DNA from: Bradyrhizobium sp. 1(2017)
GTDB lineage: Bacteria; Pseudomonadota; Alphaproteobacteria; Rhizobiales; Xanthobacteraceae
Direction: 5' to 3'
DNA: 64,000 nucleotides
NCBI RefSeq assembly: GCF_011602485.2
Contig: NZ_CP050022.2
Span: 6,716,001-6,780,000 of the forward strand
The notes under the pieces were generated by a model. The model searched no databases. It was not told the origin of the DNA and saw only the letters and a program-made list of their open reading frames with translations. The position numbers were made by a program, and so were the translations under genes. Below are positions 1 to 64,000 of the stretch, in pieces. Numbering within the stretch: position 1 is the stretch's first letter; each line of letters begins with the position of its first letter.

Positions 1-36
1 ATCACGCGTGGCCCGGTTGTTCTGCCAGCTCGTCAT
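1..36 (-). CDS. possible start of a gene running off the left edge
   Basis: An ATG at position 36 on the minus strand opens a frame that stays open for 12 codons to the window edge. A GGAG lies eight bases upstream of it. The visible peptide (MTSWQNNRATRD) is too short to recognise. It could be chance, so this is only a pointer to check the left neighbour. Confidence 0.25.
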   Translation of the reverse strand, partial: MTSWQNNRATRD

Positions 37-140
37 GGCCTTTGCTCCTCGGCGCGCCTCACCGCTACGGTCCAGTCCACGACTGGTGCGCCGGTCGTCT
101 CGATCAAATTCATGTAAAACTTCCGGATGGAGAGTCAGGC

Positions 141-166
141 CGGCGGGAGTGCTGTCTCTCCCGCCG
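141..166 (-). terminator. GC-rich hairpin downstream of the alpha/beta hydrolase
   Basis: A perfect 9-bp stem (CGGCGGGAG paired with CTCCCGCCG) surrounds an 8-nt loop, about 45 bases after the stop codon of the hydrolase gene at 212. No T tract follows on the minus strand, so it is at best a weak or Rho-assisted terminator. Confidence 0.35.
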
Positions 167-211
167 TCCTTCCCTTCGCCGGCCATGCGTCAGGACCGGC
201 AAAATGCGGCG

Positions 212-997
212 TCAGCGGGCAGCCTGTTGATCGATGCTGCGTGCGGCCCGGCTAATGACGGCCGCCACTTCCTTCGGATGCGATTCGTAGACCGAGTGGC
301 TTGCGCCCGGGATCACGGTGGTGTGGCTCTTGGCACGCTCGTAATACCAGCGCTCCAGATCGGGGTTGATGATCTGGTCGCTGCCGGCAACGATGCCCCA
401 GCTCGGCTTGGTCTTCCACGCCGCCGCCGTCAGCGGCGTGCTGAACACCTGCGCAGCAGCCGGCACCTGGGAGCGCGCGACGAACTCGGCGCGCTCACGC
501 GGCAGATCGGGCGCGAACAGTTTCGGGAATTGCACGGGATCGAGATAGGTGAACTTGTCGGGCGTGACCTTGATGACGCCTTCGGTCTTTCCGAGCACGC
601 TCGGCGTCTTCTTGCCAAGCGCCGATTCGTCCTCGCCAACGTCGGGCGCGTGTGCGGCGACGTAGACGAGGCCGACGACGCTGGGATGAACGCCCGCTTC
701 GGTGATGATCGAGCCGCCATAGGAGTGGCCGACGAGAAGCGTCGGGCCGTTCTGGAGATCGAGGATTCGCTTCGCTGCCGTGACGTCATCGGCGAACGAC
801 GTTTCCGGCTCCTGGACCATGGTGACATGGAAACCTTCCTTGGTCAGGATCTCGTAGACCGGCTTCCAACCGGACGCGTCCACCCAGGCACCGTGGACCA
901 GGACGATGTTCTTCAGGGGCTCTGCACGCGCCGCGTCGACGGTCGCGAACAGCGAAAGGGTGGCGGCGAAAGCAAGGCAGGCAATACGGGGGTTCAT
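212..997 (-). CDS. exported alpha/beta hydrolase
   Basis: This 261-residue protein has a clear N-terminal signal peptide ending near ...VDAARA at residue 25. An alpha/beta-hydrolase fold follows. The segment after the first strand reads VLVHGAWVDASGW (the HG oxyanion motif). The nucleophile elbow is GHSYGG with Ser at about residue 93, and the catalytic His lies in GASHSVYESHP near the C terminus. Length and motifs fit the AB_hydrolase_1/6 group, often annotated as salicylate-esterase-like or EstC-like. The substrate cannot be inferred. The ATG at 997 has a GGAG ten bases upstream. The gene stands alone, with its promoter in the 184-bp gap shared with the exported protein at 1182. Confidence 0.85.
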   Translation of the reverse strand: MNPRIACLAFAATLSLFATVDAARAEPLKNIVLVHGAWVDASGWKPVYEILTKEGFHVTMVQEPETSFADDVTAAKRILDLQNGPTLLVGHSYGGSIITEAGVHPSVVGLVYVAAHAPDVGEDESALGKKTPSVLGKTEGVIKVTPDKFTYLDPVQFPKLFAPDLPRERAEFVARSQVPAAAQVFSTPLTAAAWKTKPSWGIVAGSDQIINPDLERWYYERAKSHTTVIPGASHSVYESHPKEVAAVISRAARSIDQQAAR

Positions 998-1181
998 GTC
1001 GGGCTCACTCCGGGTTGGAATGGTGCGACACTAGGTCGAGACCCCGCCAGGTGTATTTCGCCAAACAACTATCCTTGCCACTTCGCACGCCGGGGAACGT
1101 CGATCGCGGCAACGGCCACTCGCGCTTCCGATGAATGCGACCTAGCTATGCGCGCACCCCCGATTGCACAGGATCGAACCA

Positions 1182-1523
1182 ATGACATCCACCGCAAAAC
1201 TCCCGATCGCACTCCTCATCGTGCTCGGTGCCGCATCGCCGGCCTTTGCAGGCACCTGCGCGGAAGAGATCGCTCAAACCCAGGTGCAACTGGATCGCGC
1301 CATCGAAAAGGACGCGGGCTCCCACGGCTGGAAACCGGAGAGCCTCAACGCGCTGCGCAGCCATCAGCCGACGCCCCGCTCTCTTGCCGAGGCCGAGAGC
1401 GGCGACGGCGTCGATTTCACGGCTGCGCTGGATTCGCTTGATCGCGCTCGTGCCGCCGATCACATCGGTGACACGCGCGCATGCAGCCGGGAACTCGCCC
1501 GCGCGCGGGCCATTCTGAGATAG
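1182..1523 (+). CDS. small exported protein of unknown function
   Basis: The product is 113 residues with a signal peptide (KLPIALLIVLGAASPAFA, cleaved before GTCAEEI). The mature part is a hydrophilic, probably helical domain with two cysteines, one right after the cleavage site and one near the C terminus (DTRACSREL). They could form a disulfide. The ATG at 1182 is preferred over the in-frame ATG at 1164 because it has AGGA eight bases upstream and gives a normal signal peptide. No family is recognised. It is divergent from the hydrolase gene and probably monocistronic. Confidence 0.6.
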   Translation: MTSTAKLPIALLIVLGAASPAFAGTCAEEIAQTQVQLDRAIEKDAGSHGWKPESLNALRSHQPTPRSLAEAESGDGVDFTAALDSLDRARAADHIGDTRACSRELARARAILR

Positions 1524-1730
1524 CGCAGACGAAATCAGAACGGAGGCCGGCTCGCATCCGCGTCGCTACCCATGCAGCGCGGTCGCCTGGTCGCGCGGCG
1601 GAGCACGCAGCCCACGGACGCAAAGACGTCTCGTGTTCGTGCGGCCCGGGAGCGGGACGTGCGTTCTAGAAATACCCGCGCTCTCGCATCTTTCTAAGGT
1701 CCGGCGACATTCATCGCGGAGCGATCGTCC

Positions 1731-2282
1731 ATGCGGGACCAGCATTCAACAAACCACACCGGCATGAGGAGATCGGGATCGCACCGGCTCGCGATGCGTC
1801 CATGCATGCTGCTCGCAGCCGGCCTTTGGCTCGTGTCGGCTGCGGCAATCGCCCAGACGGCGATGCCGGGAATGCAAACTTCCCCCGGCATGCTTCCGAC
1901 GTCGCCACTCAACACGCAATCGACCCGGCCGGTGGGGATCCCGCTGGGATCGACCGAGATTGCAACGCCCGGCACCTCGCCGCTCAATCCCGGGCAAGAC
2001 ATGACGAACTGTCCGACATCGGCAAATTCCGCTTCGCCAGGCGCATTGTTTGATGGCGGCGGACTTGCCGGCACCTCGTCGACCGCGTGCGCCAGCAGCG
2101 CAACAGCTCCGTCGACCCTGTCCTCGCCGTCGACGATTGGACGCGTCGGGATTCCATTGGGTGCCACCGAGCTTGGCGGCGCCGGCATCAGTCCGTCCGT
2201 GCCTGTGCCGAGTCCCGCCCCTACCGATGGAACGACATCGATCAACGGCACGCCGTCGATCAACGGCCTCGGCAATCCCTGA
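1731..2282 (+). CDS. exported Pro/Ser/Thr/Gly-rich protein leading an RND efflux operon
   Basis: The 183-residue product has a long n-region, a hydrophobic signal segment (MLLAAGLWLVSAAAIAQ) and then a low-complexity tail rich in P, S, T, G and A. Two copies of a GIPLG[SA]TE[IL] motif sit about 90 residues apart, and two cysteines occur (TNCP, TACA). No domain is recognised. It ends 20 bp before the adaptor gene, so it is probably the first gene of the pump operon. A similar exported protein (38470-39171) ends the second RND operon. The start at 1731 has GGAG nine bases upstream; the ATGs at 1764 and 1794 would shorten only the n-region. Confidence 0.6.
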   Translation: MRDQHSTNHTGMRRSGSHRLAMRPCMLLAAGLWLVSAAAIAQTAMPGMQTSPGMLPTSPLNTQSTRPVGIPLGSTEIATPGTSPLNPGQDMTNCPTSANSASPGALFDGGGLAGTSSTACASSATAPSTLSSPSTIGRVGIPLGATELGGAGISPSVPVPSPAPTDGTTSINGTPSINGLGNP

Positions 2283-2302
2283 CATCATCGAGGATCATCA
2301 CC

Positions 2303-3478
2303 GTGAAACGACCCCTCACCATCGCGCTCGTCGCTCTCGCCGCAATCGGGGCCGGAGCAGGTTCGTGGTTCTTCGCGGACCGCCAGGCGGTCGTCGCAGC
2401 CGCGCCATTGCCCGCGCCCGCTGCCGTGCCGGTGGTCGCCGCCGCCGTTACGGGCAAGGACGTGCCGATCTATCTACGCGGCATCGGCACGGTGATCGCG
2501 TACAACACCGACGTGGTGCGCAGCCAGATCCAGGGGCAGATCGTCAAGATCGCCTTCACCGAGGGACAAGCCGTCAAGGCCGGCGACCTGCTCGCCCAGA
2601 TCGACCCGCGACCCTATGAGGCCCAAATCGAGCAGCTGACCGCCAATCGCGACAGGGATCAGGCGCAGCTCGCGAATGCCGAGGCCAATCTCTCCCGCTA
2701 CAACAAGCTGGGCGACAAGGGCTACGCGACGCCGCAATTGATCGAGACGCAGACCGCGCAAGTGGCGCAGCTCAAGGCCGCCGTGAAGGGCGACCAGGCC
2801 CAGATCGACCAGGCCAATGTCCAGCTCAGCTATACGCGCCTAACCTCGGCCATCCCCGGCATCACCGGCGTCCGCCAAATCGATGTCGGCAACGTGATTC
2901 ATCCGACCGACCCCAACGGCCTCGTCGTCGTCACCCAGATCGAGCCGATCTCACTGCTCTTCACTCTGCCCCAGAGCGACCTGCCCCTGATTCAGGAGCA
3001 CGCAGCAAAGGGAACGCTGAAGGTCATCGCCTACAGCCAGGACGACAAGATGAAGCTGGACGAAGGCGAGCTGCTGCTGGTCAACAACGAGATCGCAGGG
3101 ACGACCGGCACCGTCCAGCTCAAGGCGGAATTTCCAAACCTTGAACACCGGCTGTGGCCGGGACAGCTGGTCAACGCCCGCCTGCTGCTGGAGGTGCGAA
3201 AGGATGCGCTGACGGTCGCAGGCTCGGCCGTGCAGCAGGGCCCGAACGGCAGCTATGTCTATGTCGTGTCTTCCGACCAGAGCGTCAGTCTGCAACCCGT
3301 TCACGTCGCACAGATCAGCGACGGCCAGGCGCTGATCGATCAGGGATTGAAGTCAGGCGACGTCGTCGTGGTCGACGGCCAGTATCGACTCACCGAAGGC
3401 AGCCGCGTTCATGAGCTGCACGGCAAGGCCGCGCGTGAAGCCGACCTGCAAAGTTCCGTGCAGGACGCCATCCCATGA
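2303..3478 (+). CDS. RND efflux periplasmic adaptor subunit (MdtA-like)
   Basis: This 391-residue membrane-fusion protein links an inner-membrane RND pump to an outer-membrane channel. It has an N-terminal anchor (TIALVALAAIGAGAGSWFF) without a lipobox. The barrel-sandwich half-motif IRGIGTVIAYNTDVVRSQI... (reading YLRGIGTV here) follows, then the lipoyl-like segment GQAVKAGDLLAQIDPRPYEAQ, a coiled-coil hairpin (about residues 100-170) and the beta-barrel and membrane-proximal domains. The frame is open further upstream, but the GTG at 2303 gives the family-typical N terminus. The stop overlaps the permease start by four bases (ATGA), indicating translational coupling. No outer-membrane factor gene is present nearby. 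Confidence 0.9.
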   Translation: MKRPLTIALVALAAIGAGAGSWFFADRQAVVAAAPLPAPAAVPVVAAAVTGKDVPIYLRGIGTVIAYNTDVVRSQIQGQIVKIAFTEGQAVKAGDLLAQIDPRPYEAQIEQLTANRDRDQAQLANAEANLSRYNKLGDKGYATPQLIETQTAQVAQLKAAVKGDQAQIDQANVQLSYTRLTSAIPGITGVRQIDVGNVIHPTDPNGLVVVTQIEPISLLFTLPQSDLPLIQEHAAKGTLKVIAYSQDDKMKLDEGELLLVNNEIAGTTGTVQLKAEFPNLEHRLWPGQLVNARLLLEVRKDALTVAGSAVQQGPNGSYVYVVSSDQSVSLQPVHVAQISDGQALIDQGLKSGDVVVVDGQYRLTEGSRVHELHGKAAREADLQSSVQDAIP

Positions 3479-6400
3479 ACCTTTCCGCGCCCTTCATCCT
3501 GCGGCCGATCGCGACCGCTCTGCTGATGGCGGGCCTGCTTCTGCTCGGCCTTGCGGCCTATCCGCTGCTGCCGGTCGGTGCGCTGCCGAACGTCAATTAC
3601 CCGACGATCCAGATCTCCGCGCAACTGCCGGGCGCAGACCCCGGGACCATCGCCTCGTCGCTGGCCACGCCGCTCGAGCAGCAACTCAGCCAGATTCCAG
3701 GCGTCACGCAGCTCACTTCGTCCAGTGCGCTCGGCGTGGCCCAGCTCACGGTGCAGTTCGAGCTGTCCCGCACGGTGGACAGCGCCGCCGTCGACGTGCT
3801 CGCCGCGATCAACGCCGCCAGCCCCTTCCTGCCGCCGAATATCCCCTACCCGCCAACGATCAGGAAAGTGAATCCCGCGGAAACGCCGATCATGCTGATC
3901 GCGCTGACCTCGGACTCGCTGCCGCTGACCACGGTGGACGCCTATGCGGAAAACATCCTGCTGCCGAAGATTTCGCAGGTCCCGGGCGTCGGCCTGGTCG
4001 GAATCGGCGGCCAGCAGAAGCCCGCCATCCGCATCCAGGTCAATCCGCAGGCGCTTGCCGCCCGCGGCATCGGCCTCGAGGACGTCCGCAACGTGATCGC
4101 CGGCGCCAATGTCGATCTGCCGAAGGGCACGCTCAACAGCCCGCGCGTCACATATACGCTCAACACCAACGATCAGCTGCTGAAGCCTTCGGCCTATGAA
4201 GACCTCATCATCGCCTACCGCAACGGCTCGCCAGTGCGGCTACGGGACGTCGGCACGGCGATCGAGGCGCCGGAAAACGATCTCCTCGCAGGCTGGTACG
4301 GCAGGGATCGCGCCATTATTCTGGCCGTCCAGCGCGTCCCCGGCGCCAACGTCATCGAGACCGTCGACCGCATCAAGAAGCTGTTGCCGCAGCTGCAAGC
4401 CTCCGTTCCTCCTGCGATCAAGGTGACGATCGCAGCCGATCGCACCGCCACCATCCGCGCCGCAGTCTCCGACGTGCAATTCACGCTGCTTCTGACGGTC
4501 GCCCTGGTGGTGATGGTCATATTCCTGTTCCTGCGGAATTTCTGGGCCACCGTCATCCCGGCGATCACGGTTCCCCTGGCGCTGATCGGGACATTCGCGG
4601 TCCTTTACGTGCTCGGCTACAGTCTCGACAACCTTTCGCTGATGGCGCTGTCGATCGCGGTCGGCTTCGTGGTCGACGATGCCGTGGTGGTCATCGAGAA
4701 CATCGTCCGTCATCTCGAGCAGGGCATGACGCCGATGGAGGCGGCGCTCAAGGGGTCCCGCGAGATCGGCTTCACGATCGTCTCGATCACGCTGTCGCTG
4801 ATCGCGGTGTTCATCCCGCTGTTCCTGATGGGCGGCTATGTCGGCAAGCTGTTCCAGGAATTCGCGATCACGATCACCGCCTCGCTGCTGCTGTCGCTTG
4901 TCATCTCGCTCACGCTGACGCCGATGATGTGCGCGCGTCTGCTGAAGGACGACTCGCGGAAGAAGCATGGCCGGCTCTATCTCCTGTTCGAGCGCGGCTT
5001 CGATGCCCTGCTTGCGCTCTATGCGCGGGGCCTGCGCGTCGTGCTGCGCCATCGCTTCGTAACGTTGCTCGTGATGCTCTCGACCGTGGCGCTCACCGGC
5101 TATCTCTACGTCATCATCCCGAAGGGCTTCTTTCCGCAACAGGACACAGGTCAAATCATCGGCATCACCGAGGCCGCCCAGGACATCTCCTTCCCCGCCA
5201 TGTCCGAGCGCCAGCAGGCCATCGTCGGCATCCTCTTGAAGGATCCTGCCATCCAATCGGTGGCCAGCTATATCGGCCCGGGCGGCCCTACGGCGACGCT
5301 CAACCAGGGACGGATCTTCATCGTCCTGAAGCCGAAACCCGAACGCAAGGCCAGCGCCGACCAGATCATCAACCGGCTGAGACCCCAGCTCGCCCACATC
5401 CAGGGCATCACGCTCTACATGCAGGCGGCCCAGGACATCACCATCGGCGCGCGCCTGTCGAAGACACAGTATCAGTATACGTTGACGGATGCCGATTCCA
5501 ACGAGCTCACCCACTGGTCGGCGATCTTCCTGGAGAAGCTGCGCGCGCTCGACATCATCACCGACGTCGCGAGCGACCAGGCCAATGCCGGTCCGAGGCT
5601 CGAAGTCACCGTCAACCGCGAAGTCGCCTCCAGCTTCGGCATCGTGCCGACGACGATCGACAACGCCCTCGACGACGCCTTTGGCCAGCGGATCATCTCC
5701 ACCATGTTCACCTCGCTGAACCAGTATCACGTCGTGATGGAGGTCGACCCGAAGTTCCAGTACGGCCCCGAGGCGCTCAAGGACATCTACCTGAACTCGG
5801 CCAGCGGCCAGCAGGTCCCCCTCAGCACGCTGGTTCACAGCGTCATCGAGCCTGCGCCCATCCTGATCAATCACCAGGGCCTGTTTCCCTCCGTCACGAT
5901 CTCGTTCAACCTGCGGCCGGGCGCAGCACTCGGCGATGCCGTGGCGGCGGTCCAGAAGATCGAGAAGGACACCGGCAAGCCGGCTTCGCTATCGACCTCG
6001 TTCCAGGGCAATGCGCAGGCGTTCCAGTCCTCGCTGTCAGGCACGCCGTTATTGATCGGGGCGGCCCTGATCGTGATCTACATCATTCTCGGCGTGCTCT
6101 ATGAAAGCCTGATCCATCCGATCACGATCCTGTCGACACTGCCGTCCGCCGGCATCGGCGCTCTGCTGCTGCTGCTCGCGGTCCACATGGACCTCAGCGT
6201 CATCGCCATCATCGGCATCATTCTCCTGATCGGCATCGTCAAGAAGAACGGCATCATGCTGGTCGACTTCGCTCTCGAAGTGGAGCGCCAACACGGGCTG
6301 AGCCCCGAAGCGGCGATCTACCAGGCCTGCACGCTCCGTTTCCGCCCGATCCTGATGACGACGATGGCGGCGCTGCTTGGCGGCGTGCCGCTGATGCTCG

Positions 6401-6618
6401 GCACCGGCACCGGCGCTGAATTGCGCCAGCCGCTCGGCTACACGATCGTCGGCGGCCTGATGCTCTCGCAGATCCTGACGCTCTACACGACCCCGGTGGT
6501 CTATCTCTATCTCGACAAGCTCGGCAATTGGCTCACCGGGCGCGAGCCGCACGCCGCCGCGACGGCCACTCCCTCGACGACCGAAGCCGACGCGGGATTG
6601 AGCCACGAGTCTGCCTGA
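3475..6618 (+). CDS. RND efflux permease (HAE1, MdtB/MdtC-like)
   Basis: The 1047-residue inner-membrane proton antiporter has the RND layout: TM1, a large periplasmic loop, TM2-6, a second loop and TM8-12. The proton-relay residues are present: Asp401 and Asp402 in GFVVDDAVVVIEN of TM4, and a lysine at about 924 in GIVKKNGIMLVDF of TM10. Length and motifs fit the MdtB/MdtC group of drug, bile-salt or siderophore exporters; the substrate is unknown. It overlaps the adaptor gene by 4 bp and is the last gene of this operon. A 258-bp gap follows before the kinase gene. Confidence 0.93.
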   Translation: MNLSAPFILRPIATALLMAGLLLLGLAAYPLLPVGALPNVNYPTIQISAQLPGADPGTIASSLATPLEQQLSQIPGVTQLTSSSALGVAQLTVQFELSRTVDSAAVDVLAAINAASPFLPPNIPYPPTIRKVNPAETPIMLIALTSDSLPLTTVDAYAENILLPKISQVPGVGLVGIGGQQKPAIRIQVNPQALAARGIGLEDVRNVIAGANVDLPKGTLNSPRVTYTLNTNDQLLKPSAYEDLIIAYRNGSPVRLRDVGTAIEAPENDLLAGWYGRDRAIILAVQRVPGANVIETVDRIKKLLPQLQASVPPAIKVTIAADRTATIRAAVSDVQFTLLLTVALVVMVIFLFLRNFWATVIPAITVPLALIGTFAVLYVLGYSLDNLSLMALSIAVGFVVDDAVVVIENIVRHLEQGMTPMEAALKGSREIGFTIVSITLSLIAVFIPLFLMGGYVGKLFQEFAITITASLLLSLVISLTLTPMMCARLLKDDSRKKHGRLYLLFERGFDALLALYARGLRVVLRHRFVTLLVMLSTVALTGYLYVIIPKGFFPQQDTGQIIGITEAAQDISFPAMSERQQAIVGILLKDPAIQSVASYIGPGGPTATLNQGRIFIVLKPKPERKASADQIINRLRPQLAHIQGITLYMQAAQDITIGARLSKTQYQYTLTDADSNELTHWSAIFLEKLRALDIITDVASDQANAGPRLEVTVNREVASSFGIVPTTIDNALDDAFGQRIISTMFTSLNQYHVVMEVDPKFQYGPEALKDIYLNSASGQQVPLSTLVHSVIEPAPILINHQGLFPSVTISFNLRPGAALGDAVAAVQKIEKDTGKPASLSTSFQGNAQAFQSSLSGTPLLIGAALIVIYIILGVLYESLIHPITILSTLPSAGIGALLLLLAVHMDLSVIAIIGIILLIGIVKKNGIMLVDFALEVERQHGLSPEAAIYQACTLRFRPILMTTMAALLGGVPLMLGTGTGAELRQPLGYTIVGGLMLSQILTLYTTPVVYLYLDKLGNWLTGREPHAAATATPSTTEADAGLSHESA

Positions 6619-6876
6619 AGGGGTCCGCATCGGCCTGTCGGCCGCGGCGATGGGGCGAGCCTGCGGCGATATGACCCAAAGCTCACATCGTCGCAACGTG
6701 CGTTTTGGCAAAGACCTTGCGAAAATGGAAAAGACTGATTTTCCGCGGCGCGATAGCAACGCCCATCCCGTTCAACGCTCCGAGCATCTCTGCTCGGGAA
6801 TTGGTCTCATGCCCGACGGTTATCTCTCGGACTTCTTCGATCTGCCGGCCTGGTCGGACCGGCCGCGATTTGCGAC

Positions 6877-8850
6877 GTGATGGTCGAGGATCGGACATTG
6901 GCTGCGCCGGCCGAGCAGCCCGATGGCCCGGCCGGACGCCGTGGCGTCCTCGCCCAGGTCGCGTTTTGGGTGCTGGGAAGCGCCGCATTGAGCGGGTTGT
7001 CGATCACCTGCTTCCTGCTCGGGTTCAACTTCGCCACCAGCGCCTTCACTCTTCTGGTCGCCATTGTCCTGGCGTCGCTGCTCGGCAGCATCGTCTCGTC
7101 GGTGATCTTTTCGACTGTCGCGGTCGGCTGGCTGATCTACCTGTTCGTCGCCCCCGTGCATTCCTTTGCGGTGAGTGCGCTGCAGGACGCCGCCGCCCTG
7201 ACCGCCTTTCTCGTCACGTCGCTGGTGATCGTGAGCATGTTGCATCGGATCGGGCGCGAAGACGCGTTGCGGCGACGTCAAGCCGCCTACCTCGCGGAGG
7301 CCCAGAAGCTCAGTCATACCGGCAGCTTTGGCTGGAACATTGCCAGCGGGGAGCTGTTCTGGTCCGATGAGACCTTCAGGATCTTCGATCTCGATCCGGA
7401 TTTGCCGCCGTCCATCGACATCGTGCTGAAGCGCACGCATCCCGACGATCTCAACACAGTCCGCGAAGCCATCGAGCGCGCCGCGAAGGACCGGAGGGAT
7501 ATTTCCCTGGAGCACCGGCTTCTGCTGGAGGATGGCTCGGTCCGGTACATCCGCGTGGTGGCCCACGGAATCGCCGATAAAAGCGGGCAGCTCGAGTTCG
7601 TCGGTGCGGTGATGGACATCACTGGGCAGAAGAAGGCGACGACCGAGCTGGAGCGGAGCGAGCAGCGTTATCGCCAATTGTTCAGCCGAATGCCGATCGC
7701 GCTCCGGCAACTCGACGCCAGCAAGCTGGTGGCGCTGTTCCGGAAACTCCGCGCCGAGGGGGTCGAGGATCTCGGCAGCTATTTCGACAGCCACCCCGAT
7801 TTCCTCAAAACCTGCATGGAGGCGCTCTCGTTTCAGGAGGCCAATGATCGGGCCATCCAGATGTTCGGCGGCGACTATGCAGGACGTTCCATGGCCGACA
7901 CCTGGCGGGAGCGGCCGGATACGTTCCGGCGCGCCATGGAATCCCGCTTTCGCGGCGAAGCGAGCTTCGAGGAAGAGACCAGGATGGTCACGTGGGACGA
8001 CCGCGTCCTCGACGTCCTCTTCACGACGGCACGAGTGGGTCCCGTCAATGATCTCGAGCTGAGCCTCGTTGGAACGATCGACATCTCCCAGCGTGTCCGC
8101 GCCCAAGAGAGGCTTCGACAAGTGCAGGCAGAGTTCGCACATGCCGCGCGAATCTCGATGCTCGGCGAGCTCACGGCCTCGATCGCCCATGAGGTCAACC
8201 AGCCGCTGGCGGCCATCACGACCAATGCCGCAGCCGGCCTGCGCTGGCTGAACAGGCCCAATCCCGACTTGGCCGAGCTGCGCAAGGTGATCGAGAACAC
8301 GGCCACGGATGCCAAACGCGCCGCGAGCATCGTCGCGCGCGTTCACGGGATGGCGTCCAGGAAGGCACCGGAGCGAATCCTGCTGTCGCTCGACGAGGTC
8401 GTTCGGGAGGCCCTGTTGTTTCTGCGGCATGAAATGGAGTCTCGCGACGTCGCGATCCGGCACCGTCCCGATCCGGCAGCGCCGCCGGTGTTCGGCGACC
8501 GCACCCAGCTTCAGCAGGTGATCGTCAACCTCGCGATCAACGCGATGCAGGCCATGACCCAGGCCGGCACCGAGAACCGCAGGATCGTCATCACCACGGT
8601 CGCCCCGGATGCGAGCACCCTGTGCTGCTCGATGGAAGACAACGGCCCGGGCATCGGCGCCGAACATGTCGGCCGGCTGTTCGAAAGCTTCTTCACGACG
8701 AAGGAGAGCGGCATGGGCATGGGACTGCCGATTTGCCGATCCATCGTCGAATCGCATGGCGGCCGGATCGCTGCCGAGGGCAAGGGCGCTGAAGGAGGCG
8801 CACGATTCTGGTTTACGCTGCCGATCTCCGGCCCGACGCACCCGACCTGA
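6877..8850 (+). CDS. membrane PAS-domain sensor histidine kinase
   Basis: This 657-residue kinase has four closely spaced N-terminal membrane segments (about residues 28-122) resembling the DUF4118/KdpD-type module. A PAS domain (about 140-250, including RTHPDDL) and a second divergent PAS-like domain (about 262-405) follow. The HisKA domain has the H-box SIAHEVNQPL with phospho-accepting His438. The ATPase domain has an N-box (NLAINAMQAM) and G-boxes (DNGPGIG, GMGMGLPICRSI). The H-box is of the NtrB/FixL-like HEVNQPLAAI type. No response regulator is adjacent, so it is an orphan kinase. The start is GTG at 6877 or ATG at 6880. It may relate to the efflux operon just upstream, but only by position. 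Confidence 0.88.
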   Translation: MMVEDRTLAAPAEQPDGPAGRRGVLAQVAFWVLGSAALSGLSITCFLLGFNFATSAFTLLVAIVLASLLGSIVSSVIFSTVAVGWLIYLFVAPVHSFAVSALQDAAALTAFLVTSLVIVSMLHRIGREDALRRRQAAYLAEAQKLSHTGSFGWNIASGELFWSDETFRIFDLDPDLPPSIDIVLKRTHPDDLNTVREAIERAAKDRRDISLEHRLLLEDGSVRYIRVVAHGIADKSGQLEFVGAVMDITGQKKATTELERSEQRYRQLFSRMPIALRQLDASKLVALFRKLRAEGVEDLGSYFDSHPDFLKTCMEALSFQEANDRAIQMFGGDYAGRSMADTWRERPDTFRRAMESRFRGEASFEEETRMVTWDDRVLDVLFTTARVGPVNDLELSLVGTIDISQRVRAQERLRQVQAEFAHAARISMLGELTASIAHEVNQPLAAITTNAAAGLRWLNRPNPDLAELRKVIENTATDAKRAASIVARVHGMASRKAPERILLSLDEVVREALLFLRHEMESRDVAIRHRPDPAAPPVFGDRTQLQQVIVNLAINAMQAMTQAGTENRRIVITTVAPDASTLCCSMEDNGPGIGAEHVGRLFESFFTTKESGMGMGLPICRSIVESHGGRIAAEGKGAEGGARFWFTLPISGPTHPT

Positions 8851-8889
8851 TCCGGCCGGGACGGCGCGGATCGAACCCGTCCATCCATA

Positions 8890-11184
8890 TTATTCCGTTG
8901 CAGCGCCACCCGAGCGCACCAGGCGGATCGGCACACCCTTGAACGACGGCGTGAAGCTCATGGGATCGCGGGCATAGAGCGGCACCAATGGATTGGTCTC
9001 CGGATAATAGGCTGCACAGCAGCCGGCCGGAAACGAATGACCGACCACGCGGAAATTGCGCACGATCCGCTCGACGCCATCGGTCGATTCCGTGATCAGA
9101 TCGACGCGGTCGCCCTCGGCAAAGCCGCGTTTCTTCATTTCATATTCGTTGAGGAACACCACATCGCGCTGCCCGAAGACACCGCGATAGCGGTCCGACA
9201 TCGAATACAGCGTCGTATTGTACTGGTCGTGGCTGCGGACCGTGCTGAGCCACAGGAAATCGGGATCGCATTGCGGCGGGTCCTCGCCGCAGCCCTCGAA
9301 CACCAGGAAATTGGCCTTGCCGGATGGGGTCGCCCACACCCGCTCCCGTGCCGTCGAGGTCAGATGGAAGCCACCGGGAACGCGGATCCGCGCGTTGTAG
9401 CCCTGGAAGATCGGGAAGACCGCCTCGATGGCATCGCGAATGCGATCGTAATCGTCGACGAACCCACCCCAGTCGACCATTGTGCGATCGCCGAGCGTCG
9501 CCTTGGCGACGCCGGCGACGATCGCGATTTCGCTGAGGAGATGCTCCGACGCCGGCGTGTTGCGGCCGCCCGAGGCATGGACCATCGACATGGAATCTTC
9601 CACCGTGATGGACTGCGGTCCCGTCGCCTGGACATCGATTTCGGTGCGGCCGAGACAAGGCAGGATCAGCGCGGCACGGCCGTGGATCAGATGGCTGCGG
9701 TTCAGCTTGGTGGCGACGTGGACAGTCAAGTCGAGCTTGCGCAGTGCAGCCTGCGTCGTCTGCCAGTCCGGAATGGCGGCGGCAAAATTGCCGCCCATGG
9801 CGAAGAAGACCTTCACCTCGCCGCGGATCATCGCCTCCAGGGCCGTCACGACATTATGTCCCGGCTCTGACGGCGGCCTGAAGCCGAAGTGGCGTTCCAG
9901 TCGCTCGAGGAAATCCGCCTTGGGGACTTCCGTGATCCCCACGGTCCGATCGCCCTGCACGTTGGAATGACCGCGAACCGGGCAGACGCCGGCGCCGTCG
10001 CGTCCTACATTGCCGCGCAGGAGCGCAAGGTTGGCGATCTGCTGCACGTTGTGCGCGCCGCGCTCGTGCTGGGTGATGCCCATGCCATAGACGAGAATGG
10101 CGCGTTCCGACTTCATGTAGGCGTTGGCCGCATACTCGATGTCCTCGCGCGTCAGGCCGGACTGGCGTTCGATGTCGGGCCATTGCGTCCGCTTGAGATC
10201 GTCGATCAGCGCCTCGATGCCGGCGGTGTGTCCCTTGATGAAATCCCAGTCCAGGATTTCCGGCTGCTCGGCAGCGCGGGCCGCTTCATCGACCTCGACC
10301 AGGATCTTCATGATGCCTTTGAGGACGGCGACGTCGCCGCCGACACGCACCTGGAAGAGCTTCGAGCTGATCTTCGTCGACGTCAGCGTGATCATCTCGA
10401 GGGGGCTCTGCGGCGCCTGGAAACGCTCGAGCGCCCGTTCGCGAAACGGGTTGAAGGAGATGATCGAAGCGCCGCGGCGCGAGGCATTGCGCAGGCTCGT
10501 CATCATCCGAGGGCTGTTGGTGCCCGGGTTCTGGCCGAAGATGAAGATACAATCGGCCTTGTCGAAATCCTCCAGCAGCACGGTACCCTTGCCGACGCCG
10601 AGCGATTGCGGCAGGCCGACGCTGGTCGCCTCGTGGCACATGTTCGAGCAGTCGGGAAAATTGTTGGTGCCGTACTCACGGACGAAAAGCTGGTAGAGGA
10701 ACGCGGCTTCGTTCGAGGTCCGCCCGGACGTGTAGAAATCCGCCATGTTCGGATCCGGCAATGCCTTCAGCTCGCGGCCGATCATGTCGAACGCAGCGCT
10801 CCACTCGACCGGAAGATAGTGGTCGGATGCGGCATCATAGGCCATCGGATGCGTGAGCCGTCCGACCATTTCGAGATCGTAGTCGCTCCAGGTCGCGAGC
10901 TCGGTGACGGTATGCTCGGCGAAAAATTCGGGCGTACAGCGTTTGGACGTCGCCTCCCAGGCGATCGCCTTGCCGCCGTTCTCGCAGAATTCGAATGACG
11001 AGGTATGCTTCGGATCGGGCCAGGCGCAGCCGGGACAGTCGAACCCCTGCGGCTGATTCATGCGGCTCAGCGTCGCGGCGCCCTTCACAGGCACCCGCTG
11101 CACCAGCAGAGCCTCACTGAGCGCCTTGAGCGCTCCCCACCCCCCGGCAGGCTCGCGATAGGGACGCACCGATTTCCTGGTCAT
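8890..11184 (-). CDS. FdhF/YdeP-family molybdopterin oxidoreductase
   Basis: This 764-residue protein of the molybdenum bis-MGD oxidoreductase superfamily matches the YdeP/FdhF-like branch (often named formate dehydrogenase alpha subunit-like). Recognisable parts are the N-terminal GFDCPGCAWP motif, the cofactor-domain segment DCSNMCHEATSVGL, FGQNPGTNSPRMM and a C-terminal dinucleotide-binding domain. It lacks the four-cysteine [4Fe-4S] motif of full-length FdhF. It has no Tat signal, so it is cytoplasmic. In E. coli YdeP contributes to acid resistance; the true substrate is not established. It is divergent from the oxalate decarboxylase gene, and an fdhD sulfurtransferase gene needed by such enzymes lies 8 kb away on the same strand. 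The start at 11184 has only a weak purine stretch upstream. Confidence 0.88.
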   Translation of the reverse strand: MTRKSVRPYREPAGGWGALKALSEALLVQRVPVKGAATLSRMNQPQGFDCPGCAWPDPKHTSSFEFCENGGKAIAWEATSKRCTPEFFAEHTVTELATWSDYDLEMVGRLTHPMAYDAASDHYLPVEWSAAFDMIGRELKALPDPNMADFYTSGRTSNEAAFLYQLFVREYGTNNFPDCSNMCHEATSVGLPQSLGVGKGTVLLEDFDKADCIFIFGQNPGTNSPRMMTSLRNASRRGASIISFNPFRERALERFQAPQSPLEMITLTSTKISSKLFQVRVGGDVAVLKGIMKILVEVDEAARAAEQPEILDWDFIKGHTAGIEALIDDLKRTQWPDIERQSGLTREDIEYAANAYMKSERAILVYGMGITQHERGAHNVQQIANLALLRGNVGRDGAGVCPVRGHSNVQGDRTVGITEVPKADFLERLERHFGFRPPSEPGHNVVTALEAMIRGEVKVFFAMGGNFAAAIPDWQTTQAALRKLDLTVHVATKLNRSHLIHGRAALILPCLGRTEIDVQATGPQSITVEDSMSMVHASGGRNTPASEHLLSEIAIVAGVAKATLGDRTMVDWGGFVDDYDRIRDAIEAVFPIFQGYNARIRVPGGFHLTSTARERVWATPSGKANFLVFEGCGEDPPQCDPDFLWLSTVRSHDQYNTTLYSMSDRYRGVFGQRDVVFLNEYEMKKRGFAEGDRVDLITESTDGVERIVRNFRVVGHSFPAGCCAAYYPETNPLVPLYARDPMSFTPSFKGVPIRLVRSGGAATE

Positions 11185-11204
11185 GGGAGATATCTCTGCA
11201 TGTG

Positions 11205-11231
11205 ACGATCCGCGCTGCAGTTAAGGATCGT
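11205..11231. promoter_or_regulatory. inverted repeat upstream of the ydeP-like gene
   Basis: The arms ACGATCC and GGATCGT are perfectly complementary and separated by 13 bases. They lie 21-47 bases before the ydeP-like start codon, inside the 277-bp divergent promoter region shared with the oxalate decarboxylase gene. It could be an operator for a dimeric regulator; no family is implied. Confidence 0.3.
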
Positions 11232-11461
11232 TGCTCCCGCGTCGTCTTTTCAAATCGGACGTCGAATTTCGCAATTGCACAGCTCCGGTCCCGGCGCGGT
11301 CGCCAAGCCCACGCCCAAGCGCAAGCCCACGCCGAAACCGACAGTGCGTTCCGGAAAAAGCATCGTCATTCGCGGAAGCTGGGCCGACGGGGCGAAACTA
11401 GGCTGCGACGCTGGAGCCTCGCCGCGGCGCAGGCTGAAGATTCATTTAAGGAGCGACCAAC

Positions 11462-12709
11462 ATGTTTTCACGACGAGAATTGCTGGCTGTATCGGCGGCA
11501 GGCGCCGCAATGGTCAGCGCCAGTGCGCAAGGCGCGACCTTCGGCAACCCGGACGAGCCGCCACAAGGGGCGATCAATGCCAAGAGCCCCAGCAGCCTGA
11601 GCGATCCTGGGCCGCAAAATCCGGCCCTGGGGAAGCAGTTTCCCTCGGCGCAGACGCCGCCGGCGACGGATGTCGGCGGCTTACCGATGAACTGGGCCTC
11701 GTTCAACAACGCGCCCAGGCGCATCCAGAACGGCGGCTGGGCTCGCCAGGTCACGGTCAGCGACTTCGCGCTCTCGAAGGAGATCTCCGGCGTCAACATG
11801 CGGCTCTCTGCCGGTGGCATCCGCGAGCTGCATTGGCATCAGGCGGCCGAATGGGCGATCATGACCTACGGCGGCTGCCGCATCACCGTGCTCGACGTCC
11901 AGGGCCGCCCTTATGTGGCCGATCTCAAGGCCGGCGACCTCTGGTACTTCCCGTCGGGCGCGCCCCATTCCTTGCAAGGGCTTGGTCCTGACGGCTGCGA
12001 GTTCGTGATCTGCTTCGACGACGGTCACGCCAACGAGTTCAATACGCTGCTGGTGACGGACTGGTTCGCCCACACACCGCCGGAAGTACTGAGCAAGAAC
12101 TTTGGCGTGCCGGCCGAAACCTTCGCCAAGATTCCGCTGCACAATCGCTGGATCTTCCAGGGGACGGTCCCCGGCGATCTCGCCGCAGATCGTGACGCCG
12201 TCGCCAGACACGCCGAGGCACCGCCCTATCCCTTCGTCTACCAGCTGGGCAGCTCGACTCCGCTCAAGGAGAGCGCGGCGGGAAGTATCCGCGTCGCCGA
12301 CAGCAACAATTTCAAGGTGGCAACTACGGTTGCGGCTGCACTGGTGACGATGCCCCCAGGCGCCGTCCGGGAGATGCACTGGCATCCGAACGCGGACGAA
12401 TGGCAGTACTACATCAAGGGCAAGGCGCGAATGACCGTGTTCGACACGGGGCCCAACGCACGCACCACGGATTTCTCTGCGGGCGACATCGGCTACGTCC
12501 CGCGCAACCTCGGTCACTACGTCGAGAATGTCGGCGATACCGATGTACAGTTCGTCGGCGTCTTCCGCGCCCCGCGTTACGAGGAGGTATCGCTCTCCAA
12601 CTGGCTGGCGCACACCCCGCCAGCGCTCGTCGCCCAGCACCTCAATATCGACGAGAAGCTGATCGCGCAGTGGCCGGACACCAGTCCGGGCGTCATGCCG
12701 AAGACCTGA
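11462..12709 (+). CDS. oxdC: exported bicupin oxalate decarboxylase
   Basis: The protein is 415 residues long. It starts with a twin-arginine-like signal (SRRELLAVSAAGAAMVSASA), so a folded, metal-loaded enzyme is probably exported. Two cupin domains each keep the full Mn ligand set: His124, His126, Glu130, His169 in the first and His306, His308, Glu313, His352 in the second. The mobile lid that carries the catalytic Glu in Bacillus OxdC (SENST) reads NEFNT here, with Glu192 kept. That favours decarboxylation (oxalate to formate plus CO2, consuming a proton) over oxidation. The start has AAGGAG nine bases upstream and a strong terminator follows. It is divergent from the ydeP-like gene, which may act on formate. 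Confidence 0.88.
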   Translation: MFSRRELLAVSAAGAAMVSASAQGATFGNPDEPPQGAINAKSPSSLSDPGPQNPALGKQFPSAQTPPATDVGGLPMNWASFNNAPRRIQNGGWARQVTVSDFALSKEISGVNMRLSAGGIRELHWHQAAEWAIMTYGGCRITVLDVQGRPYVADLKAGDLWYFPSGAPHSLQGLGPDGCEFVICFDDGHANEFNTLLVTDWFAHTPPEVLSKNFGVPAETFAKIPLHNRWIFQGTVPGDLAADRDAVARHAEAPPYPFVYQLGSSTPLKESAAGSIRVADSNNFKVATTVAAALVTMPPGAVREMHWHPNADEWQYYIKGKARMTVFDTGPNARTTDFSAGDIGYVPRNLGHYVENVGDTDVQFVGVFRAPRYEEVSLSNWLAHTPPALVAQHLNIDEKLIAQWPDTSPGVMPKT

Positions 12710-12712
12710 ACG

Positions 12713-12744
12713 AAAAGGCGCCGAACCCGGCGCCTTTTCTTTTG
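12713..12744 (+). terminator. Rho-independent terminator of oxdC
   Basis: A perfect 11-bp stem (AAAAGGCGCCG paired with CGGCGCCTTTT) closes a 4-nt AACC loop and is followed by CTTTT. It begins four bases after the oxdC stop codon. Confidence 0.9.
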
Positions 12745-12773
12745 CTTGTTGGAAGATATCTGCCGCCCGGATC

Positions 12774-12794
12774 AAGCCGCCAGAATGGCGGCTT
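12774..12794 (-). terminator. hairpin downstream of cydB
   Basis: An 8-bp perfect stem (AAGCCGCC and GGCGGCTT) with a 5-nt loop lies 25 bases after the cydB stop. With the oxdC terminator it separates the two convergent units. The T tract on the minus strand is poor. Confidence 0.5.
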
Positions 12795-12818
12795 TGCGCG
12801 TTCTCTTGCTCCCGGCTG

Positions 12819-13811
12819 TCAATAACGAACCGATTCGGAATCGAACTTGCCCCTGAAGACCCGGAATCCGATCGCGACGTAGAGCAGCAACAGCGGAAAG
12901 ATGAAGAGACCCGCTCCCCAGAACATGAAAGCGAGGCTGGCATGGGGTGCAGCGGCTTCGTCGATGGTGATGGCGAAGGGCACCATGTAGGGCCAGAACG
13001 AGAGCGCCAGCGTGCCGAATGCCGATATGAAGATCAGCGAGACCATGTGGAACGGCCAATAATCGTCATGCCGCAGGATGCTCGAGGCGAGCACGCAGGC
13101 AGCCCCCGCACCGATCGCCGGAAAGACGAACAGATAGGGCCGTTCGATCCAGCGGTGAAGGATCGGCAGGTGCTGCAACAGCGCGTGGCTGAAGACGAGG
13201 ATCAGAAACAGGAGAACGCCGGTCGCCAGCACCGGGATCTGGCTCCGCGCCAGGTCCCGAACGGCACCGCCGCGCTTGCGCACCAGCCAGCAGGCGCCGA
13301 GCAGCGCATAGCCGAGGCACAGGCCGATGCCGCACAGGACCGAGAATCCGCTCAGCCAACCGAATACGCCCCCGGCATACTGGCCGTCGTTGATCGGCAG
13401 TCCCTGCACGAGCGCGCCGACCATCACGCCTTGCATGAAGGTCGCGACCAGGGAGCCGCCGCCGAAGCCGAGATCCCAGATCCACCGCGAGTGCTGCGAC
13501 TTGGCGCGGAATTCGAACGCGACCCCGCGCAGGATCAGCCCCAGCAGCATGAAGATGACGGGAATATAGAAAGCCGAGAGCACCGTCGCATACACGACCG
13601 GAAATGCACCCCACAGCACCACGCCCGTCACCACGAGCCAGGTCTCGTTGCCATCCCAGAACGGCGCGATCGCGCCCAGCATGGCCTGCCGGCGCACTTC
13701 GCTGTTCGGCAGCAGGAACAATATTCCGACGCCGAGATCGAAACCGTCGAGCAGAAGATAGATCAGGATGCTGATCGCCAGCAAAGCAACCCAGAACGTC
13801 ACCATGGTCAT
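12819..13811 (-). CDS. cydB: cytochrome bd quinol oxidase subunit II
   Basis: This 330-residue, eight-helix integral membrane protein is the partner subunit of CydA in the bd-type terminal oxidase, which reduces O2 with quinol without pumping protons. The N terminus (VTFWVALLAISILIYLLLDGFDLGVGIL) contains the family signature LDGFDLGVG, and FWDGNETWLV is the second conserved signature. The start overlaps the end of cydA by four bases (ATGA), so translation is coupled. It is the last gene of the fumC-cupin-mqo-cydAB unit. No CydX-like small subunit or cydDC exporter is visible next to it. Confidence 0.95.
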   Translation of the reverse strand: MTMVTFWVALLAISILIYLLLDGFDLGVGILFLLPNSEVRRQAMLGAIAPFWDGNETWLVVTGVVLWGAFPVVYATVLSAFYIPVIFMLLGLILRGVAFEFRAKSQHSRWIWDLGFGGGSLVATFMQGVMVGALVQGLPINDGQYAGGVFGWLSGFSVLCGIGLCLGYALLGACWLVRKRGGAVRDLARSQIPVLATGVLLFLILVFSHALLQHLPILHRWIERPYLFVFPAIGAGAACVLASSILRHDDYWPFHMVSLIFISAFGTLALSFWPYMVPFAITIDEAAAPHASLAFMFWGAGLFIFPLLLLYVAIGFRVFRGKFDSESVRY

Positions 13812-15223
13812 TCTCCTGCCTGAGCGTAGTTGCCGCTCGGGGGCGGCGGACGGTCAGCAAGCGACATCGGCCGGTTGGGCATGGCGGGCGCATGCAGGAC
13901 CTTGCCGCCAAGTCCCGCCGGACCGGCGCGCAACAGCCGGTAGATGTAGTAAGTCCCGAACGAGAAGATGAAGGCATAGACCGCGACGAACATGATCAGC
14001 GACGTCGTCGCCGCGGCCGCCGTCAGGAATGGCGTCACCGCATCTGCGGTGCGCAGCACCCCGTAGACCGTCCACGGCTGGCGGCCGACCTCGGCGGTAT
14101 ACCAGCCGGTGAGGATTGCGATCCAGGGTAACGGAAAGCTGAGGAAGATGCCCCAGAGCAGCAGGCGGTTTCGCTCGAGGCGATGCCTGAGCCCGAGCCA
14201 GCTCCCGAGCCAGGCCAATGCCAACATCAGGAGGCCGCAACCGACCATGATACGGAAGGCGAAGAACGGGATCACCACCGGCGGCCGGTCCTGCGGCGGA
14301 AAGCTGGTCAGGCCGACCTCCTTCGAGCTCAGGCTCATGCTGCCGATGATGCTCCCGAGCACCGGAATCGATATCGCGTATCTGTTCGATTCGGTGCTGG
14401 AATCGGGGATCGCGATCAGCACCTCCGAGGCCGGCTGCTCGTCGTGCCAGCGCGCCTCGATCGCGGCGAACTTGGCCGGCTGGTAATCGTGGACGTAGTC
14501 GCCGACGAGATGCCCGATGAAGAGCTGAACGGGAAGCAGCACCGCCGCGAGCGCCAGGCCCATGCGCAACATCACATGCGCCTCGGCCCGATAAGTCCGC
14601 CGTAGCAGATACCAGGCCCCCGTGGCCGCAACGCAGAACGCGCCGGTCAGGTATGAAGCGAGCAGCATGTGCGGAAACCTGACCCAGACCACCCGGTTGA
14701 AGATGATCTGCATCCAGTCGTCGGGCACGAATTGCCCGTTCTGCATGACGTAACCTGTCGGCACCTGCATCCAGCTGTTGTTCACCATGATCCAGAACGC
14801 CGAGAGCGTGGTGCCGAGCGCCACCATCGCGGTCGAGAACAGGTAGAACCAGGGAGGCACCCTGGTCCGGCCGAAAATGAGGATGCCGAAGAAGCTCGCC
14901 TCCAGCATGAAGGCGGTGAACGTCTCGTAGGACAGAAGCGGTCCCTGGATCGGCCCTGACATCTTCGAAAGGACGCTCCAGTTCGTGCCGAACTGGAACG
15001 CCATCACCACGCCCGACACGACGCCCATGCCGAAGGCGACGCCGAATATCTTGAGCCAGAACTCGAACAGGGTTCGGTAGACCGGCTTGCCGCTCCGAAG
15101 ATGCATCGCCTCGAGCAAGGTGAGCCATGCGGCGAGCCCGATGGTGAAAGCCGGGAAGATGATGTGAAACGAGATGGTGAAGGCGAATTGCAGCCGCGAC
15201 AGGAGAAGCGCCGTCGGGTCCAT
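13808..15223 (-). CDS. cydA: cytochrome bd quinol oxidase subunit I (short Q-loop type)
   Basis: The 471-residue subunit carries haems b558, b595 and d. The N-terminal haem ligand His is in SRLQFAFTISFHIIFPAF. The quinol-oxidising part retains the GWYTAEVGRQPW signature. The length is shorter than the long-Q-loop E. coli protein, which fits the CioA/short-loop class. The frame is open a further 70 codons upstream, but ATG 15223 with GGGAG upstream gives the conserved start. It lies 17 bp after mqo and overlaps cydB by 4 bp. Placement after mqo suggests a private malate-to-oxygen electron path. Confidence 0.95.
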   Translation of the reverse strand: MDPTALLLSRLQFAFTISFHIIFPAFTIGLAAWLTLLEAMHLRSGKPVYRTLFEFWLKIFGVAFGMGVVSGVVMAFQFGTNWSVLSKMSGPIQGPLLSYETFTAFMLEASFFGILIFGRTRVPPWFYLFSTAMVALGTTLSAFWIMVNNSWMQVPTGYVMQNGQFVPDDWMQIIFNRVVWVRFPHMLLASYLTGAFCVAATGAWYLLRRTYRAEAHVMLRMGLALAAVLLPVQLFIGHLVGDYVHDYQPAKFAAIEARWHDEQPASEVLIAIPDSSTESNRYAISIPVLGSIIGSMSLSSKEVGLTSFPPQDRPPVVIPFFAFRIMVGCGLLMLALAWLGSWLGLRHRLERNRLLLWGIFLSFPLPWIAILTGWYTAEVGRQPWTVYGVLRTADAVTPFLTAAAATTSLIMFVAVYAFIFSFGTYYIYRLLRAGPAGLGGKVLHAPAMPNRPMSLADRPPPPSGNYAQAGE

Positions 15224-15240
15224 CGGAACGCTCCCTTCCC

Positions 15241-16779
15241 TCAGGCTCGCTTCGCGACTGACGGCGCGCTTGTGACCGGACGGTGGATGTCGGCGACCTC
15301 GAGCACCGCGGCCGTCGCAGAGCGGATCTGGCGGCAGAAATCCGCATTTTCGATCAGCGACACGCCATAGGACGGGATGATCCTCTTCAGCTTCGACAGC
15401 CAGGCGCTCGCCGTCAGCTCTCCGGCGAAGCACTTCTCCAGCACGCTGATGGCGATGAACGCTGCGGTGGAGGCGCCCGGCGAGGCGCCGAGCAGGGCCA
15501 CCAACGAATGATCCTCCGCGCCGACGAGCTCGGTCCCGAATTCGAGCAGTCCGCCGCGCTTGACGTCGGGCTTGATGATCTGGACGCGCTGGCCCGCGAC
15601 CTGCAACCGCCAGTCCTTCGGATCGGCCTTCGGGTAATATTCATCGAGTGCCGCAAGACGGTGGTTTTCGGACTGCAGCACCTGCCCGACCAGGTATTCG
15701 GTGAGATCGAAATTGTCACGCGCCACCGAGAGCAACGGCTTGACGTTGGCGGGGCGGATGGACTCGAACAGGTCCAGTAGCGAGCCGTGCTTGAGGAACT
15801 TGCTCGAGAAGCCGGCATAGGGGCCAAACAGAAGCGAGCGCTGGCCGCCGATCACGCGCGTGTCGAGGTGGGGCACCGACATCGGTGGTGAGCCGACCGC
15901 GGCCTTGCCGTAGACCTTGGCGTGGTGACGCTCGTTGATATCGGGATCGTCGCAACGCAGCCAGATTCCGCTGACGGGAAAGCCGCCGTAGCCGCGCCCT
16001 TCCGGAATACCGGATTTCTCCAGCAGCGGCAGCGCACCGCCGCCGGCGCCGATGAAGACGAACTTCGAGAGAACCGATCGCGTCTCGCCGCTCTCGGTGT
16101 CGCGCACCTCGATCCGCCAGCGGCCACCCTGCTCGCGGACGAGATTGGTAACGCAGCTCTTGTAGTTCACGGCGCAACCGGGCTGGCTGACGAGATGACC
16201 AACAAGCAGGTGGGTCAGCGCCCCGTAATCGACGTCAGTGCCGGAGATGATGCGCGTCGCGGCAACCGGCTCGTCGCCGCTGCGGCCGTCCATCACCAGC
16301 GGCGCCCATTCGGCGATCTGCTTCGGATCCTCCGTGTGCTCCATGCCCTCGTAGCAATGATGGGCCGACATCGCCTCGAACCGCTTCCGCAGGAACGCGA
16401 CATTCTCCGCGCCATGCACGAAACTCATATGCGGCACCGGATGGATGAAGGCCCGCGGATCGGCGATCGCCCCCTTCTCGATCAGGTAGGACCAGAATTG
16501 CCGCGACAGGTCGAACTCGACATTGACCTGCAGCGCCTTGGAGATGTCGATGGTGCCGTCGGGGCGTTCCGGCGTGTAGTTCATCTCGCAATTCGCCGCG
16601 TGTCCGGTGCCGGCATTGTTCCAGGCGTCCGAGCTTTCGAGCGCGCAATCGTCGAGCACCTCGAGCATCTGGATCGTGAGAGACGGCTCCAGCTCCTTGA
16701 GCAGGACGCCCAATGTGGAGCTCATGATACCTGCGCCAATGAGCACGACGTCGGTTTCGCGGTCGGAAGTCACTTGCAT
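15241..16779 (-). CDS. mqo: malate:quinone oxidoreductase
   Basis: This 512-residue peripheral membrane flavoprotein oxidises malate to oxaloacetate and passes electrons to quinone. The N-terminal FAD motif VVLIGAGIMSSTLG (about residues 11-24) and the downstream MLEVLDDCALESS and NNAGTGHAANCE are typical of Mqo. The C-terminal segment ALLGASPGASTAAFI closes the FAD site. It sits between fumarase (which makes malate) and cytochrome bd (which oxidises quinol), so the operon order mirrors electron flow. It starts 41 bp after the cupin gene, and cydA follows after 17 bp. Confidence 0.95.
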   Translation of the reverse strand: MQVTSDRETDVVLIGAGIMSSTLGVLLKELEPSLTIQMLEVLDDCALESSDAWNNAGTGHAANCEMNYTPERPDGTIDISKALQVNVEFDLSRQFWSYLIEKGAIADPRAFIHPVPHMSFVHGAENVAFLRKRFEAMSAHHCYEGMEHTEDPKQIAEWAPLVMDGRSGDEPVAATRIISGTDVDYGALTHLLVGHLVSQPGCAVNYKSCVTNLVREQGGRWRIEVRDTESGETRSVLSKFVFIGAGGGALPLLEKSGIPEGRGYGGFPVSGIWLRCDDPDINERHHAKVYGKAAVGSPPMSVPHLDTRVIGGQRSLLFGPYAGFSSKFLKHGSLLDLFESIRPANVKPLLSVARDNFDLTEYLVGQVLQSENHRLAALDEYYPKADPKDWRLQVAGQRVQIIKPDVKRGGLLEFGTELVGAEDHSLVALLGASPGASTAAFIAISVLEKCFAGELTASAWLSKLKRIIPSYGVSLIENADFCRQIRSATAAVLEVADIHRPVTSAPSVAKRA

Positions 16780-16820
16780 GGCGTTTCCCTTCGTTGAGTG
16801 TTGCTGCCTGGAGTGCTCGA

Positions 16821-17225
16821 TCAGGTGCGGGCCGATTGCCGCGCCTTGGCGCGGAACGGCACCTCTGCTCCCGGGCGCAGGACCACATAGGCGCGGCGCC
16901 AGGACGAATCGTCCGTCAGTTTCCAGCTGTGCCCCGACCCTGCGGTGTCCTCGGCAAGCAGGATGTTGCCGGGATGGATCAGGAAGTGATGTCCATCGCG
17001 CGTCTGGAAATCGAGCGTTCCGCTCAGCGTGATCACGAGCTGGCGGATCGGAGCGGTGTGCCAGGAAAACGCGCCGCCCGATTCAGTCTCCTGAAAGGAC
17101 ACGCTGGTCGCATCGATCTTGCCGGTGAGAAAGTCACCGCGCTGACCGGCTTCGAGGTCGATGAAGCCCTCCTCGAAATGCGAATTGCCATCATCTCCGG
17201 TCCATAGACGCACACAACGGATCAT
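16821..17225 (-). CDS. small single-domain cupin protein
   Basis: This 134-residue protein has one cupin barrel (about residues 35-120). Its metal-site motifs are weak: FSWHTAPIRQLVITLSG stands for the first box and DGHHFLIHPGNILLAEDTAGSGHSW for the second. Histidines are partly kept, so metal binding is possible. No signal peptide is seen. ATG 17225 has GGAGAG upstream and lies 13 bp after the fumC stop. It is embedded in the fumC-mqo-cydAB operon. The function is unknown; binding a dicarboxylate or regulating the pathway is a guess from context. Confidence 0.75.
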   Translation of the reverse strand: MIRCVRLWTGDDGNSHFEEGFIDLEAGQRGDFLTGKIDATSVSFQETESGGAFSWHTAPIRQLVITLSGTLDFQTRDGHHFLIHPGNILLAEDTAGSGHSWKLTDDSSWRRAYVVLRPGAEVPFRAKARQSART

Positions 17226-17238
17226 CGTCTCTCTCCTT

Positions 17239-18678
17239 TCAGCCGGCCTCTGCGCCGATTGCGTGTGGCGCCTTGATCTCGGCGACATAGGGCTTGACCA
17301 TCTTGGCGGGGTCCACGATGCGGTCGAACTCCGGCTCGGTCACGAAACCGAGCTTGAGCGCCGCCGACTTCAGCGTGAGATCGTTGTCCATCGCGTAATG
17401 CGCGATCCGCGACGCCTTGTCGTAACCGATCACCGGTGCCAGCGCGGTCACGAGCATCAGCGACCTCTCGACATACTCCTTGATCCTCTTGCGGTTCGGC
17501 TCGGTGCCTTCGATGAGGAACCGGCGGAAATTCGTGCAGCCATCGGTGAGGATCGTGACCGACTGCGCGATGTTGTGGATGATCAGCGGCTTGTAGACGT
17601 TCATCTCCAGATAGCCGCCGGCACCGCCGAACCCGACGGCGACGTCGTTCGCCATCACCTGCACGGCGATCATCGCCAGCGCTTCGGCCTGCGTCGGGTT
17701 GACCTTGCCCGGCATGATCGACGAGCCGGGCTCGTTCTCGGGGATCAGCAGCTCGGCGAAGCCCGCGCGCGGACCGCAGGACATCAGACGGATATCGTTG
17801 GCGATCTTGTAGAGCGATCCGGCGAGCGTGCGGAGCGTGCCTGACAGCTGGACCAGTGCATCATGCGCCCCCTGCACGGCGAACTTGTTCGGCGCGCTGA
17901 CGAAGGGCAGCCCCGTCAGCCGCGCGATTTCCGCAGCGACGGCCTCGGCGAAGCCCGGCGCTGCATTGATGCCGGTGCCGACGGCCGTGCCGCCGAGCGC
18001 CAGCCGGAACACGCCTTTGAGCGCGTCGTCGATGCGCGCCAGATCGTCGGCGAGCATGCCGGCATAACCGGACCATTCCTGTCCAAGCGTCAGCGGCGTC
18101 GCATCCTGCATGTGGGTCCGGCCGATCTTGACGATATCGCCCCACCGGCTCGATTTCGTCGCGATCGCGTCGTGCAATGCCACGACGGACGGCACGAGGC
18201 GCTGGGTCACGTTCATGGCGGCAGCGATGTACATCGCCGAGGGAAAGCTGTCGTTGGACGACTGCGACATGTTGATGTGATCGTTCGGATGAACCGGACG
18301 CTTGCTCCCGAGCGGCGTGCCCGCAAGCTGGCAGCAACGGTTCGAGATCACTTCATTCACGTTCATGTTGAACTGCGTTCCGCTGCCCGTCATCCAGACG
18401 TGGAGCGGGAACATGTCGTGATGCCGGCCGGCGAGAATCTCGTCGCAAACCTGAACGATCAGCTCGCGGAGCTTGCCGTCGAGGCGGCCGCCGGCGCAGT
18501 TGGCATTCGCCGCCGCTTTCTTCAGGATCGCATAGGATTGGATCATTTCGCGCGGCATCAGGTCCTTGCCGATGCTGAAATGCTCAAGCGAGCGCTGCGT
18601 CTGTGCGCCCCAGAGCTTGTCCGCGGGCACCTCGACTTCACCGAGGCTGTCTGTCTCTTTGCGGAGTTCGTTCATCAT
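17239..18678 (-). CDS. fumC: class II fumarate hydratase
   Basis: The 479-residue cytosolic enzyme interconverts fumarate and L-malate. The superfamily signature [13 protein letters not shown] is present; GK and TQ favour fumarase over aspartase. Other conserved parts are [27 protein letters not shown] and [15 protein letters not shown]. It is the class II form, which needs no iron-sulfur cluster and therefore survives oxidative stress. It heads an operon with a cupin gene, mqo and cydAB (gaps of 13, 41, 17 and -4 bp). A 171-bp gap separates it from the yoaK-like gene, so it probably has its own promoter there. Confidence 0.93.
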
Positions 18679-18849
18679 TGCCTCGTTGCCGTTGACGTCT
18701 GAATGGCCTTCTCGACGTTGTTCAAGAGACTACGGAGCGCGCCGCGCGCCTGCTTCCGCGAACGAACGTCCTTTTGTCGAATGGCATGGCGGGCACATCG
18801 GGCTTCAACGCATGAACTCGCATTTTGCGTGATCCTGAGGCGAACGGGG

Positions 18850-19527
18850 TCAATGCCCGTGCGGAGCGTGGCGATGCCGGCGACACAGCCAGAGCACGCA
18901 CGCCGACGATGCGATCGGCAGGGCAAGGCTCCACGCGCCCATCCATTTCGTCGCGTAACCGCCGACGGCGGCTCCGACCAGAAACATCAGGCAAAGCAGA
19001 AACATGATCTTGCCGCCGCGCGCCGCACCACGATCTGACGCGAGAGCGGATTGGTCGATGGCGCGAAGCATGTTGCCCGTGACGGCGACGGTGAGGACCT
19101 GCCAGTGCTCGACTTGCCTGAAGCTGGCCGACCGCAGCGCGACGCCGAAGGCGATCGTGGGGATCGTGATCATATCGGGAATTCGATGCAGCAACGGCAT
19201 CATGATCGCCAGGCAGACGATCTCCCCGGCAAGACAGCGCAGCGGCGCCCGGATGCGGATCGCCAGCGTCGCGCCGAAGAGAAACCCGACGATCGGAAGA
19301 AGATGGTGGGCCGCCTGCCGCCACTGCCCTGACATCGCGTCGATGCCGAGGAAGACGACATTGCCTGTTTGCGAGCTTGCAAACACGCCGCCGAGCGAGA
19401 GCCAAGTAAAGGCGTCGAGAAAGCCGCCGGACATGGTCAGGAGCGACGCGACGAGCAGCGATCGCTCGGGATTCTCGACGCCGGCCCGCGCGCCGGCGGG
19501 CGCCAGGGATATGGCTTGCATCACCAT
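18850..19527 (-). CDS. YoaK/DUF1275 family membrane protein
   Basis: This 225-residue protein has six or seven hydrophobic helices and the DUF1275 hallmark GGFLDAFTWLSLGGVFASSQTGN near the N terminus. The biochemical role of the family is unknown. The start at 19527 (or the in-frame ATG at 19521) lies 17 bp after the fdhD stop, so it is probably the last gene of the hdeD-fdhD-yoaK unit. The frame runs open far upstream over fdhD, but that part is out of frame with the real gene. Confidence 0.82.
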   Translation of the reverse strand: MVMQAISLAPAGARAGVENPERSLLVASLLTMSGGFLDAFTWLSLGGVFASSQTGNVVFLGIDAMSGQWRQAAHHLLPIVGFLFGATLAIRIRAPLRCLAGEIVCLAIMMPLLHRIPDMITIPTIAFGVALRSASFRQVEHWQVLTVAVTGNMLRAIDQSALASDRGAARGGKIMFLLCLMFLVGAAVGGYATKWMGAWSLALPIASSACVLWLCRRHRHAPHGH

Positions 19528-19544
19528 GTCACCCGCCCGCGAGA

Positions 19545-20381
19545 TCAGGCGTCGGCGCGCGGTGCGGCCTCGTCGGGCAGCAGAACGCGGCGCGCATGCG
19601 TGAATACGCCATATCCATCGTCGCGGGCGATCGCGAGCAGCGTGATTCCCGCCGCCTCCGCGGTCCGGATGGCGAGTGCAGTTGGAGCTGATACGGCCAC
19701 GACAACCGGCGCGCCGATCATCGCCGCCTTCTGCACCATCTCGACCGATACACGGCTGGTCAGCAGCACGGCGCCGCCGCTCGCCGATCGTCCCTCGCGC
19801 GCCATCGCACCGGCCAGCTTGTCGAGCGCATTGTGGCGGCCGACATCCTCCCGCACCGGACCGATGCCGGTGCGGGGATGCCAGAATGCCGCCGCGTGGA
19901 CGGACCGCGTCTGCTGGTTCAGGACCTGAAGCGGAGACAACGCCTGCATGGCGCCAAGCAGATCTCGCGCGTGAAAGGCGATGCTTCGGCCCGCGACCTG
20001 CGACGGTGCGCGGCACGCCTGTTCGAGGCTCTCGATGCCGCACAGGCCGCATCCGACGGGACCGCTGATGGCGCGGCGCCGCGCCGCCAGGGACGCCGCG
20101 CGGTCGCCGTCGAGCCACATCCGGACCTCGACGCCCAACTCGTTCGGGATCAACTCAATGCTGCTGATCTCGCCCGGACGTTCGACGATAGCCTCGGTGA
20201 GGCTGAAACCGATACCGAAATCCTCCAGATCGCCCGGCGTGCCCATCATCACGGCGTGGGTCGATCCGTTGTAGGTGAGCGCGATCGCTGTTTCCTCGGC
20301 GACCACGCGTGAAGTCGACCGCGCCTGACCGCCGCGCCAGGCGATCTCCCGATGCTGGGTGAACGTCGATCCTGTCATCAT
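19545..20381 (-). CDS. fdhD: formate dehydrogenase accessory sulfurtransferase FdhD
   Basis: The 278-residue protein transfers sulfur from a cysteine desulfurase to the molybdenum cofactor of formate dehydrogenases. The essential CxxC is visible in VGCGLCGIE (about residues 113-121). The C-terminal half has the GDP-binding-like fold region with AALLTSRVSVEMVQKA. No formate dehydrogenase operon is adjacent. The only likely client in the window is the YdeP-type enzyme at 8890-11184. It starts three bases after the hdeD-like stop, so it is co-transcribed with it. Confidence 0.92.
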   Translation of the reverse strand: MMTGSTFTQHREIAWRGGQARSTSRVVAEETAIALTYNGSTHAVMMGTPGDLEDFGIGFSLTEAIVERPGEISSIELIPNELGVEVRMWLDGDRAASLAARRRAISGPVGCGLCGIESLEQACRAPSQVAGRSIAFHARDLLGAMQALSPLQVLNQQTRSVHAAAFWHPRTGIGPVREDVGRHNALDKLAGAMAREGRSASGGAVLLTSRVSVEMVQKAAMIGAPVVVAVSAPTALAIRTAEAAGITLLAIARDDGYGVFTHARRVLLPDEAAPRADA

Positions 20382-20384
20382 GAC

Positions 20385-20984
20385 TCACACCGTCGCCGGC
20401 TGGGCCGAGTGCCGGGCAGCACGGCTCTTCAGCGCGAAACCAAACGCGATGAATCCCCAACCCTGGAAGATCAGGTCGACGACCAGCATCGCGCCGAGCA
20501 GCCAAAGGCCGATGGCGGGCCAGGCCGCAACCAGAATGGCGCCGATGCAGGTGGTCAGGACGCCCGCGACCGCGATCCAGCGCCAGCCCGCAGCCGGCCG
20601 CATATGGAAACCCGCCCAGATCCGTATCACTCCGGCGGCGACGAGGAACGCACACACCGCGAGCGACAGCGTGAACGAGGCGAGGATCGGATCGTAGAGC
20701 ACGATTGCTCCCGCGATCGCGTAGACGAGCCCTGCCAGCAGCCAGAAAAGAAATCCGCGCAGCCCCCGCACCGAAAAGGCATGAACGACCTGGAAAATGC
20801 CGGCGGCAACCATGGTGGCCCCGATGACCAGTACGGAGGCGAGGCTCGCGGCCATCAGATTGACCGATGCAACACCGCCGAGGATCAGCTCACCCACGCC
20901 CAGGGCAACAAACCAGATCCACTTCCCGGTGATCGCATGGATTGCCCTTCCCAGCGACGCCTTCGCATTCGACATTTCCGTCAT
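20385..20984 (-). CDS. HdeD-family (DUF308) membrane protein
   Basis: This 199-residue protein is almost entirely hydrophobic, with six helices in three pairs of the DUF308/HdeD repeat (for example LGVGELILGGVASVNL and VLIGATMVAAGIFQVVHAF). HdeD is linked to acid resistance in enterics, but its mechanism is unknown. The start has AAAAGGG upstream, and a perfect 9-bp hairpin lies just before that. It is first in a unit with fdhD and yoaK. Confidence 0.82.
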   Translation of the reverse strand: MTEMSNAKASLGRAIHAITGKWIWFVALGVGELILGGVASVNLMAASLASVLVIGATMVAAGIFQVVHAFSVRGLRGFLFWLLAGLVYAIAGAIVLYDPILASFTLSLAVCAFLVAAGVIRIWAGFHMRPAAGWRWIAVAGVLTTCIGAILVAAWPAIGLWLLGAMLVVDLIFQGWGFIAFGFALKSRAARHSAQPATV

Positions 20985-21000
20985 GGCTTGACCCTTTTCA

Positions 21001-21022
21001 CACGACCGGTCCGCCGGTCGTG
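21001..21022 (-). promoter_or_regulatory. perfect palindrome before the hdeD-like gene
   Basis: CACGACCGG and CCGGTCGTG form a perfect 9-bp inverted repeat with a TCCG spacer. It ends 17 bases before the hdeD-like ATG and directly abuts its ribosome binding site. It could be a repressor operator or a leader-RNA hairpin. Confidence 0.4.
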
Positions 21023-21138
21023 AATGGGATCGAGCCTATCGGGAGCCGGCGCCCGTCATCTTTCGAAGACGCCGCGAGATTGTTTCATCCGCACGATGCG
21101 GACCGCTTGGATAAATTGCAGTACGGGTCCATGCGCGA

Positions 21139-21762
21139 CTAGCGCGGGACACTCACCACGATCCTGCCACCGTCGGGACCGACGCAGATGTCGACCGCTC
21201 CTTGAAGACGCGCCGCGAGCACCTCGACGATATCGCGGGCTTCTCCCCGGTACCAGCTCTCGCCGGACGAGCCGCTGTCCGTGATGCAACAGGCGATCGA
21301 CGCGGCGGTCACCCACATCTCCAGATGAATCGCGCCCGCTCCGCCGCGAGACCGGTGCCGCGCCGCACTGGTAATCAGCTCGAATACGATCATACCCAGC
21401 ATCCAGCAGCGCTCGGAGCTCAGCTTCAACGGATGCAGCAGAAGCGAGAGCGCAATGCCCTCGCCTTCGAGGCTCGCGCGGCTGATCGAACGGCACAATT
21501 GCCGGAGATAGGCCGCCAGGTCGACCGTCGTGCTGAACTCGGGCATTTGCAGCGCGTGGTGAAGCCGCGCATGACTTTCCAGCCGGTCCTGCAGGGAAGC
21601 AAGGGTCTGCGCCGCTTCCCTGGCGTCGCAGCCATTGGCGGCTTTCGACACCAGGTCGATCGCCGAAGCGAGCTCGTCATCGATCCGATGCGCGAGCTCG
21701 CGCAGCAGCAGACGCTCCGCCTTTATGCCGCCATCCGGCGGGAGCTCCGAGAGGCTGCTCAT
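21139..21762 (-). CDS. short, degenerate HWE/HisKA_2-like histidine kinase
   Basis: This 207-residue protein has no sensor domain. An H-box-like helix LLRELAHRIDDELASA (His25) resembles HisKA_2 kinases, and an HATPase-like half follows. The N-box reads FELITSAARH: Ser replaces the Asn that normally holds Mg-ATP. The G-boxes are also eroded (DSGSSGESW, GPDGGRI). It may be a phosphotransfer protein or a dead kinase. It ends the unit that begins with dps, starting 38 bp after the dps stop. Confidence 0.65.
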   Translation of the reverse strand: MSSLSELPPDGGIKAERLLLRELAHRIDDELASAIDLVSKAANGCDAREAAQTLASLQDRLESHARLHHALQMPEFSTTVDLAAYLRQLCRSISRASLEGEGIALSLLLHPLKLSSERCWMLGMIVFELITSAARHRSRGGAGAIHLEMWVTAASIACCITDSGSSGESWYRGEARDIVEVLAARLQGAVDICVGPDGGRIVVSVPR

Positions 21763-21800
21763 GCTTCACCCGCGTCCCGGCCGAACGGCATGTCGTGCGC

Positions 21801-22301
21801 TTACGAGTTCGGACCGGTGCGGCCGGTCTCGTACAGGAACCAGATTCGCCGCTCCGTCTCGTCGATCCAGTTTTCCAGAAGGCTTGCGGTGGCAACATCG
21901 CCATCTTCGTCGCAGAGCTCGTGAACCCGGCGCATTTCCCGCGTCAGCTGCTGGTTGTCGCTGCGCAGCTCGGCGAGCATATCCTGCGGATCGACATAGT
22001 CGGCGTCATTGTCGAGAATACGCTGCTCGCGCGCGATGTGGCCGATCGAGCGCAGCGTGGTGCCGCCGATCTTGCGGGCGCGTTCGGCGATGTCGTCGGT
22101 CATCGCGAAGATCTGCTCGGCCTGCTCGTCGAGCAGAAGGTGGTAATCGCGAAAGTGGCGGCCGGATACGTGCCAGTGGAAGTTCTTGGTCTTCAGATAA
22201 AGTGCGAAGACGTCGGCGAGCAACGCTCTCAGCGCGGCTGGAACGTCCCGGTTCGCATTGGCGCCGAGATCGGTCGGCGTCTGGAGGTCTGCTTTGGTCA
22301 T
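21801..22301 (-). CDS. dps: Dps-family DNA starvation/ferritin-like protein
   Basis: The 166-residue four-helix protein belongs to the family that forms dodecamers which oxidise and store iron with H2O2 and protect DNA. The ferroxidase motif is intact: KTKNFHWHVSGRHFRDYH followed by LLLDEQAEQI. The C-terminal helix WIDETERRIWFLYET is typical. ATG 22301 is preferred over 22310 because AAGGA is then eight bases upstream. A much longer open frame extends upstream but does not belong to it. It has its own 98-bp upstream gap. Confidence 0.93.
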   Translation of the reverse strand: MTKADLQTPTDLGANANRDVPAALRALLADVFALYLKTKNFHWHVSGRHFRDYHLLLDEQAEQIFAMTDDIAERARKIGGTTLRSIGHIAREQRILDNDADYVDPQDMLAELRSDNQQLTREMRRVHELCDEDGDVATASLLENWIDETERRIWFLYETGRTGPNS

Positions 22302-22399
22302 GGTCGGCATCCTTGCTTGGAGGTTAGGAAACTCTGGTCGCGCGTCGCGCAAACGGTCTTTCGGGTTGAGGGACCTTTCCGTGTCGTCGCACAGCGGAT

Positions 22400-22963
22400 T
22401 CATTCGGCAGCTGTCGTCCCGTTTCGCACGCGCACGAGCGAGATCGTTTCGAACACGCCGTCGCGCCGAACCAATGCGTGGAAGAGCCCCGCCGCCAGAT
22501 GCAGCAGCACGAGGGCAAAGAATGCGAAACCCAAATAGACATGGGCGTTCCAGAGCAGCGTGTGCACACCGTCGCTCTGCGGCAGCAGTGCAGGAATGCG
22601 AATCCCGCCATACAGGACCACCGGATAAGATGCAGCCCAGAGCATGCCGAGGCCGAGCAACGGCATGATGATCATGAAGCCGTACAGCAGCTGATGCGAG
22701 AACCTTGCTCCGAGCTTCATGGCCCTCGGAAGATCGTCCGGCAACGGCGGCGCGCCGTAGTACAGCCGCAGTGCCACCCTGATCAGGACGAGGCCGAGCA
22801 AGGTGACGCCGAGCGTCTTGTGGATGAGGATCAGCGGCAGATATTCTGGTGCGACGGTCGAGACCATCCCCACACCAATGAAGAGCATGGCGAGGATGCA
22901 GGCCGCCATCAGCCAGTGCAGGAGCCGCTGGACCAGCGTAAAACGGTGAGGAGCATTGGTCAT
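22400..22963 (-). CDS. cytochrome b561 (b-type dihaem membrane protein)
   Basis: The 187-residue protein has four transmembrane helices with the expected haem ligands: His in QRLLHWLMAA, IHKTLGV, FSHQLLYGF and NAHVYLGF, plus a later LLHLAAGLFHALV. It probably passes electrons from quinol to a periplasmic partner. Its start codon overlaps the stop of the catalase-like gene upstream by four bases (ATGA), so the catalase-like protein is the natural partner. Confidence 0.9.
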   Translation of the reverse strand: MTNAPHRFTLVQRLLHWLMAACILAMLFIGVGMVSTVAPEYLPLILIHKTLGVTLLGLVLIRVALRLYYGAPPLPDDLPRAMKLGARFSHQLLYGFMIIMPLLGLGMLWAASYPVVLYGGIRIPALLPQSDGVHTLLWNAHVYLGFAFFALVLLHLAAGLFHALVRRDGVFETISLVRVRNGTTAAE

Positions 22964-24015
22964 GGCGTTGCGGCTCCGGTTCGCGGATAGTCCTTGGCCT
23001 CGGCGGCACGCAGATCATAGGACTTGCGGTAGACCGATGAGCGCGCAGCCGGGAACGGATCGTCGGACACCCGAATTCCCTGCGGCAGGACGGTCGGATC
23101 GAAGTTGATGTCGCGGCATGGCCCATCGCGCTCCGGTTCGATCCGCTGCACCACCAACGTTCCGACCTCCACCTTGCGGCGCGTCTCCGGCCAGGCTTTG
23201 CTCGGGTCTGCAGTCTGATCGCCGGGATCGGCTACGGTGGTGACCATCGTCCAGCGCAGCGGTCCCGCCGTCCGGACCCGCTCCGCGATCTCCTGCTCGA
23301 GATAATCCGGACCGCGCTTTTCCAGCTCGGCCTGCGAGATCGAAACAGGTTGCGCCGCGGGCAGCAGCGACCATCGCACCGCGTGATCGCTGCCTTTCGC
23401 ATCCGTGAAGACGAAGCTGTTGAGACCGTTATAGGGCTCTTCCGCATAGCTGCCGGTCCACGGCGCCGTCTTGGCCCAGGCGGCAAAATGGCCAAACTCC
23501 GGATTTGCCTGAGTGAACGCCTTCATCGCATCCGGATCCTTCTTGCCGGAGGCAATCAGCAGATCGTGGAACGCCTGCGGCGTCGAGACGGCAAAGAATG
23601 GCGGGTTGATCATCGCCATCCGCCAGACCTCGCCATCTGCCGTCGTGATCTGAAGTCCCAGGCCGCGTACGCGCGCGCTCGCATCCACTGCGTTGGGATT
23701 GGTGGTGCCGAGATTGAAGCGGCCGAGAGCCGGATATCGCCCCTGCACGAAGACCTTGGCCCTGGAGAGTTCTACGCCGCGTCCGTTGGCCTCGAACGTA
23801 CCGGTGAAGCAAATTCCCTTGGCATGATTGCGCCGATGTCCGAGCGGTACACTGCCTGCCGGTGTCAGCGCCTCGATCATCCGTTCGGGCGTCAGACGCC
23901 CGGGCGAGAGCCATCCTGCGGTGTACGCGAACGCGGCGGCCCCGCCGCCCAGGATCGCCGCAATCAGGAAGAGCGATCCGAGGCTCGACCGCGGTAATTT
24001 CCCCGGAAGTTTCAT
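22960..24015 (-). CDS. SrpA-type catalase-related haem peroxidase, membrane-anchored
   Basis: This 351-residue protein has an N-terminal hydrophobic anchor or signal (about residues 13-35), so it is periplasmic. The catalase-fold active-site segment GHRRNHAKGICFTG is present, with the distal His in HAKG. The protein lacks the long C-terminal domains of true catalases. The C-terminal ARSSVYRKSYDLR is where the haem-ligand Tyr lies in this subfamily. Coupled to cytochrome b561 by a 4-bp overlap, it probably works as a quinol-fed peroxidase rather than by H2O2 dismutation. Confidence 0.85.
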   Translation of the reverse strand: MKLPGKLPRSSLGSLFLIAAILGGGAAAFAYTAGWLSPGRLTPERMIEALTPAGSVPLGHRRNHAKGICFTGTFEANGRGVELSRAKVFVQGRYPALGRFNLGTTNPNAVDASARVRGLGLQITTADGEVWRMAMINPPFFAVSTPQAFHDLLIASGKKDPDAMKAFTQANPEFGHFAAWAKTAPWTGSYAEEPYNGLNSFVFTDAKGSDHAVRWSLLPAAQPVSISQAELEKRGPDYLEQEIAERVRTAGPLRWTMVTTVADPGDQTADPSKAWPETRRKVEVGTLVVQRIEPERDGPCRDINFDPTVLPQGIRVSDDPFPAARSSVYRKSYDLRAAEAKDYPRTGAATP

Positions 24016-24355
24016 TCAGTCTCCTCGCGAGCCGCCAACTGCCAGCAGCCAGAGCAGCGCGGCGGCATTGCCCAACAACGAGGAATTCTTCTAACGGGGA
24101 GCGGCGGCCCCGATCTTCTCAAACTCAACGCCAATTTCACGAAGGCACGCCTCGTTCTGCTTGCCTTTGCGGACTTCCGCAGCCGAACTGAAAGACCCTC
24201 GCCCCGCAGTCGGGCATTCTGAATATATTTCGTGCTTTATGAAAATTGCCCGTAAGGCTCGAAAGACCAGCCCCACGCTTCGCCCTAAGCCAGATGCACT
24301 TCGCATCGAGCGCAAGCGCCATCTTCGCGAAGACTGGAATGCGATTGGGATCCAA
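24016..24355. other. 340-bp divergent intergenic region
   Basis: This lies between the catalase-like gene (minus) and the SDR gene (plus), so promoters for both are expected. Open frames here have no ribosome binding site and no recognisable product. No clear palindrome or terminator was seen. Confidence 0.5.
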
Positions 24356-25249
24356 ATGAGAAAAGTCATCGTCGTAACAGGTGCTGCAAACAGCATCGGA
24401 CGAGCCACCTGCAAGGAATTGGCGCAGGCGGGGCACACGGTCTACGTCGCAATGCGGGAAGCCGGCGACCAAGGCGCCCCCGGCCTCGACAGGCCCGAGG
24501 CAGAGGCCGCGAAGGGCGGCTTCGATCTTCGCACCATCGAGTTCGACGTGTCCTCGGAAGCCTCGGTAAACGCAGCCATCGAAACCATCATCGCCGACAA
24601 CGACCGCCTCGACGTGATCGTGCACAATGCAAGACAGGTGGTCTACGGGCCGACCGAGGCCTTTGCGCCGGAGCAACTCGCGGAGCTCTACGACATCAAC
24701 GTACTGAGCGCGCAGCGTCTCAACCGGGCGGCATTGCCACAATTGCGCAAACAGGGCGAAGGCCTGCTGGTATGGGTCACGTCGAGTTGCGCACGTGGCG
24801 GATCCGTGCCCTTCCTTGGCGCCTATGCCTCGTCGAAAGCTGCCATGGATGCGCTCGCACTCGGCTATGCCGGCGAACTCGCGCGATGGGGTATCGAGAC
24901 GAGCATCGTCGTCCCCAGCGCTCTCGGGCCGGGCCACTACGTCCGCTCCGGCCGGCCAGCGGACACCATTCGCGCAGAAGAATATGCCGATGGCCCGACG
25001 GCTGATGTGAGCGAGACCGCGCTCGCAGGGCTCGCACAGCTTTCGCCGAGGGATCGTGCTCCGCAGGATGTCGCGAGAGCCATAGCCGATGTTGTGAACA
25101 TGCCGTTCGGACAGCGGCCGCTGAGGGTTCATTTCGGTGCGGATGACGATGGCGCGGCGGCCGTCGACGCCGTCACGGACCGCGCGCGCGCCGAATTGCT
25201 GCGCCGGATCGGACTGGAGGACGTTCTCTCGCCGGCGCTTCTCGGCTAG
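24356..25249 (+). CDS. short-chain dehydrogenase/reductase
   Basis: The 297-residue protein has a Rossmann fold. The cofactor motif reads VTGAANSIGRA (residues 7-17), the NxAG-equivalent is HNARQ, and the catalytic residues are Ser143/144 with Tyr157 and Lys161 in the YASSK motif. It ends with a helical tail. The substrate is unknown. The start is set at 24356, where the protein begins MRKVIVVTG; the frame is open for 65 codons further upstream but that extension is not family-like. The gene appears monocistronic. Confidence 0.87.
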   Translation: MRKVIVVTGAANSIGRATCKELAQAGHTVYVAMREAGDQGAPGLDRPEAEAAKGGFDLRTIEFDVSSEASVNAAIETIIADNDRLDVIVHNARQVVYGPTEAFAPEQLAELYDINVLSAQRLNRAALPQLRKQGEGLLVWVTSSCARGGSVPFLGAYASSKAAMDALALGYAGELARWGIETSIVVPSALGPGHYVRSGRPADTIRAEEYADGPTADVSETALAGLAQLSPRDRAPQDVARAIADVVNMPFGQRPLRVHFGADDDGAAAVDAVTDRARAELLRRIGLEDVLSPALLG

Positions 25250-25542
25250 AACAAGAGCGTGCCTCAACCATGCCGTGTAAGCTCCGCTTCTCGACAGACG
25301 CGGATGATGCCTTGTCGGCCCAACGGTTCATGCGCACGTTCGGCATTCGAGTGACATATCGCCGCATCAACGGCTGAAAGCGGAAAGCTTCATAGACGAA
25401 CGTGGCATGCGCCGCATGGCGGCCATTCTTTACCCCGCTACTACCGGGTGTTAGTTTTGAGCCTGCCACGACGCCGACACGTCTGGTCGGCTCCTCAAAT
25501 CCTGGAACGCGACGAGTCGTTTGTCGGGTTGAAATCCCAAAA

Positions 25543-28449
25543 ATGGCCTCCCGCTGGCAAAGCAACAATGGCACGGCGACCGCTGGCCCCTCTGACCGGG
25601 AGAGCCTTGCTCAGGAGATTTTCGTCTTCGGGCCGTTTTGCCTCGATGCCTTGCAGCGACGGATCGAAAGGAATGGCAGCCAGATCCAGCTGTCGGCCCG
25701 GGCCTTCGACATCCTGCTGACGCTGATCCGGCAAGCGGGCACCGTCGTCAGCAAGAACGATCTGATGGCCAGCGCGTGGCCGGACTCCAGCGTCGACGAA
25801 AACAGCTTGCGTGTTCACATCGCAGCGCTTCGCAAGGCGCTCGGAGATGGCCATGCCGGGGTCCGATATCTGAGCACCGTCTCCGGACAAGGCTATTGCT
25901 TCGTGGGGTCGGTTTCCGGCAGCGACGAGGTACCGCCCCCGCCGGCACCGGCCAGTCCCGCCTCCGCGCACAACCTGCCGGCGCATCCTCGGCAGATGGT
26001 GGGACGCGAGCAGACCGTCCAGGACATATCCGAGCGATTGAGGGCTCTGCGTTTCGTCACCGTCGTCGGCCCGGGCGGCATCGGCAAGACGACTGCTATC
26101 GTTTCTGTCGGTTATGCCCTGCTCGCCGAGTTCGCAGGTCAGGTCCACTTCGTCAGTCTCGGCGAGACCTACGACGCCGCACTCGTGCCGGCCGTCACCG
26201 CAGCTTCGCTCGGGCTGCCGGCCCGATCGAACGATCCTTCGACAGGTCTGGCGACCCTCCTGCGCGGCAGGCGCATGCTGCTCATTCTGGATTGCTGCGA
26301 GCATGTGATCGAGGCGGCGGCCACGCTGGCCGAGCGGCTCTACAGGGAGGCACCGGAGCTGCACATCCTCGCCACGAGCCGGGAGCTGCTGCGTGTCGAA
26401 GGCGAACACGCCTACCGCCTCCTACCCCTGGCAAGTCCTCCGGAGAACACGATCCTGACCGCGGCGAGCGCGCTCGCCTATCCCGCCGTGGAGCTGTTCG
26501 TCGAGCGTGCGACATCCGGAGGGAGCGAGTTCGCCTTGACGGATGCGAACGCCTCGGATGTCGGTAATCTCTGTCGCCGGCTCGACGGCATTCCGCTTGC
26601 GATCGAGCTCACCGCCGGCCATGTCGGCGCATATGGCGCCGGCGCCATGGTCCGGCTCCTCGACAAGCACTTCAATTTGCTGTGGGAGGGACGGCGCACC
26701 GCCCTGCCCCGGCACCGCACGCTGCGCGCAACCATCGAATGGAGCTACAATCTCCTTTCCCAATCAGAACGCGACGTCCTCGATCGGCTGTCCGTGTTCG
26801 TCGGCAGCTTCACCCTGGACGCCGCGCGGGCGATCGCCGCGACCACGGAGGACGATGACGCCATCCTGGCGATCATCGACAATCTGGTCGCCAAGTCGAT
26901 GCTCGCCTCGAGTGCCGACCAGCAATCGACCCGCTATCGGCTTCCGGACGCGACCCGTGCCTACGCCCAGGAGAGACTCGCCGCCCACGACGATGCCAGC
27001 GAGATGGCGCAACGCCACGCCGCATATTTTCTCGAGCTGCTCGAGAAGACCGAAGGCGCGAGGAGAGATGGTTTCCCGGCCGCTGCCGATCAGTTCGGCA
27101 ACATTCGAAGCGCTCTGGCATGGTGCTTCTCGGATCGGGGCAACCGGGGCATCGGGGTCGCGCTCACGGCCGCAGCGATTCCCCTGTTCTTCAAATTGTC
27201 GCTCCTGGCCGAATGCGAGCACTGGGCCGCGCGCGCCATCGAAGCCCTCGATGAAACCGCCGAGAGCGCGAGGCGCAGCCTTGCGCTCTACGCCGCACTC
27301 GGATCGGCCCGGACGCTCACTGGGCAGTTCGACGATCTGGCCATGACCTGCCTTAACCGCGCGCTCGCGCTGGCAGAGAAGATCGGCGACTTGCCGGGCC
27401 AGGTCCGGCTGATCGATCGGCTGCACCTGCTTCAACTGCTCACCGGGAAATTCGATGACGCCCTGAACACCGCCAGAAGAGGCGAAAGCATTGCGCTGGA
27501 GAGTGGCGATCCTGGCGCCCTTTCCCGCATGCGCGTGGCGCTCGGCATCTCTTGCCACTATCTCGGCAACCTCCCCGCCTCCCGCGCGTACATCGAGGCG
27601 GCGATGTCACGTCCTGGCGCGAAGACGGATGTCGATGGCGAACCGACGCTCGACTATCCCGGCCGCGCGCCCATCACCCTGGCCCGTATTCTATGGCTCC
27701 AGGGATATCCCGACCGGGCGATCGAAACGGCACGGGAAGCGGTCGCCGATGCGCTCACCATGAATCATCCCACCATGCTCTGCCGAGCAGTGCTCTGGGC
27801 GTTCGACGTCTTCTATTGGAACGACGAGCTGGAAGGTTACGAGGATTCCATCGACAGGCTTCTGGCCGAGAGCCGCACGCACAAGCTCGCCACGCTCCAG
27901 ATCGTTGCGGAAGCGATGAAAGGAATTGCGCTGCTGGCGCGTGGAGCGACCGGTTCGGGTCTCCCGATGCTGAAGGGCTCGGTCGAGAAGCTGCAAAACC
28001 ACCGTTTCGGTGCGGTCGCAGGACTGAGCGTACCGCTTGCGGCGGCTCTGGCGGCAACAAATCACGGCGAGGCGGCACTGGACATGATCAATCGCGCAAT
28101 CGCCCAAGCGCGGCGTTGCAGCTTCCTGATGGAGATGCCCGACATGCTGCGGGTGAAGGCGGAAGCGCTGATGCGCAAGGCCTCGCCGGACGTCCTGCAG
28201 GCGGAGCAGAACCTCGAGCACTCGCTCGAACTGGCCCGCCAGCAGGGCGCGCTCGGTTACGAGCTGCGCACGGCAATCGTGCTTGCGAGACTGCGGCAGC
28301 GGCAAGGCCGCTACCGGGACGCAGGAGAGATTCTCGCGCCGGTGTATGGCCGATTCACCGAAGGATATCACACGCGCAGTCTCAAGACCGCGTCGGATCT
28401 GCTCAATGAGCTGGGCTTCGCTCGGTCGGATAGGCTCGCGGCGCATTGA
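25543..28449 (+). CDS. winged-helix/STAND-ATPase/TPR regulator, copy 1
   Basis: The protein is 968 residues. An OmpR/CadC-type winged helix (about residues 25-125; SARAFDILLTLIRQ, NSLRVHIAALRKAL) is followed by a proline-rich linker. A STAND/NB-ARC-like ATPase comes next: P-loop VVGPGGIGKTTA, Walker B LLILDCCEHV, sensor ATSRELLRVEGEH. A long helical TPR-like tail completes it. No receiver or membrane segment is seen. This architecture suggests a cytoplasmic one-component regulator that oligomerises on a signal. The start at 25543 has no convincing ribosome binding site. It is convergent with copy 2, with 28 bp between stops. Confidence 0.85.
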   Translation: MASRWQSNNGTATAGPSDRESLAQEIFVFGPFCLDALQRRIERNGSQIQLSARAFDILLTLIRQAGTVVSKNDLMASAWPDSSVDENSLRVHIAALRKALGDGHAGVRYLSTVSGQGYCFVGSVSGSDEVPPPPAPASPASAHNLPAHPRQMVGREQTVQDISERLRALRFVTVVGPGGIGKTTAIVSVGYALLAEFAGQVHFVSLGETYDAALVPAVTAASLGLPARSNDPSTGLATLLRGRRMLLILDCCEHVIEAAATLAERLYREAPELHILATSRELLRVEGEHAYRLLPLASPPENTILTAASALAYPAVELFVERATSGGSEFALTDANASDVGNLCRRLDGIPLAIELTAGHVGAYGAGAMVRLLDKHFNLLWEGRRTALPRHRTLRATIEWSYNLLSQSERDVLDRLSVFVGSFTLDAARAIAATTEDDDAILAIIDNLVAKSMLASSADQQSTRYRLPDATRAYAQERLAAHDDASEMAQRHAAYFLELLEKTEGARRDGFPAAADQFGNIRSALAWCFSDRGNRGIGVALTAAAIPLFFKLSLLAECEHWAARAIEALDETAESARRSLALYAALGSARTLTGQFDDLAMTCLNRALALAEKIGDLPGQVRLIDRLHLLQLLTGKFDDALNTARRGESIALESGDPGALSRMRVALGISCHYLGNLPASRAYIEAAMSRPGAKTDVDGEPTLDYPGRAPITLARILWLQGYPDRAIETAREAVADALTMNHPTMLCRAVLWAFDVFYWNDELEGYEDSIDRLLAESRTHKLATLQIVAEAMKGIALLARGATGSGLPMLKGSVEKLQNHRFGAVAGLSVPLAAALAATNHGEAALDMINRAIAQARRCSFLMEMPDMLRVKAEALMRKASPDVLQAEQNLEHSLELARQQGALGYELRTAIVLARLRQRQGRYRDAGEILAPVYGRFTEGYHTRSLKTASDLLNELGFARSDRLAAH

Positions 28450-28477
28450 ACGGCCTCTTGGGCGGATGGCGCCCGAG

Positions 28478-31333
28478 CTACCGGGGCAACAGTTGCGCCA
28501 TCATTGCCCTGGCGCGCCGCAGGTCGGCGATCTCGAAACCCTCGGAGAACTTGCCGCATACGGATTCGAGAACATGCCGCGCGTCGGCCGGCCGGTTCTG
28601 GCTCATCCGAAGCCGTGCGAGGCTGATCGCCGTCCTCAGTTCCCAGAACAACGCTCCCTGGGCGCGTGCCACGTCGAACGCCGCGTTGAAGGCCTGCTCG
28701 GCGGCGGTAGCGGAATGATGCTCGCCGGGGTGCAGCAGCAATTCGCCCTTGATGCGCCAAAGCTCCGCCACGTACCACCGTTCCTCCCGCGCTTCGCAGC
28801 GAGCCAGCGCCTCTTCGGCGGTCGCAAGTCCCTGCGAAACCTCGCCGGCTTCTCCGAGGCATGCCGCCAGCTCTCCGAGAGGAAGCAGAAAACGCGGCAG
28901 GAATCGCGCTTCGCCCGCCAACCCGAGCGCCTTGCGCAGCAGAGACAGGCCGGCCTCGAAGTCACCACCTCGCGCCATCACCATGCCCCGGAATGCGCGC
29001 GCCCAAACGTTCCACAGCCGGATCGGGTGGCGTTCGGTATGCTCGATCAGCATCGTGCAATAGCGCTCCGCCAATGCGAGGTCGCCGGCGAGAAAGGCAA
29101 CCGGGCAAGCGCCTTGTCCAAGCACGTTGCAGAACGTCAAACCATGACCGCTGGCTCGGCCCTCCTCCACATTGCGCTCGACCGCGCTCAGGGCCTGGTC
29201 GGCGAAGCCGAGCAGCCAGAGGATGCGCGCCTGGAAGCAATACACCGAAGCACGCAGGTCGAACCGGAATCGGGAAACCTGCGGCTTTGCCGTCGGATCG
29301 GCAAGGTGGCTCAAGGCTTGGTCGATGTGACGGTGCGCCAGAAGCTGGTCGCCGAGATAATGCAGCTTGGTGGCAAGCAGCCGTTCCGCCATCATCCGAT
29401 CGACCGAATTTCTGGATCCGGCCACGACATCCGTGAACCGTTGCACAAAGCCGAGCGCCTTGCGAAACTCGCCATTGTTGAACTGATCGATGCACAAGCC
29501 CCAGAGCGATCGGAGCAGATATTCGTTGTCGCCGAGTTGCTCGGCGAGCCGAAGAGTCTCGGCCCAGGCGGGACCCGCTTCCCGAAGCCTTCCTGCGCCA
29601 TGCATCAATGACCAGCCGCGCGCGGCCGACAATTGCATGCGAAACTGCCGCGCGTTCGCAGTGCTCTCGTCGACGTTCGCCAACGCCAGCTCGGTCCGCT
29701 CGCGGCATTCGGCGAGGAGTGACGATTGCACCCATAGCGGGACCGTCGCCGCGGTCAAGGCCACGCCGATCTGCGCATCCCCACCGGGTGAGAAGGCCCA
29801 ATCGAGGCTGGACCGCACGTTGTCGATATGGCGGCCATAGAACGCAAGCCACTCCATCTGCGGCTTGGTCTCGCTATCGGCATCGGCTTTCGCAAAGAAG
29901 CCGCAATAATATTCGGCCAGACGGCGCGCCGCGTCGTGAAACTCTCCACTGGAGCGCAGCTTCTCCAGCGCGTAGGCGCGCGTGGTGTCCAGCAGCCGAT
30001 AGTGAGGATGATCGCCGCCGATGTCGGCAAGAACGAGCGACTTGGCCACCAGATTGGCCAGGCGCCCAGTCACCTCGCCCATGCCCTCACCGACCACCGC
30101 GATCGCGGCATCGAGCGGAAATTCTCCGGCAAAGATGCCGAGTTGCCGCAGGATCCGCGCCTCCATCTCCGTAAGCAGGTCGTAGCTCCAGTCGAGCGTC
30201 GCACGAAGGGTTTGCTGCCTCGGCAGGGCCGTCCGACGGCCCGTCGTCAGAAATCTGAACCTGTCATCGAGAAGCATCGCGATCTTCGCTGGACTGAGCA
30301 TCACTGCGCGCGCGGCCGCGAACTCGATCGCGAGGGGAATTCCGTCCAGCCGCCGGCAGATGGAGGCAATCGCCCCGAGATTTTCCGCGTCAGGCGCAAA
30401 GTTCGAACCGAGCGCCCTCGCCCTCGTCAAGAACAATTCCACGGCGGTGTAAGCTGACGCGCCACCGCATCCGGGCCGGCATTCGGGCGGCACGCCCAGG
30501 GGAGGAACGCGATAGACGTGCTCGCCGTCGATGCGCAGTGCCTCGCGGCTCGTCGCAATGATGGTCGTCCCAGGACAGCGGCTGACGATCGCGTCGGCGA
30601 GTTGAGCCGCCGCATCGACGACGTGTTCGCAATTGTCGAGAATGAGCAGCAGCTGACGCGCGCCGATTGCCCGCGCGATCGCCTCCGGCGACATTTCCTC
30701 TCCTTCGAGCTTGATGCCGAGCACGCTGGCGACAGCCGAGCAAACCAGTTTGGGATCGGGCAGCGAGGCGAGCTCGACCAGCAACCGATCCGTCGCAAAG
30801 CCGACGGGCATCGCTCTCGCGGCCTCCAGCGCGAGCGCCGTCTTGCCGATCCCGCCCGGCCCGACCAGGCTCACGACACGATAGGCCGAGAGAAACTCCC
30901 TGAGATGTGCGATGGCAGTGGCTCGGCCGATCAGATCGACGGAGGCGTTCGGAATGTTGGTCGACCGCAATTGCCCGAATGCGGCAGATTGTAGCGGAAC
31001 GGCCATCGGGCGGATCTGCCACGTCCCCAGCAGCCGATAACCGCGTCCGACGTCGGTTGCGAGCATGTCGCGGTCCGAACCAAGTGCCTTTCGGATCGCC
31101 GCGATGTGCACGCGCAGCGCGCTCTCCTCGACGAAGACGCCCCGCCAGACGCGCTCGACCAGATCGTTCTTGGTGACCAGGTCGCCCGCAGCCTGGACCA
31201 ATTCCGCAAGAATCTCAAAGGCGCGTCCGCCCAAAGGAACGACTTCTCCCAGCGAGCGCAATTCGCGCCTGGCAAGATCGATCTCCCATTCCGAGCAGGT
31301 GTAAACGGGATGTAGGCCGTGCTCAGCCATCAT
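28478..31333 (-). CDS. winged-helix/STAND-ATPase/TPR regulator, copy 2
   Basis: This 951-residue paralogue of copies 1 and 3 has the same order. The winged helix covers about residues 8-105 (GRAFEILAELVQAAG, SALRVHIAAIRKAL, DVGRGYRLLGTW). The ATPase covers about 130-470 (VSLVGPGGIGKTALA, LLLILDNCEHVVDAA, IIATSREALRIDGEH, CRRLDGIPLAIEFAAAR). A TPR-like superhelix follows to the end. The ATPase motifs are intact, so it is probably active. The target genes are unknown. The start at 31333/31330 again has a poor ribosome binding site. The small exported protein gene at 31452-31736 lies just upstream in the same direction. Confidence 0.86.
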   Translation of the reverse strand: MMAEHGLHPVYTCSEWEIDLARRELRSLGEVVPLGGRAFEILAELVQAAGDLVTKNDLVERVWRGVFVEESALRVHIAAIRKALGSDRDMLATDVGRGYRLLGTWQIRPMAVPLQSAAFGQLRSTNIPNASVDLIGRATAIAHLREFLSAYRVVSLVGPGGIGKTALALEAARAMPVGFATDRLLVELASLPDPKLVCSAVASVLGIKLEGEEMSPEAIARAIGARQLLLILDNCEHVVDAAAQLADAIVSRCPGTTIIATSREALRIDGEHVYRVPPLGVPPECRPGCGGASAYTAVELFLTRARALGSNFAPDAENLGAIASICRRLDGIPLAIEFAAARAVMLSPAKIAMLLDDRFRFLTTGRRTALPRQQTLRATLDWSYDLLTEMEARILRQLGIFAGEFPLDAAIAVVGEGMGEVTGRLANLVAKSLVLADIGGDHPHYRLLDTTRAYALEKLRSSGEFHDAARRLAEYYCGFFAKADADSETKPQMEWLAFYGRHIDNVRSSLDWAFSPGGDAQIGVALTAATVPLWVQSSLLAECRERTELALANVDESTANARQFRMQLSAARGWSLMHGAGRLREAGPAWAETLRLAEQLGDNEYLLRSLWGLCIDQFNNGEFRKALGFVQRFTDVVAGSRNSVDRMMAERLLATKLHYLGDQLLAHRHIDQALSHLADPTAKPQVSRFRFDLRASVYCFQARILWLLGFADQALSAVERNVEEGRASGHGLTFCNVLGQGACPVAFLAGDLALAERYCTMLIEHTERHPIRLWNVWARAFRGMVMARGGDFEAGLSLLRKALGLAGEARFLPRFLLPLGELAACLGEAGEVSQGLATAEEALARCEAREERWYVAELWRIKGELLLHPGEHHSATAAEQAFNAAFDVARAQGALFWELRTAISLARLRMSQNRPADARHVLESVCGKFSEGFEIADLRRARAMMAQLLPR

Positions 31334-31451
31334 CGGTGCAGTCCCGAATGGTTCATTGGCCTTGGGTCCAGTCTATCACCAACCTTCCAGCAGACACAGC
31401 TTGCCCGGCGGAAAGCCGCCGGACCCAAGCTTCGCCCGCATCCCTCATTCT

Positions 31452-31736
31452 TCAGCAGCCGCGGCAGATCGATCCTTCCAGCATCTTCTCGAGCCGGGCG
31501 TCTTCCTTGTCGATGGTCGCGTCCGTGCCGAGCGGAGGCAGCTTCGTCGCGTGACCGCCGCCCTCCGACGACGGAAGTGCAGTGCCGAGCGAGTTTGTAC
31601 CGGGCGCTGCGGCACTCGTACCAAGCGCGCCGCCGCTCGCCACCGACATATGCGATCCCATGCCGCCGCGGGCAGATGCTGACCCCGCGAGCCCGAGGCA
31701 AGCGACGACGGCGCATAGGCAAGACAGCAGTCTCAT
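31452..31736 (-). CDS. small exported Gly/Ala/Ser-rich protein
   Basis: The 94-residue product has a signal peptide (LLSCLCAVVACLGLAGSASA) and then a low-complexity Gly/Ala/Ser stretch. An acidic-basic C-terminal segment ends in a cysteine-containing tail (DARLEKMLEGSICRGC). ATG 31736 has GGAG eight bases upstream. No family is recognised. It precedes copy 2 of the STAND regulator by 118 bp and could share a transcript with it. Confidence 0.6.
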   Translation of the reverse strand: MRLLSCLCAVVACLGLAGSASARGGMGSHMSVASGGALGTSAAAPGTNSLGTALPSSEGGGHATKLPPLGTDATIDKEDARLEKMLEGSICRGC

Positions 31737-32052
31737 GGCTTACGCTCCACATGTTCTATGACCTGCCTCTAAGCTGGATGCCGCGCTGGATTTAACCACG
31801 CACGTTCCCGCGAACGATTCTGAAATTCGTGACAGAATTGGCGTCGAAGGCGCATCGCCCCTCTTCGATAACCGCGCGCCTTGCCGAATATTCCTCCTCG
31901 TCTTCGCGCAGGAGTGATGCATATCGAACGGGATTTTCAGGCCGGACTGCCTATATGAGTCGGGACAGAAGACAATTTTCGGAAACGCCAACGACCGCGC
32001 AGCGATCATCTCCAAGCGACTCTCCGCACCACGCAAGCAATGGAGAAACGCT
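31737..32052. other. 316-bp divergent intergenic region
   Basis: This separates two small exported-protein genes read in opposite directions, so two promoters are expected. A TATATG at about 31951 could be a minus-10 element for the plus-strand gene. A short CGTTC/GAACG dyad occurs near 31802. Nothing else is supported. Confidence 0.4.
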
Positions 32053-32295
32053 ATGAGTGTATTCAAGATCCTGATCGCGGCAGCGCTGATCTCAACGGCA
32101 ACGATATCCTCGGCCTCTGCGGCCTGGTCATTCGCCGACCAGGAGCCCGCGGCATTTGCGTCAATGTATCCGAATCGCGACGTGCTGAACGGCGGCGCGC
32201 TGACGCCGGCGGGACGGATGGGACTGGAGCGGGCTGGCGGCGCCGCGCCGGTGTTCGGAGCAGGCCATCCCTACGTCCGTCACTGGCATCGATGA
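32053..32295 (+). CDS. small exported protein of unknown function
   Basis: The 80-residue product has a signal peptide (ILIAAALISTATISSASA) and a short mature part (AWSFADQEPAAFASMYPNRD and onward) ending in a His/Arg-rich tail. ATG 32053 has GGAG seven bases upstream. It lacks cysteines after the signal and no family is recognised. It is one of several tiny exported proteins between 31.4 and 32.8 kb. Confidence 0.65.
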   Translation: MSVFKILIAAALISTATISSASAAWSFADQEPAAFASMYPNRDVLNGGALTPAGRMGLERAGGAAPVFGAGHPYVRHWHR

Positions 32296-32572
32296 GCGGC
32301 TCCAGCGAGCAGGCAGTCTGCGGCACGCAGGCGACTTTGCTCGTCCCTGACCCGCACGGGGTGCGGCCGCACGAACGGCACGCCCCGCCGGTCACGAGCC
32401 ATGACGGTCGTGCATTTTCCGCGCACCATCGACCGCCAACGGGCCGCCACCACGGCTTCGTGCAAAGGCGAAAATGATCGTTCGATTGATACTGCTCATC
32501 GCTCACATGCATGCACATGTCTGGTGAGCGAGCCGAGGCGTTCCCGGCGTCGCTTTGTCAAGGAGACATGCA

Positions 32573-32806
32573 ATGACTACTCTGAAGCTCTTGTCGGCCG
32601 GACTGGCCGTTGCGGCCATGATTGCCTCCCCCGCGATGGCTCGGGAAGGCAGCAACAACACGCGCCGCGCCAATGTCGACTCCTACGCGTCGGTTCAGCG
32701 CGTGCCGGTCACTTCCAAGCGCAGCTGCGCTCGCGCTCCCGACGTCGGTGCGTACGCAACCGCCCCCTGGCGCCGGCCTCCCTGCGAGCCCACCTCCGGC
32801 TACTGA
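32573..32806 (+). CDS. small exported two-cysteine protein, paralogue of 47459-47704
   Basis: The 77-residue product has a signal peptide (MTTLKLLSAGLAVAAMIASPAMA). Its short mature domain contains SCARAPDVGAYATAPW and a terminal PPCEP. The same pattern (CVPAPRVGAFATAPW, VPCEP) occurs in the protein at 47459-47704, so the two are paralogues with two conserved cysteines. ATG 32573 with AAGGAG upstream is the real start. The function is unknown. A terminator-like hairpin follows at 32848. Confidence 0.72.
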   Translation: MTTLKLLSAGLAVAAMIASPAMAREGSNNTRRANVDSYASVQRVPVTSKRSCARAPDVGAYATAPWRRPPCEPTSGY

Positions 32807-32847
32807 GCCTGCGAACCGGACGGGCCTTTGGCCGCAAGGCAAGCGAG

Positions 32848-32878
32848 AGCGCTGAGTAGGGATTCTCCTCTCAGCGCT
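32848..32878 (+). terminator. hairpin terminator after the two-cysteine protein gene
   Basis: AGCGCTGAG pairs perfectly with CTCAGCGCT, and an inner AGG/CCT extends the stem past one bulged T. It lies 42 bases after the stop codon at 32806. It could also serve the convergent AraC gene, which ends at 32989. Confidence 0.6.
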
Positions 32879-32988
32879 TCGCGGATTCTACGTCGCTGAC
32901 GGAAATGGTCGCGTCATCCAGCGCCGTTCTCCCAACCAGGCCGAGATCGCCGCAGCACGCGACCCTCGGCAGCTTGTTTTGCGGATGG

Positions 32989-33885
32989 CTAGATCATGCC
33001 GACCGCAGCGGCATTCCGCCACCGCCTCGGCGAGTCGCCCGCGAAGCGCCTGAACGTCGTGGTGAAATGAGCCTGGCTCTGAAATCCCACCGTCAGCGCG
33101 ATCTCGACGATCGGCATCTCGCAGTTCCGAAGCAGATCCTTGGCGCGCCGGATCCGTTCGCGCAGGATGTACTCGTGTGGACTGCATCCCATGGCAATCC
33201 GGAACTGGGCGGCAAAATGCATGCGGCTCAAGCCGGCAACCGAGGCCAGATCCACCAGCCGAATCTTCTTGCAAGAATGGACATCGATGTGGTCGAGCAC
33301 CCGCTTGAGCCGCCACTTCTGCAATCCCCGGACCTGCCTGTCACTCACACATGAACGATCGCGGACTCGCGCATCGAGCTGCGGCCGCATGTAGCGCTGC
33401 AGAGCGGACAGCCTCGCGACAACCGCAAGGCGCAGCGCGTCCATGCAGAGAGCGCCGTGGGCAGGCTCCAATCTCTTGACCGCGGCGAGGGCTTCGGACA
33501 GGCCCCGAACAACCGGATCATCTTCGTTGCAAGCGAGCACTTTTGGTGCCGTGTCCGGCGGTGTCGCGGAGGCGCGGCGCTGCGGGATCCGGACGCGCAG
33601 CCAACCGCTGTCGCGCAACCCGTCGCACTGGGACATCCCGGGGTCTCGCCGCGACTCGGGCTCGATCGCGATGACCAGGCCGAGCCGATCAAAGGCAATT
33701 GCAGCTGTATCCCGGACCGGCAGGTCGTCGCTGCGCGTGACGACGGCATGAGCGATGGCTTTCGGAAGCAACCCGCCTGACGTCAGCGCGACGGCCGAGC
33801 GGAAGTCCGTGGGACTGTCGTCGGAAATGATGGTCGTCGTCTCGTAGCCATGCTTCGGTTGTCGTGGCGGTGACGGTTGAGACAT
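32989..33885 (-). CDS. AraC-family transcriptional regulator
   Basis: The 298-residue protein has a C-terminal double helix-turn-helix (about residues 195-292). The first HTH is IRLVDLASVAGLSRMHFAAQF. The second, EMPIVEIALTVGFQSQAHFTTTFRR, followed by FAGDSPRRWR, is the classical AraC signature. The N-terminal part (about 1-190) matches no recognised sensing domain. It is divergent from the third STAND regulator across a 437-bp gap and may control it, or itself. The start at 33885 has only a weak AAGAG upstream. Confidence 0.88.
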   Translation of the reverse strand: MSQPSPPRQPKHGYETTTIISDDSPTDFRSAVALTSGGLLPKAIAHAVVTRSDDLPVRDTAAIAFDRLGLVIAIEPESRRDPGMSQCDGLRDSGWLRVRIPQRRASATPPDTAPKVLACNEDDPVVRGLSEALAAVKRLEPAHGALCMDALRLAVVARLSALQRYMRPQLDARVRDRSCVSDRQVRGLQKWRLKRVLDHIDVHSCKKIRLVDLASVAGLSRMHFAAQFRIAMGCSPHEYILRERIRRAKDLLRNCEMPIVEIALTVGFQSQAHFTTTFRRFAGDSPRRWRNAAAVGMI

Positions 33886-34322
33886 TTTTTACTCTTACTG
33901 CTCGTCCAGACCAGAGACGCGCGACCAGCGGGATACGCGAATGAAGGCGCCTCCATCGGAACGATGGTAGCAAGACACGATCCGATCGCGAGTTAAGAGA
34001 CGTAAAATCAGGAAATTTCAGACGCGCCGCTGCCGACAGGCGTCTGCGGCGAGGCGCTGTCCCGCGCTCGGCAGCCTCGGCTCGCCGAGCTGTCACACGA
34101 TCGTCGTCACAAATTCGTGTATAGAACAGCGAGCATGTCGAGCGGCGGGTCACCGGTGGCGGACGCCAGAGGACGGCGAAGGTCGTCTTGACACGCCAAC
34201 CGCCTCCCCTATAGGAGACCAAGGCATAGTCATGCTTTCACATTATTGCCAAGGACGGTGATCTTCGGGGAGCCATGACTTTCCTGGCATCGCGACTGTG
34301 AATCTCTGATCCACGGATCCCA
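33886..34322. other. 437-bp divergent intergenic region
   Basis: This lies between the AraC gene and STAND regulator copy 3 and should hold both promoters. Open frames inside it have no ribosome binding site. A GTCACACGATCGTCGTCACA stretch near 34092 carries two TCACA-type half sites in the same orientation, but not a CRP palindrome. No terminator was seen. Confidence 0.4.
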
Positions 34323-37211
34323 ATGTCGTCTTCGCCGGCCAATCGAACCTATGCTTTCGGAAACTGGCTCATCGATTGCCAGCGCAGGGAGCTGAGACAC
34401 GACAACATCGCAGTGCCGATCGGCAGCCGCGCGTTCGAGCTTCTCGAGAAGCTGGCGGAATCTGCCGGTCTTCTGGTGACCAAGGATGAATTGGTCGCGA
34501 GCGTCTGGTCGGGCCTGGCCGTCGAGGACAACACCCTGCAGGTCCATATCTCCGCCGTCCGCAAGGCGCTCGGCAGGGATCGCGACCTCCTCAAGACGGT
34601 GTCGGGTCGAGGATACACCCTCGCCGGAAGCTGGCGAAGCGGACACCCGGATTACGGATTGGCCGCAACGATATCCGCGCCGGCCGCTTCCTCCTTCTCG
34701 AGCAACCTGCCGAATGTGCGCGCGCCTCTGATCGGCCGCGAGGATTCCCTGAACGAGCTGGTCGACATCCTGTCCGCATACCGCGCGGTGACTCTGGTCG
34801 GCCCTGGAGGCATCGGAAAGACGAAGCTGGCCATCGAACTTGCGCGGCGTGTCGCATCGTCGTTCGACGATTCCGTCGCACTGATCGAGCTCGCGACCTT
34901 GCAGGATCCCGCACTCGCGATCTCTGCAACGGCCCGCGCACTGAAGCTTGCGTTGAGCGACAAGAACGTCTCCCCTGCAAGCATTGCCCAGGCCATCGGC
35001 GCGCGGCGCCTGCTTCTCGTGCTGGACAATTGCGAGCATGTCATCGACGTTGCCGCGCAAATCGCCAGCGCGGTGCTTCGCTATTGTCCGAATGTCTCGG
35101 TTCTTGCGACCAGCCGCGAAGGGCTGCGCATCGACGGAGAATACATTGCGGCCATCCCGCCGCTGTCGGTGCCCAGGCCTGACATCCAGGATCCCGATCT
35201 GCTTCTTGGGGAAAGCGCGGTGCAGCTCTTCGTCGCGCGGACGCGGGCGTTGCGTGCAAGCTTCGTTCCCGACGCTGGCGATTTGCGGAAGATAGCCGCC
35301 ATCTGCCGGCGGCTCGACGGAATTCCGCTCGCGCTGGAATTTGCCGCGGCCCGGGTCGCGAATCTCGGGGTGGATACCGTATTGAGCCGACTGGACCGGC
35401 GCTTCGAGCTCCTGAGCAGCGGCCGCCGCGACCAGCTGCCGCGACACCAGACCCTGCGAGCAACGCTGGACTGGAGCTACGATCTGTTGTCGGGCGAGGA
35501 GCAGAAACTGCTTTGCCGGCTTGCGATGTTTCCGGCGGGCTTCACGCTCGATGCGGCCATTGCGATGATGGACGACGCTCTGTCTCGATCGGACGTCATC
35601 GAGACATTGTTCAATCTGGTCGGCAAGTCGCTCGTCTCGCTGGATCCCTCCTTCGAGGGGCGATGGCGCCTGCTCGAAACCACACGCGCTTATGCGTTGG
35701 AGAGGCTGATCGAAGCGGGCCTCGTCGCGCAAGCCGCCCGACGGCACGCGACCTTCCTCAGGCAGCTCGTTGCGCCGCTTGGCGGGACTTCGCCGACGTC
35801 CGACGATGTCTCCCGGCTCGCCCAGGAGATCGGAAACGTCCACGCCGCGCTCGACTGGGCCTTCGCACCCGGCGGCGACGCCGCGCTCGGGGTCGAGCTC
35901 ACGGCCGGCTTCGTTCCGGTGTGGATGCAGTTGCTGTCCGTCGTGGAATGCTCCAGCCGGATCGAGCACGCCCTCGCCCATCTCACCCCTGAACTGACCT
36001 GCGATCCGAGACTGAAGGCGCAGCTCCATGTCGCGTTGGGGTTTGCTCTTCTCAACACGACCGGCTCTGCCGATCGCATGAAGGCGGCCCTCAATATCGG
36101 TCTCGTGCTCGCCGAAGAGCTGTCCGATCTCGAGCTTCAGCTTAAGGCCGTCTGGACGCTGTGGAGCTACAATCTCAACTCGGGCCAATATGACGCGGCC
36201 AAGTCGGTCGGCGAGCGATATCTCGATATCGCGCTGCGCACGGGAAATCCCGCCAACGAGACCGTAGGTCGCCGCCTGATCGGCGCCGCCAGCCATTTCT
36301 ATGGAGCGCAGGAGGATGCAGCGCGCGAGCTGACGCTGTCGCTGGATCATCCGGACCACGGGTTGAAGGACGGCCCGAACCAGATGTGGTTCCTGCTCAA
36401 CCAGAGCGTTCTGGCCAAGGCCATGCTGGCCCGCGTCTTGCTGCTGCAGGGTAAGGTCGCGCAGAGCAGAGCCCTCGCCGCCGAATGTCTGCAGGAGGCG
36501 GAGCGAGAGAAGGACAAGCTTGCGATCGCCTACGCCTTGCGGAACGCCGTCTGTCCGATCGCACTGATGACGCATGATCTGCCCGCTGCCGACCAGGCGA
36601 TATCGTCGCTCCTCGAGCTCGTGACCCGCGAGGGAATAGCTTTCTGGACGAGCTGGACATCCTGTCTCAAGGGACAGCTGCTCGTCCTGCAAGGTCAGTA
36701 CGACGATGGAATAGCGCTGCTGCGGAGCGGATTGAAGGCGCGGACCGAAAATGGATGGTTGATGCGCAACCCCGAATTTCTCGGATCGCTCGCCGAAGGC
36801 CTGCTCGCGGCCGGCGAGACCGCGCAAGCCCTGGCTGCCGCCGAAGAGGCCTTGAACATCGCCCGCCAGGGCCGGCAATTGTGGTGCCTCGCGGATCTGC
36901 TGCGCATCAAGGGCGAAATTCTGCTTGCCGATGCTCCACTCGATCTCTCCCGGTCGGAATTGCTGTTCGCCGAGGGACTGTCCATCGCAAGAGAGCAGCA
37001 GTGCCGCTTCTACGAGCTGAAGATCGCGGCGGCCTGGGCCAGGATCATGGCGGGATCCGATCGTCAGCAGACTGCGCTCGATCTCGTCGGCCCCATCACC
37101 GCGCTGTTCGACCGCGAGGTCGATCTTCCCGCGCTCGCATTCGCGCGCGGCCTCGTTGCAAGCCCGGCGACGACAGGTGGCGACCGGTCCGCCTCCTGCA
37201 CCTGCCACTAA
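34323..37211 (+). CDS. winged-helix/STAND-ATPase/TPR regulator, copy 3
   Basis: This 962-residue protein is a third paralogue. The winged helix is at about residues 8-105 (GSRAFELLEKLAESAG, NTLQVHISAVRKAL, VSGRGYTLAGSW). The STAND ATPase follows (VTLVGPGGIGKTKLA, LLLVLDNCEHVIDVA, LATSREGLRIDGEY, CRRLDGIPLALEFAAAR), then TPR-like repeats. The Walker motifs are intact. An ABC-type binding protein gene starts 37 bp after its stop on the same strand, so the two are probably co-transcribed. That pairs a cytoplasmic regulator with a periplasmic ligand binder. The start has a weak ribosome binding site, as in the other copies. Confidence 0.86.
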   Translation: MSSSPANRTYAFGNWLIDCQRRELRHDNIAVPIGSRAFELLEKLAESAGLLVTKDELVASVWSGLAVEDNTLQVHISAVRKALGRDRDLLKTVSGRGYTLAGSWRSGHPDYGLAATISAPAASSFSSNLPNVRAPLIGREDSLNELVDILSAYRAVTLVGPGGIGKTKLAIELARRVASSFDDSVALIELATLQDPALAISATARALKLALSDKNVSPASIAQAIGARRLLLVLDNCEHVIDVAAQIASAVLRYCPNVSVLATSREGLRIDGEYIAAIPPLSVPRPDIQDPDLLLGESAVQLFVARTRALRASFVPDAGDLRKIAAICRRLDGIPLALEFAAARVANLGVDTVLSRLDRRFELLSSGRRDQLPRHQTLRATLDWSYDLLSGEEQKLLCRLAMFPAGFTLDAAIAMMDDALSRSDVIETLFNLVGKSLVSLDPSFEGRWRLLETTRAYALERLIEAGLVAQAARRHATFLRQLVAPLGGTSPTSDDVSRLAQEIGNVHAALDWAFAPGGDAALGVELTAGFVPVWMQLLSVVECSSRIEHALAHLTPELTCDPRLKAQLHVALGFALLNTTGSADRMKAALNIGLVLAEELSDLELQLKAVWTLWSYNLNSGQYDAAKSVGERYLDIALRTGNPANETVGRRLIGAASHFYGAQEDAARELTLSLDHPDHGLKDGPNQMWFLLNQSVLAKAMLARVLLLQGKVAQSRALAAECLQEAEREKDKLAIAYALRNAVCPIALMTHDLPAADQAISSLLELVTREGIAFWTSWTSCLKGQLLVLQGQYDDGIALLRSGLKARTENGWLMRNPEFLGSLAEGLLAAGETAQALAAAEEALNIARQGRQLWCLADLLRIKGEILLADAPLDLSRSELLFAEGLSIAREQQCRFYELKIAAAWARIMAGSDRQQTALDLVGPITALFDREVDLPALAFARGLVASPATTGGDRSASCTCH

Positions 37212-37248
37212 CGAAACCTTCCTTACACAATCCGACGGACGATGCTTG

Positions 37249-38457
37249 ATGATGTTCTCTCGACGACGACTCCTGGGCGGCGTTGGCGCTGCGGTGCTTT
37301 CGCCTGCCATCATCCGCGCGCAAGGCACGAGACCGATCCGGATCGGCGAGATCAACTCCTATAGCAGTGCGCCCGCGTTTACCCTGCCCTATCGTCGCGG
37401 CTGGCAGCTGGCGGTCGAACAGCTGAATGCGAAGGGAGGTCTTCTCGGGCGCGAGCTGGAGGTCATCAGCCGTGACGACGAGGGCAAGCCGAGCGTTGCG
37501 CTTCGCGCGGCGGAAGAGCTCGTACGCAGGAACGGCGTCGACCTGCTGGCAGGCGCGTATCTGTCGCATGTCGGGCTGGCGATCAGCGACTTCGCCCGGC
37601 AGAATCGCACCCTGTTCGTGGCAAGCGAACCGCTCACGGACGCCCTCGTCTGGGACGAGGGGCATCGATATTGCTACAGGCTGCGCCCGTCGACATACAT
37701 GCTCGCCGCCATGCTGGTGGAGGAGGCAGCGCAGCTGAAGGCGACGCGATGGGCGACGATCGCACCGAATTACGAATACGGGCAGTCGGCCGTCCGGTGG
37801 TTCATGCATCTTCTCCGCCGCCGTCGTCCAGACGTCGAATTCGTTGGCAGCCAATGGCCGCCGCTGGGGGCCGTTGATGCGGGCGCGGTCGTGAATGCCA
37901 TCGCTCGGCAGAGCCCGGAAGCAATCCTCAACGTCACCTTCGGTCCCGACCTCGCGCGGTTTGTCCGGCAAGGCAATGATCGCGGCCTGTTCAAGGGGCG
38001 ACACGTCGTGTCGTTCACGACAGGCGAACCCGAATACCTTCATCCACTCGGGCAGGATGCACCGGAAGGGTGGATCGTGACCGGCTATCCCGTGACCGAA
38101 ATTCTGGATGACACCAACAACGCGTTCATATCCGCCTACTCCGCGCGATTTGGCGAGGCTCCCACGATGGGCTCCGTGGTCGGTCACGCCCTGATCAGCT
38201 CGATCGCAACTCCGATCGAGAAGCTGCAAGGCCTCGATACCGAGGCCATGGCCGACGGGTTTGGCGGCGTCGGCTTTGAGACGCCGTTTGGACGGGCCAG
38301 CTGGCGCTCCATCGACCATCAAAGCACGCTGGGAACGTTCGTCGGCCGTACCACGGTCAGGGACGGCAAGGCCATCATGGTGGGCTCGAAATATCTGGAT
38401 GGCGGAGCCGTGCTCCCGCCGGATCCCGAGGTGCGCAAGCTGCGTCCGGGCACTTGA
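37249..38457 (+). CDS. orphan LivJ/AmiC-type ABC substrate-binding protein
   Basis: The 402-residue periplasmic binding protein has a Tat-like signal (SRRRLLGGVGAAVLSPAIIRA). The Peripla_BP_6 fold follows: IRIGEINSYSSAPAF, AVEQLNAKGGLLGRELEVI, DDEGKPSVALRAAEELV. These fit the branched-chain amino acid, amide or urea binder group. No permease or ATPase gene is adjacent. It sits 37 bp after a STAND regulator, so it may deliver a ligand signal rather than feed a transporter, or it may serve a pump encoded elsewhere. It is convergent with the exported protein at 38470, 12 bp away. Confidence 0.85.
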   Translation: MMFSRRRLLGGVGAAVLSPAIIRAQGTRPIRIGEINSYSSAPAFTLPYRRGWQLAVEQLNAKGGLLGRELEVISRDDEGKPSVALRAAEELVRRNGVDLLAGAYLSHVGLAISDFARQNRTLFVASEPLTDALVWDEGHRYCYRLRPSTYMLAAMLVEEAAQLKATRWATIAPNYEYGQSAVRWFMHLLRRRRPDVEFVGSQWPPLGAVDAGAVVNAIARQSPEAILNVTFGPDLARFVRQGNDRGLFKGRHVVSFTTGEPEYLHPLGQDAPEGWIVTGYPVTEILDDTNNAFISAYSARFGEAPTMGSVVGHALISSIATPIEKLQGLDTEAMADGFGGVGFETPFGRASWRSIDHQSTLGTFVGRTTVRDGKAIMVGSKYLDGGAVLPPDPEVRKLRPGT

Positions 38458-38469
38458 GGCGCAGGCCTC

Positions 38470-39171
38470 TCAGCATCCCGGCGGCAGGATCGGCGACACG
38501 CCCGGCGTCGGCGCTGCGCCCGTAGCATTGGCCGGCAACACGGTCGCAGGCGACGCCAGGTTCATCGAGACCCCTTCCATGCAGGCCGAGCTGTTCGGGC
38601 TCGGCACGATGGCGGTTGGATCAATGCCGGTGCCGCCGGCAGCGCTGACGTCGGCCGGAATTGTCCCCGGTGGCGGACTGGCCGGCACCTGCGGGATCGA
38701 GAGTGGCAGCGACGCAGCACTCGCCACCTGCCCTCCCGGCGTTGAGCTGCATGCGACCGTCGCGCCCGTTCCCGCCGGCGCCGCTGTGGCAATCGTTCCG
38801 ATGGAGCTGCCGGTCAGTCCTGTGACCGGCAATATCGGAGCAGCACTGCCCGACGTCGACAAGCCGAGATTCGAGACGATCGGCGTTGCCGGCACGGGCA
38901 TCGGCGATGTCGACGGCGGAGCGCAGACAACCACCGTCCCCGGCGACGTCGGATCGGAGGCCAGCGGCACGGGCGCAAGCGTCGTGTCGGGCGCATTTGG
39001 CTCGGTCGTTGCGGAAAACGGACCCGGACTGTTCAACGGCGAGATCACGATCGCGCCCGGCACCGTCGGAAGGCCCATGGCGGTGGTGCCGGTGGTGGCC
39101 ACCTGTGCCTGGCTCGCAGAGCCGCCAAGCAGCAGCAGAGCGAGCCCCGTTGCGAAAATGGTCCGTATCAT
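38470..39171 (-). CDS. exported Pro/Ser/Thr/Gly-rich protein ending an RND efflux operon
   Basis: The 233-residue product has a signal peptide (IFATGLALLLLGGSASQAQ) and then a mature low-complexity chain rich in P, S, T, A and G. Four spaced cysteines occur (VVVCAPP, TVACSS, SSACME and the final PPGC). No domain is recognised. It begins 9 bp after the adaptor stop, so it is in the pump operon. It resembles in composition, motifs (SPLNSPG) and position the exported protein at 1731-2282. A periplasmic or outer-membrane role near the pump is a guess from this repeated pairing. Confidence 0.65.
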   Translation of the reverse strand: MIRTIFATGLALLLLGGSASQAQVATTGTTAMGLPTVPGAIVISPLNSPGPFSATTEPNAPDTTLAPVPLASDPTSPGTVVVCAPPSTSPMPVPATPIVSNLGLSTSGSAAPILPVTGLTGSSIGTIATAAPAGTGATVACSSTPGGQVASAASLPLSIPQVPASPPPGTIPADVSAAGGTGIDPTAIVPSPNSSACMEGVSMNLASPATVLPANATGAAPTPGVSPILPPGC

Positions 39172-39180
39172 CGCGGCGCC

Positions 39181-40449
39181 CTAACTCACTTCGACCTTGC
39201 GAATGGTGACCTTGCTGCCCTCTGCGAGGTTCACCGCCGGATTGAGCACGACCTGGTCGCCGGGCTGCACCCCCTCACGCACTTCGACCGTGGTGCCGAA
39301 ATCCCGCGCGATCGAGACGTGCTGCAAATGAACGATGCCATTGCGCACGAGCGCGACGTGAAGGCCGTTCTGGTCGAAGACGAGCGCATCCGACGGAACG
39401 ATCATCGACGGCGTCTTTTGCGGGATCGACAATTCGACCGTGCAGTAGATGCCGGGACTGAGCACGCCGTCCGGATTCGGGACGTCGATCTCGGTCAGCA
39501 GCGTTCGGCTTCCCGGCTGCAACGCGGTCGCGATCCGCGTGACCTTGCCCGGAAACGTCCGGCCCGGAATCTCGGGGACACGGATATCGGCATCGACGCC
39601 GGGGGCTACCCCGAAGGCCTCGTCCTGCGGCACGAAGACCTGGGTTCGGATCACGTTGGAATGCATCAGCGTGAACATGAAGGTCGATCCGGCCTGCACC
39701 AGGCTGCCATTGTCAACGTTGCGTTGCGTGATCACGCCATCGAACGGCGCCACCACGCGCTGATAGGCCTTCTCCTGCTGGAGAACGCGAATCTGAGCCT
39801 CTTGCGCCGCGATGTTCGACTGGGCGACGCCGACGGCCGCCTGCTGCGCTCGCAGGGTGAGACGGTCATTGTCGCCCTGCTGCGCCGTCAGCCAACCCTG
39901 CTTGACGAGATTGCTGTCCCGCGCATTGGTGACGTCGGCGAGTTCGCGGCTTGCTTGCGCCTGCTGCAGCGCCGCCTGGTTCTGCGCGAGCGTCGCCTGC
40001 GCCTGCGCGATCTGCTGGTTCAGCTCCGGAGCGGTGATGTCGGCGAGGAGATCGCCCTTCTTCACATGGGCGCCGATATCCACGTAACGCTTCTCGATAT
40101 AGCCGCTGGTCCGCGCGAAGATGTTTGCCGCCTCGAACGCCGTCGTCGTCGCCGGCAAGGTGACCTTCATGATGTCGCCGCTGGGTCGAACCGCCGCCAC
40201 CCGAACCTCCGGCACGGCGGTTCTGACTTGCTCTGCCAATGCGGCGACCTCGCGCGCGGCCTGATAGTGCCGCCAGCCACCGATGCCGAGACCGCCCACG
40301 AGGATCAGAACGATGCCGCCTCCGAGCACCACACCACCGTAGCGGCGGCCCGATTTCGGCTCCTTGCCGGGCAGCTCAACGATCCGCAGGCTCTCCGCAC
40401 CCGGACGGCCCGTCTTCTCGTCGTCGGTCCGTATGCGAACGTCATTCAT
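39181..40449 (-). CDS. RND efflux periplasmic adaptor subunit
   Basis: The 422-residue membrane-fusion protein has a charged cytoplasmic N terminus (about 35 residues) followed by one anchor helix (GGVVLGGGIVLILVGGLGIGG). The lipoyl halves (VDIGAHVKKGDLLADITAPEL and VAPFDGVITQRNVDNGSLV) flank an alanine/glutamine-rich coiled coil, and a beta-barrel domain follows. The stop of the permease overlaps its start by four bases. Operon order is permease, adaptor, exported protein, the reverse of the first pump. Control by the upstream two-component pair and sigma factor is likely from the gene order. Confidence 0.9.
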   Translation of the reverse strand: MNDVRIRTDDEKTGRPGAESLRIVELPGKEPKSGRRYGGVVLGGGIVLILVGGLGIGGWRHYQAAREVAALAEQVRTAVPEVRVAAVRPSGDIMKVTLPATTTAFEAANIFARTSGYIEKRYVDIGAHVKKGDLLADITAPELNQQIAQAQATLAQNQAALQQAQASRELADVTNARDSNLVKQGWLTAQQGDNDRLTLRAQQAAVGVAQSNIAAQEAQIRVLQQEKAYQRVVAPFDGVITQRNVDNGSLVQAGSTFMFTLMHSNVIRTQVFVPQDEAFGVAPGVDADIRVPEIPGRTFPGKVTRIATALQPGSRTLLTEIDVPNPDGVLSPGIYCTVELSIPQKTPSMIVPSDALVFDQNGLHVALVRNGIVHLQHVSIARDFGTTVEVREGVQPGDQVVLNPAVNLAEGSKVTIRKVEVS

Positions 40450-43400
40450 TGCGGTTGCTCCTCGAATACGCCGTGTTGGGGCCTGCCATCGTTGCCCTTG
40501 CGCAGCATGGCGAACAGATAAGGCACGATCAGCAGCGTCGTCGGGGTCGCGAACAGCAGCCCGCCGATGACGGCCCGTGCGAGAGCTGCATTCTGCTCCT
40601 CGCCCGGCCCTCCGATCGCCATCGGGATCATGCCGACGATCATCGCGGCGGCGGTCATCAGGACGGGACGGATCCTGGTGCGGCCGGCGCTCAGCGCGGC
40701 CTGGAATGCGGAGTGTCCCTTCAATTGCTCATCGCGCGCGAACGTCACCAGCAAAATGGAGTTCGCCGAGGCCACGCCGACCGCCATGATCGCGCCCATC
40801 AACGAAGGCACGTTCAGCGTCGTTCCCGTGATGAACAGCATCGTCACGATGCCGCAGAACGTCGCCGGCAGCGCCAGGATGACGACGAAGGGATCGCCGA
40901 AATTCTGGTAGTTCACGACCATCAGCAGGTACACCAGGATGGCCGCGAACAGCAGTCCGATTCCCAGATCGCGGAACGACTGATGCATGCTCTGGATCTG
41001 CCCCAGAACCTGGATCGAATTGCCCGGCTGGAGCTGCTTCTGCAGCGTGGACGTGACCTTGTTGATATCGGCCGCGACGCTGCCGAGATCCCGACCCTGC
41101 ACGCTCGCATAGATGTCGAACACCGGCTGGACGTTGGCCTGGTTCGAGTTGGTGGGAACGGTCCCGCGCTTGAAGGTGGCGACATTGCTGAGCAGGCCCG
41201 GCACCGTCTGCCCGCTGGCGGCAAGCGACGCCGACACCGGCGTGTTCCCGAGGGCATTCAGCGAATTGGCCCTGTATTCCGGTGTCTGCACGGCGAGGTA
41301 ATAGGGAATGCCCGACGTCGGGTCGGTCCAGAAGTTCGGCGAGACCTGCGCGGACGAGCTGAGGCTGACATTGATGTTGGTCGCGACCGTGCTGGCATTG
41401 AGGCCCAGTTGCGCGGCTCGGGTCCGGTCGATGTCGGCGTAGAAGGCGGGAGCATCGACTTCCTGCTGCAAATGAGCATCGACGACCCCAGGGATCGTGG
41501 ACAAGTTCTTCTGCAGCTCCTTTGCAACGGCCAGATTGTTGGTGCCGTAGCCGACCGTGCGAACGTCGATCTGTGCGGGAAGTCCGAAGTTCAGGATCTG
41601 CGTGACGATATCGGCCGCCTGGAAATAGAAGGTGTCCTCGGGGAACGCCGATGGCAGCACCTGGCGCAGCTTCGCGACGTAATCCGCAGTCGGCTTGTGC
41701 CCATCCTTCAGCGACACGAGGATGGTGCCGTCATTGCCCCCTATCGTCGAGCCGTCTGTGAATGCGAGATTGTAGGCGCGTGCCGGAAGCCCGATATTGT
41801 CGACGATCAGCGCCCGGTCCCGCTCCGGAATGACCTCGCGAATCTTATCCTCCACCGCCTGGAAGATCGCCTCCGTCTTCTCGATGCGGGTGCCCGCGGG
41901 CGCGCGAACGTGGAGCTGGATCTGGCCGCCGTCGATCAGGGGATAGAAGTCGCGGCCGACATAGACGAACATGGTGGCTCCGAGCGCCAGCACCAGCACG
42001 GCGACGACGGGCACGATGGCGCGACGCTGCAACAAGGTCAGCAGGAGCTCGGAGTAAGCATTGCGCAATCGATCGAAGCCGCGCTCGAACGCGGCCGAGG
42101 CGCGCGCGAAGATGCCTGACGGGCTTTCGCCCTCACCGTGGCGCCGCTCGCCTTTCAACAGCAGGCCGATGGTGATCGGCGTGAGCGTCCGCGACAGCCC
42201 ATAGGACGCCAGCATCGCGAACACCACCGCAAGGCCGAGCGGCGTGAACAGATATTTGGCCGGCCCCTCCAGGAATACGACCGAGGTGAACACGCAGCTG
42301 ATGGCGAGCGTGGAGACCAGCGTCGGCACCGCGATCTCGGCGGCCCCGTGCAGCGTCGCATCCGGCAACGGCATGCCTTCTTCGGTCCAGAGCCGGTAGG
42401 TGTTCTCGATCGTCACCGTGGAATCGTCGACCAGGATGCCGACCGCGAGCGCAAGCCCGCCAAGCGTCATCGTGTTCAGGGTCTCGCCGAGGAAATACAG
42501 GACGACCAGCGAGGACAGCATTGCGAGCGGGATCGAGATCAGGACGACCAGCGTCGATCGCCACGATCCCAGGAACATCAGGATCATCAGCGCCGTGAGT
42601 CCTGCCGCGATCGCGCCCTCCCGCAGCACGCCATTGACGGAATGGGTGACGAACACAGACTGATCGAACAGCTCGTTGATCTTGAGCCCCGCAGGCGCCG
42701 ATGCACGAATCGATTTCAGGGCGTTCTTCACACCATTGACGACGGCGAGCGTGGAGGCATCACCGTTTTTGATGACGCTGAGCAGGACGGCGCGGTGGCC
42801 GTCCTCGCGCACGATGTTCTGCTGCACCTGGGAGCCGTCCCGGACCTGGGCCACGTCCTTCAGGAAGATCGTGGCGCCGTTCGCGAACTTGACCGGGATC
42901 ATGTTGAGATCCTCGATCGAGGCCGGGGTCGCGTTGGTCCTCACGGTGTACTGGGTGTCGCCGATCTTGGTCGTGCCGGTCGGCAGCGTCAGGTTCTGGG
43001 TGTTCACCGCATTGACGATGTCGAGCGGCGTCAGCCCGCGCGACAGCAGCTTGTTCGGATCGATGTCCACCATGATCTGCCGGTACTTGCCGCCGGCGGG
43101 CGTCGGCAGCGTCACGCCGGGAACGGGCGCCAGTTGCTGGCGGACCCGATAGATGCCAAAGTCATAGAGCTGCTGCTCGTTCAGGCTGTTGGATTCGAGG
43201 CTGAGCTGGAGCACCGGCACGCTCGAGGCGTTGAACTGCACGATGATGGGCGGCTGAATGCCGGGCGGCATCAGGGCGCGGATGGCGTTGGTCGCCGACA
43301 CGATCTGCGAGATCGCCAGATCGAGATTTACGTCGGGCTGGAAGTAGATCTTCTGAACCGACAGCCCGTTGAGCGTCTGCGCCTCGATGTTCTTGATGCC

Positions 43401-43628
43401 GCTGACATTGGCGCTGATCGAGTACTGGCTATAGGTGCTGACGCGCTGCTCCATCTCCGGCGTCGAGAGGCCGGTATAGCTCCAGATCACCGTGACCACG
43501 GGGATGCGGATCTGCGGGAAGACGTCCGTCGGCATCGACCGGATCGCGATGCCGCCGAGAAACAGGATCAGCGCCGCGAGCACGTAGAATGTGTGCGGAA
43601 GCCGCAGCGCGAAGCGAACAATTCCCAT
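40446..43628 (-). CDS. RND efflux permease, TM10 lysine missing
   Basis: The 1060-residue permease has full RND topology. In TM4 the paired acids are present (Asp401, Asp402 in VGILVDDSTVTIEN). In TM10, where AcrB-type pumps have a Lys before Asn, the sequence reads GVASANSILLV at about residue 950-960, so the proton-relay lysine is replaced by Ala. This is a known subfamily feature in other bacteria, and the coupling residues may differ. The gene starts 79 bp after the sigma factor gene and overlaps the adaptor gene by 4 bp. The substrate is unknown. Confidence 0.92.
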   Translation of the reverse strand: MGIVRFALRLPHTFYVLAALILFLGGIAIRSMPTDVFPQIRIPVVTVIWSYTGLSTPEMEQRVSTYSQYSISANVSGIKNIEAQTLNGLSVQKIYFQPDVNLDLAISQIVSATNAIRALMPPGIQPPIIVQFNASSVPVLQLSLESNSLNEQQLYDFGIYRVRQQLAPVPGVTLPTPAGGKYRQIMVDIDPNKLLSRGLTPLDIVNAVNTQNLTLPTGTTKIGDTQYTVRTNATPASIEDLNMIPVKFANGATIFLKDVAQVRDGSQVQQNIVREDGHRAVLLSVIKNGDASTLAVVNGVKNALKSIRASAPAGLKINELFDQSVFVTHSVNGVLREGAIAAGLTALMILMFLGSWRSTLVVLISIPLAMLSSLVVLYFLGETLNTMTLGGLALAVGILVDDSTVTIENTYRLWTEEGMPLPDATLHGAAEIAVPTLVSTLAISCVFTSVVFLEGPAKYLFTPLGLAVVFAMLASYGLSRTLTPITIGLLLKGERRHGEGESPSGIFARASAAFERGFDRLRNAYSELLLTLLQRRAIVPVVAVLVLALGATMFVYVGRDFYPLIDGGQIQLHVRAPAGTRIEKTEAIFQAVEDKIREVIPERDRALIVDNIGLPARAYNLAFTDGSTIGGNDGTILVSLKDGHKPTADYVAKLRQVLPSAFPEDTFYFQAADIVTQILNFGLPAQIDVRTVGYGTNNLAVAKELQKNLSTIPGVVDAHLQQEVDAPAFYADIDRTRAAQLGLNASTVATNINVSLSSSAQVSPNFWTDPTSGIPYYLAVQTPEYRANSLNALGNTPVSASLAASGQTVPGLLSNVATFKRGTVPTNSNQANVQPVFDIYASVQGRDLGSVAADINKVTSTLQKQLQPGNSIQVLGQIQSMHQSFRDLGIGLLFAAILVYLLMVVNYQNFGDPFVVILALPATFCGIVTMLFITGTTLNVPSLMGAIMAVGVASANSILLVTFARDEQLKGHSAFQAALSAGRTRIRPVLMTAAAMIVGMIPMAIGGPGEEQNAALARAVIGGLLFATPTTLLIVPYLFAMLRKGNDGRPQHGVFEEQPQ

Positions 43629-43707
43629 GATGGCCTGCCTGGAGCGGGTAGTGCGGGGTCGGTGGAGAGATGAGGGTGGGCAGACATCCGTTCAAATGAA
43701 AACGCGT

Positions 43708-44697
43708 TCAGGCGATCGATGCCGGGACCTTCGACGCGCCTGGGCGGCCGCGTCGTGCTGCCAGCGGCAGCGCTTCACCGCGCCACTCACCGGCGCGTGC
43801 GGCATCCCGCGCAGCGAGGATGACGGCGCGCCTGACCTTGGCGAAAGCGCGGATCTCGATCTGCCTGACGCGCTCGCTGGAGATCGACAGTTCGACGCCC
43901 AGCTGATCGAGCGTGACCGGATGATCCGCCAGCCGCCTCGCTTCCAGGACGTGGCGCTCGCGTGCCGTGAGCCCGCCCAGCGCCGCACGCAGGGCGCTGC
44001 TGCGGCGCTCCGTTTGCTCGCGATCGGCCAGAACCGTCTCCGCGTCGACTGCGTCATCGACCAGCAGCGTTTCCCACTCGGCGCCATCCTCCTCGCCGCC
44101 GACGCGCGCGTTCAGCGACATATCGCCGTTCAGACGCGCATCCATCTCCATCACCTCGCGGGCGGTCACCTCGAGCCTCTCGGCGATGACAGTGGCGACA
44201 TCGGGCGTGAGCCTCGCCATCGCGCCGCCCATGGCTTTCCGCATCTCGCCACGCAGCCGGAAGAACAGCTTCTTCTGCGCCGCCGTCGTGCCGATCTTGA
44301 CCAGGGACCATGAGCGCAGGATGTAGGCGTGAATGGAGGCCTTGATCCACGGCACCGCATAGGTGGAGAACCGCGCGCCGCGGTCGGGCTCGAAGCGTGA
44401 GGCGGCGATGACGAGACCGAGATTGGCTTCGGCGATCAGATCGACCAGCGGCAATCCGTATCCCTTGTAGCCGCGCGCCACCTTGGCCGCGATCCGCAGA
44501 TGACTGGTGACGAGTGCATTCGCGGCGCGCTCGTCCCGCGTCTCCTGCCATCGGCGCGCGAGCTGCTGCTCCTGGCCGGGCTCGAGAAGTTCGTAGCGCT
44601 TGATCGCCATCGCATACGCGCTGAGGAACGGAACCGGCGCGGATAGGCCCGGCGCGGCTACGGCATCATGCCTCGAGATGTCGTGACTGATCTGCAT
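43708..44697 (-). CDS. rpoH: sigma-32 (RpoH)-type RNA polymerase sigma factor
   Basis: The 329-residue protein is a group 3 sigma factor. Region 2 is visible in NALVTSHLRIAAKVARGYKGYGLPLVDLIAEANLGLV, with FEPDRGARFSTYAVPWIKASI after it. The RpoH box reads QKKLFFRLRGEMRK. Region 4 is LTARERHVLEARRL...SISSERVRQIEIRAFAKVR. Rhizobia carry several rpoH genes, and this is probably an auxiliary copy, not the main heat-shock factor. Its ATG directly follows the TAG of the kinase gene (TAGATG), so translation is coupled. It lies between a two-component pair and an RND pump in one apparent transcript. Confidence 0.9.
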   Translation of the reverse strand: MQISHDISRHDAVAAPGLSAPVPFLSAYAMAIKRYELLEPGQEQQLARRWQETRDERAANALVTSHLRIAAKVARGYKGYGLPLVDLIAEANLGLVIAASRFEPDRGARFSTYAVPWIKASIHAYILRSWSLVKIGTTAAQKKLFFRLRGEMRKAMGGAMARLTPDVATVIAERLEVTAREVMEMDARLNGDMSLNARVGGEEDGAEWETLLVDDAVDAETVLADREQTERRSSALRAALGGLTARERHVLEARRLADHPVTLDQLGVELSISSERVRQIEIRAFAKVRRAVILAARDAARAGEWRGEALPLAARRGRPGASKVPASIA

Positions 44698-46266
44698 CTA
44701 TTGCTCCCACATTCCGAAACGGCTGACAGGTATTAGGAGGCTTGCCGACGGGCAGGCCACTAAACTGGGCGTCACTAATCTGAATTCGGTTTCAGAGGTC
44801 CGGCATGTCCCGGCACCGAGGCGATCGCGCGTCAGGCCGGTCATCACATCCACTTCGCGCTTGCGTGAGCCGACATTCGACACCGGCATGCGGCGGGCTC
44901 TGCCATCCCCCGCGGTCCAGGCCAGGATCTCGATCCGCCCTCCGGGAGCCGAACCGATGATCAGCCGAAAGCCGTGCAGCTTGACGATGGCGGCCACCAG
45001 GCTCAGCCCGAGCCCAACTCCCGGCGTGTTGCGGATCTTGTCGGAGCGGTAGAACCGCCGCAGCACCGCTTCACGTTCCTGCTCGCTGATGCCGGGCCCA
45101 CTGTCGCTGACGCGCACGAGCACCGTCCTGTCGTCCAATTCGAGCTCGAGATTCACCTGTCCGCCTGACGGTGCGAACTTGACGGCGTTGTCCACGAGGT
45201 TCGCGATCGCCTCGAACAGCAGGTCCCGATCGCCCCACACCTGCACACCGCGACCTATGAGGACGCCAAGCGCGACGCCCTTGTCCTCGGCGATCGGCTC
45301 GTAGACATCGCACACCTCGCGCAGGATTTCGTCCAGCGCGACGTTGCCGAAGCCGGCCGTGCGACGGTTGTTCTCGATCTCGGTCAGGCGCAGCAACGCG
45401 GTGATGATCGCCAGCGACTGGTCGATGCCGGCGATCGCCTTGTCCACGACCTCCTGGAGCTGCTCCAGTGTGGTCGCGTGGGTTCGCCCGCGCTCCAGCG
45501 CCAGCCTTGCCCGCGTCAGCGGAGTCCTGAGATCATGAGCGATGTCGTTGCCGACGCCGGCAAGCGCGTTGATCATCGTCTCCATCTCGTCGAGCATGCC
45601 GTTGACGATCCTTGCAAGCCGCGCGAACGGATCGTCCGCATTGTCCTCCGGCAGCCGCTCGCGCAGCTCGCCGGCCACGATCCGCTGCACCCGCTGGTTC
45701 ACCTCCTCGACGCGCTTCTGGGCTCGGACGCTCAGCCACGCGCCGGCCAGCAGGCACAGGCAGAAGGCGGGCAGCACGCCGAGCGCAAGCGCCTGCCCGA
45801 CCACGTTCGATATCTCTCGCGTCTCGTCGACGTTCCTCCCCAACACCAGGACGTCGCCGTCATCGAGGCGCCTGCCGACGGTCCTGACGATGGGGCCGCG
45901 GACGGCCGTCGCCCCCGGCGGATCGAGCCGAACACTCCGCACCGTTCCGTCGAGATCGAGCCCTGCCGGCACGCGATCGATGTTGCCGGCAAGGCGCGCC
46001 CCGTCGGCGCTGAACAACCCGGCATAGTGTACGCGCCTGGAATCCTGCTGGAGATGATCGGCGATCGCGCGGACGCGCCGATCCGGCGGCAGATCGACCA
46101 TGAAGTTGATCTGCGTGGTGACCATGCGGTCTGATCGCGCGATCAGATAGTCGTCGAGCTGCCGGTAGACGAACGCGAACAATCCAACCACGAACAGCGC
46201 AAGGGTGGCCGCGACCGCCAGGGCCCACAGGAACGTGTTCGAACGGATGAATTGAATCTTGCGCAT
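44698..46266 (-). CDS. sensor histidine kinase with HAMP and an unusual C-terminal tail
   Basis: This 522-residue kinase has TM1 (about residues 12-34), a periplasmic loop and TM2 (about 158-180), followed by HAMP (about 182-235). HisKA has the H-box NDIAHDLRTPLTRARLA with His244. HATPase has NLVDNAVKF, DSGPGISE and GVGLGLSLVAAIVKLHG. The kinase core ends near residue 450 with GGRIEIL, but the frame continues for about 65 residues of low-hydrophobicity, Arg-rich sequence to a TAG that abuts the sigma factor ATG. The tail may tie translation to the sigma gene or bind a partner. It starts 9 bp after the response regulator. Confidence 0.9.
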   Translation of the reverse strand: MRKIQFIRSNTFLWALAVAATLALFVVGLFAFVYRQLDDYLIARSDRMVTTQINFMVDLPPDRRVRAIADHLQQDSRRVHYAGLFSADGARLAGNIDRVPAGLDLDGTVRSVRLDPPGATAVRGPIVRTVGRRLDDGDVLVLGRNVDETREISNVVGQALALGVLPAFCLCLLAGAWLSVRAQKRVEEVNQRVQRIVAGELRERLPEDNADDPFARLARIVNGMLDEMETMINALAGVGNDIAHDLRTPLTRARLALERGRTHATTLEQLQEVVDKAIAGIDQSLAIITALLRLTEIENNRRTAGFGNVALDEILREVCDVYEPIAEDKGVALGVLIGRGVQVWGDRDLLFEAIANLVDNAVKFAPSGGQVNLELELDDRTVLVRVSDSGPGISEQEREAVLRRFYRSDKIRNTPGVGLGLSLVAAIVKLHGFRLIIGSAPGGRIEILAWTAGDGRARRMPVSNVGSRKREVDVMTGLTRDRLGAGTCRTSETEFRLVTPSLVACPSASLLIPVSRFGMWEQ

Positions 46267-46275
46267 GTCCCCTCG

Positions 46276-46956
46276 CTATTGATGCGAGCGCAGGATGAAG
46301 CCGGAGCCCCGGACGTTGTGGATGAGCTGCACCTCGCCGGGAGCATCGACCTTGTGGCGGAGCCGACCCATGTGCACGTCGATCAGGTTGGTGGTCGCTG
46401 GAACGAACTTGTAGTTCCAGACCTCTTCGAGCAGCATCGCGCGCGTCAGCAATTGATCGCTCCGGCGCATCATGTACTCGAGCAGGCGGAATTCGCGCGG
46501 CAGCAGATCGATCTCGCGCTCGCCGCGTCGGGCGGTGCGCTCGATCAGATCGAGTTCCAGCGGGCCGGCCAGCAGGATGGTTTCGCGGCTCTCCGTCGGA
46601 CGTCGCAGCAAGGCCTCGATCCGCGCGACCAGCTCGACGATCGCGAACGGCTTGGTGAGATAGTCGTCGCCTCCCATGCGCAAGCCCCGCACGCGGTCGT
46701 CGACCGCACCGAGCGCGCTCAGAACCAGCACGGGCGTCCTGATCTGGTCGTTGCGCAGCGCCTCGACGACGGTCAGCCCGTCCATTCCCGGCAGCATGCG
46801 GTCGACGATCATGGCATCGGGATGCGAGGTACGCGCCCGGTCGAGGCCTTCGACGCCGTTCGGCGCCCACTGCACCTCGAAACTCCGCTCGGCAAGCTCG
46901 GCGACGATCGCCTCCGCAGTCTCAGTGTCGTCCTCGATCAGGAGAATCCGTGTCAT
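46276..46956 (-). CDS. OmpR-family response regulator
   Basis: The 226-residue regulator has a receiver domain with the acidic pair Asp9/Asp10, phospho-acceptor Asp52 (MIVDRMLPGMDG), Ser80 and Lys102 (DDYLTKPF). The C-terminal winged helix follows (LPREFRLLEYMMRR, LIDVHMGRLRHKVD, NVRGSGFILR). ATG 46956 gives the family-typical start. It leads the operon regulator-kinase-sigma factor-RND permease-adaptor-exported protein, and is expected to control this unit. Confidence 0.93.
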   Translation of the reverse strand: MTRILLIEDDTETAEAIVAELAERSFEVQWAPNGVEGLDRARTSHPDAMIVDRMLPGMDGLTVVEALRNDQIRTPVLVLSALGAVDDRVRGLRMGGDDYLTKPFAIVELVARIEALLRRPTESRETILLAGPLELDLIERTARRGEREIDLLPREFRLLEYMMRRSDQLLTRAMLLEEVWNYKFVPATTNLIDVHMGRLRHKVDAPGEVQLIHNVRGSGFILRSHQ

Positions 46957-47033
46957 GAGCCTCGTCCCACCTTCTGCGCGGCGCTTCGGCCTGCGGCGAG
47001 GCGGCGCGGGCCCGGCGGTCTGCGACGTCATGG

Positions 47034-47225
47034 TCACCGCCCCGTTCCGAGCGCTCGGTGCCGCGCCGGCCTGCGAACGGCCACGCGCTGCATGACCAGA
47101 TGGTGCTGGGGAGCTGGCGGCATCACTGAATTGATTGTCAGAAAGCCGGCCGCCTTTGCGGCCAGCGGCGCGAGCAGGACGCCGACGCATCTTGCCATTG
47201 TCGTGATCATATTCTTCGCGATCAT
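47034..47225 (-). CDS. possible small exported or membrane protein upstream of the response regulator
   Basis: This 63-codon frame starts at ATG 47225 with GGAGG six bases upstream. The N-terminal half is hydrophobic (MARCVGVLLAPLAAKAAGFL) and the C-terminal half is Arg-rich. It lies 77 bp before the response regulator in the same direction and could be a co-transcribed small protein. No family is recognised. It could also be chance in a 500-bp intergenic stretch; otherwise the stretch shows only a short GGCCGC hairpin near 47150. Confidence 0.35.
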   Translation of the reverse strand: MIAKNMITTMARCVGVLLAPLAAKAAGFLTINSVMPPAPQHHLVMQRVAVRRPARHRALGTGR

Positions 47226-47458
47226 CTTCCGCCTCCGTCTTCGAGCTACGCTTGAGTGGAGATATGCCAGTGATGCGCGCGCCGTTACTCTCGAAGGCAA
47301 CGAAGGTTGCCTATTCGCACGATCGTGGTCGCGATGCCGCATCGGCTCACAGGCCGTTGAATGCCGGTGAACATTTCGTGCATTTGGATCGCGCCCGATC
47401 GCGCACATCTCCTGTAGCAGCCGGCTTGATCGCCTGCTGTCATCAAAGGAGAAGCCGA

Positions 47459-47704
47459 ATGACCACTTTCAAGCTCTTACCGATGGGTCTGATAGCCGCT
47501 GCCTTGCTCGGAGGTCCCGTCATGGCACGCGAGCACCATGCCGTCACGCGGCAGCCCGCGATGCAATCCGATACGTATGCATCGAACGCGCCGATCTATC
47601 AGGACGGCCGCGCTTGCGTGCCGGCACCACGTGTCGGCGCGTTCGCGACCGCGCCCTGGACCGGCAACAATGTGCCGTGCGAGCCCGGCACCGGCGCGTT
47701 CTGA
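47459..47704 (+). CDS. small exported two-cysteine protein, paralogue of 32573-32806
   Basis: The 81-residue product has a signal peptide (MTTFKLLPMGLIAAALLGGPVMA) and a mature part with CVPAPRVGAFATAPW and VPCEPGTG. The start, signal and cysteine motif match the protein at 32573-32806, so they are paralogues with two fixed cysteines, probably disulfide-linked in the periplasm. ATG 47459 has AAAGGAG upstream. It is followed by a strong hairpin at 47730. The function is unknown. Confidence 0.72.
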   Translation: MTTFKLLPMGLIAAALLGGPVMAREHHAVTRQPAMQSDTYASNAPIYQDGRACVPAPRVGAFATAPWTGNNVPCEPGTGAF

Positions 47705-47729
47705 TCGCCGCACTTCACATCGCAGGACG

Positions 47730-47760
47730 GGGAGCGGGTTGATTTGTTCAGCCCGCTCCC
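47730..47760 (+). terminator. hairpin after the two-cysteine protein gene
   Basis: GGGAGCGGG pairs perfectly with CCCGCTCCC across a 13-nt loop, 25 bases after the stop codon at 47704. No T run follows, so termination strength is uncertain. Confidence 0.5.
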
Positions 47761-47974
47761 TCATGCGCGCTGTGATGCCGCGCGCCCGGATCGCCCTTCC
47801 GGCTGGCCTGCCACATTACTGAAGCCGAATTTAGTGGGATTGCCGCGCACCGTTCCTACCTCTGGTGCATCACGAGCCCAGCCATCAGGCGCCATCTCAA
47901 CTGGAGCATTGGCGAGCACGACGCGGACGCGGACTGCGATGATGGCGGGCGGCTCGGCACGAAAGGAGTGTTCC

Positions 47975-48388
47975 ATGAAGCGAGCAATCATGATTTTGGC
48001 AACAGCGGCGCTGGCCTCGACGCTGGCCGTCGGTACGGCCGCAGCGCATGGCGGTGGTGGCGGCGGTCACGGCGGTTTTGGCGGTGGCGGCCACAGTTTC
48101 GGCGGCGGCGGCTTCGGCGGCGGCGGCTTTGGCGGCGGCCATATGGGCTTCGGCGGCGGCGCGCATTTCGGCGGCGTCGGCCATGCCGGAGGCTTTGGCG
48201 GAGAACGGCTCGGCGGGGCGCATTTTGGGATCGGTCACGTCGCCTCGGGCGGCGCAGGCTTCCGCCAGCATGCGTTTCATCACTTCGGCCGCTATCGGCC
48301 CGGCTACGGATTCTACGGCTATTATCCGGATTGCTACGATTGGTACGAGCTGCACCCCGGCGCGCCGTTGCCGCTGAGCTGCAGCTGA
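47975..48388 (+). CDS. exported glycine/histidine-rich protein
   Basis: The 137-residue product has a signal peptide (AIMILATAALASTLAVGTAAA) and then a Gly/His/Phe-rich region of GGGG and GGGF blocks (about residues 25-75). A Tyr-rich C-terminal part follows, with two cysteines (YPDCYDWYEL and the terminal SCS). ATG 47975 has AAAGGAG upstream. This composition suits surface or metal-binding low-complexity proteins common in rhizobia; no role is known. Its upstream 270 bp separates it from the previous hairpin, so it likely has its own promoter. Confidence 0.7.
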   Translation: MKRAIMILATAALASTLAVGTAAAHGGGGGGHGGFGGGGHSFGGGGFGGGGFGGGHMGFGGGAHFGGVGHAGGFGGERLGGAHFGIGHVASGGAGFRQHAFHHFGRYRPGYGFYGYYPDCYDWYELHPGAPLPLSCS

Positions 48389-48485
48389 TCTGGATGCGCG
48401 GTGTTCGGCCCGGTCGGCATGTCACGATCCGGGCCGACGCAGCGTCGCGTTCTCGCGTGTACCTTCTGCCAACATCTTTCCACTG

Positions 48486-48501
48486 TGTGATTTGAGTCAC
48501 A
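48486..48501 (+). promoter_or_regulatory. CRP-type binding site at the class II position
   Basis: TGTGATTTGAGTCACA matches the CRP consensus TGTGA-N6-TCACA exactly. Its centre (48493.5) lies about 41.5 bases before the expected start of a transcript driven by the TACAAT at 48523-48528. This is the class II activator position. The region is 98 bp past the previous gene and 220 bp from the next one, which is on the other strand. Confidence 0.55.
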
Positions 48502-48534
48502 ACAGAATCATTCGCTCTCGCCTACAATCACCGG

Positions 48535-48641
48535 GCATGGCCGCAAACAAGGTAACGGCGGTACGCACGAGGCTGGGGAGGCGATCAACAGCTACGGACT
48601 TTTCAAGCCGCCAGGGTGAAGAACCCGGCGGCTTCTTGTTT
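48535..48641 (+). ncRNA. candidate CRP-controlled small RNA
   Basis: The 323-bp gap 48389-48711 contains, in order, a CRP-type palindrome, a TACAAT minus-10 box (48523-48528), and a strong intrinsic terminator at 48605-48634 followed by CTTGTTT. A transcript from about 48535 would be roughly 105 nt. The frame starting at ATG 48537 would read through the terminator and has no ribosome binding site, so a non-coding RNA is more likely. Its targets are unknown. The proposal rests only on spacing and motifs. Confidence 0.4.
48605..48634 (+). terminator. intrinsic terminator
   Basis: AAGCCGCC-(A)-GGGT pairs with ACCC-GGCGGCTT, a 12-bp stem with one bulged A and a GAAGA loop, followed by CTTGTTT. 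It ends the proposed small RNA. It could also act on the minus strand for the DUF2934 gene that stops at 48712. Confidence 0.7.
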
Positions 48642-48711
48642 GGCAACGCGACGGTCGAAGCCCCGCCTTGCTGCCAATGCGGGGCAACACGGGCCGCAGC
48701 GGCGATCGCCG

Positions 48712-49023
48712 CTAGAACGATGCCGGGCCTTTCCTCTGTTCGCGCTCGTCTTCGACCTGCCGTTCCGCCTCGAGCCAGAATTCCAGGTCGCGGTTGACCG
48801 GGCGGCCGGCCCGCTCCCAGAGCTCATAGGCGCGCGCCCGCACCCTGCCCCGCCGCAGCATGCGGCCGAGCTTCTGCTTCAGCTCCTCGGCGAAGCTCCT
48901 GAATCCCCGGACAGTGGTTTCGTCGCGGGCGAGCGCCGCCGCCCGCGTTGCGAGCTCGATCTGGTGCTCGATCTTCTTCTGCTCGTCCACTGCCGACACT
49001 GCCGCGGAAAGGGATGTTGTCAC
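48712..49023 (-). CDS. DUF2934 domain protein
   Basis: This protein is 103 residues. The C-terminal half matches the DUF2934 pattern RVRARAYELWERAGRP...EFWLEAERQV, seen in many small rhizobial proteins of unknown function. The N-terminal half is a charged helix. The start is a GTG at 49023 with a poor ribosome binding site; a shorter start is possible. A second DUF2934 gene lies 168 bp upstream on the same strand. Confidence 0.65.
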   Translation of the reverse strand: MTTSLSAAVSAVDEQKKIEHQIELATRAAALARDETTVRGFRSFAEELKQKLGRMLRRGRVRARAYELWERAGRPVNRDLEFWLEAERQVEDEREQRKGPASF

Positions 49024-49191
49024 AGCCGTGCTGGTGAATTCCGTTCCGGCAAGTTCTGTTCCCCCGGAAGCCGCCGGCGCCGCTATTGTTTGGGCATGAT
49101 CGCTTCGGAGAGGCGCCGCAAAGTTTTCCGGGCAGCGGATGGTTTTCGCAGACCCATCCCAGACCGAAGCAGAATGGGCGGGCCTTGTCGG

Positions 49192-49353
49192 TCACAGCGT
49201 ATCCGGCGTTCGCAACGTGCTCGACTCGTCCTCGTTGCGCAGCTCCTGCTCGGCGGCGCGCCAAAATTCTTCGTCGCGACCTTCGGGCTTGCCCGCTTGC
49301 TCCCATAATTTGTGCGCGCGTTCCCGGATCTCTTGCTCGGCCGGCTTGGGCAT
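49192..49353 (-). CDS. very short DUF2934 protein
   Basis: This 53-residue protein begins MPKPAEQEIRERAHKLWEQA and continues GKPEGRDEEFWRAAEQEL. That is a complete, minimal DUF2934 motif with the conserved LWE, GKP and WRAAE positions. ATG 49353 has AGGAG seven bases upstream. It is not long enough for usual gene-length cut-offs. It is probably co-transcribed with the larger DUF2934 gene at 48712-49023. The function is unknown. Confidence 0.72.
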   Translation of the reverse strand: MPKPAEQEIRERAHKLWEQAGKPEGRDEEFWRAAEQELRNEDESSTLRTPDTL

Positions 49354-49668
49354 TTCATCTCCTGCTGATGAAGCACGGCCCCACCCTGGGGGGTATGGGG
49401 GGCTTGGAGGCGGGGCCGTGCAGGCCAGCGATCGGCGGCGACGCTGACCCGCGGAGTCAAGCCGCGGTGGATGCGAGAGTTCCTATTTGTGCGCGAGCAC
49501 GCGTCACATTGCATGAGGTCCATCATATTCGATTGATGGGCTTGCCGAGTCGGCGGTAACGGGGGAGGGTTCGGCCGGGAATTCGCACGTCACTCGATAG
49601 GCAACGTTCGAGAGAAGCAGCCCGAGGCGGAGCTGGCACGTAACGGCAACACTGGATGCGGTTAGAGA
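49354..49668. other. 315-bp intergenic stretch, G-rich
   Basis: It contains a G-run-rich segment at about 49382-49422 and a CCGCGG...CCGCGG inverted repeat near 49451-49474. No open frame with a ribosome binding site was found. It probably holds the promoter of the DUF2934 pair. Confidence 0.35.
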
Positions 49669-49869
49669 TCAGGACTTGTCGTGCGCGTACTTCTCCAACA
49701 GCAGGCGATTATATTCATCGCGCATGGCCTTCCGCGAGATATGGCCTTTCCGGTCCTTGGCGATCTTCAGAAGGTCGGGATCAGTCGGTGCCCGCGATTT
49801 CCGCCCGAATCTCGCAAAGAGCCGGGTCGCCGGCGCCGCCGTTCCAAACAGTCGGTCAAACCATCCCAT
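49669..49869 (-). CDS. small conserved-looking basic protein
   Basis: The 66-residue protein starts at ATG 49869, with GGGAGG seven bases upstream. It begins MGWFDRLFG, continues with a basic stretch (LFARFGRKSRAP) and ends in a charged helix (RKAMRDEYNRLLLEKYAHDKS). It has no signal peptide or cysteine. The strong ribosome binding site and protein-like composition support a real gene. No family is recognised. Confidence 0.55.
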   Translation of the reverse strand: MGWFDRLFGTAAPATRLFARFGRKSRAPTDPDLLKIAKDRKGHISRKAMRDEYNRLLLEKYAHDKS

Positions 49870-49972
49870 CGTGTCCTCCCGGACAGAACTGAGATGAACG
49901 ACATTATCATCATCAATTTGGGGGTCAAACGGACAGTAAAACTGCACTTTTAAAAACTCCCCCGCGCCCATT

Positions 49973-50050
49973 AAGGGTGAGCCGGGTCAGGTGACTTGTA
50001 CGACAAATCCGAATTTCTGTAAAGTCGGATTTTTGCGAGGGATTGACGGG
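49973..50050. repeat. interspersed repeat, copy 1
   Basis: The 78-bp element starts AAGGGTGAGCCGGG, has a core CCGAATTTCTGTAAAGT and ends GATTGACGGG. A diverged second copy lies at 56049-56131 in the same orientation. Both are intergenic. Read on the minus strand, both give a similar peptide (FTEIR..R.S...RLTL.GR), which hints at an old coding or RNA origin. Copies flanking the protease/SARP locus may be coincidence. Confidence 0.6.
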
Positions 50051-50114
50051 CTGGAAGAGGAAATCTTGCTTCTCGCAGAACGGAAGCTCAAATGCTTTGC
50101 GAGTTGTCGCAGTG

Positions 50115-50139
50115 CTTGGCTTGGCTTGGCTTGGCTTGG
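50115..50139. repeat. (CTTGG)5 pentanucleotide tandem repeat
   Basis: There are five perfect copies of CTTGG in an intergenic region, 68 bp past the stop codon of the peptidase gene. Such tracts change length by slippage. It is not within a coding frame or a promoter that can be named. Confidence 0.8.
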
Positions 50140-50159
50140 CACGGCGCAGCAAAGGCTCG

Positions 50160-50189
50160 GGGGCACAGCTGCTGTTGCAGCTGTGCCCC
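50160..50189 (-). terminator. strong hairpin downstream of the S8 peptidase gene
   Basis: GGGGCACAGCTG and CAGCTGTGCCCC form a perfect 12-bp stem with a CTGTTG loop, 17 bases after the peptidase stop. It is probably the terminator of the protease operon. No T run follows on the minus strand, but TTT follows on the plus strand. Confidence 0.65.
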
Positions 50190-50206
50190 TTTGTCGCAAG
50201 GACGCG

Positions 50207-52234
50207 TTACAGCAATCCGACCTTGTGCATGATCTGCCGGATCTGAGCCGGATCAGGATCCATCATCGTGGGGGCGAGTGTCGCGCCCGCCGTCTGTGCG
50301 GGACCGCGCGCGACGGCGCTCGAACCGTTTTGCGTCAAACCAGCGGACTGTAGCATCATCCCACCTGCCGTTTGTGCCGGACCGCGCGCCACGTTGTTCG
50401 CACTGGCCTGCACTGGATCGACGGACTGCGGCGCCGGCGTGCTCCCCGGAACCATGCTCGGTGCTTCGACCGGCCGCAATCCAAGCAGACGACGCAGCGT
50501 TGCCAGCGAAGGATCGGTTCCGGACACAGCGGCGGCAACCGGGGCGACACCGGTTTCGAGGCCGAGCGCCCGCATCGCGTTCGGCAGTCCCGCGCCGGTA
50601 CGATTCGGGTCACCGAATTGCAGCGGCGTTGCGGTCTCCTTCAGGATCTGGAACAGCCGCTCGACACGGCGTGCATCGCGATTCTGGAAGGTTCCCTTGG
50701 TGAAGTCCGGATGGTGCGCCAGCACGAGCGCGGCCAGGCCCGTGACATGTGGCGTCGCCATCGAGGTACCGTCCCATGCACCGAAACCATCGGCGGGAAG
50801 CGACGAGACGATCCCGACACCGGGCGCGCAGACGTCGACCTCCGGTCCGAAGCAAGAGAACTTTGCTGGAAAATATCCGTCGTGGCTCTGGAAGCCGTCG
50901 AGCGCTTGCTGCGAATGATAGCTGTCATCGGGAAACTCGCCCCACTTGCCCAGTGCGGCGACCGCCAGGCAATGCGGCGTCGAAGCCGGAAACTGCACCG
51001 GCCCCGAGGAATTCCCGGCAGCAATGATGCAGGCCATGCCCATTTGCTTGGCCCGGACGATGCGTTCCTCGATGATCCGCGAAGGCTCGCCGCCACCCAG
51101 GCTCATATTGGCGACATCGATGCCATGCTCCATGCAGTAATCGAGCGCGGAGACGAGATCGCTGAACCGGCCGCCCGGGAAGATGCGGCAAACATGGATT
51201 TCCGCCGCGGGGGCGAAGCCGCGGATTCCGCCACCGGTGCCGACCGGACCGCCGGCGATGATTCCAGCGCAATGCGAGCCATGGCCGATCGTGTCGACGG
51301 TCCACGCCGTCTTGTCGTTGCCGACGATGCTGGTGCCTTCGGTGATGCCGTGCAGGTTGCGATGGGTTGGCGCCAGGCCGGAATCGATGACCGCGATCTT
51401 GATACCGGCGCCGTTAAAGGACGGCGGCAGACGATCAAGGCCCATCGCGCGCTCACCCCAACCCATCAATTGCTGGCCGGGGAAGTTCCGTAGAACCGCG
51501 CCGAGCGCCCTCACGACGATCCGGTTGACACTGTTGGGAACGAGCTGCGGACGATCGAGCCAGAAGGTCCAGTAGTCGATCTTCGGTTTGACGAGGATCG
51601 AGCGGATGGTCTCCGGCGTTTCGCCCTGGAGGGTCACCGTGGCACGGCCGGTGGCGTCGGTGATGCCCTGCGCCGGCCACATGCTGCCGAACACATAGAC
51701 CTCGGCTTCGGGCAGCGGGCCGTCCTGGCCCAACACTTCGATCGTCGCCGTGAAGCCGTTAGCCAGCGGCGTAAGCACCCCCGGATTGGGAAGCTGCGGC
51801 GTGGTCGGGTCGAGCATGTAGGTCAGCCGCTCGTCACGCTCCACCGCGCAACGCCCTTGTGCCTGGGTCTGCAGCAATTTGGCCTTGTCGGGAGTCATCT
51901 TGGCGAGGACCAGCGGACTGAGCGGCACTTGTCCGAAGTCTGCGCTCTGAAATCCGAACAGGCGCGGCGGAGCGACCGTTTTCACCACTTCGATGTCAGG
52001 GCTGTTGGTGAGCTGCTGGGTCAGAAAGTCGACGCTGAAGGTCGCAAGCCCCGGTTGCTGCTGCGGCGCGATCATGAATTGCGCCGGGCGCGATGCGAGC
52101 GTTGCGGGCCCCTGCCCTCGTGCCGGTGACTGGCTCGCGGCGTTTTCCGGAGACGCACCGTTGCCGTTTGCCACCGGTTCGGTCGCTTCGTGCTCAGTCC
52201 GCCCGGAAGTTCCTGATTTGCCTCTCGTGGCCAT
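50207..52234 (-). CDS. subtilisin-like S8 serine peptidase with N-terminal prodomain
   Basis: This protein is 675 residues. A Gly/Ala/Ser-rich head without a signal peptide is followed by a prodomain-like region (about 50-140), a small beta domain (about 155-235) and the S8 catalytic domain (about 275-570). The triad is Asp284 (VIDSGLAP), His318 (GHGSHCAGI) and Ser491 (GTSMATPH), with oxyanion Asn408 (AAGNSSG). The C-terminal tail carries two ARGPAQTAG repeats. ATG 52234 is chosen for its GAGGAGG six bases upstream; the frame extends 15 codons further. It is the last gene of the SARP/repeat/prodomain set. Without a signal peptide, it acts in the cytosol or leaves by an unseen route. Confidence 0.9.
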   Translation of the reverse strand: MATRGKSGTSGRTEHEATEPVANGNGASPENAASQSPARGQGPATLASRPAQFMIAPQQQPGLATFSVDFLTQQLTNSPDIEVVKTVAPPRLFGFQSADFGQVPLSPLVLAKMTPDKAKLLQTQAQGRCAVERDERLTYMLDPTTPQLPNPGVLTPLANGFTATIEVLGQDGPLPEAEVYVFGSMWPAQGITDATGRATVTLQGETPETIRSILVKPKIDYWTFWLDRPQLVPNSVNRIVVRALGAVLRNFPGQQLMGWGERAMGLDRLPPSFNGAGIKIAVIDSGLAPTHRNLHGITEGTSIVGNDKTAWTVDTIGHGSHCAGIIAGGPVGTGGGIRGFAPAAEIHVCRIFPGGRFSDLVSALDYCMEHGIDVANMSLGGGEPSRIIEERIVRAKQMGMACIIAAGNSSGPVQFPASTPHCLAVAALGKWGEFPDDSYHSQQALDGFQSHDGYFPAKFSCFGPEVDVCAPGVGIVSSLPADGFGAWDGTSMATPHVTGLAALVLAHHPDFTKGTFQNRDARRVERLFQILKETATPLQFGDPNRTGAGLPNAMRALGLETGVAPVAAAVSGTDPSLATLRRLLGLRPVEAPSMVPGSTPAPQSVDPVQASANNVARGPAQTAGGMMLQSAGLTQNGSSAVARGPAQTAGATLAPTMMDPDPAQIRQIMHKVGLL

Positions 52235-52281
52235 CTGCGGCCTCCTCAATGTTTTGCGTGTCCAATGTTTGCCCACCAAAA

Positions 52282-52512
52282 TCAGTCGGCATCGAATTGC
52301 TTCAGCGCTGAATTCGGTTCGACCACGAGCGTGGCAAACGTCGATTTCAGGCGGTCGGCCTGGGTCTTCGTCATCGAAAGGATGACGACGTCGGGTGCGA
52401 TCTGCGCGACTCGCTTCACGCCGGGTTCACGCTGCAAGTGTTCGTTGAGCTGACCGGACTGGACCGGGTCTCCCTGCACGATGAATTCCTGCGACGCGTT
52501 TGAATCCGCCAT
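52282..52512 (-). CDS. free-standing subtilisin prodomain-like protein (putative inhibitor or chaperone)
   Basis: The 76-residue protein has an I9-inhibitor-like pattern: EFIVQGD, a helix ending LQREPGVKRV, then DVVILSMTKTQADRL and TLVVEPNSAL. Line by line it matches the prodomain of the adjacent peptidase: QFMIA; SPDIEVVKTVAPP; LVLAKMTPDKAKLL; AVERDERL. The MT-x3-A-x2-L block is identical in spacing. It is therefore probably a duplicated prodomain that binds the protease in trans as an inhibitor or folding helper. ATG 52512 is chosen; a GTG at 52527 is possible. It ends 47 bp before the peptidase start. Confidence 0.65.
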   Translation of the reverse strand: MADSNASQEFIVQGDPVQSGQLNEHLQREPGVKRVAQIAPDVVILSMTKTQADRLKSTFATLVVEPNSALKQFDAD

Positions 52513-52574
52513 CTGGCTTCCATTCACATTTGTGCGGAGAGGACGGGCTTGCGCCCGCCCTCTCCGGGTGGGGT

Positions 52575-53756
52575 CTAGTGCATCGTGCCACCGGGCTGGC
52601 CGGCGTTGAAGACGCCGAGCTGGCGACCGATATCGAGGCCGGTCTGGGCTCCCTGACCAATCTTCTTCAGCACGCTCCAGAAGCTTTGCAGCTCCATGTC
52701 CGTTGGCGGTGCTGCCGCGGCCGGCTGCAGGCCGGGCTGGCCGGCGTTGAACACGCCGAGCTGGCGACCGATATCGAGGCCAGTCTGGGCACCCTGGCCG
52801 ATCTTCTTCAGCACGCTCCAGAAGCTCTGCAGCTCCATGTCGGTCGGCGGTGCGGCCGCGGCCGGCTGCAGGCCGGGCTGGCCGGCGTCGAAGACGCCGA
52901 GCTGCTGGCCGATATTCACACCGGTCTGCACGCCCTGGCCGATCTTCTTCAGCACGCTCCAGAAGCTCTGCAGCTCCATGTCGGTCGGCGGTGCGGCCGC
53001 GGCCGGCTGCACGCCGGGCTGGGCGCTGAAAACGCCGATTTGTTTGCCGACATCCAAGCCGGTCTGGACGCCCTGGCCGATCTTCTTCAGCACGCTCCAG
53101 AAGCTCTGCAGCTCCATGTCGGTCGGCGGCGCGGCCGCGGCCGGCTGCAGACCCGGCTGGCCGGCGTTGAACACGCCAAGCTGCTGGCCGATATTCACAC
53201 CGGTCTGAACGCCTTGGCCGATCTTCTTCAGCACGCTCCAGAAGCTCTGCAGCTCCATGTCGGTCGGCGGCGCGGCTGCAGCCGGCTGCAAGCCGGGCTG
53301 GGCGCTGAAAACGCCGAGTTGTTTGCCGACATCCAAGCCGGTCTGGACACCTTGGCCGATCTTCTTCAGCACGCTCCAGAAGTCCTGCAGTTCCATGTCG
53401 GTCGGCGGCGCGGCCGCAGCCGTCTGCAGGCCGGGCTGGCCGGCGCTGAACACGCCGAGTTGGTGACCGATATTCACACCGGTCTGAACGCCCTGGCCAA
53501 TCTTCTTCAGCACGCTCCAGAAGCTCTGCAGCTCCATGTCGGAGACCTGCGCCGAACCTTGCGCCATGTCCGGACCGGCGGAAAACGGCAGGAAACCTCC
53601 GCCGATGTTACCGACGACGCCGCCGATCGTCTTTCCCTTCTTGCCGCCGAGCAGATTGCCGATAACTCGTCCGGCCGCACCGCCGAGGATGGAGCCGAAT
53701 ATTCCCTGCGGGTCCAATTGGCCGTAATCTTCAAATTGCTGCTGTGTTCCAGTCAT
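52575..53756 (-). CDS. seven-repeat glycine-zipper protein, candidate multi-peptide precursor
   Basis: This 393-residue protein has an N-terminal glycine-zipper segment (GSILGGAAGRVIGNLLGG and GGVVGNIGGG, about residues 20-55). Seven tandem units begin DMELQ at residues 73, 120, 166, 213, 259, 306 and 353. Each unit has a helix SFWSVLKKIGQG, a zipper with Gly at every fourth position (GVQTGVNIGQQLG) and a linker ending AAAAPPT. The last unit is cut to 41 residues and ends GGTMH. No signal peptide or cysteine is present. ATG 53756 has AGGAG nine bases upstream. The units resemble membrane-active peptides joined by processing linkers, but no cleavage site is proven. Confidence 0.75.
   Translation of the reverse strand: MTGTQQQFEDYGQLDPQGIFGSILGGAAGRVIGNLLGGKKGKTIGGVVGNIGGGFLPFSAGPDMAQGSAQVSDMELQSFWSVLKKIGQGVQTGVNIGHQLGVFSAGQPGLQTAAAAPPTDMELQDFWSVLKKIGQGVQTGLDVGKQLGVFSAQPGLQPAAAAPPTDMELQSFWSVLKKIGQGVQTGVNIGQQLGVFNAGQPGLQPAAAAPPTDMELQSFWSVLKKIGQGVQTGLDVGKQIGVFSAQPGVQPAAAAPPTDMELQSFWSVLKKIGQGVQTGVNIGQQLGVFDAGQPGLQPAAAAPPTDMELQSFWSVLKKIGQGAQTGLDIGRQLGVFNAGQPGLQPAAAAPPTDMELQSFWSVLKKIGQGAQTGLDIGRQLGVFNAGQPGGTMH
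52578..53540 (-). repeat. seven direct 138/141-bp repeats inside the repeat-protein gene
   Basis: The units are 47, 46, 47, 46, 47, 47 and 41 codons long. Two forms alternate: type A carries VNIG(H/Q)QLGVF(S/N/D)AGQPG, and type B carries LDVGKQ(L/I)GVFSAQPG. The last two units form a third type with GAQTGLDIGRQ. The order A-B-A-B-A-C-C implies growth by duplication of an A-B pair, then of a C unit. Unequal recombination and copy-number change between strains are expected. Confidence 0.9.
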
Positions 53757-53852
53757 GATCGAAATCTCCTGATGAAGTGCCTGACCCGCGAGCGACACGC
53801 GCTCCCCAAAGGGAGCCGGGATCACTACGCACGATTGTGCGAGCGGCTAAGG

Positions 53853-54677
53853 CTACGACCAGGACCGTGATGCAGGTGTCACGTCGAGCGTGAAAGTTGC
53901 GTCAAAGTTTTTGGCGCGGGGCAATTTGAGTGAGGCAGATCTCGTTGAAGCGTGGAACATGCGGCGCATATCGCGCTGCAGCTGTTCGGTCTCCTGCTCC
54001 GGCACGGCGCGAACTTCCCGCCACAGCACGGAGCGGCAAAGATCATACTGGCGCAACGCGTCGGTACGGCGACCTTGTTGCGCATAACAGCGCATCAAGA
54101 TGCGATGGACCCCCTCCTGAAGCGGATCGACCGCAAGAATACGCAGCGCGAGTGCGATCGCGATATCCGTGTGTTCGCGCCCGCCGGCGTCCAGCAGGCC
54201 CGCAAGCGCCTGCATCGCCTGTGTTCGCAATCGTTGGCGCTCGGCAGACAGCCAGGCCTCGAATTGGCATGAAGTCGAGCTGATACCCTCGAGAAGGTCG
54301 CCCCGATAAAGCAGCGCCGCACGGGCCAACCGTTCGGGATCGCCCTCCCTCAGGAGCCGCTCGAATTCCCCGACATCGGTACTGATGGCATTCGGGCAGA
54401 TACGGATGTCGTCGCGATCGGCGGAGATCACATCGGGATAGTGCGGCAGCACACGCCGCAAGGTGAGCAGAGCTTGTCGAAGGCTGGCACGCGCACGATC
54501 GCCGAAGTGACCATCCCATAACAGGGTAGCGAGCTTGCCGCGTGAAATGGCCCGTGGGGAACTGAGCGCGACATAGCCTAGAAGAGTTGCAGCCTTGCGA
54601 CTGGGGATCAACACCGACTCGCCGGAAGCAGAGACTACCTCGACCCCGCCGAAGAGATTGATCTGGAGCAGCGACAT
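53853..54677 (-). CDS. SARP-type regulator (winged helix plus BTAD)
   Basis: The 274-residue regulator has an N-terminal OmpR-type winged helix (about residues 5-95; RKAATLLGYVAL, RASLRQALLTLRRVL). A bacterial transcriptional activation domain follows (about 95-245; FEAWLSAERQRLRTQAMQALAGLL, DPLQEGVHRILMRCYAQQGRRTDALRQYD, VPEQETEQL). SARPs activate secondary-metabolite or peptide clusters in actinomycetes; they are rarer in proteobacteria. It lies 96 bp upstream of the repeat protein in the same direction, so it probably controls it. ATG 54677 has AAGGAAAAGGAC upstream, and a CRP-type box lies at the promoter. Confidence 0.88.
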   Translation of the reverse strand: MSLLQINLFGGVEVVSASGESVLIPSRKAATLLGYVALSSPRAISRGKLATLLWDGHFGDRARASLRQALLTLRRVLPHYPDVISADRDDIRICPNAISTDVGEFERLLREGDPERLARAALLYRGDLLEGISSTSCQFEAWLSAERQRLRTQAMQALAGLLDAGGREHTDIAIALALRILAVDPLQEGVHRILMRCYAQQGRRTDALRQYDLCRSVLWREVRAVPEQETEQLQRDMRRMFHASTRSASLKLPRAKNFDATFTLDVTPASRSWS

Positions 54678-54705
54678 TGTCCTTTTCCTTCGGTCATTGT
54701 CTTCT

Positions 54706-54755
54706 GTCCCTCATATTATTCACTACCGAACACTTTTCTTGTGATCATGATCACC
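54706..54755 (-). promoter_or_regulatory. CRP-type class II promoter of the SARP gene
   Basis: The box TGTGATCATGATCACC (54740-54755) differs from the CRP consensus TGTGA-N6-TCACA at one position and contains a perfect 14-bp palindrome GTGATCATGATCAC. On the minus strand a TAATAT minus-10 box (54718 to 54713) follows. The start would be near 54706, about 41.5 bases from the box centre, the class II position. The same arrangement is seen at 48486. Confidence 0.55.
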
Positions 54756-54759
54756 GACG

Positions 54760-56345
54760 ATTCGGACAGCACCCACCGTCCCACACGTCATCGACCAAGT
54801 CGAAATGCTCTTATGGCCACCATACAACCTGAATTAGACAAAGCAATGGATGTCGCTCGGCGTCGATTCAGCAATTTGTGAGACTGCAAATCTTCAATGT
54901 GTGAGATAGCCCATAGGTAGAATGCGAGTTGTAAGCGCAGCGATCGCTCGCATTTGATGCATTTGTCGACGACGAAAACAGACCAACTGCGCGAGACGCA
55001 GCATGACATGTCGCGACGAACGCGGTGCAAGTGTCGTGACGTCGCGCGATGGTTGTGAGTTGTTCCACGAACGCAGCGTTCTCGTCGCTGCTTGCGCTCG
55101 CTGCCATCTGCATTGAAGGTTGCTCGAGACCTCCGCCGCACTGGCCTACCATCGATCGGCCCACGCCGGCGTCGCACGCGGGCGTCGTGCACTTGCCATG
55201 TTCAGGCTGGAACCGCAGACACCAAGCGCATACGAGGCAGTGCGTCAGAGAGTCGCTGTGCCGGTGGTGCGGCAATTGGCGGCTTGGGGGATAGGCCCGT
55301 GGGGTCATCGCGCTCCGCCCGTGACGATCGCCGGCCTCGTTGCTCACGCGGCGAGGACCCCCGGTAAGGGACGCTCTCGAAAAACTGATCGAGCGGCTCT
55401 GCATCGAGCGGTTGCGGGAGAGCGGCGTGGCAGGTCGAACGCAATGCCATCGCGGATGCCCCTCCATCCAGCTTCGGTTCTCGAACGCGGACACAGCCTT
55501 GCATTCTCGCGGCTGATTTCACCCGAGCTTTGCTTGATCGCTCCACCCTCTTGTCCAAGAGGGCGCAGGGAAGGCCGGGTGCTGACCTCGCACCCGCGGT
55601 CTGCCGCGCAAAATGCACACGCAGAAAACCGCACAGCAGCATACAGGTGGTGCCGATCACTCGGCCTTCCCTGCGCGATGGTCGGACGGCTTATGCCGTG
55701 CTCTCCCGGGAGCCGAGTTCCTTCTGGCCTCCCTCGCCTCGCAGAATTCACCGGCGCCCGCGCCGGTTGACGCAGATGCCGCCTCCGCAAGAGCTTGACC
55801 GTAGCAACGACGGCCAGGACCACACGGTTTTGCCGTACGCACGGCCCGCCATTTCGCCGCAGTTTTTCCAGCCCTGTCGACGGAGCCGGAAACCTACAGA
55901 CGAGACGAAGCCTAGCAGCGCCGTTCGTCCGCGCGATGCCCAGGGCTCACGGAGAGCAATCCGCCCTGCCCCTAGCTGTCGCGCCCGACGCTGCCGCGTC
56001 CACCGCAAGCCCCGGCTCGCGAACGTGACGACCACACGATCGCCCCTCAAGGGTGAGCCGGGATGGGTAAGACATACGCCATTTCCGAATTTCGGTAAAG
56101 TGGAATATTTTGGTGGGGAGGGGTTGACGGGGTGCGACACAGGCCCAACGCGGCCGTCGCTGAGGGGCTTGCATTGACTGCAACATCCTTCGGCAGGCCA
56201 TCTCAAGCAGCAGCAACCAAATAAACAACCGGAGCATTTTGGCGTCGGAGGCAACGCCGCCGAAACCGTGCCAAATAACGCACGCAGCGCACCATAGCGG
56301 CAAGTTCCATTCGACGGAAAAGTGCTCTAAAATAGCGAAATTGCG
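54760..56345. other. 1.6-kb gene-poor region
   Basis: No open frame here has a ribosome binding site together with a protein-like product; the several 60-210-codon frames on both strands overlap each other and are Arg- and Ser-rich shadows. The region 54840-55040 has lower GC than its surroundings and contains TGCGAG/CTCGCA and GCATTTG direct repeats near 54945-54970. The interspersed repeat copy 2 lies at 56049-56131. A stretch of about 170 bp then precedes the antiporter. It may be a decayed insertion site. Confidence 0.5.
56049..56131. repeat. interspersed repeat, copy 2
   Basis: The 83-bp element starts AAGGGTGAGCCGGG, has a core CCGAATTTCGGTAAAGT and ends GGTTGACGGG. It has the same orientation as copy 1 at 49973-50050 but is clearly diverged between the conserved ends. 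Confidence 0.6.
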
Positions 56346-57617
56346 GTGCCTAACGCACGGGGGAGCGCGTTGGAGTTCTTTTCCCATTTACCCATACTGA
56401 CGTCCTTTGCACTGACGCTGATGCTCACTCTGGTGCTTCCAAACCTCATGGAGCGCCTGCATCTTCCGCGTCCGGTCGGATACATTCTGGCGGGCGTGCT
56501 TCTCGGCCCCAATGTGCTCGCCATCCTCAATCCCGACGGCAAGGTCGTCGGATTTTTTTCCGAACTCGGCAAGTTGCTGCTGATGTTCTTTGCGGGCTTT
56601 GAGGTCAACATCGCGCAGTTTCAGCGCGCGCGAAACAAGGCGGCGACGTTCGGAATTCTCACCTTCGCCTGCCCTTTCATCTTCGCTTTCGGACTTGCAG
56701 CAGCGTTGGGCTACTCCAACAATGCATGCGCGGTCATCGGCTCTATCCTCGCTTCCCACACGCTGCTCGGACTGCCGATCGTCAAGGACCGGGGACTGAT
56801 GAACCTGGAGGCGACCGTCGTAACGGTCGGAGCGACGCTTCTGACCGACATGCTGTCGATCTTCGTGCTGGCGGTATGTGTGCCCATTCATGTTCGAGGC
56901 TTCGAGCCGCTCGGCGTGTTGGAGACGATTATCTGGCTCGCAATCTACGTCCCAGGTATCGTCATCGGGCTGAGCTGGCTGGTCGAGCGTCTGCTTCGCG
57001 TTTTCGGGACCAGTCGGGTTTCCAGCGCGTTGATCATGCTGGTTGTGATGGCTGCGGCTGCTCAGGTGGCGGAATGGATCGGTATGGAAGGCATCATCGG
57101 CGCCTTTCTCGCCGGCGTTAGCCTGAAACGGGCGTTCGGAGAGTTTCGAAGCGACGATTCGCTCGAGATCATGAGCCAGGCCCTGTTCATCCCAGTCTTC
57201 TTCATCACCGCCGGTTTTCTGGTCGACTTCAAAGTCTTCTTTGGCACGCTAGCCCATCAGCCTCTGCTCGTTCTCGGCGTGCTGGCCGCGCTGTTCGGAG
57301 GTAAGTGGCTTGCGGCCGAGGCGGCGGGCCGCTTGCTCGGGTACAACCGCCAGGATCGGGACCTGATGTTTTCGCTGACCATCCCTCAGGTGGCGGCAAC
57401 GCTGGCCGTTGCCCTCGTGGCGTACTCGACCATGAACGCTGCCAAGGAAAGGCTGATCGATCAGGCCATGCTGAACGCCACGGTCGTCCTCGTCATCGTG
57501 TCGTCTCTGGTCGGACTGATTTTGACCCAGCGCGCCGCCGGGCTCGTCAAGAAAGAGCCCGCTCGAGCGGTCTCCGAAGAAGCCGTCCTCACCGACGTCC
57601 CGTCAAAAGCCGAATAG
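56346..57617 (+). CDS. CPA2-family (KefB-like) cation:proton antiporter
   Basis: The 423-residue integral membrane protein has about 12 helices. It contains the Na/H-exchanger fold with LPRPVGYILAGVLLGPNVL near the N terminus and KLLLMFFAGFEVNI typical of KefB/CPA2 members. No C-terminal RCK/TrkA domain is attached, which differs from KefB/KefC. The ion is unknown. The listed start is GTG 56346; the TTG at 56370 (protein beginning LEFFSHL) has a GGGGGAG upstream and may be the real start. It is convergent with the cyclase gene; the stops are 7 bp apart. Confidence 0.88.
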   Translation: MPNARGSALEFFSHLPILTSFALTLMLTLVLPNLMERLHLPRPVGYILAGVLLGPNVLAILNPDGKVVGFFSELGKLLLMFFAGFEVNIAQFQRARNKAATFGILTFACPFIFAFGLAAALGYSNNACAVIGSILASHTLLGLPIVKDRGLMNLEATVVTVGATLLTDMLSIFVLAVCVPIHVRGFEPLGVLETIIWLAIYVPGIVIGLSWLVERLLRVFGTSRVSSALIMLVVMAAAAQVAEWIGMEGIIGAFLAGVSLKRAFGEFRSDDSLEIMSQALFIPVFFITAGFLVDFKVFFGTLAHQPLLVLGVLAALFGGKWLAAEAAGRLLGYNRQDRDLMFSLTIPQVAATLAVALVAYSTMNAAKERLIDQAMLNATVVLVIVSSLVGLILTQRAAGLVKKEPARAVSEEAVLTDVPSKAE

Positions 57618-57624
57618 TGGCAGC

Positions 57625-59538
57625 TCAGGCGGCAACGTCGTTGCTCGATGCCTCGCCGAGAAGTTCGTAGACTTTCGTTTCGGCCGCCATTCCCTTCGCA
57701 ACGACCACATCCACGTATCGAAAATCGAAGCTTTGCCGGACACGCGTGTAGACACTCTCGCTGACGAGGATCTGGGTGTCATATTGCTTGTTGAGGCCTT
57801 CCAGCCGGGCGGCGAGGTTCACGACGTTTCCAAGGGCCGTATAGTTCATGCGCTCCGATGACCCGAGGTTTCCGACCACGGCCTCGCCGACATGAATCCC
57901 GAAGCGCGTGAAGAACGGAGACAGTCCTTCGGCTTCGAATTCGCGATTGATGGCTTCATTCGCCGTTCTCGCTCGCAGGGCGGCGCGACAGGCTCGTTCG
58001 CAATGGTCGGCTTGGGGGTTGGGCGCGTTCCAGAAAGCCATGACGGCATCGCCGATGAACTTGTCGACCGTGCCGCCTTCAAGCAGGATGACTTCCGTCA
58101 GGGCGGTAAAGTAGCGGGACGTCTGCTGCATCAAGACATCGGGATCGGCCTGTTCGGCGATCGTCGTGAATCCTCTGACGTCGGTGAACAGCGCCGTGAC
58201 TTCCTGGCGCGCGCCCCCGAGTTCCGTCGAAATCGAATTGTCGAGCACGCCGCTCACGATCGCGCGCGGCGCGAGCCGGGAGAATAGCCAGATCGCCCGT
58301 TGCGATTTGTGAATGGTCTGCGCCAGAATATCAAGCTCCTTGATCAGCGAGCCGATCGGCGCATTTGGCGGTCGCGCCATCGTCTGCAATCGGGCTGCCT
58401 CGACCGTGATGTCGCCGATGGTCCGCGACATCCGCGTTCCGAAGATCCAGGCGGCCGGGATGAACAACAGATAGGCGATTAGCGCGATGATTCTCGCCTT
58501 CCGGTCGAGCGCCCTGATGCCTTCGGCGAATTCGTCCTCGGGTGCGACCAGCAGCACGCTCGCTGCCAGGTTCGGCCCCAGCGCGATCGTTTCAAGGCGA
58601 GCGAAATACGCCTTGCCATCCGTCGAGACCAGCTTTTTTCTGTACGGACTGCTCTTGTCCCAGCCTGCGATGATCTTCCCTTCGAGCGTATCGCGAAGAT
58701 CGGTCGCGCCGGGAAGTCTCGGACCCGCGGGGTCGGTGGATGATTTTTCAAAGAGCGCCGCGTAGTCCGGATGAACGATCAGCGTGCCCTGATCGTCGAA
58801 CATCAGCAGATAGCCCTTCTTCCCGAATTTCACGATCGGCGCCGATTTGCTGTAGCTGTCCAGCTTGAGGTCCAATCCGACCACGCCGTGCGCCTGGCCA
58901 TCGACCGGCACGCTGAAGGTGATCATGGGCACACCGAGATTGAACGAGAGATAGGGAGCAGAGGTCACCAGGTGTCCCGCCTTGCGGGCGTCCAGATACC
59001 AGTTGCGCTGGCGCGCATCATAGCCACGGGACGGAATGTCGATCTGTCCGAGCGAGTTGCCCGCCTTGTCCTGGAACACGCGCCTGGTTGGCAATTCCTC
59101 GCCATCCAGCCATTTCGTCGTCGTCACGCCATACGCAGCCTCTGGCGGGCCGCCGACCCGGTCGCGCTGGGGACCGCTCATCCCCTCCAATCGCTGCACC
59201 TGGAGCCAATGGCCATTGTCATATCCGACATAGATGCTGTCGAGGGCCGGCCATTGCGCCAGATTTCCCCTGAGGACTCCCACCGTCGGGCTGGTGTCGT
59301 CGACGATGGAGTTATTCATGATCGCCGGGGTGAAGGCCAGCGCCCGCGACATGCGCGACAACATTTCGACTTGCAGCTGGAGCGAGGAGATCGTGCTGCG
59401 GCTCGTGGCATCCATGGTCGAGGTCGCCGCCTCCTCCGTGGCAAGGTTCAGCGTCAACACCTGAACGACAAGCAGCAGCGCGGCCAAAAGGCCGATCATG
59501 AACATGACGCAGGCCGTGAGGGTGAGGCGAAAGCTCAT
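57625..59538 (-). CDS. membrane dCache class III adenylate/guanylate cyclase
   Basis: The 637-residue protein has TM1 (about residues 7-30), a periplasmic double-Cache domain (about 40-340), TM2 (about 350-372) and a HAMP-like linker. A class III cyclase domain follows (about 440-620). Metal-binding Asp residues are in LFTDVRGFT and DKFIGDAVMAFWN, and the transition-state Asn/Arg are in GNVVNLAARLEGL. A small extracellular ligand probably controls cAMP or cGMP output. The start is set at ATG 59538, which places TM1 normally; the frame runs to a GTG at 59613. Two CRP-type sites in this window make cAMP a plausible signal. Confidence 0.88.
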   Translation of the reverse strand: MSFRLTLTACVMFMIGLLAALLLVVQVLTLNLATEEAATSTMDATSRSTISSLQLQVEMLSRMSRALAFTPAIMNNSIVDDTSPTVGVLRGNLAQWPALDSIYVGYDNGHWLQVQRLEGMSGPQRDRVGGPPEAAYGVTTTKWLDGEELPTRRVFQDKAGNSLGQIDIPSRGYDARQRNWYLDARKAGHLVTSAPYLSFNLGVPMITFSVPVDGQAHGVVGLDLKLDSYSKSAPIVKFGKKGYLLMFDDQGTLIVHPDYAALFEKSSTDPAGPRLPGATDLRDTLEGKIIAGWDKSSPYRKKLVSTDGKAYFARLETIALGPNLAASVLLVAPEDEFAEGIRALDRKARIIALIAYLLFIPAAWIFGTRMSRTIGDITVEAARLQTMARPPNAPIGSLIKELDILAQTIHKSQRAIWLFSRLAPRAIVSGVLDNSISTELGGARQEVTALFTDVRGFTTIAEQADPDVLMQQTSRYFTALTEVILLEGGTVDKFIGDAVMAFWNAPNPQADHCERACRAALRARTANEAINREFEAEGLSPFFTRFGIHVGEAVVGNLGSSERMNYTALGNVVNLAARLEGLNKQYDTQILVSESVYTRVRQSFDFRYVDVVVAKGMAAETKVYELLGEASSNDVAA

Positions 59539-59827
59539 GTTTGACTTCGCCACTCCCGGTTCGAGAGCATTGACATCAGCCTCCCATCTTCGCCGCGGCG
59601 CAGGCCCCGCCACACTAATGACTTTCGAGAAAGAGGAAGTTTTCCCAGCTCTTGATGCGAAGGAGCACGCGCCGCAGCAGCGCGACCGGCTCCCAGTGCT
59701 TTGTCAGGTTGGCCACCTCCGCAGCTGCGCCAAGCGGATCACGCATGCTCCGGAATCCCGGAGCGACCTGGGCCCGTGATTGCCGATGCCGTTATTGCGA
59801 GCGCACATGTATGAACCCAGGCCTTGA

Positions 59828-61135
59828 TCAGCGCCGGCGGCCACCACCGTGAAAACCGCCACCACGGCCTCCTCCATGGAAACCACCGCCGTGGAAGCCA
59901 CCGCCGCCGCGATGGAAGGCGGCGCCGCCGGCCCGCATGCCGCCACCTCTGTGCATCGCAGCCGGCCGGCCACCGCCGCCAACGCGGCCGCTGACCCGCG
60001 AGCGCGTCACGCTTCGGTGCGAGATCGCGGCGCGGTTGCCGGCGCCGGTGCGGGCGCGCGTGACGCTCTTGCTGCTGGTGCGGCGGCTCACGCTGGCACC
60101 GCCGCGATTGCCGGTGCGTTGCGAGACCGCTGTCCTGGCCCGGCCTGCGCCGGCGTTCGAGAACTTGCCGCCGGGAGCGCCGGTGCGATTGCGCAAGGCT
60201 TCGCGCGCGGCCGGCGTGTTGCCGCTGCCGAAGCGCCGCGCCACGCCGGCATCGCGGTAGGCGACACCGCCGCGATGGGCGGGATTGTGCGCCCAATTGT
60301 TGGTTCTGATGTTGGTGCGGTTGAACTGATTGTAACGGTTGACGTTGACGAAGACGTTACGATTCCACCAGTTACAGCCGCCCCAGATCGCTGCGCCGAC
60401 GGCGACGGCGGTGGTGAAGCCGATCACGCCCGCGGCGACATAGCCCGGCGGATACCAATAGAACGGCTGATAGTCGGGATAGTCCCATGCGCCATACACC
60501 GCGCCGGGGTCGTAGACCGGAACGTAATATTCGTCCGGGTTGACCGGCTCGATCGAGATCGCCTGCTGCATGCCCACGGGCGCCGACACGCCCGCCGGCG
60601 GAGCGCTCTTGGTGACCTTCTGCTGCGGCGTCGATTTGAGATTGCCGGCGGCATCGGCGCGCTGACGCAGCTTCTGCACGGCGCCCATGACGTCTTGCTC
60701 CTGTGTGAGGAACGCGTCGCCGAGTTGCTGCACCCATTCGAGTTTGTCGTTCATCATCTGGAGCACCTGCGGGACCGATGTCAGCGCCTTGACGCTCGGA
60801 TCCCAGGACTGCTTCTGCATCGCGTCCTCGAGCGCCTTGCCGGTGACGTTCTTGTTGTCCTGCGACCAGCGCGCGGCCTCCACGATCTCCAGCGGATAGG
60901 TCGACGCCATCAGGATCTGCGACAGCAGCGCATCCGGATAGAGCGCGATCGGCGCAACGAGCTGCTCGATCTGTCCGTCCGGAAGTTTTACGGCCGCCGG
61001 CGCCGCAGCCTGAGCCGGCGCCGGCTGCTGATCCGCCGGCGCCTGGGCATGCGCAGCCGTTGTCGCAATGAGTCCGACGACAAGAACCAAGGCCGACATT
61101 ACTCGGTACCACCCCGCCGAAAGCCTCGTCACCAT
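59828..61135 (-). CDS. exported DUF3300 protein with Gly/His/Arg-rich tail
   Basis: This protein is 435 residues long. A signal peptide (ALVLVVGLIATTAAHA) leads into the DUF3300 domain (about residues 50-260; LVAPIALYPDALLSQILMASTYPLEI, ARWSQDNKNVTGKALEDAMQ, YYVPVYDPGAVYGAWDYPDYQPFYWYPPGY). A hydrophobic helix (GVIGFTTAVAVGAAIWGG) and a low-complexity basic tail with GGFHGGG blocks follow. The function of DUF3300 is unknown. ATG 61135 has AAGGAC upstream. The gene stands apart from the cyclase and the sulfatase by 200-300 bp gaps. Confidence 0.85.
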   Translation of the reverse strand: MVTRLSAGWYRVMSALVLVVGLIATTAAHAQAPADQQPAPAQAAAPAAVKLPDGQIEQLVAPIALYPDALLSQILMASTYPLEIVEAARWSQDNKNVTGKALEDAMQKQSWDPSVKALTSVPQVLQMMNDKLEWVQQLGDAFLTQEQDVMGAVQKLRQRADAAGNLKSTPQQKVTKSAPPAGVSAPVGMQQAISIEPVNPDEYYVPVYDPGAVYGAWDYPDYQPFYWYPPGYVAAGVIGFTTAVAVGAAIWGGCNWWNRNVFVNVNRYNQFNRTNIRTNNWAHNPAHRGGVAYRDAGVARRFGSGNTPAAREALRNRTGAPGGKFSNAGAGRARTAVSQRTGNRGGASVSRRTSSKSVTRARTGAGNRAAISHRSVTRSRVSGRVGGGGRPAAMHRGGGMRAGGAAFHRGGGGFHGGGFHGGGRGGGFHGGGRRR

Positions 61136-61351
61136 GCTCTTCGTCCTTTTTCCTAGAGCGCCTTTCGCATTTGAGTTTTGGCCTAGGCACCTGCGTCGAC
61201 GTCCTCCCGTAAGCCGCAACGTGCTTCGAGTCGTCGACTATGCTGACCGTCGCCCAATCGACAACGCGTCCACTGACGCGCCGGCGATTGGCTCTCAATT
61301 ACGACACTGTTGCGCAGTCGCGCGGAGCAATAAAACCCCAACCATCCACCG

Positions 61352-62989
61352 CTAGCCGCTGCTTGAGGATTGGAGCTGTTTCTGGATCTTCTCCAGATTG
61401 AACGAGCCGGGTGTCTGGCTTGGTGGATAGTCTTTCATCGTCTTCAGGAATTGGCCGGCCATGGCCTGCAAGGGGACGATGACGAAGGCATGTGACAGGA
61501 ACCAGTCGTTGTAGATGTTTGCGCTGTGCTGGGCACGTTCGAACGGATCGCGTCGCAGGTTGAACAGCAGCGGCACTCGCAGCTCGACAAAGGGCTCGCG
61601 CCAGACCTCGAACGCCTGGGCGCGATTCTCCAGGAACACGACCTTCCAGTCGTCGTAGCGGATCGCCACGATCTGGCCGTCGTCGTTGACGTACATGAAC
61701 TCCTTGCGCGGCGACTCCTTCGCCTTGCCGGTCAAGTAGTCGAGCATGTTGTAGCCGTCGATGTAGTTGCGATAGCGGCGGCCGTTGAGGTCGACGCCGT
61801 TGAGCAGCTTCTGCTTGATCTCGGGGTCGCCCGCCGCGGCCGCGAAAGTCGGCAGCCAATCCTCGTGCGAGACGATACCGTTGAGCGTGGTGCCAGCCGG
61901 AAACTGGCCTGGCCAGCGTGCAAAGGCCGGAACGCGATAGGCCCCCTCCCAGTTCGAATTCTTCTCGCTGCGGAACAGGGTCGTGCCGGCATCGGGCCAG
62001 GTATTGAAGTGCGGGCCATTGTCGGTCGAGTAGAATACGATGGTGTCGTTGGCGATGCCGAGATCGTCGATCAGCTTGAGAAGTTGGCCGACATTATTGT
62101 CATGCTCGACCATGCCGTCCATGTACTCGCTGCTGTTCGGACCGGCGATATTCTTGTTCGCCTCACGCACATGGGTGCGGAAATGCATGCGGGTGGCGTT
62201 CCACCAACAGAAGAACGGCCGGTTGGCGCGCTTCTGCCGATTGATGAAATCGGTCGCCGCCGCAACCGTCTCGTCATCGATCGTTTCCATGCGCTTTTTC
62301 GACAGCGGGCCGGTGTCCTCGATCTTGCCATCAGCCGACGCCTTGATGACGCCGCGAGGGCCATACTTCTTTCGGAACTCCGCGTCCTTCGGATAGTCGC
62401 GGTTCTCCGGCTCCTCCTCGGCGTTGAGATGATACAGATTGCCGAAGAACTCGTCGAAGCCATGTTGCGTCGGCAGATGCTCGTCGCGGTCGCCCTGGTG
62501 GTTCTTGCCGAACTGCCCGGTAGCATAGCCCCGGCTCTTCATGACCGTGGCCATGGTGACATCGGTTTTCTGCCAGCCTTCCTTGGCGCCGGGCAGGCCC
62601 ACCTTGGTCATGCCCGTTCGCACCGGCACGTTCCCCCCAATGAAGGCGGCGCGGCCGGCCGTGCAGCTTTGCTGGCCGTAATAGTCGGTGAACGAAACGC
62701 CCTCTTTCGCGATCCGATCGATGTTCGGCGTCATGTAGCCCATCATGCCACGGTTGTTATGGCTGATATTCCAGGTTCCGATATCGTCGCCCCAGATGAC
62801 GAGGATGTTAGGCTGACGGCCCGATGGAGCCGCTGCCGCGGGTGCAGCCGGCCCTTGCTGCGCTTGGGCCATTTGCACGGGCGAGCCCGAGATAAGTGCC
62901 GACGCGGCCAATGACGTACTCCCGAGCAGGATATTGCGCCGATCAACAGTTCCAGTGCTCGCCTTGGCGCGCTTTCCATCGTTGTTCAT
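61352..62989 (-). CDS. exported arylsulfatase (sulfatase family)
   Basis: The protein is 545 residues. A twin-arginine-like signal (DRRNILLGSTSLAASALISG) is followed by the alkaline-phosphatase-like sulfatase fold. Metal ligands are Asp68/Asp69 (IWGDDIG) and the Asp/Asn in FYSTDNGPH. The Cys109-Thr-Ala-Gly-Arg113 motif is the FGly site; it has Ala where the classical CxPxR motif has Pro. FGKNH (Lys162, Asn163, His164) replaces the usual GKWH. No FGE gene is in the window. A HAD phosphatase gene lies 55 bp upstream on the same strand, so they form a sulfate/phosphate-scavenging unit. Confidence 0.9.
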   Translation of the reverse strand: MNNDGKRAKASTGTVDRRNILLGSTSLAASALISGSPVQMAQAQQGPAAPAAAAPSGRQPNILVIWGDDIGTWNISHNNRGMMGYMTPNIDRIAKEGVSFTDYYGQQSCTAGRAAFIGGNVPVRTGMTKVGLPGAKEGWQKTDVTMATVMKSRGYATGQFGKNHQGDRDEHLPTQHGFDEFFGNLYHLNAEEEPENRDYPKDAEFRKKYGPRGVIKASADGKIEDTGPLSKKRMETIDDETVAAATDFINRQKRANRPFFCWWNATRMHFRTHVREANKNIAGPNSSEYMDGMVEHDNNVGQLLKLIDDLGIANDTIVFYSTDNGPHFNTWPDAGTTLFRSEKNSNWEGAYRVPAFARWPGQFPAGTTLNGIVSHEDWLPTFAAAAGDPEIKQKLLNGVDLNGRRYRNYIDGYNMLDYLTGKAKESPRKEFMYVNDDGQIVAIRYDDWKVVFLENRAQAFEVWREPFVELRVPLLFNLRRDPFERAQHSANIYNDWFLSHAFVIVPLQAMAGQFLKTMKDYPPSQTPGSFNLEKIQKQLQSSSSG

Positions 62990-63044
62990 GTCTCTCTCCG
63001 TTTGGAACGATAGTTGAGGTCGAGTTTCAGTTCGCGTGTGCCTT

Positions 63045-64000
63045 CTATTGGAAGCCAAACACCCGCTTCCAGTCGTCCTTCATGCTGACGACGACCCAGC
63101 CATTGGCGCTCGCCGCGTCGAGGCCCTTGTCGAGCTTGCCGAAGGGCGACTTGCGGTCGTAGGCGTATTCGCGCTCCGCATCCGTATGGTGCACGATCAG
63201 GCCCAAGCGGCGGCCGCGCGCGCCGGTGGTCCATTGCAGCATCTGGAAGTCGCCGTCTGAATTGCCGAAGGCGGCAATCGGTCGGCGGCCGATATGCGAA
63301 TTGATGCCGACAGGCTTGCCGGGGCCGTCATCGACGAGATCGATCGTCGGCAGGCGGATCAGAACCGGCCCATCCTTGTCGACCTTGAACTGCGTCTTGA
63401 TGCTCGAGCCCACGACCTGCTCGGGAGGAATGCCGTAGACACGTTCGCTCCACGGACGCATGAATTCGATGCCGCCGCCCGAGACAATGAAGGTCTTGAA
63501 GCCGTTGGTCCTGAGGTAGCCGAGCAACTCTAGCATCGGCTGGTAGACGAGCTCGGTATAAGGCCGGTCGAACTTCGGATGGCGCGCGGTCTTGATCCAG
63601 TCGGAGGCAATCTGCTCGAACTCTGCGGTCGTCATTCCGGCATGCGTCGCCATGACGAGCTCGACCAGGCCCTTCTCGCCCGCCTTTGCGAGCGCGGCGA
63701 TGTCCTTGTCAAGAACGGCCTTGAAGGGTTGCTTCTGCTTCCACTCCGGATGCCTGGGAGCCAGCGCCTTCACGCGGTCGAGCGCGAATGCGAGCTGCAC
63801 GTACATCGGCTGCTCGCACCAGAGCGTGCCGTCGTTGTCGAATGTCGCGACGCGCTCAGCCGCCGGCACGAAGTCCGGGCTCCCTTCCCGGGTCACCCCG
63901 GAGACGAAGTCGACGATCGATTTCTTGGCCGGGCCTTCGTTCCAGGACTGTAGCGGGTCGGACTGCGCGAGCGCAGAGCCACCGGAGACAGACAATGAGG
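63045..64000 (-). CDS. exported HAD-family phosphatase (5' end beyond window)
   Basis: The 318 or so visible residues begin in the end of a signal peptide (SVSGGSALA before QSDPLQ), so the start codon lies past the right edge; the TTG at 63995 is not it. The HAD fold is clear: motif I FDNDGTLW, motif II FIVSGGG, and motif IV AFGNSDGDFQM with Lys in between (VVGSSIKTQF). It is a periplasmic phosphatase of the SerB-like group with unknown substrate. The arylsulfatase gene follows 55 bp downstream. Confidence 0.85.
   Translation of the reverse strand, partial: SLSVSGGSALAQSDPLQSWNEGPAKKSIVDFVSGVTREGSPDFVPAAERVATFDNDGTLWCEQPMYVQLAFALDRVKALAPRHPEWKQKQPFKAVLDKDIAALAKAGEKGLVELVMATHAGMTTAEFEQIASDWIKTARHPKFDRPYTELVYQPMLELLGYLRTNGFKTFIVSGGGIEFMRPWSERVYGIPPEQVVGSSIKTQFKVDKDGPVLIRLPTIDLVDDGPGKPVGINSHIGRRPIAAFGNSDGDFQMLQWTTGARGRRLGLIVHHTDAEREYAYDRKSPFGKLDKGLDAASANGWVVVSMKDDWKRVFGFQ

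Follow-up and report, generated by a model that had tools for sequence, protein, structure and literature searches.

Genes at the Locus

Four co-directional genes, every one on the minus strand, lie together in the window (the whole 64,000-nucleotide stretch of Bradyrhizobium sp. 1(2017) DNA that was analyzed). They are, in order, a SARP-type regulator, a multi-unit repeat protein, a 76-aa propeptide-like protein and a subtilase, the arrangement described in the first-pass annotation of this sequence.

The regulator (274 aa; 53853..54677, minus strand) was identified by its BTAD domain (Pfam 70.6 bits, cut-off 22.1) together with an OmpR-type winged helix that scores below threshold (Trans_reg_C, 19.1 bits, cut-off 26.2), and it is kept beside the repeat gene. 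A repeat search and upstream alignment yielded a candidate regulator-binding site at 54872..54905 (minus strand), made up of two exact copies of CTCACANATTG that are 23 bp apart and sit ~195–228 bp upstream of the SARP start. No further copies occur in the window at ≤1 mismatch, and this count of two is not significant because 2.13 would be expected by chance. Both copies are kept in all nine upstream regions aligned (19 were tried, and the start-codon pattern missed the other 10), while in six more distant loci DNA similarity ends at ~54670–54690, short of the site.

The subtilase (675 aa; 50207..52234, minus strand) has its best start at 52234, preceded by GAGGAGG. It belongs to family S8 (Pfam S8, 134.1 bits) and has an intact triad of D284, H318 and S491, confirming what had been proposed for it. 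Its chain comprises a prodomain (~49–139), a beta-strand-rich domain (~155–245), the catalytic domain (~252–558) and a low-confidence tail, and no signal-peptide-like N-terminus was seen. By eye, Gln occupies the position of subtilisin Gly166 at the S1 floor, and this residue might disfavor Phe. QhpE and the cyanobactin proteases PatA/PatG are subtilases that mature peptides. The window enzyme was rejected as a member of either group, its scores lying far below cut-off (QhpE, NF049966, 62.8 bits against 165; PatA/PatG, TIGR03895, 33.1 bits against 421.05), and no modification enzyme was recognized beside the locus. The best NCBIfam score, to type VII secretion mycosins (TIGR03921, 121.2 bits), likewise does not reach its cut-off of 278.75, and that identity was also rejected.

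The Repeat Protein and Its Unit Ends

The repeat protein (393 aa; 52575..53756, minus strand) starts at an ATG at 53756 preceded by AGGAG and consists of a 58-residue glycine-zipper module, seven units of 45–47 aa and a 10-residue tail ending GGTMH; the repeats are visible at the DNA level too. The zipper module (53583..53756, minus strand) contains eight GxxxG motifs and ends FLPF before SAGP. D15, P16, Q17, G18 and the glycine ladder are invariant across nine aligned sequences, and the module matches Pfam Rick_17kDa_Anti below threshold (19.1 bits, cut-off 24.2). The units follow on the same strand: unit 1 (45 aa, 53448..53582), unit 2 (47 aa, 53307..53447), unit 3 (46 aa, 53169..53306), unit 4 (47 aa, 53028..53168), unit 5 (46 aa, 52890..53027), unit 6 (47 aa, 52749..52889) and unit 7 (47 aa, 52608..52748), each ending LGVF except unit 4, which ends IGVF. 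The protein had been described as seven units of ~47 residues joined by AAAAPPT linkers. Seven units are indeed present, but the N-terminal 58 residues form a separate module and AAAAPPT precedes only six of the seven.

The proposal that the protein is cut at these linkers was not supported by comparison across loci: AAAAPPT is rare outside the window and present in 21 of 104 units, so it was rejected as a likely cut site. The conserved boundary is instead F↓xA (the arrow marks the unit end), with Phe at P1 in 103/105 ends and Ala at P2' in 101/105. These counts come from 17 repeat-protein loci, in which regular expressions caught 104 KKI units and 105 ends, including the zipper end in 15 of the 17; five loci were left out owing to an in-frame stop (one), masked bases (one) or contig ends (three). 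In one counted locus (L042) the pattern caught four ends, and reading by eye gives five full units ending F, L, F, F, L. In other lineages, too, glycine-zipper modules have ends like those of the window units. Copy number varies from 2 to 8 units per repeat protein, and synonymous codon differences exceed amino-acid differences in all seven equal-length unit pairs compared.

Inside every window-type unit there is also an L-Q-S-F-W stretch that fits Leu-x-x-Phe, which counts against the cutting model proposed below. The window units carry a net charge of 0 or −1, and their N-terminal half is amphipathic, its moment of 0.48 being the best of four segments tested and matched by 12 of 2000 shuffles; the moments of the other three were reached by 109, 176 and 154 of 2000.

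Database matches to the repeat protein were set aside. Nine PHROG matches were read as low-complexity chance, just one of the nine containing a stretch that passed by itself (E 0.0078), and the Pfam and NCBIfam matches, mostly arising from the repeats, are below cut-off except ATG5_HBR (22.7 bits over a cut-off of 21.3, no stretch passing alone). Outside the genus, the repeat-protein profile finds mostly ordinary glycine-zipper proteins. Matches occur in 72 of 398 phylum genomes and, beyond three genus members among them, the best E is 1.6e-8 (G574 is among these genomes).

A Free Propeptide-Like Protein

The small protein (76 aa; 52282..52512, minus strand; tail EPNSALKQF-DAD) was aligned with the subtilase's own prodomain(s) by hhalign, and the match (97.6%, E 3e-12) bears out the earlier observation that it resembles the prodomain of the next gene. 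It thus has both the I9-type fold and the relation to a subtilase prodomain expected of a propeptide; a sequence search against the PDB found nothing relevant. The presumed P4 and P1 residues, Leu70 and Phe73, are invariant in 17/17 sequences. More widely, Leu-x-x-[FLY] followed by 0–5 residues to the C-terminus is found in 94 of 100 homologues (78 F, 15 L, 1 Y), 21 of which stop exactly at the motif, although the independent cases number about four since most of the 100 are closely related. Among the six outside the pattern, one is truncated, four differ and one fits by eye. In contrast, the subtilases' own prodomains share E-x-D-x-x-L, and the same place reads, by eye, M, M, A, L, H, A and T, with Phe in 0/7. 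The tail of the free protein sits in register with the P4–P1 tail of subtilisin propeptides, and it is predicted to be a substrate-mimicking inhibitor.

Conservation and Linkage

A match to the repeat or zipper protein was found in 27 of 265 genus genomes examined and the subtilase, patchily, in 49 of 257. All four genes are ordered alike in 18 of the 20 Bradyrhizobium genomes that carry the window-type repeat protein, and contig ends interrupt the locus in the other two; within this count, one subtilase (G016) itself runs off its contig. Such four-gene sets in other genomes had been suggested as a check. Repeat-protein homologues lacking a linked peptidase would have spoken against the system, and the subtilase is present in 27/27 matching genus genomes. 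In G143 it is on a separate contig from the zipper protein.

The last three genes recur in three further lineages with different repeat proteins. Judged by sequence and gene order, three linked genes constitute a conserved unit in four lineages: one for a subtilase with no recognizable export signal, one for a free propeptide-type protein and one for a multi-unit protein. The suggestion that these genes belong together holds in this form. The linkage of metagenome proteins was inferred from equal 'longest contig' values (86207 for P0002/P0143, 7156 for P0008/P0147 and 62464 for P0007/P0037). The place claimed for the SARP gene in a four-gene system stands in part: it adjoins the repeat gene in Bradyrhizobium, but it seems to lie outside the cassette core because, by eye, no SARP gene is the cassette's neighbour in either clade 2 or family f92. 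Weak SARP matches of 31–33% occur some kb from the cassette at the edge of L085 and L086, and L115 is too short to judge.

The subtilase subfamily is rare, being found in 8/327 genomes of the order, 5/398 of the phylum and 5/280 of the order of G574. None of the four loci read among the weaker subtilase matches (L095, L100, L101 and L105, but not L098 and L109) shows a partner of this kind or a free propeptide as a neighbour. When plasmids were searched with the subtilase, two Streptomyces pseudopeptidase relatives (E 1e-30) were the sole matches; no relatives of the repeat protein were found in viral contigs, and a phage or plasmid origin was rejected on these grounds. Literature searches of open-licence PMC papers found no description of this gene combination, which does not prove its absence.

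Inhibitor Tails and Unit Junctions

In other lineages, whose inhibitor tails were read after the likeness of tails and unit ends had been noted, the two again resemble each other. Bradyrhizobium zipper-only cassettes encode inhibitors ending KLSPF-stop beside units ending LPF↓(E/D)A. In a family from another class the inhibitors end LSLFD, LSLFGSP, LSLFD and LSLFD (4/4 loci) beside units ending LP(F/L)↓, the partner in L110 being partly masked, and in G207 the ending PLRF-stop stands beside MIPF↓ and LLPF↓. A tail-matching test, with ties broken by position, placed 7 of 8 window junctions in the top 8, as good a result being given by 0 of 69 other inhibitor windows; for the zipper clade, 8 of 10 junctions were recovered (0/81 as good). 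Elsewhere the test was weak, with 1/3 junctions in L112 (0/88 controls as good), 1/3 in L115, where the Phe comes one residue early (3/79), and 0/2 in L104 (78/78). In the 6 genomes out of 22 that were inspected by eye, clade 3 keeps the triad but has neither a free propeptide nor Phe ends, with propeptide absence judged from called frames.

Proposed Function and Its Alternatives

Taken together, these observations tilt toward the locus being a regulated polyprotein-processing cassette, in which the free propeptide brakes a subtilase that cuts after the Phe at unit ends. The earlier idea of a peptidase acting on the repeat protein keeps its plausible substrate and the free propeptide relative but not AAAAPPT as the site. 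The free propeptide would bind the subtilase as a normal propeptide does, its Leu entering S4 and its Phe S1, blocking the enzyme, and its tail would imitate the unit ends L-G-V-F↓(S/N/D)-A-G or F-L-P-F↓(S/E/G)-A. Once the inhibitor is removed or outnumbered, the subtilase would cut after the end Phe of the zipper module, at residue 58, and of the units, at residues 103, 150, 196, 243, 289, 336 and 383, freeing the glycine-zipper module and seven near-neutral peptides of 45–47 residues, each with an amphipathic stretch. More speculatively, the released pieces may self-associate or act at membranes, and SARP may turn the cassette on through the direct-repeat site upstream of its own gene.

The alternative that survives best, which we nevertheless regard as unlikely, is that the subtilase fold attaches to its partner at the unit ends, with cutting absent or incidental, the partner being a self-associating scaffold of glycine zippers and amphipathic helices that the subtilase decorates. 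Glycine ladders suit self-association, and binding without cutting is a live rival because the units are near neutral and dead-triad relatives keep a partner gene. Thr or Ala replaces the catalytic Ser in both Streptomyces plasmid relatives; in L099, which belongs to a different family within the same order, His is changed to Gln and Ser to Ala. A Q-rich partner gene adjoins each of the three. A close relative, P0125, has Asn for the catalytic Asp. Binding may have been the earlier function, since broken-triad relatives keep a low-complexity partner and no free propeptide was seen in them (by eye, from called frames). However, those loci read that have both unit-end Phe and a free propeptide retain the full Asp-His-Ser triad, the three dead relatives show neither feature, and there would be little point in a dedicated inhibitor for an inactive enzyme.

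It is rather improbable that the released units are antimicrobial or bacteriocin-like peptides exported to kill or signal to competitors. Their amphipathic N-terminal half, variable copy number and SARP-type control would fit such a role, but their charge and the lack of a visible signal peptide do not, and by eye no transporter or immunity gene was recognized directly beside the cassette, the RND efflux operon at 39181–43628 lying ~6.5 kb away. Part of the flanking DNA recurs in 14 of the 21 loci but was not found in the other seven. Bacterial gasdermins are activated by proteases, and an analogous cell suicide or phage defence, in which some trigger sets the subtilase free and its products harm the cell's own membrane, would fit a cytoplasmic-looking protease with an inhibitor, multi-copy putative membrane peptides and the patchy presence, but it is very doubtful: a known defence system was rejected because PADLOC gives just weak matches to IetS and a generic match to subtilases, no defence genes were recognized by eye beside the window locus, and the cassette's placement is unlike a defence island since three other-class genomes share the same site, beside genes read by eye as efp/earP and gltX.

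Relation to Known Systems

Processing of multi-unit precursors by subtilases has a fungal counterpart. Kex2 sites are Lys-Arg. KEPs, such as those of the ustiloxin type and alpha-factor, are described as multi-unit precursors with a signal peptide, in which every boundary between units carries a subtilase site; the protease that cuts them is Kex2, a general enzyme of the Golgi (PMC7329392). The window protein shares the repeated units with a presumed subtilase site at their boundaries. It differs in its linked bacterial subtilase, presumed Phe sites and linked free propeptide, and in having no dibasic site at its unit ends and, by simple hydropathy, no signal-like N-terminus.

Separately encoded propeptide folds are likewise seen in Pleurotus peptidase A inhibitor 1, yeast peptidase B inhibitor and SUB1-ProM of Plasmodium, the last encoded as its own gene beside subtilase genes and inhibiting its cognate enzyme (PMC6993865). 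In the authors' model, the SUB1-ProM tail leaves S4–S1 incompletely filled (PMC6993865); the tail of the window's putative inhibitor carries the residues of the presumed substrate unit ends. Myxococcus PopC is a signal-peptide-less subtilase complexed with a partner, PopD, that restrains its secretion; it is secreted, for which it needs Oar, and cuts p25 at a single site to give a signal (PMC6434023). The likeness is a functional one, and the Myxococcus system differs in its single-site substrate and in having no repeat protein.

A broader reading, which we put forward tentatively, is that these cassettes form a bacterial class of peptide-releasing polyproteins, a counterpart of fungal KEPs, each controlled by its own cytoplasmic subtilase and by a free propeptide with a tail modelled on the cleavage sites. 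Substrate sites could then be predicted from the final residues of the inhibitor (Phe in the window, Leu where the inhibitor ends NPL or KPL), with inhibitor, protease and substrate perhaps co-evolving through one four-residue motif. Among the metagenome inhibitors, most of P0093–P0110 end in Pro-Leu. The genes of this cassette are now mostly annotated as hypothetical proteins, and they would offer a simple protease-inhibitor-substrate set in which co-evolution could be tested. Should the proposal prove right, a single multi-unit gene would supply a soil bacterium with small peptides, as happens with fungal mating factors and ustiloxins, under a built-in brake that is readable from sequence. 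The inhibitor tail would then predict cleavage sites, and hence peptides, in the genomes and metagenomes that hold these genes.

Organization and regulation of the cassette

In the host genome, a single contig of 7,858,280 bases, the four cassette genes lie on the minus strand in the transcription order SARP-type regulator (54677-53853), repeat protein (53756-52575), a 76-aa small protein termed the free propeptide (52512-52282), and subtilase (52234-50207). The repeat protein opens with a glycine-zipper module of 58 residues; seven units, each 45-47 residues long, come next, and a tail of 10 residues closes it. A simple hydropathy check found no signal-peptide-like hydrophobic N-terminus in the repeat protein, the small protein or the subtilase. 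A short CCAAG tandem run is located immediately downstream of the subtilase (window ~50109-50140). The stretches flanking the cassette (55486-56206 and 48470-49500) show ~75-90% conservation in several relatives, often with a different side of, or distance from, the cassette.

Two copies of CTCACANATTG are present upstream of the SARP gene at a spacing of 23 bp, and the pair is kept in 9/9 upstream regions aligned; in six more distant loci DNA similarity ends at the SARP gene, placing them outside the reach of this comparison. Because direct repeats are the usual target of SARP regulators, autoregulation via the putative CTCACANATTG site is plausible. A search for a consensus sigma-70 promoter found none.

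Unit ends and the putative inhibitor tail

The ends of the window-type units, each a presumed cut point, are strongly conserved across 17 loci, with Phe in 103/105 and Ala as the second residue after it in 101/105. The AAAAPPT linker emphasized in the first-pass annotation occurs in only 21 of the 104 units from these loci. The zipper module, which bears no obvious likeness to the other units, terminates likewise in the 15 of 17 loci in which its end was captured (LPFSA 11, LPFAA 1, LPFSV 1, LPLSA 1, LPFST 1).

An E-x-(N/D)-x-x-L motif is common to the free propeptide and to the subtilases' own N-terminal prodomains. In the free propeptide a Phe lies three residues past the motif Leu, with L70 and F73 invariant in 17/17, and Leu-x-x-[FLY] fits 94 of 100 database homologues, 21 of which terminate exactly there. 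At the corresponding P1 place, the own prodomains carry M, M, A, L, H, A and T as judged by eye. Based on the BPN' propeptide register (helix-capping Glu69 and Asp71, P1 Tyr77), we take the Phe to be P1 and the Leu P4. Capping residues and a propeptide tail occupying S4-S1 are described in one report (PMC6993865).

The tail of the putative inhibitor was also slid along its own partner protein, with other inhibitor windows as controls. Junctions took 7 of the top 8 places in the window (0/69 controls equal) and 8 of the top 10 in clade 2, the zipper-only Bradyrhizobium cassettes (0/81 controls equal). The test is low-powered or failing for L112 (1/3 junctions, 0/88 controls equal), L115 (1/3, 3/79) and L104 (0/2, 78/78). 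Several small-protein homologues (P0014, P0023, P0026, P0031, P0035) bear the name "ABC-type Fe3+-hydroxamate transport system substrate-binding protein," which probably stems from a match to Peripla_BP_2 that stays below threshold (E 0.051 for the window protein).

Distribution and linkage

The repeat-protein profile matches 27/265 genus genomes, comprising 20 strong full relatives (E < 1e-60) and seven of zipper type. All 27 are among the 49/257 genus genomes with the subtilase subfamily; of the remaining 22, six were read, and these belong to a third type, clade 3. The complete four-gene order is found in 18 of the 20 genomes with a full relative, counting G016, where the subtilase runs off the contig, and G029, with an in-frame stop in the repeat gene; in the other two (G001, G035) the locus is cut by contig ends. 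An early in-frame stop is seen in the repeat-protein frame of Bradyrhizobium sp. Y36 (L019/L035), with the other three genes open. Partner and subtilase share a contig in 6/7 zipper-type genomes and lie on two contig ends in G143.

A Rhodopseudomonas MAG (L042) also carries the set, and in metagenomes and MAGs, repeat-protein and subtilase relatives occur on equal-sized contigs. One such pair, P0002 and P0143 (86,207 bases), comes from a Gemmatimonadota MAG, and the equal contig sizes suggest that the gene set reaches another phylum. Elsewhere the subfamily is rare at the cut-offs used (8/327 in the order, 5/398 in the phylum, 5/280 in the order of genome G574), and not every one of these genomes has a cassette. 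All counts are dominated by related genomes, with approximately four independent lineages.

Cassettes of other lineages

Clade 2 (L084-L087, L118) has subtilases of ~40% identity and a free propeptide ending KLSPF-stop; its partner, where complete, is 524-639 aa with 9-11 zipper units whose ends read LPF|(E/D)A, the bar marking the presumed cut. In f92, a family of another class (L104, L110-L112), the subtilase appears active from its residues. The free propeptide tails of the L104/L110/L111/L112 set are LSLFD, LSLFGSP, LSLFD and LSLFD, and the partner has zipper units with Q-rich stretches between them and ends of LPF, with one LPL. On the 3,068-base contig of L115 (genome G207), the propeptide tail is PLRF-stop and the unit ends are MIPF| and LLPF|. 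In the sister cassette of clade 3 (L024-L027, L119, L120) the triad is kept by eye, the partner has RQL-S/T-QQDV repeats, and no free propeptide was seen at these six loci; a 152-185-aa protein is present where called, and the cassette includes a presumed M48-like peptidase, membrane-like by eye. At L095 (2851-3256), near another subtilase-like gene in a different genome, an open frame encodes L-A-x-D-L-Q-A-A-R-L repeats, although these may simply reflect repetitive DNA translated in the wrong frame.

Subtilase relatives have lost catalytic residues (Ser to Thr or Ala) on two Streptomyces plasmids (L089, L090) and in L099, from another family of the order that includes Bradyrhizobium (genome G920), which has His to Gln besides. 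These relatives, judged by their residues, are probably dead enzymes; they still adjoin a Q-rich partner gene, and no free propeptide was seen at the three loci. In the window's own clade, the close relative P0125 has Asn for the catalytic Asp and is probably inactive.

Proposed mechanism and relation to known systems

On the simplest reading, the subtilase would act in the cytoplasm, kept in check by a free propeptide offering a pseudo-substrate tail, and would cut the polyprotein after the Phe at every unit end. From the window protein this would release one glycine-zipper module along with seven peptides of near-neutral charge, all of them containing an amphipathic stretch. The products may be exported by analogy with PopC, which likewise lacks a signal peptide yet leaves the cell (PMC6434023). 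An RND efflux operon lies ~6.5 kb from the cassette in the window.

The partner C-terminus is (T/S/A)-x-His in 16/17 window-type loci (TAAGA in L042), a possible tag for sorting or recognition. Ends of the form (S/T or A)-hydrophobic-His are seen on partners in the window, L084-L087, L104, L111, L112, P0005, P0006, P0009 and P0010, and in clade 3 (L026, L119, L120) on the 152-185-aa protein. These endings (GTMH, VTYH, ATIH, QTLH, QTVH, SSIH, SSVH) span otherwise dissimilar proteins; partners of L042, P0002, P0003, P0008 and L115 are without one.

The cassette is proposed to work in like manner to the fungal KEPs, and its proposed brake resembles those of SUB1-ProM and PopD, yet by the tests made it belongs to none of these systems.
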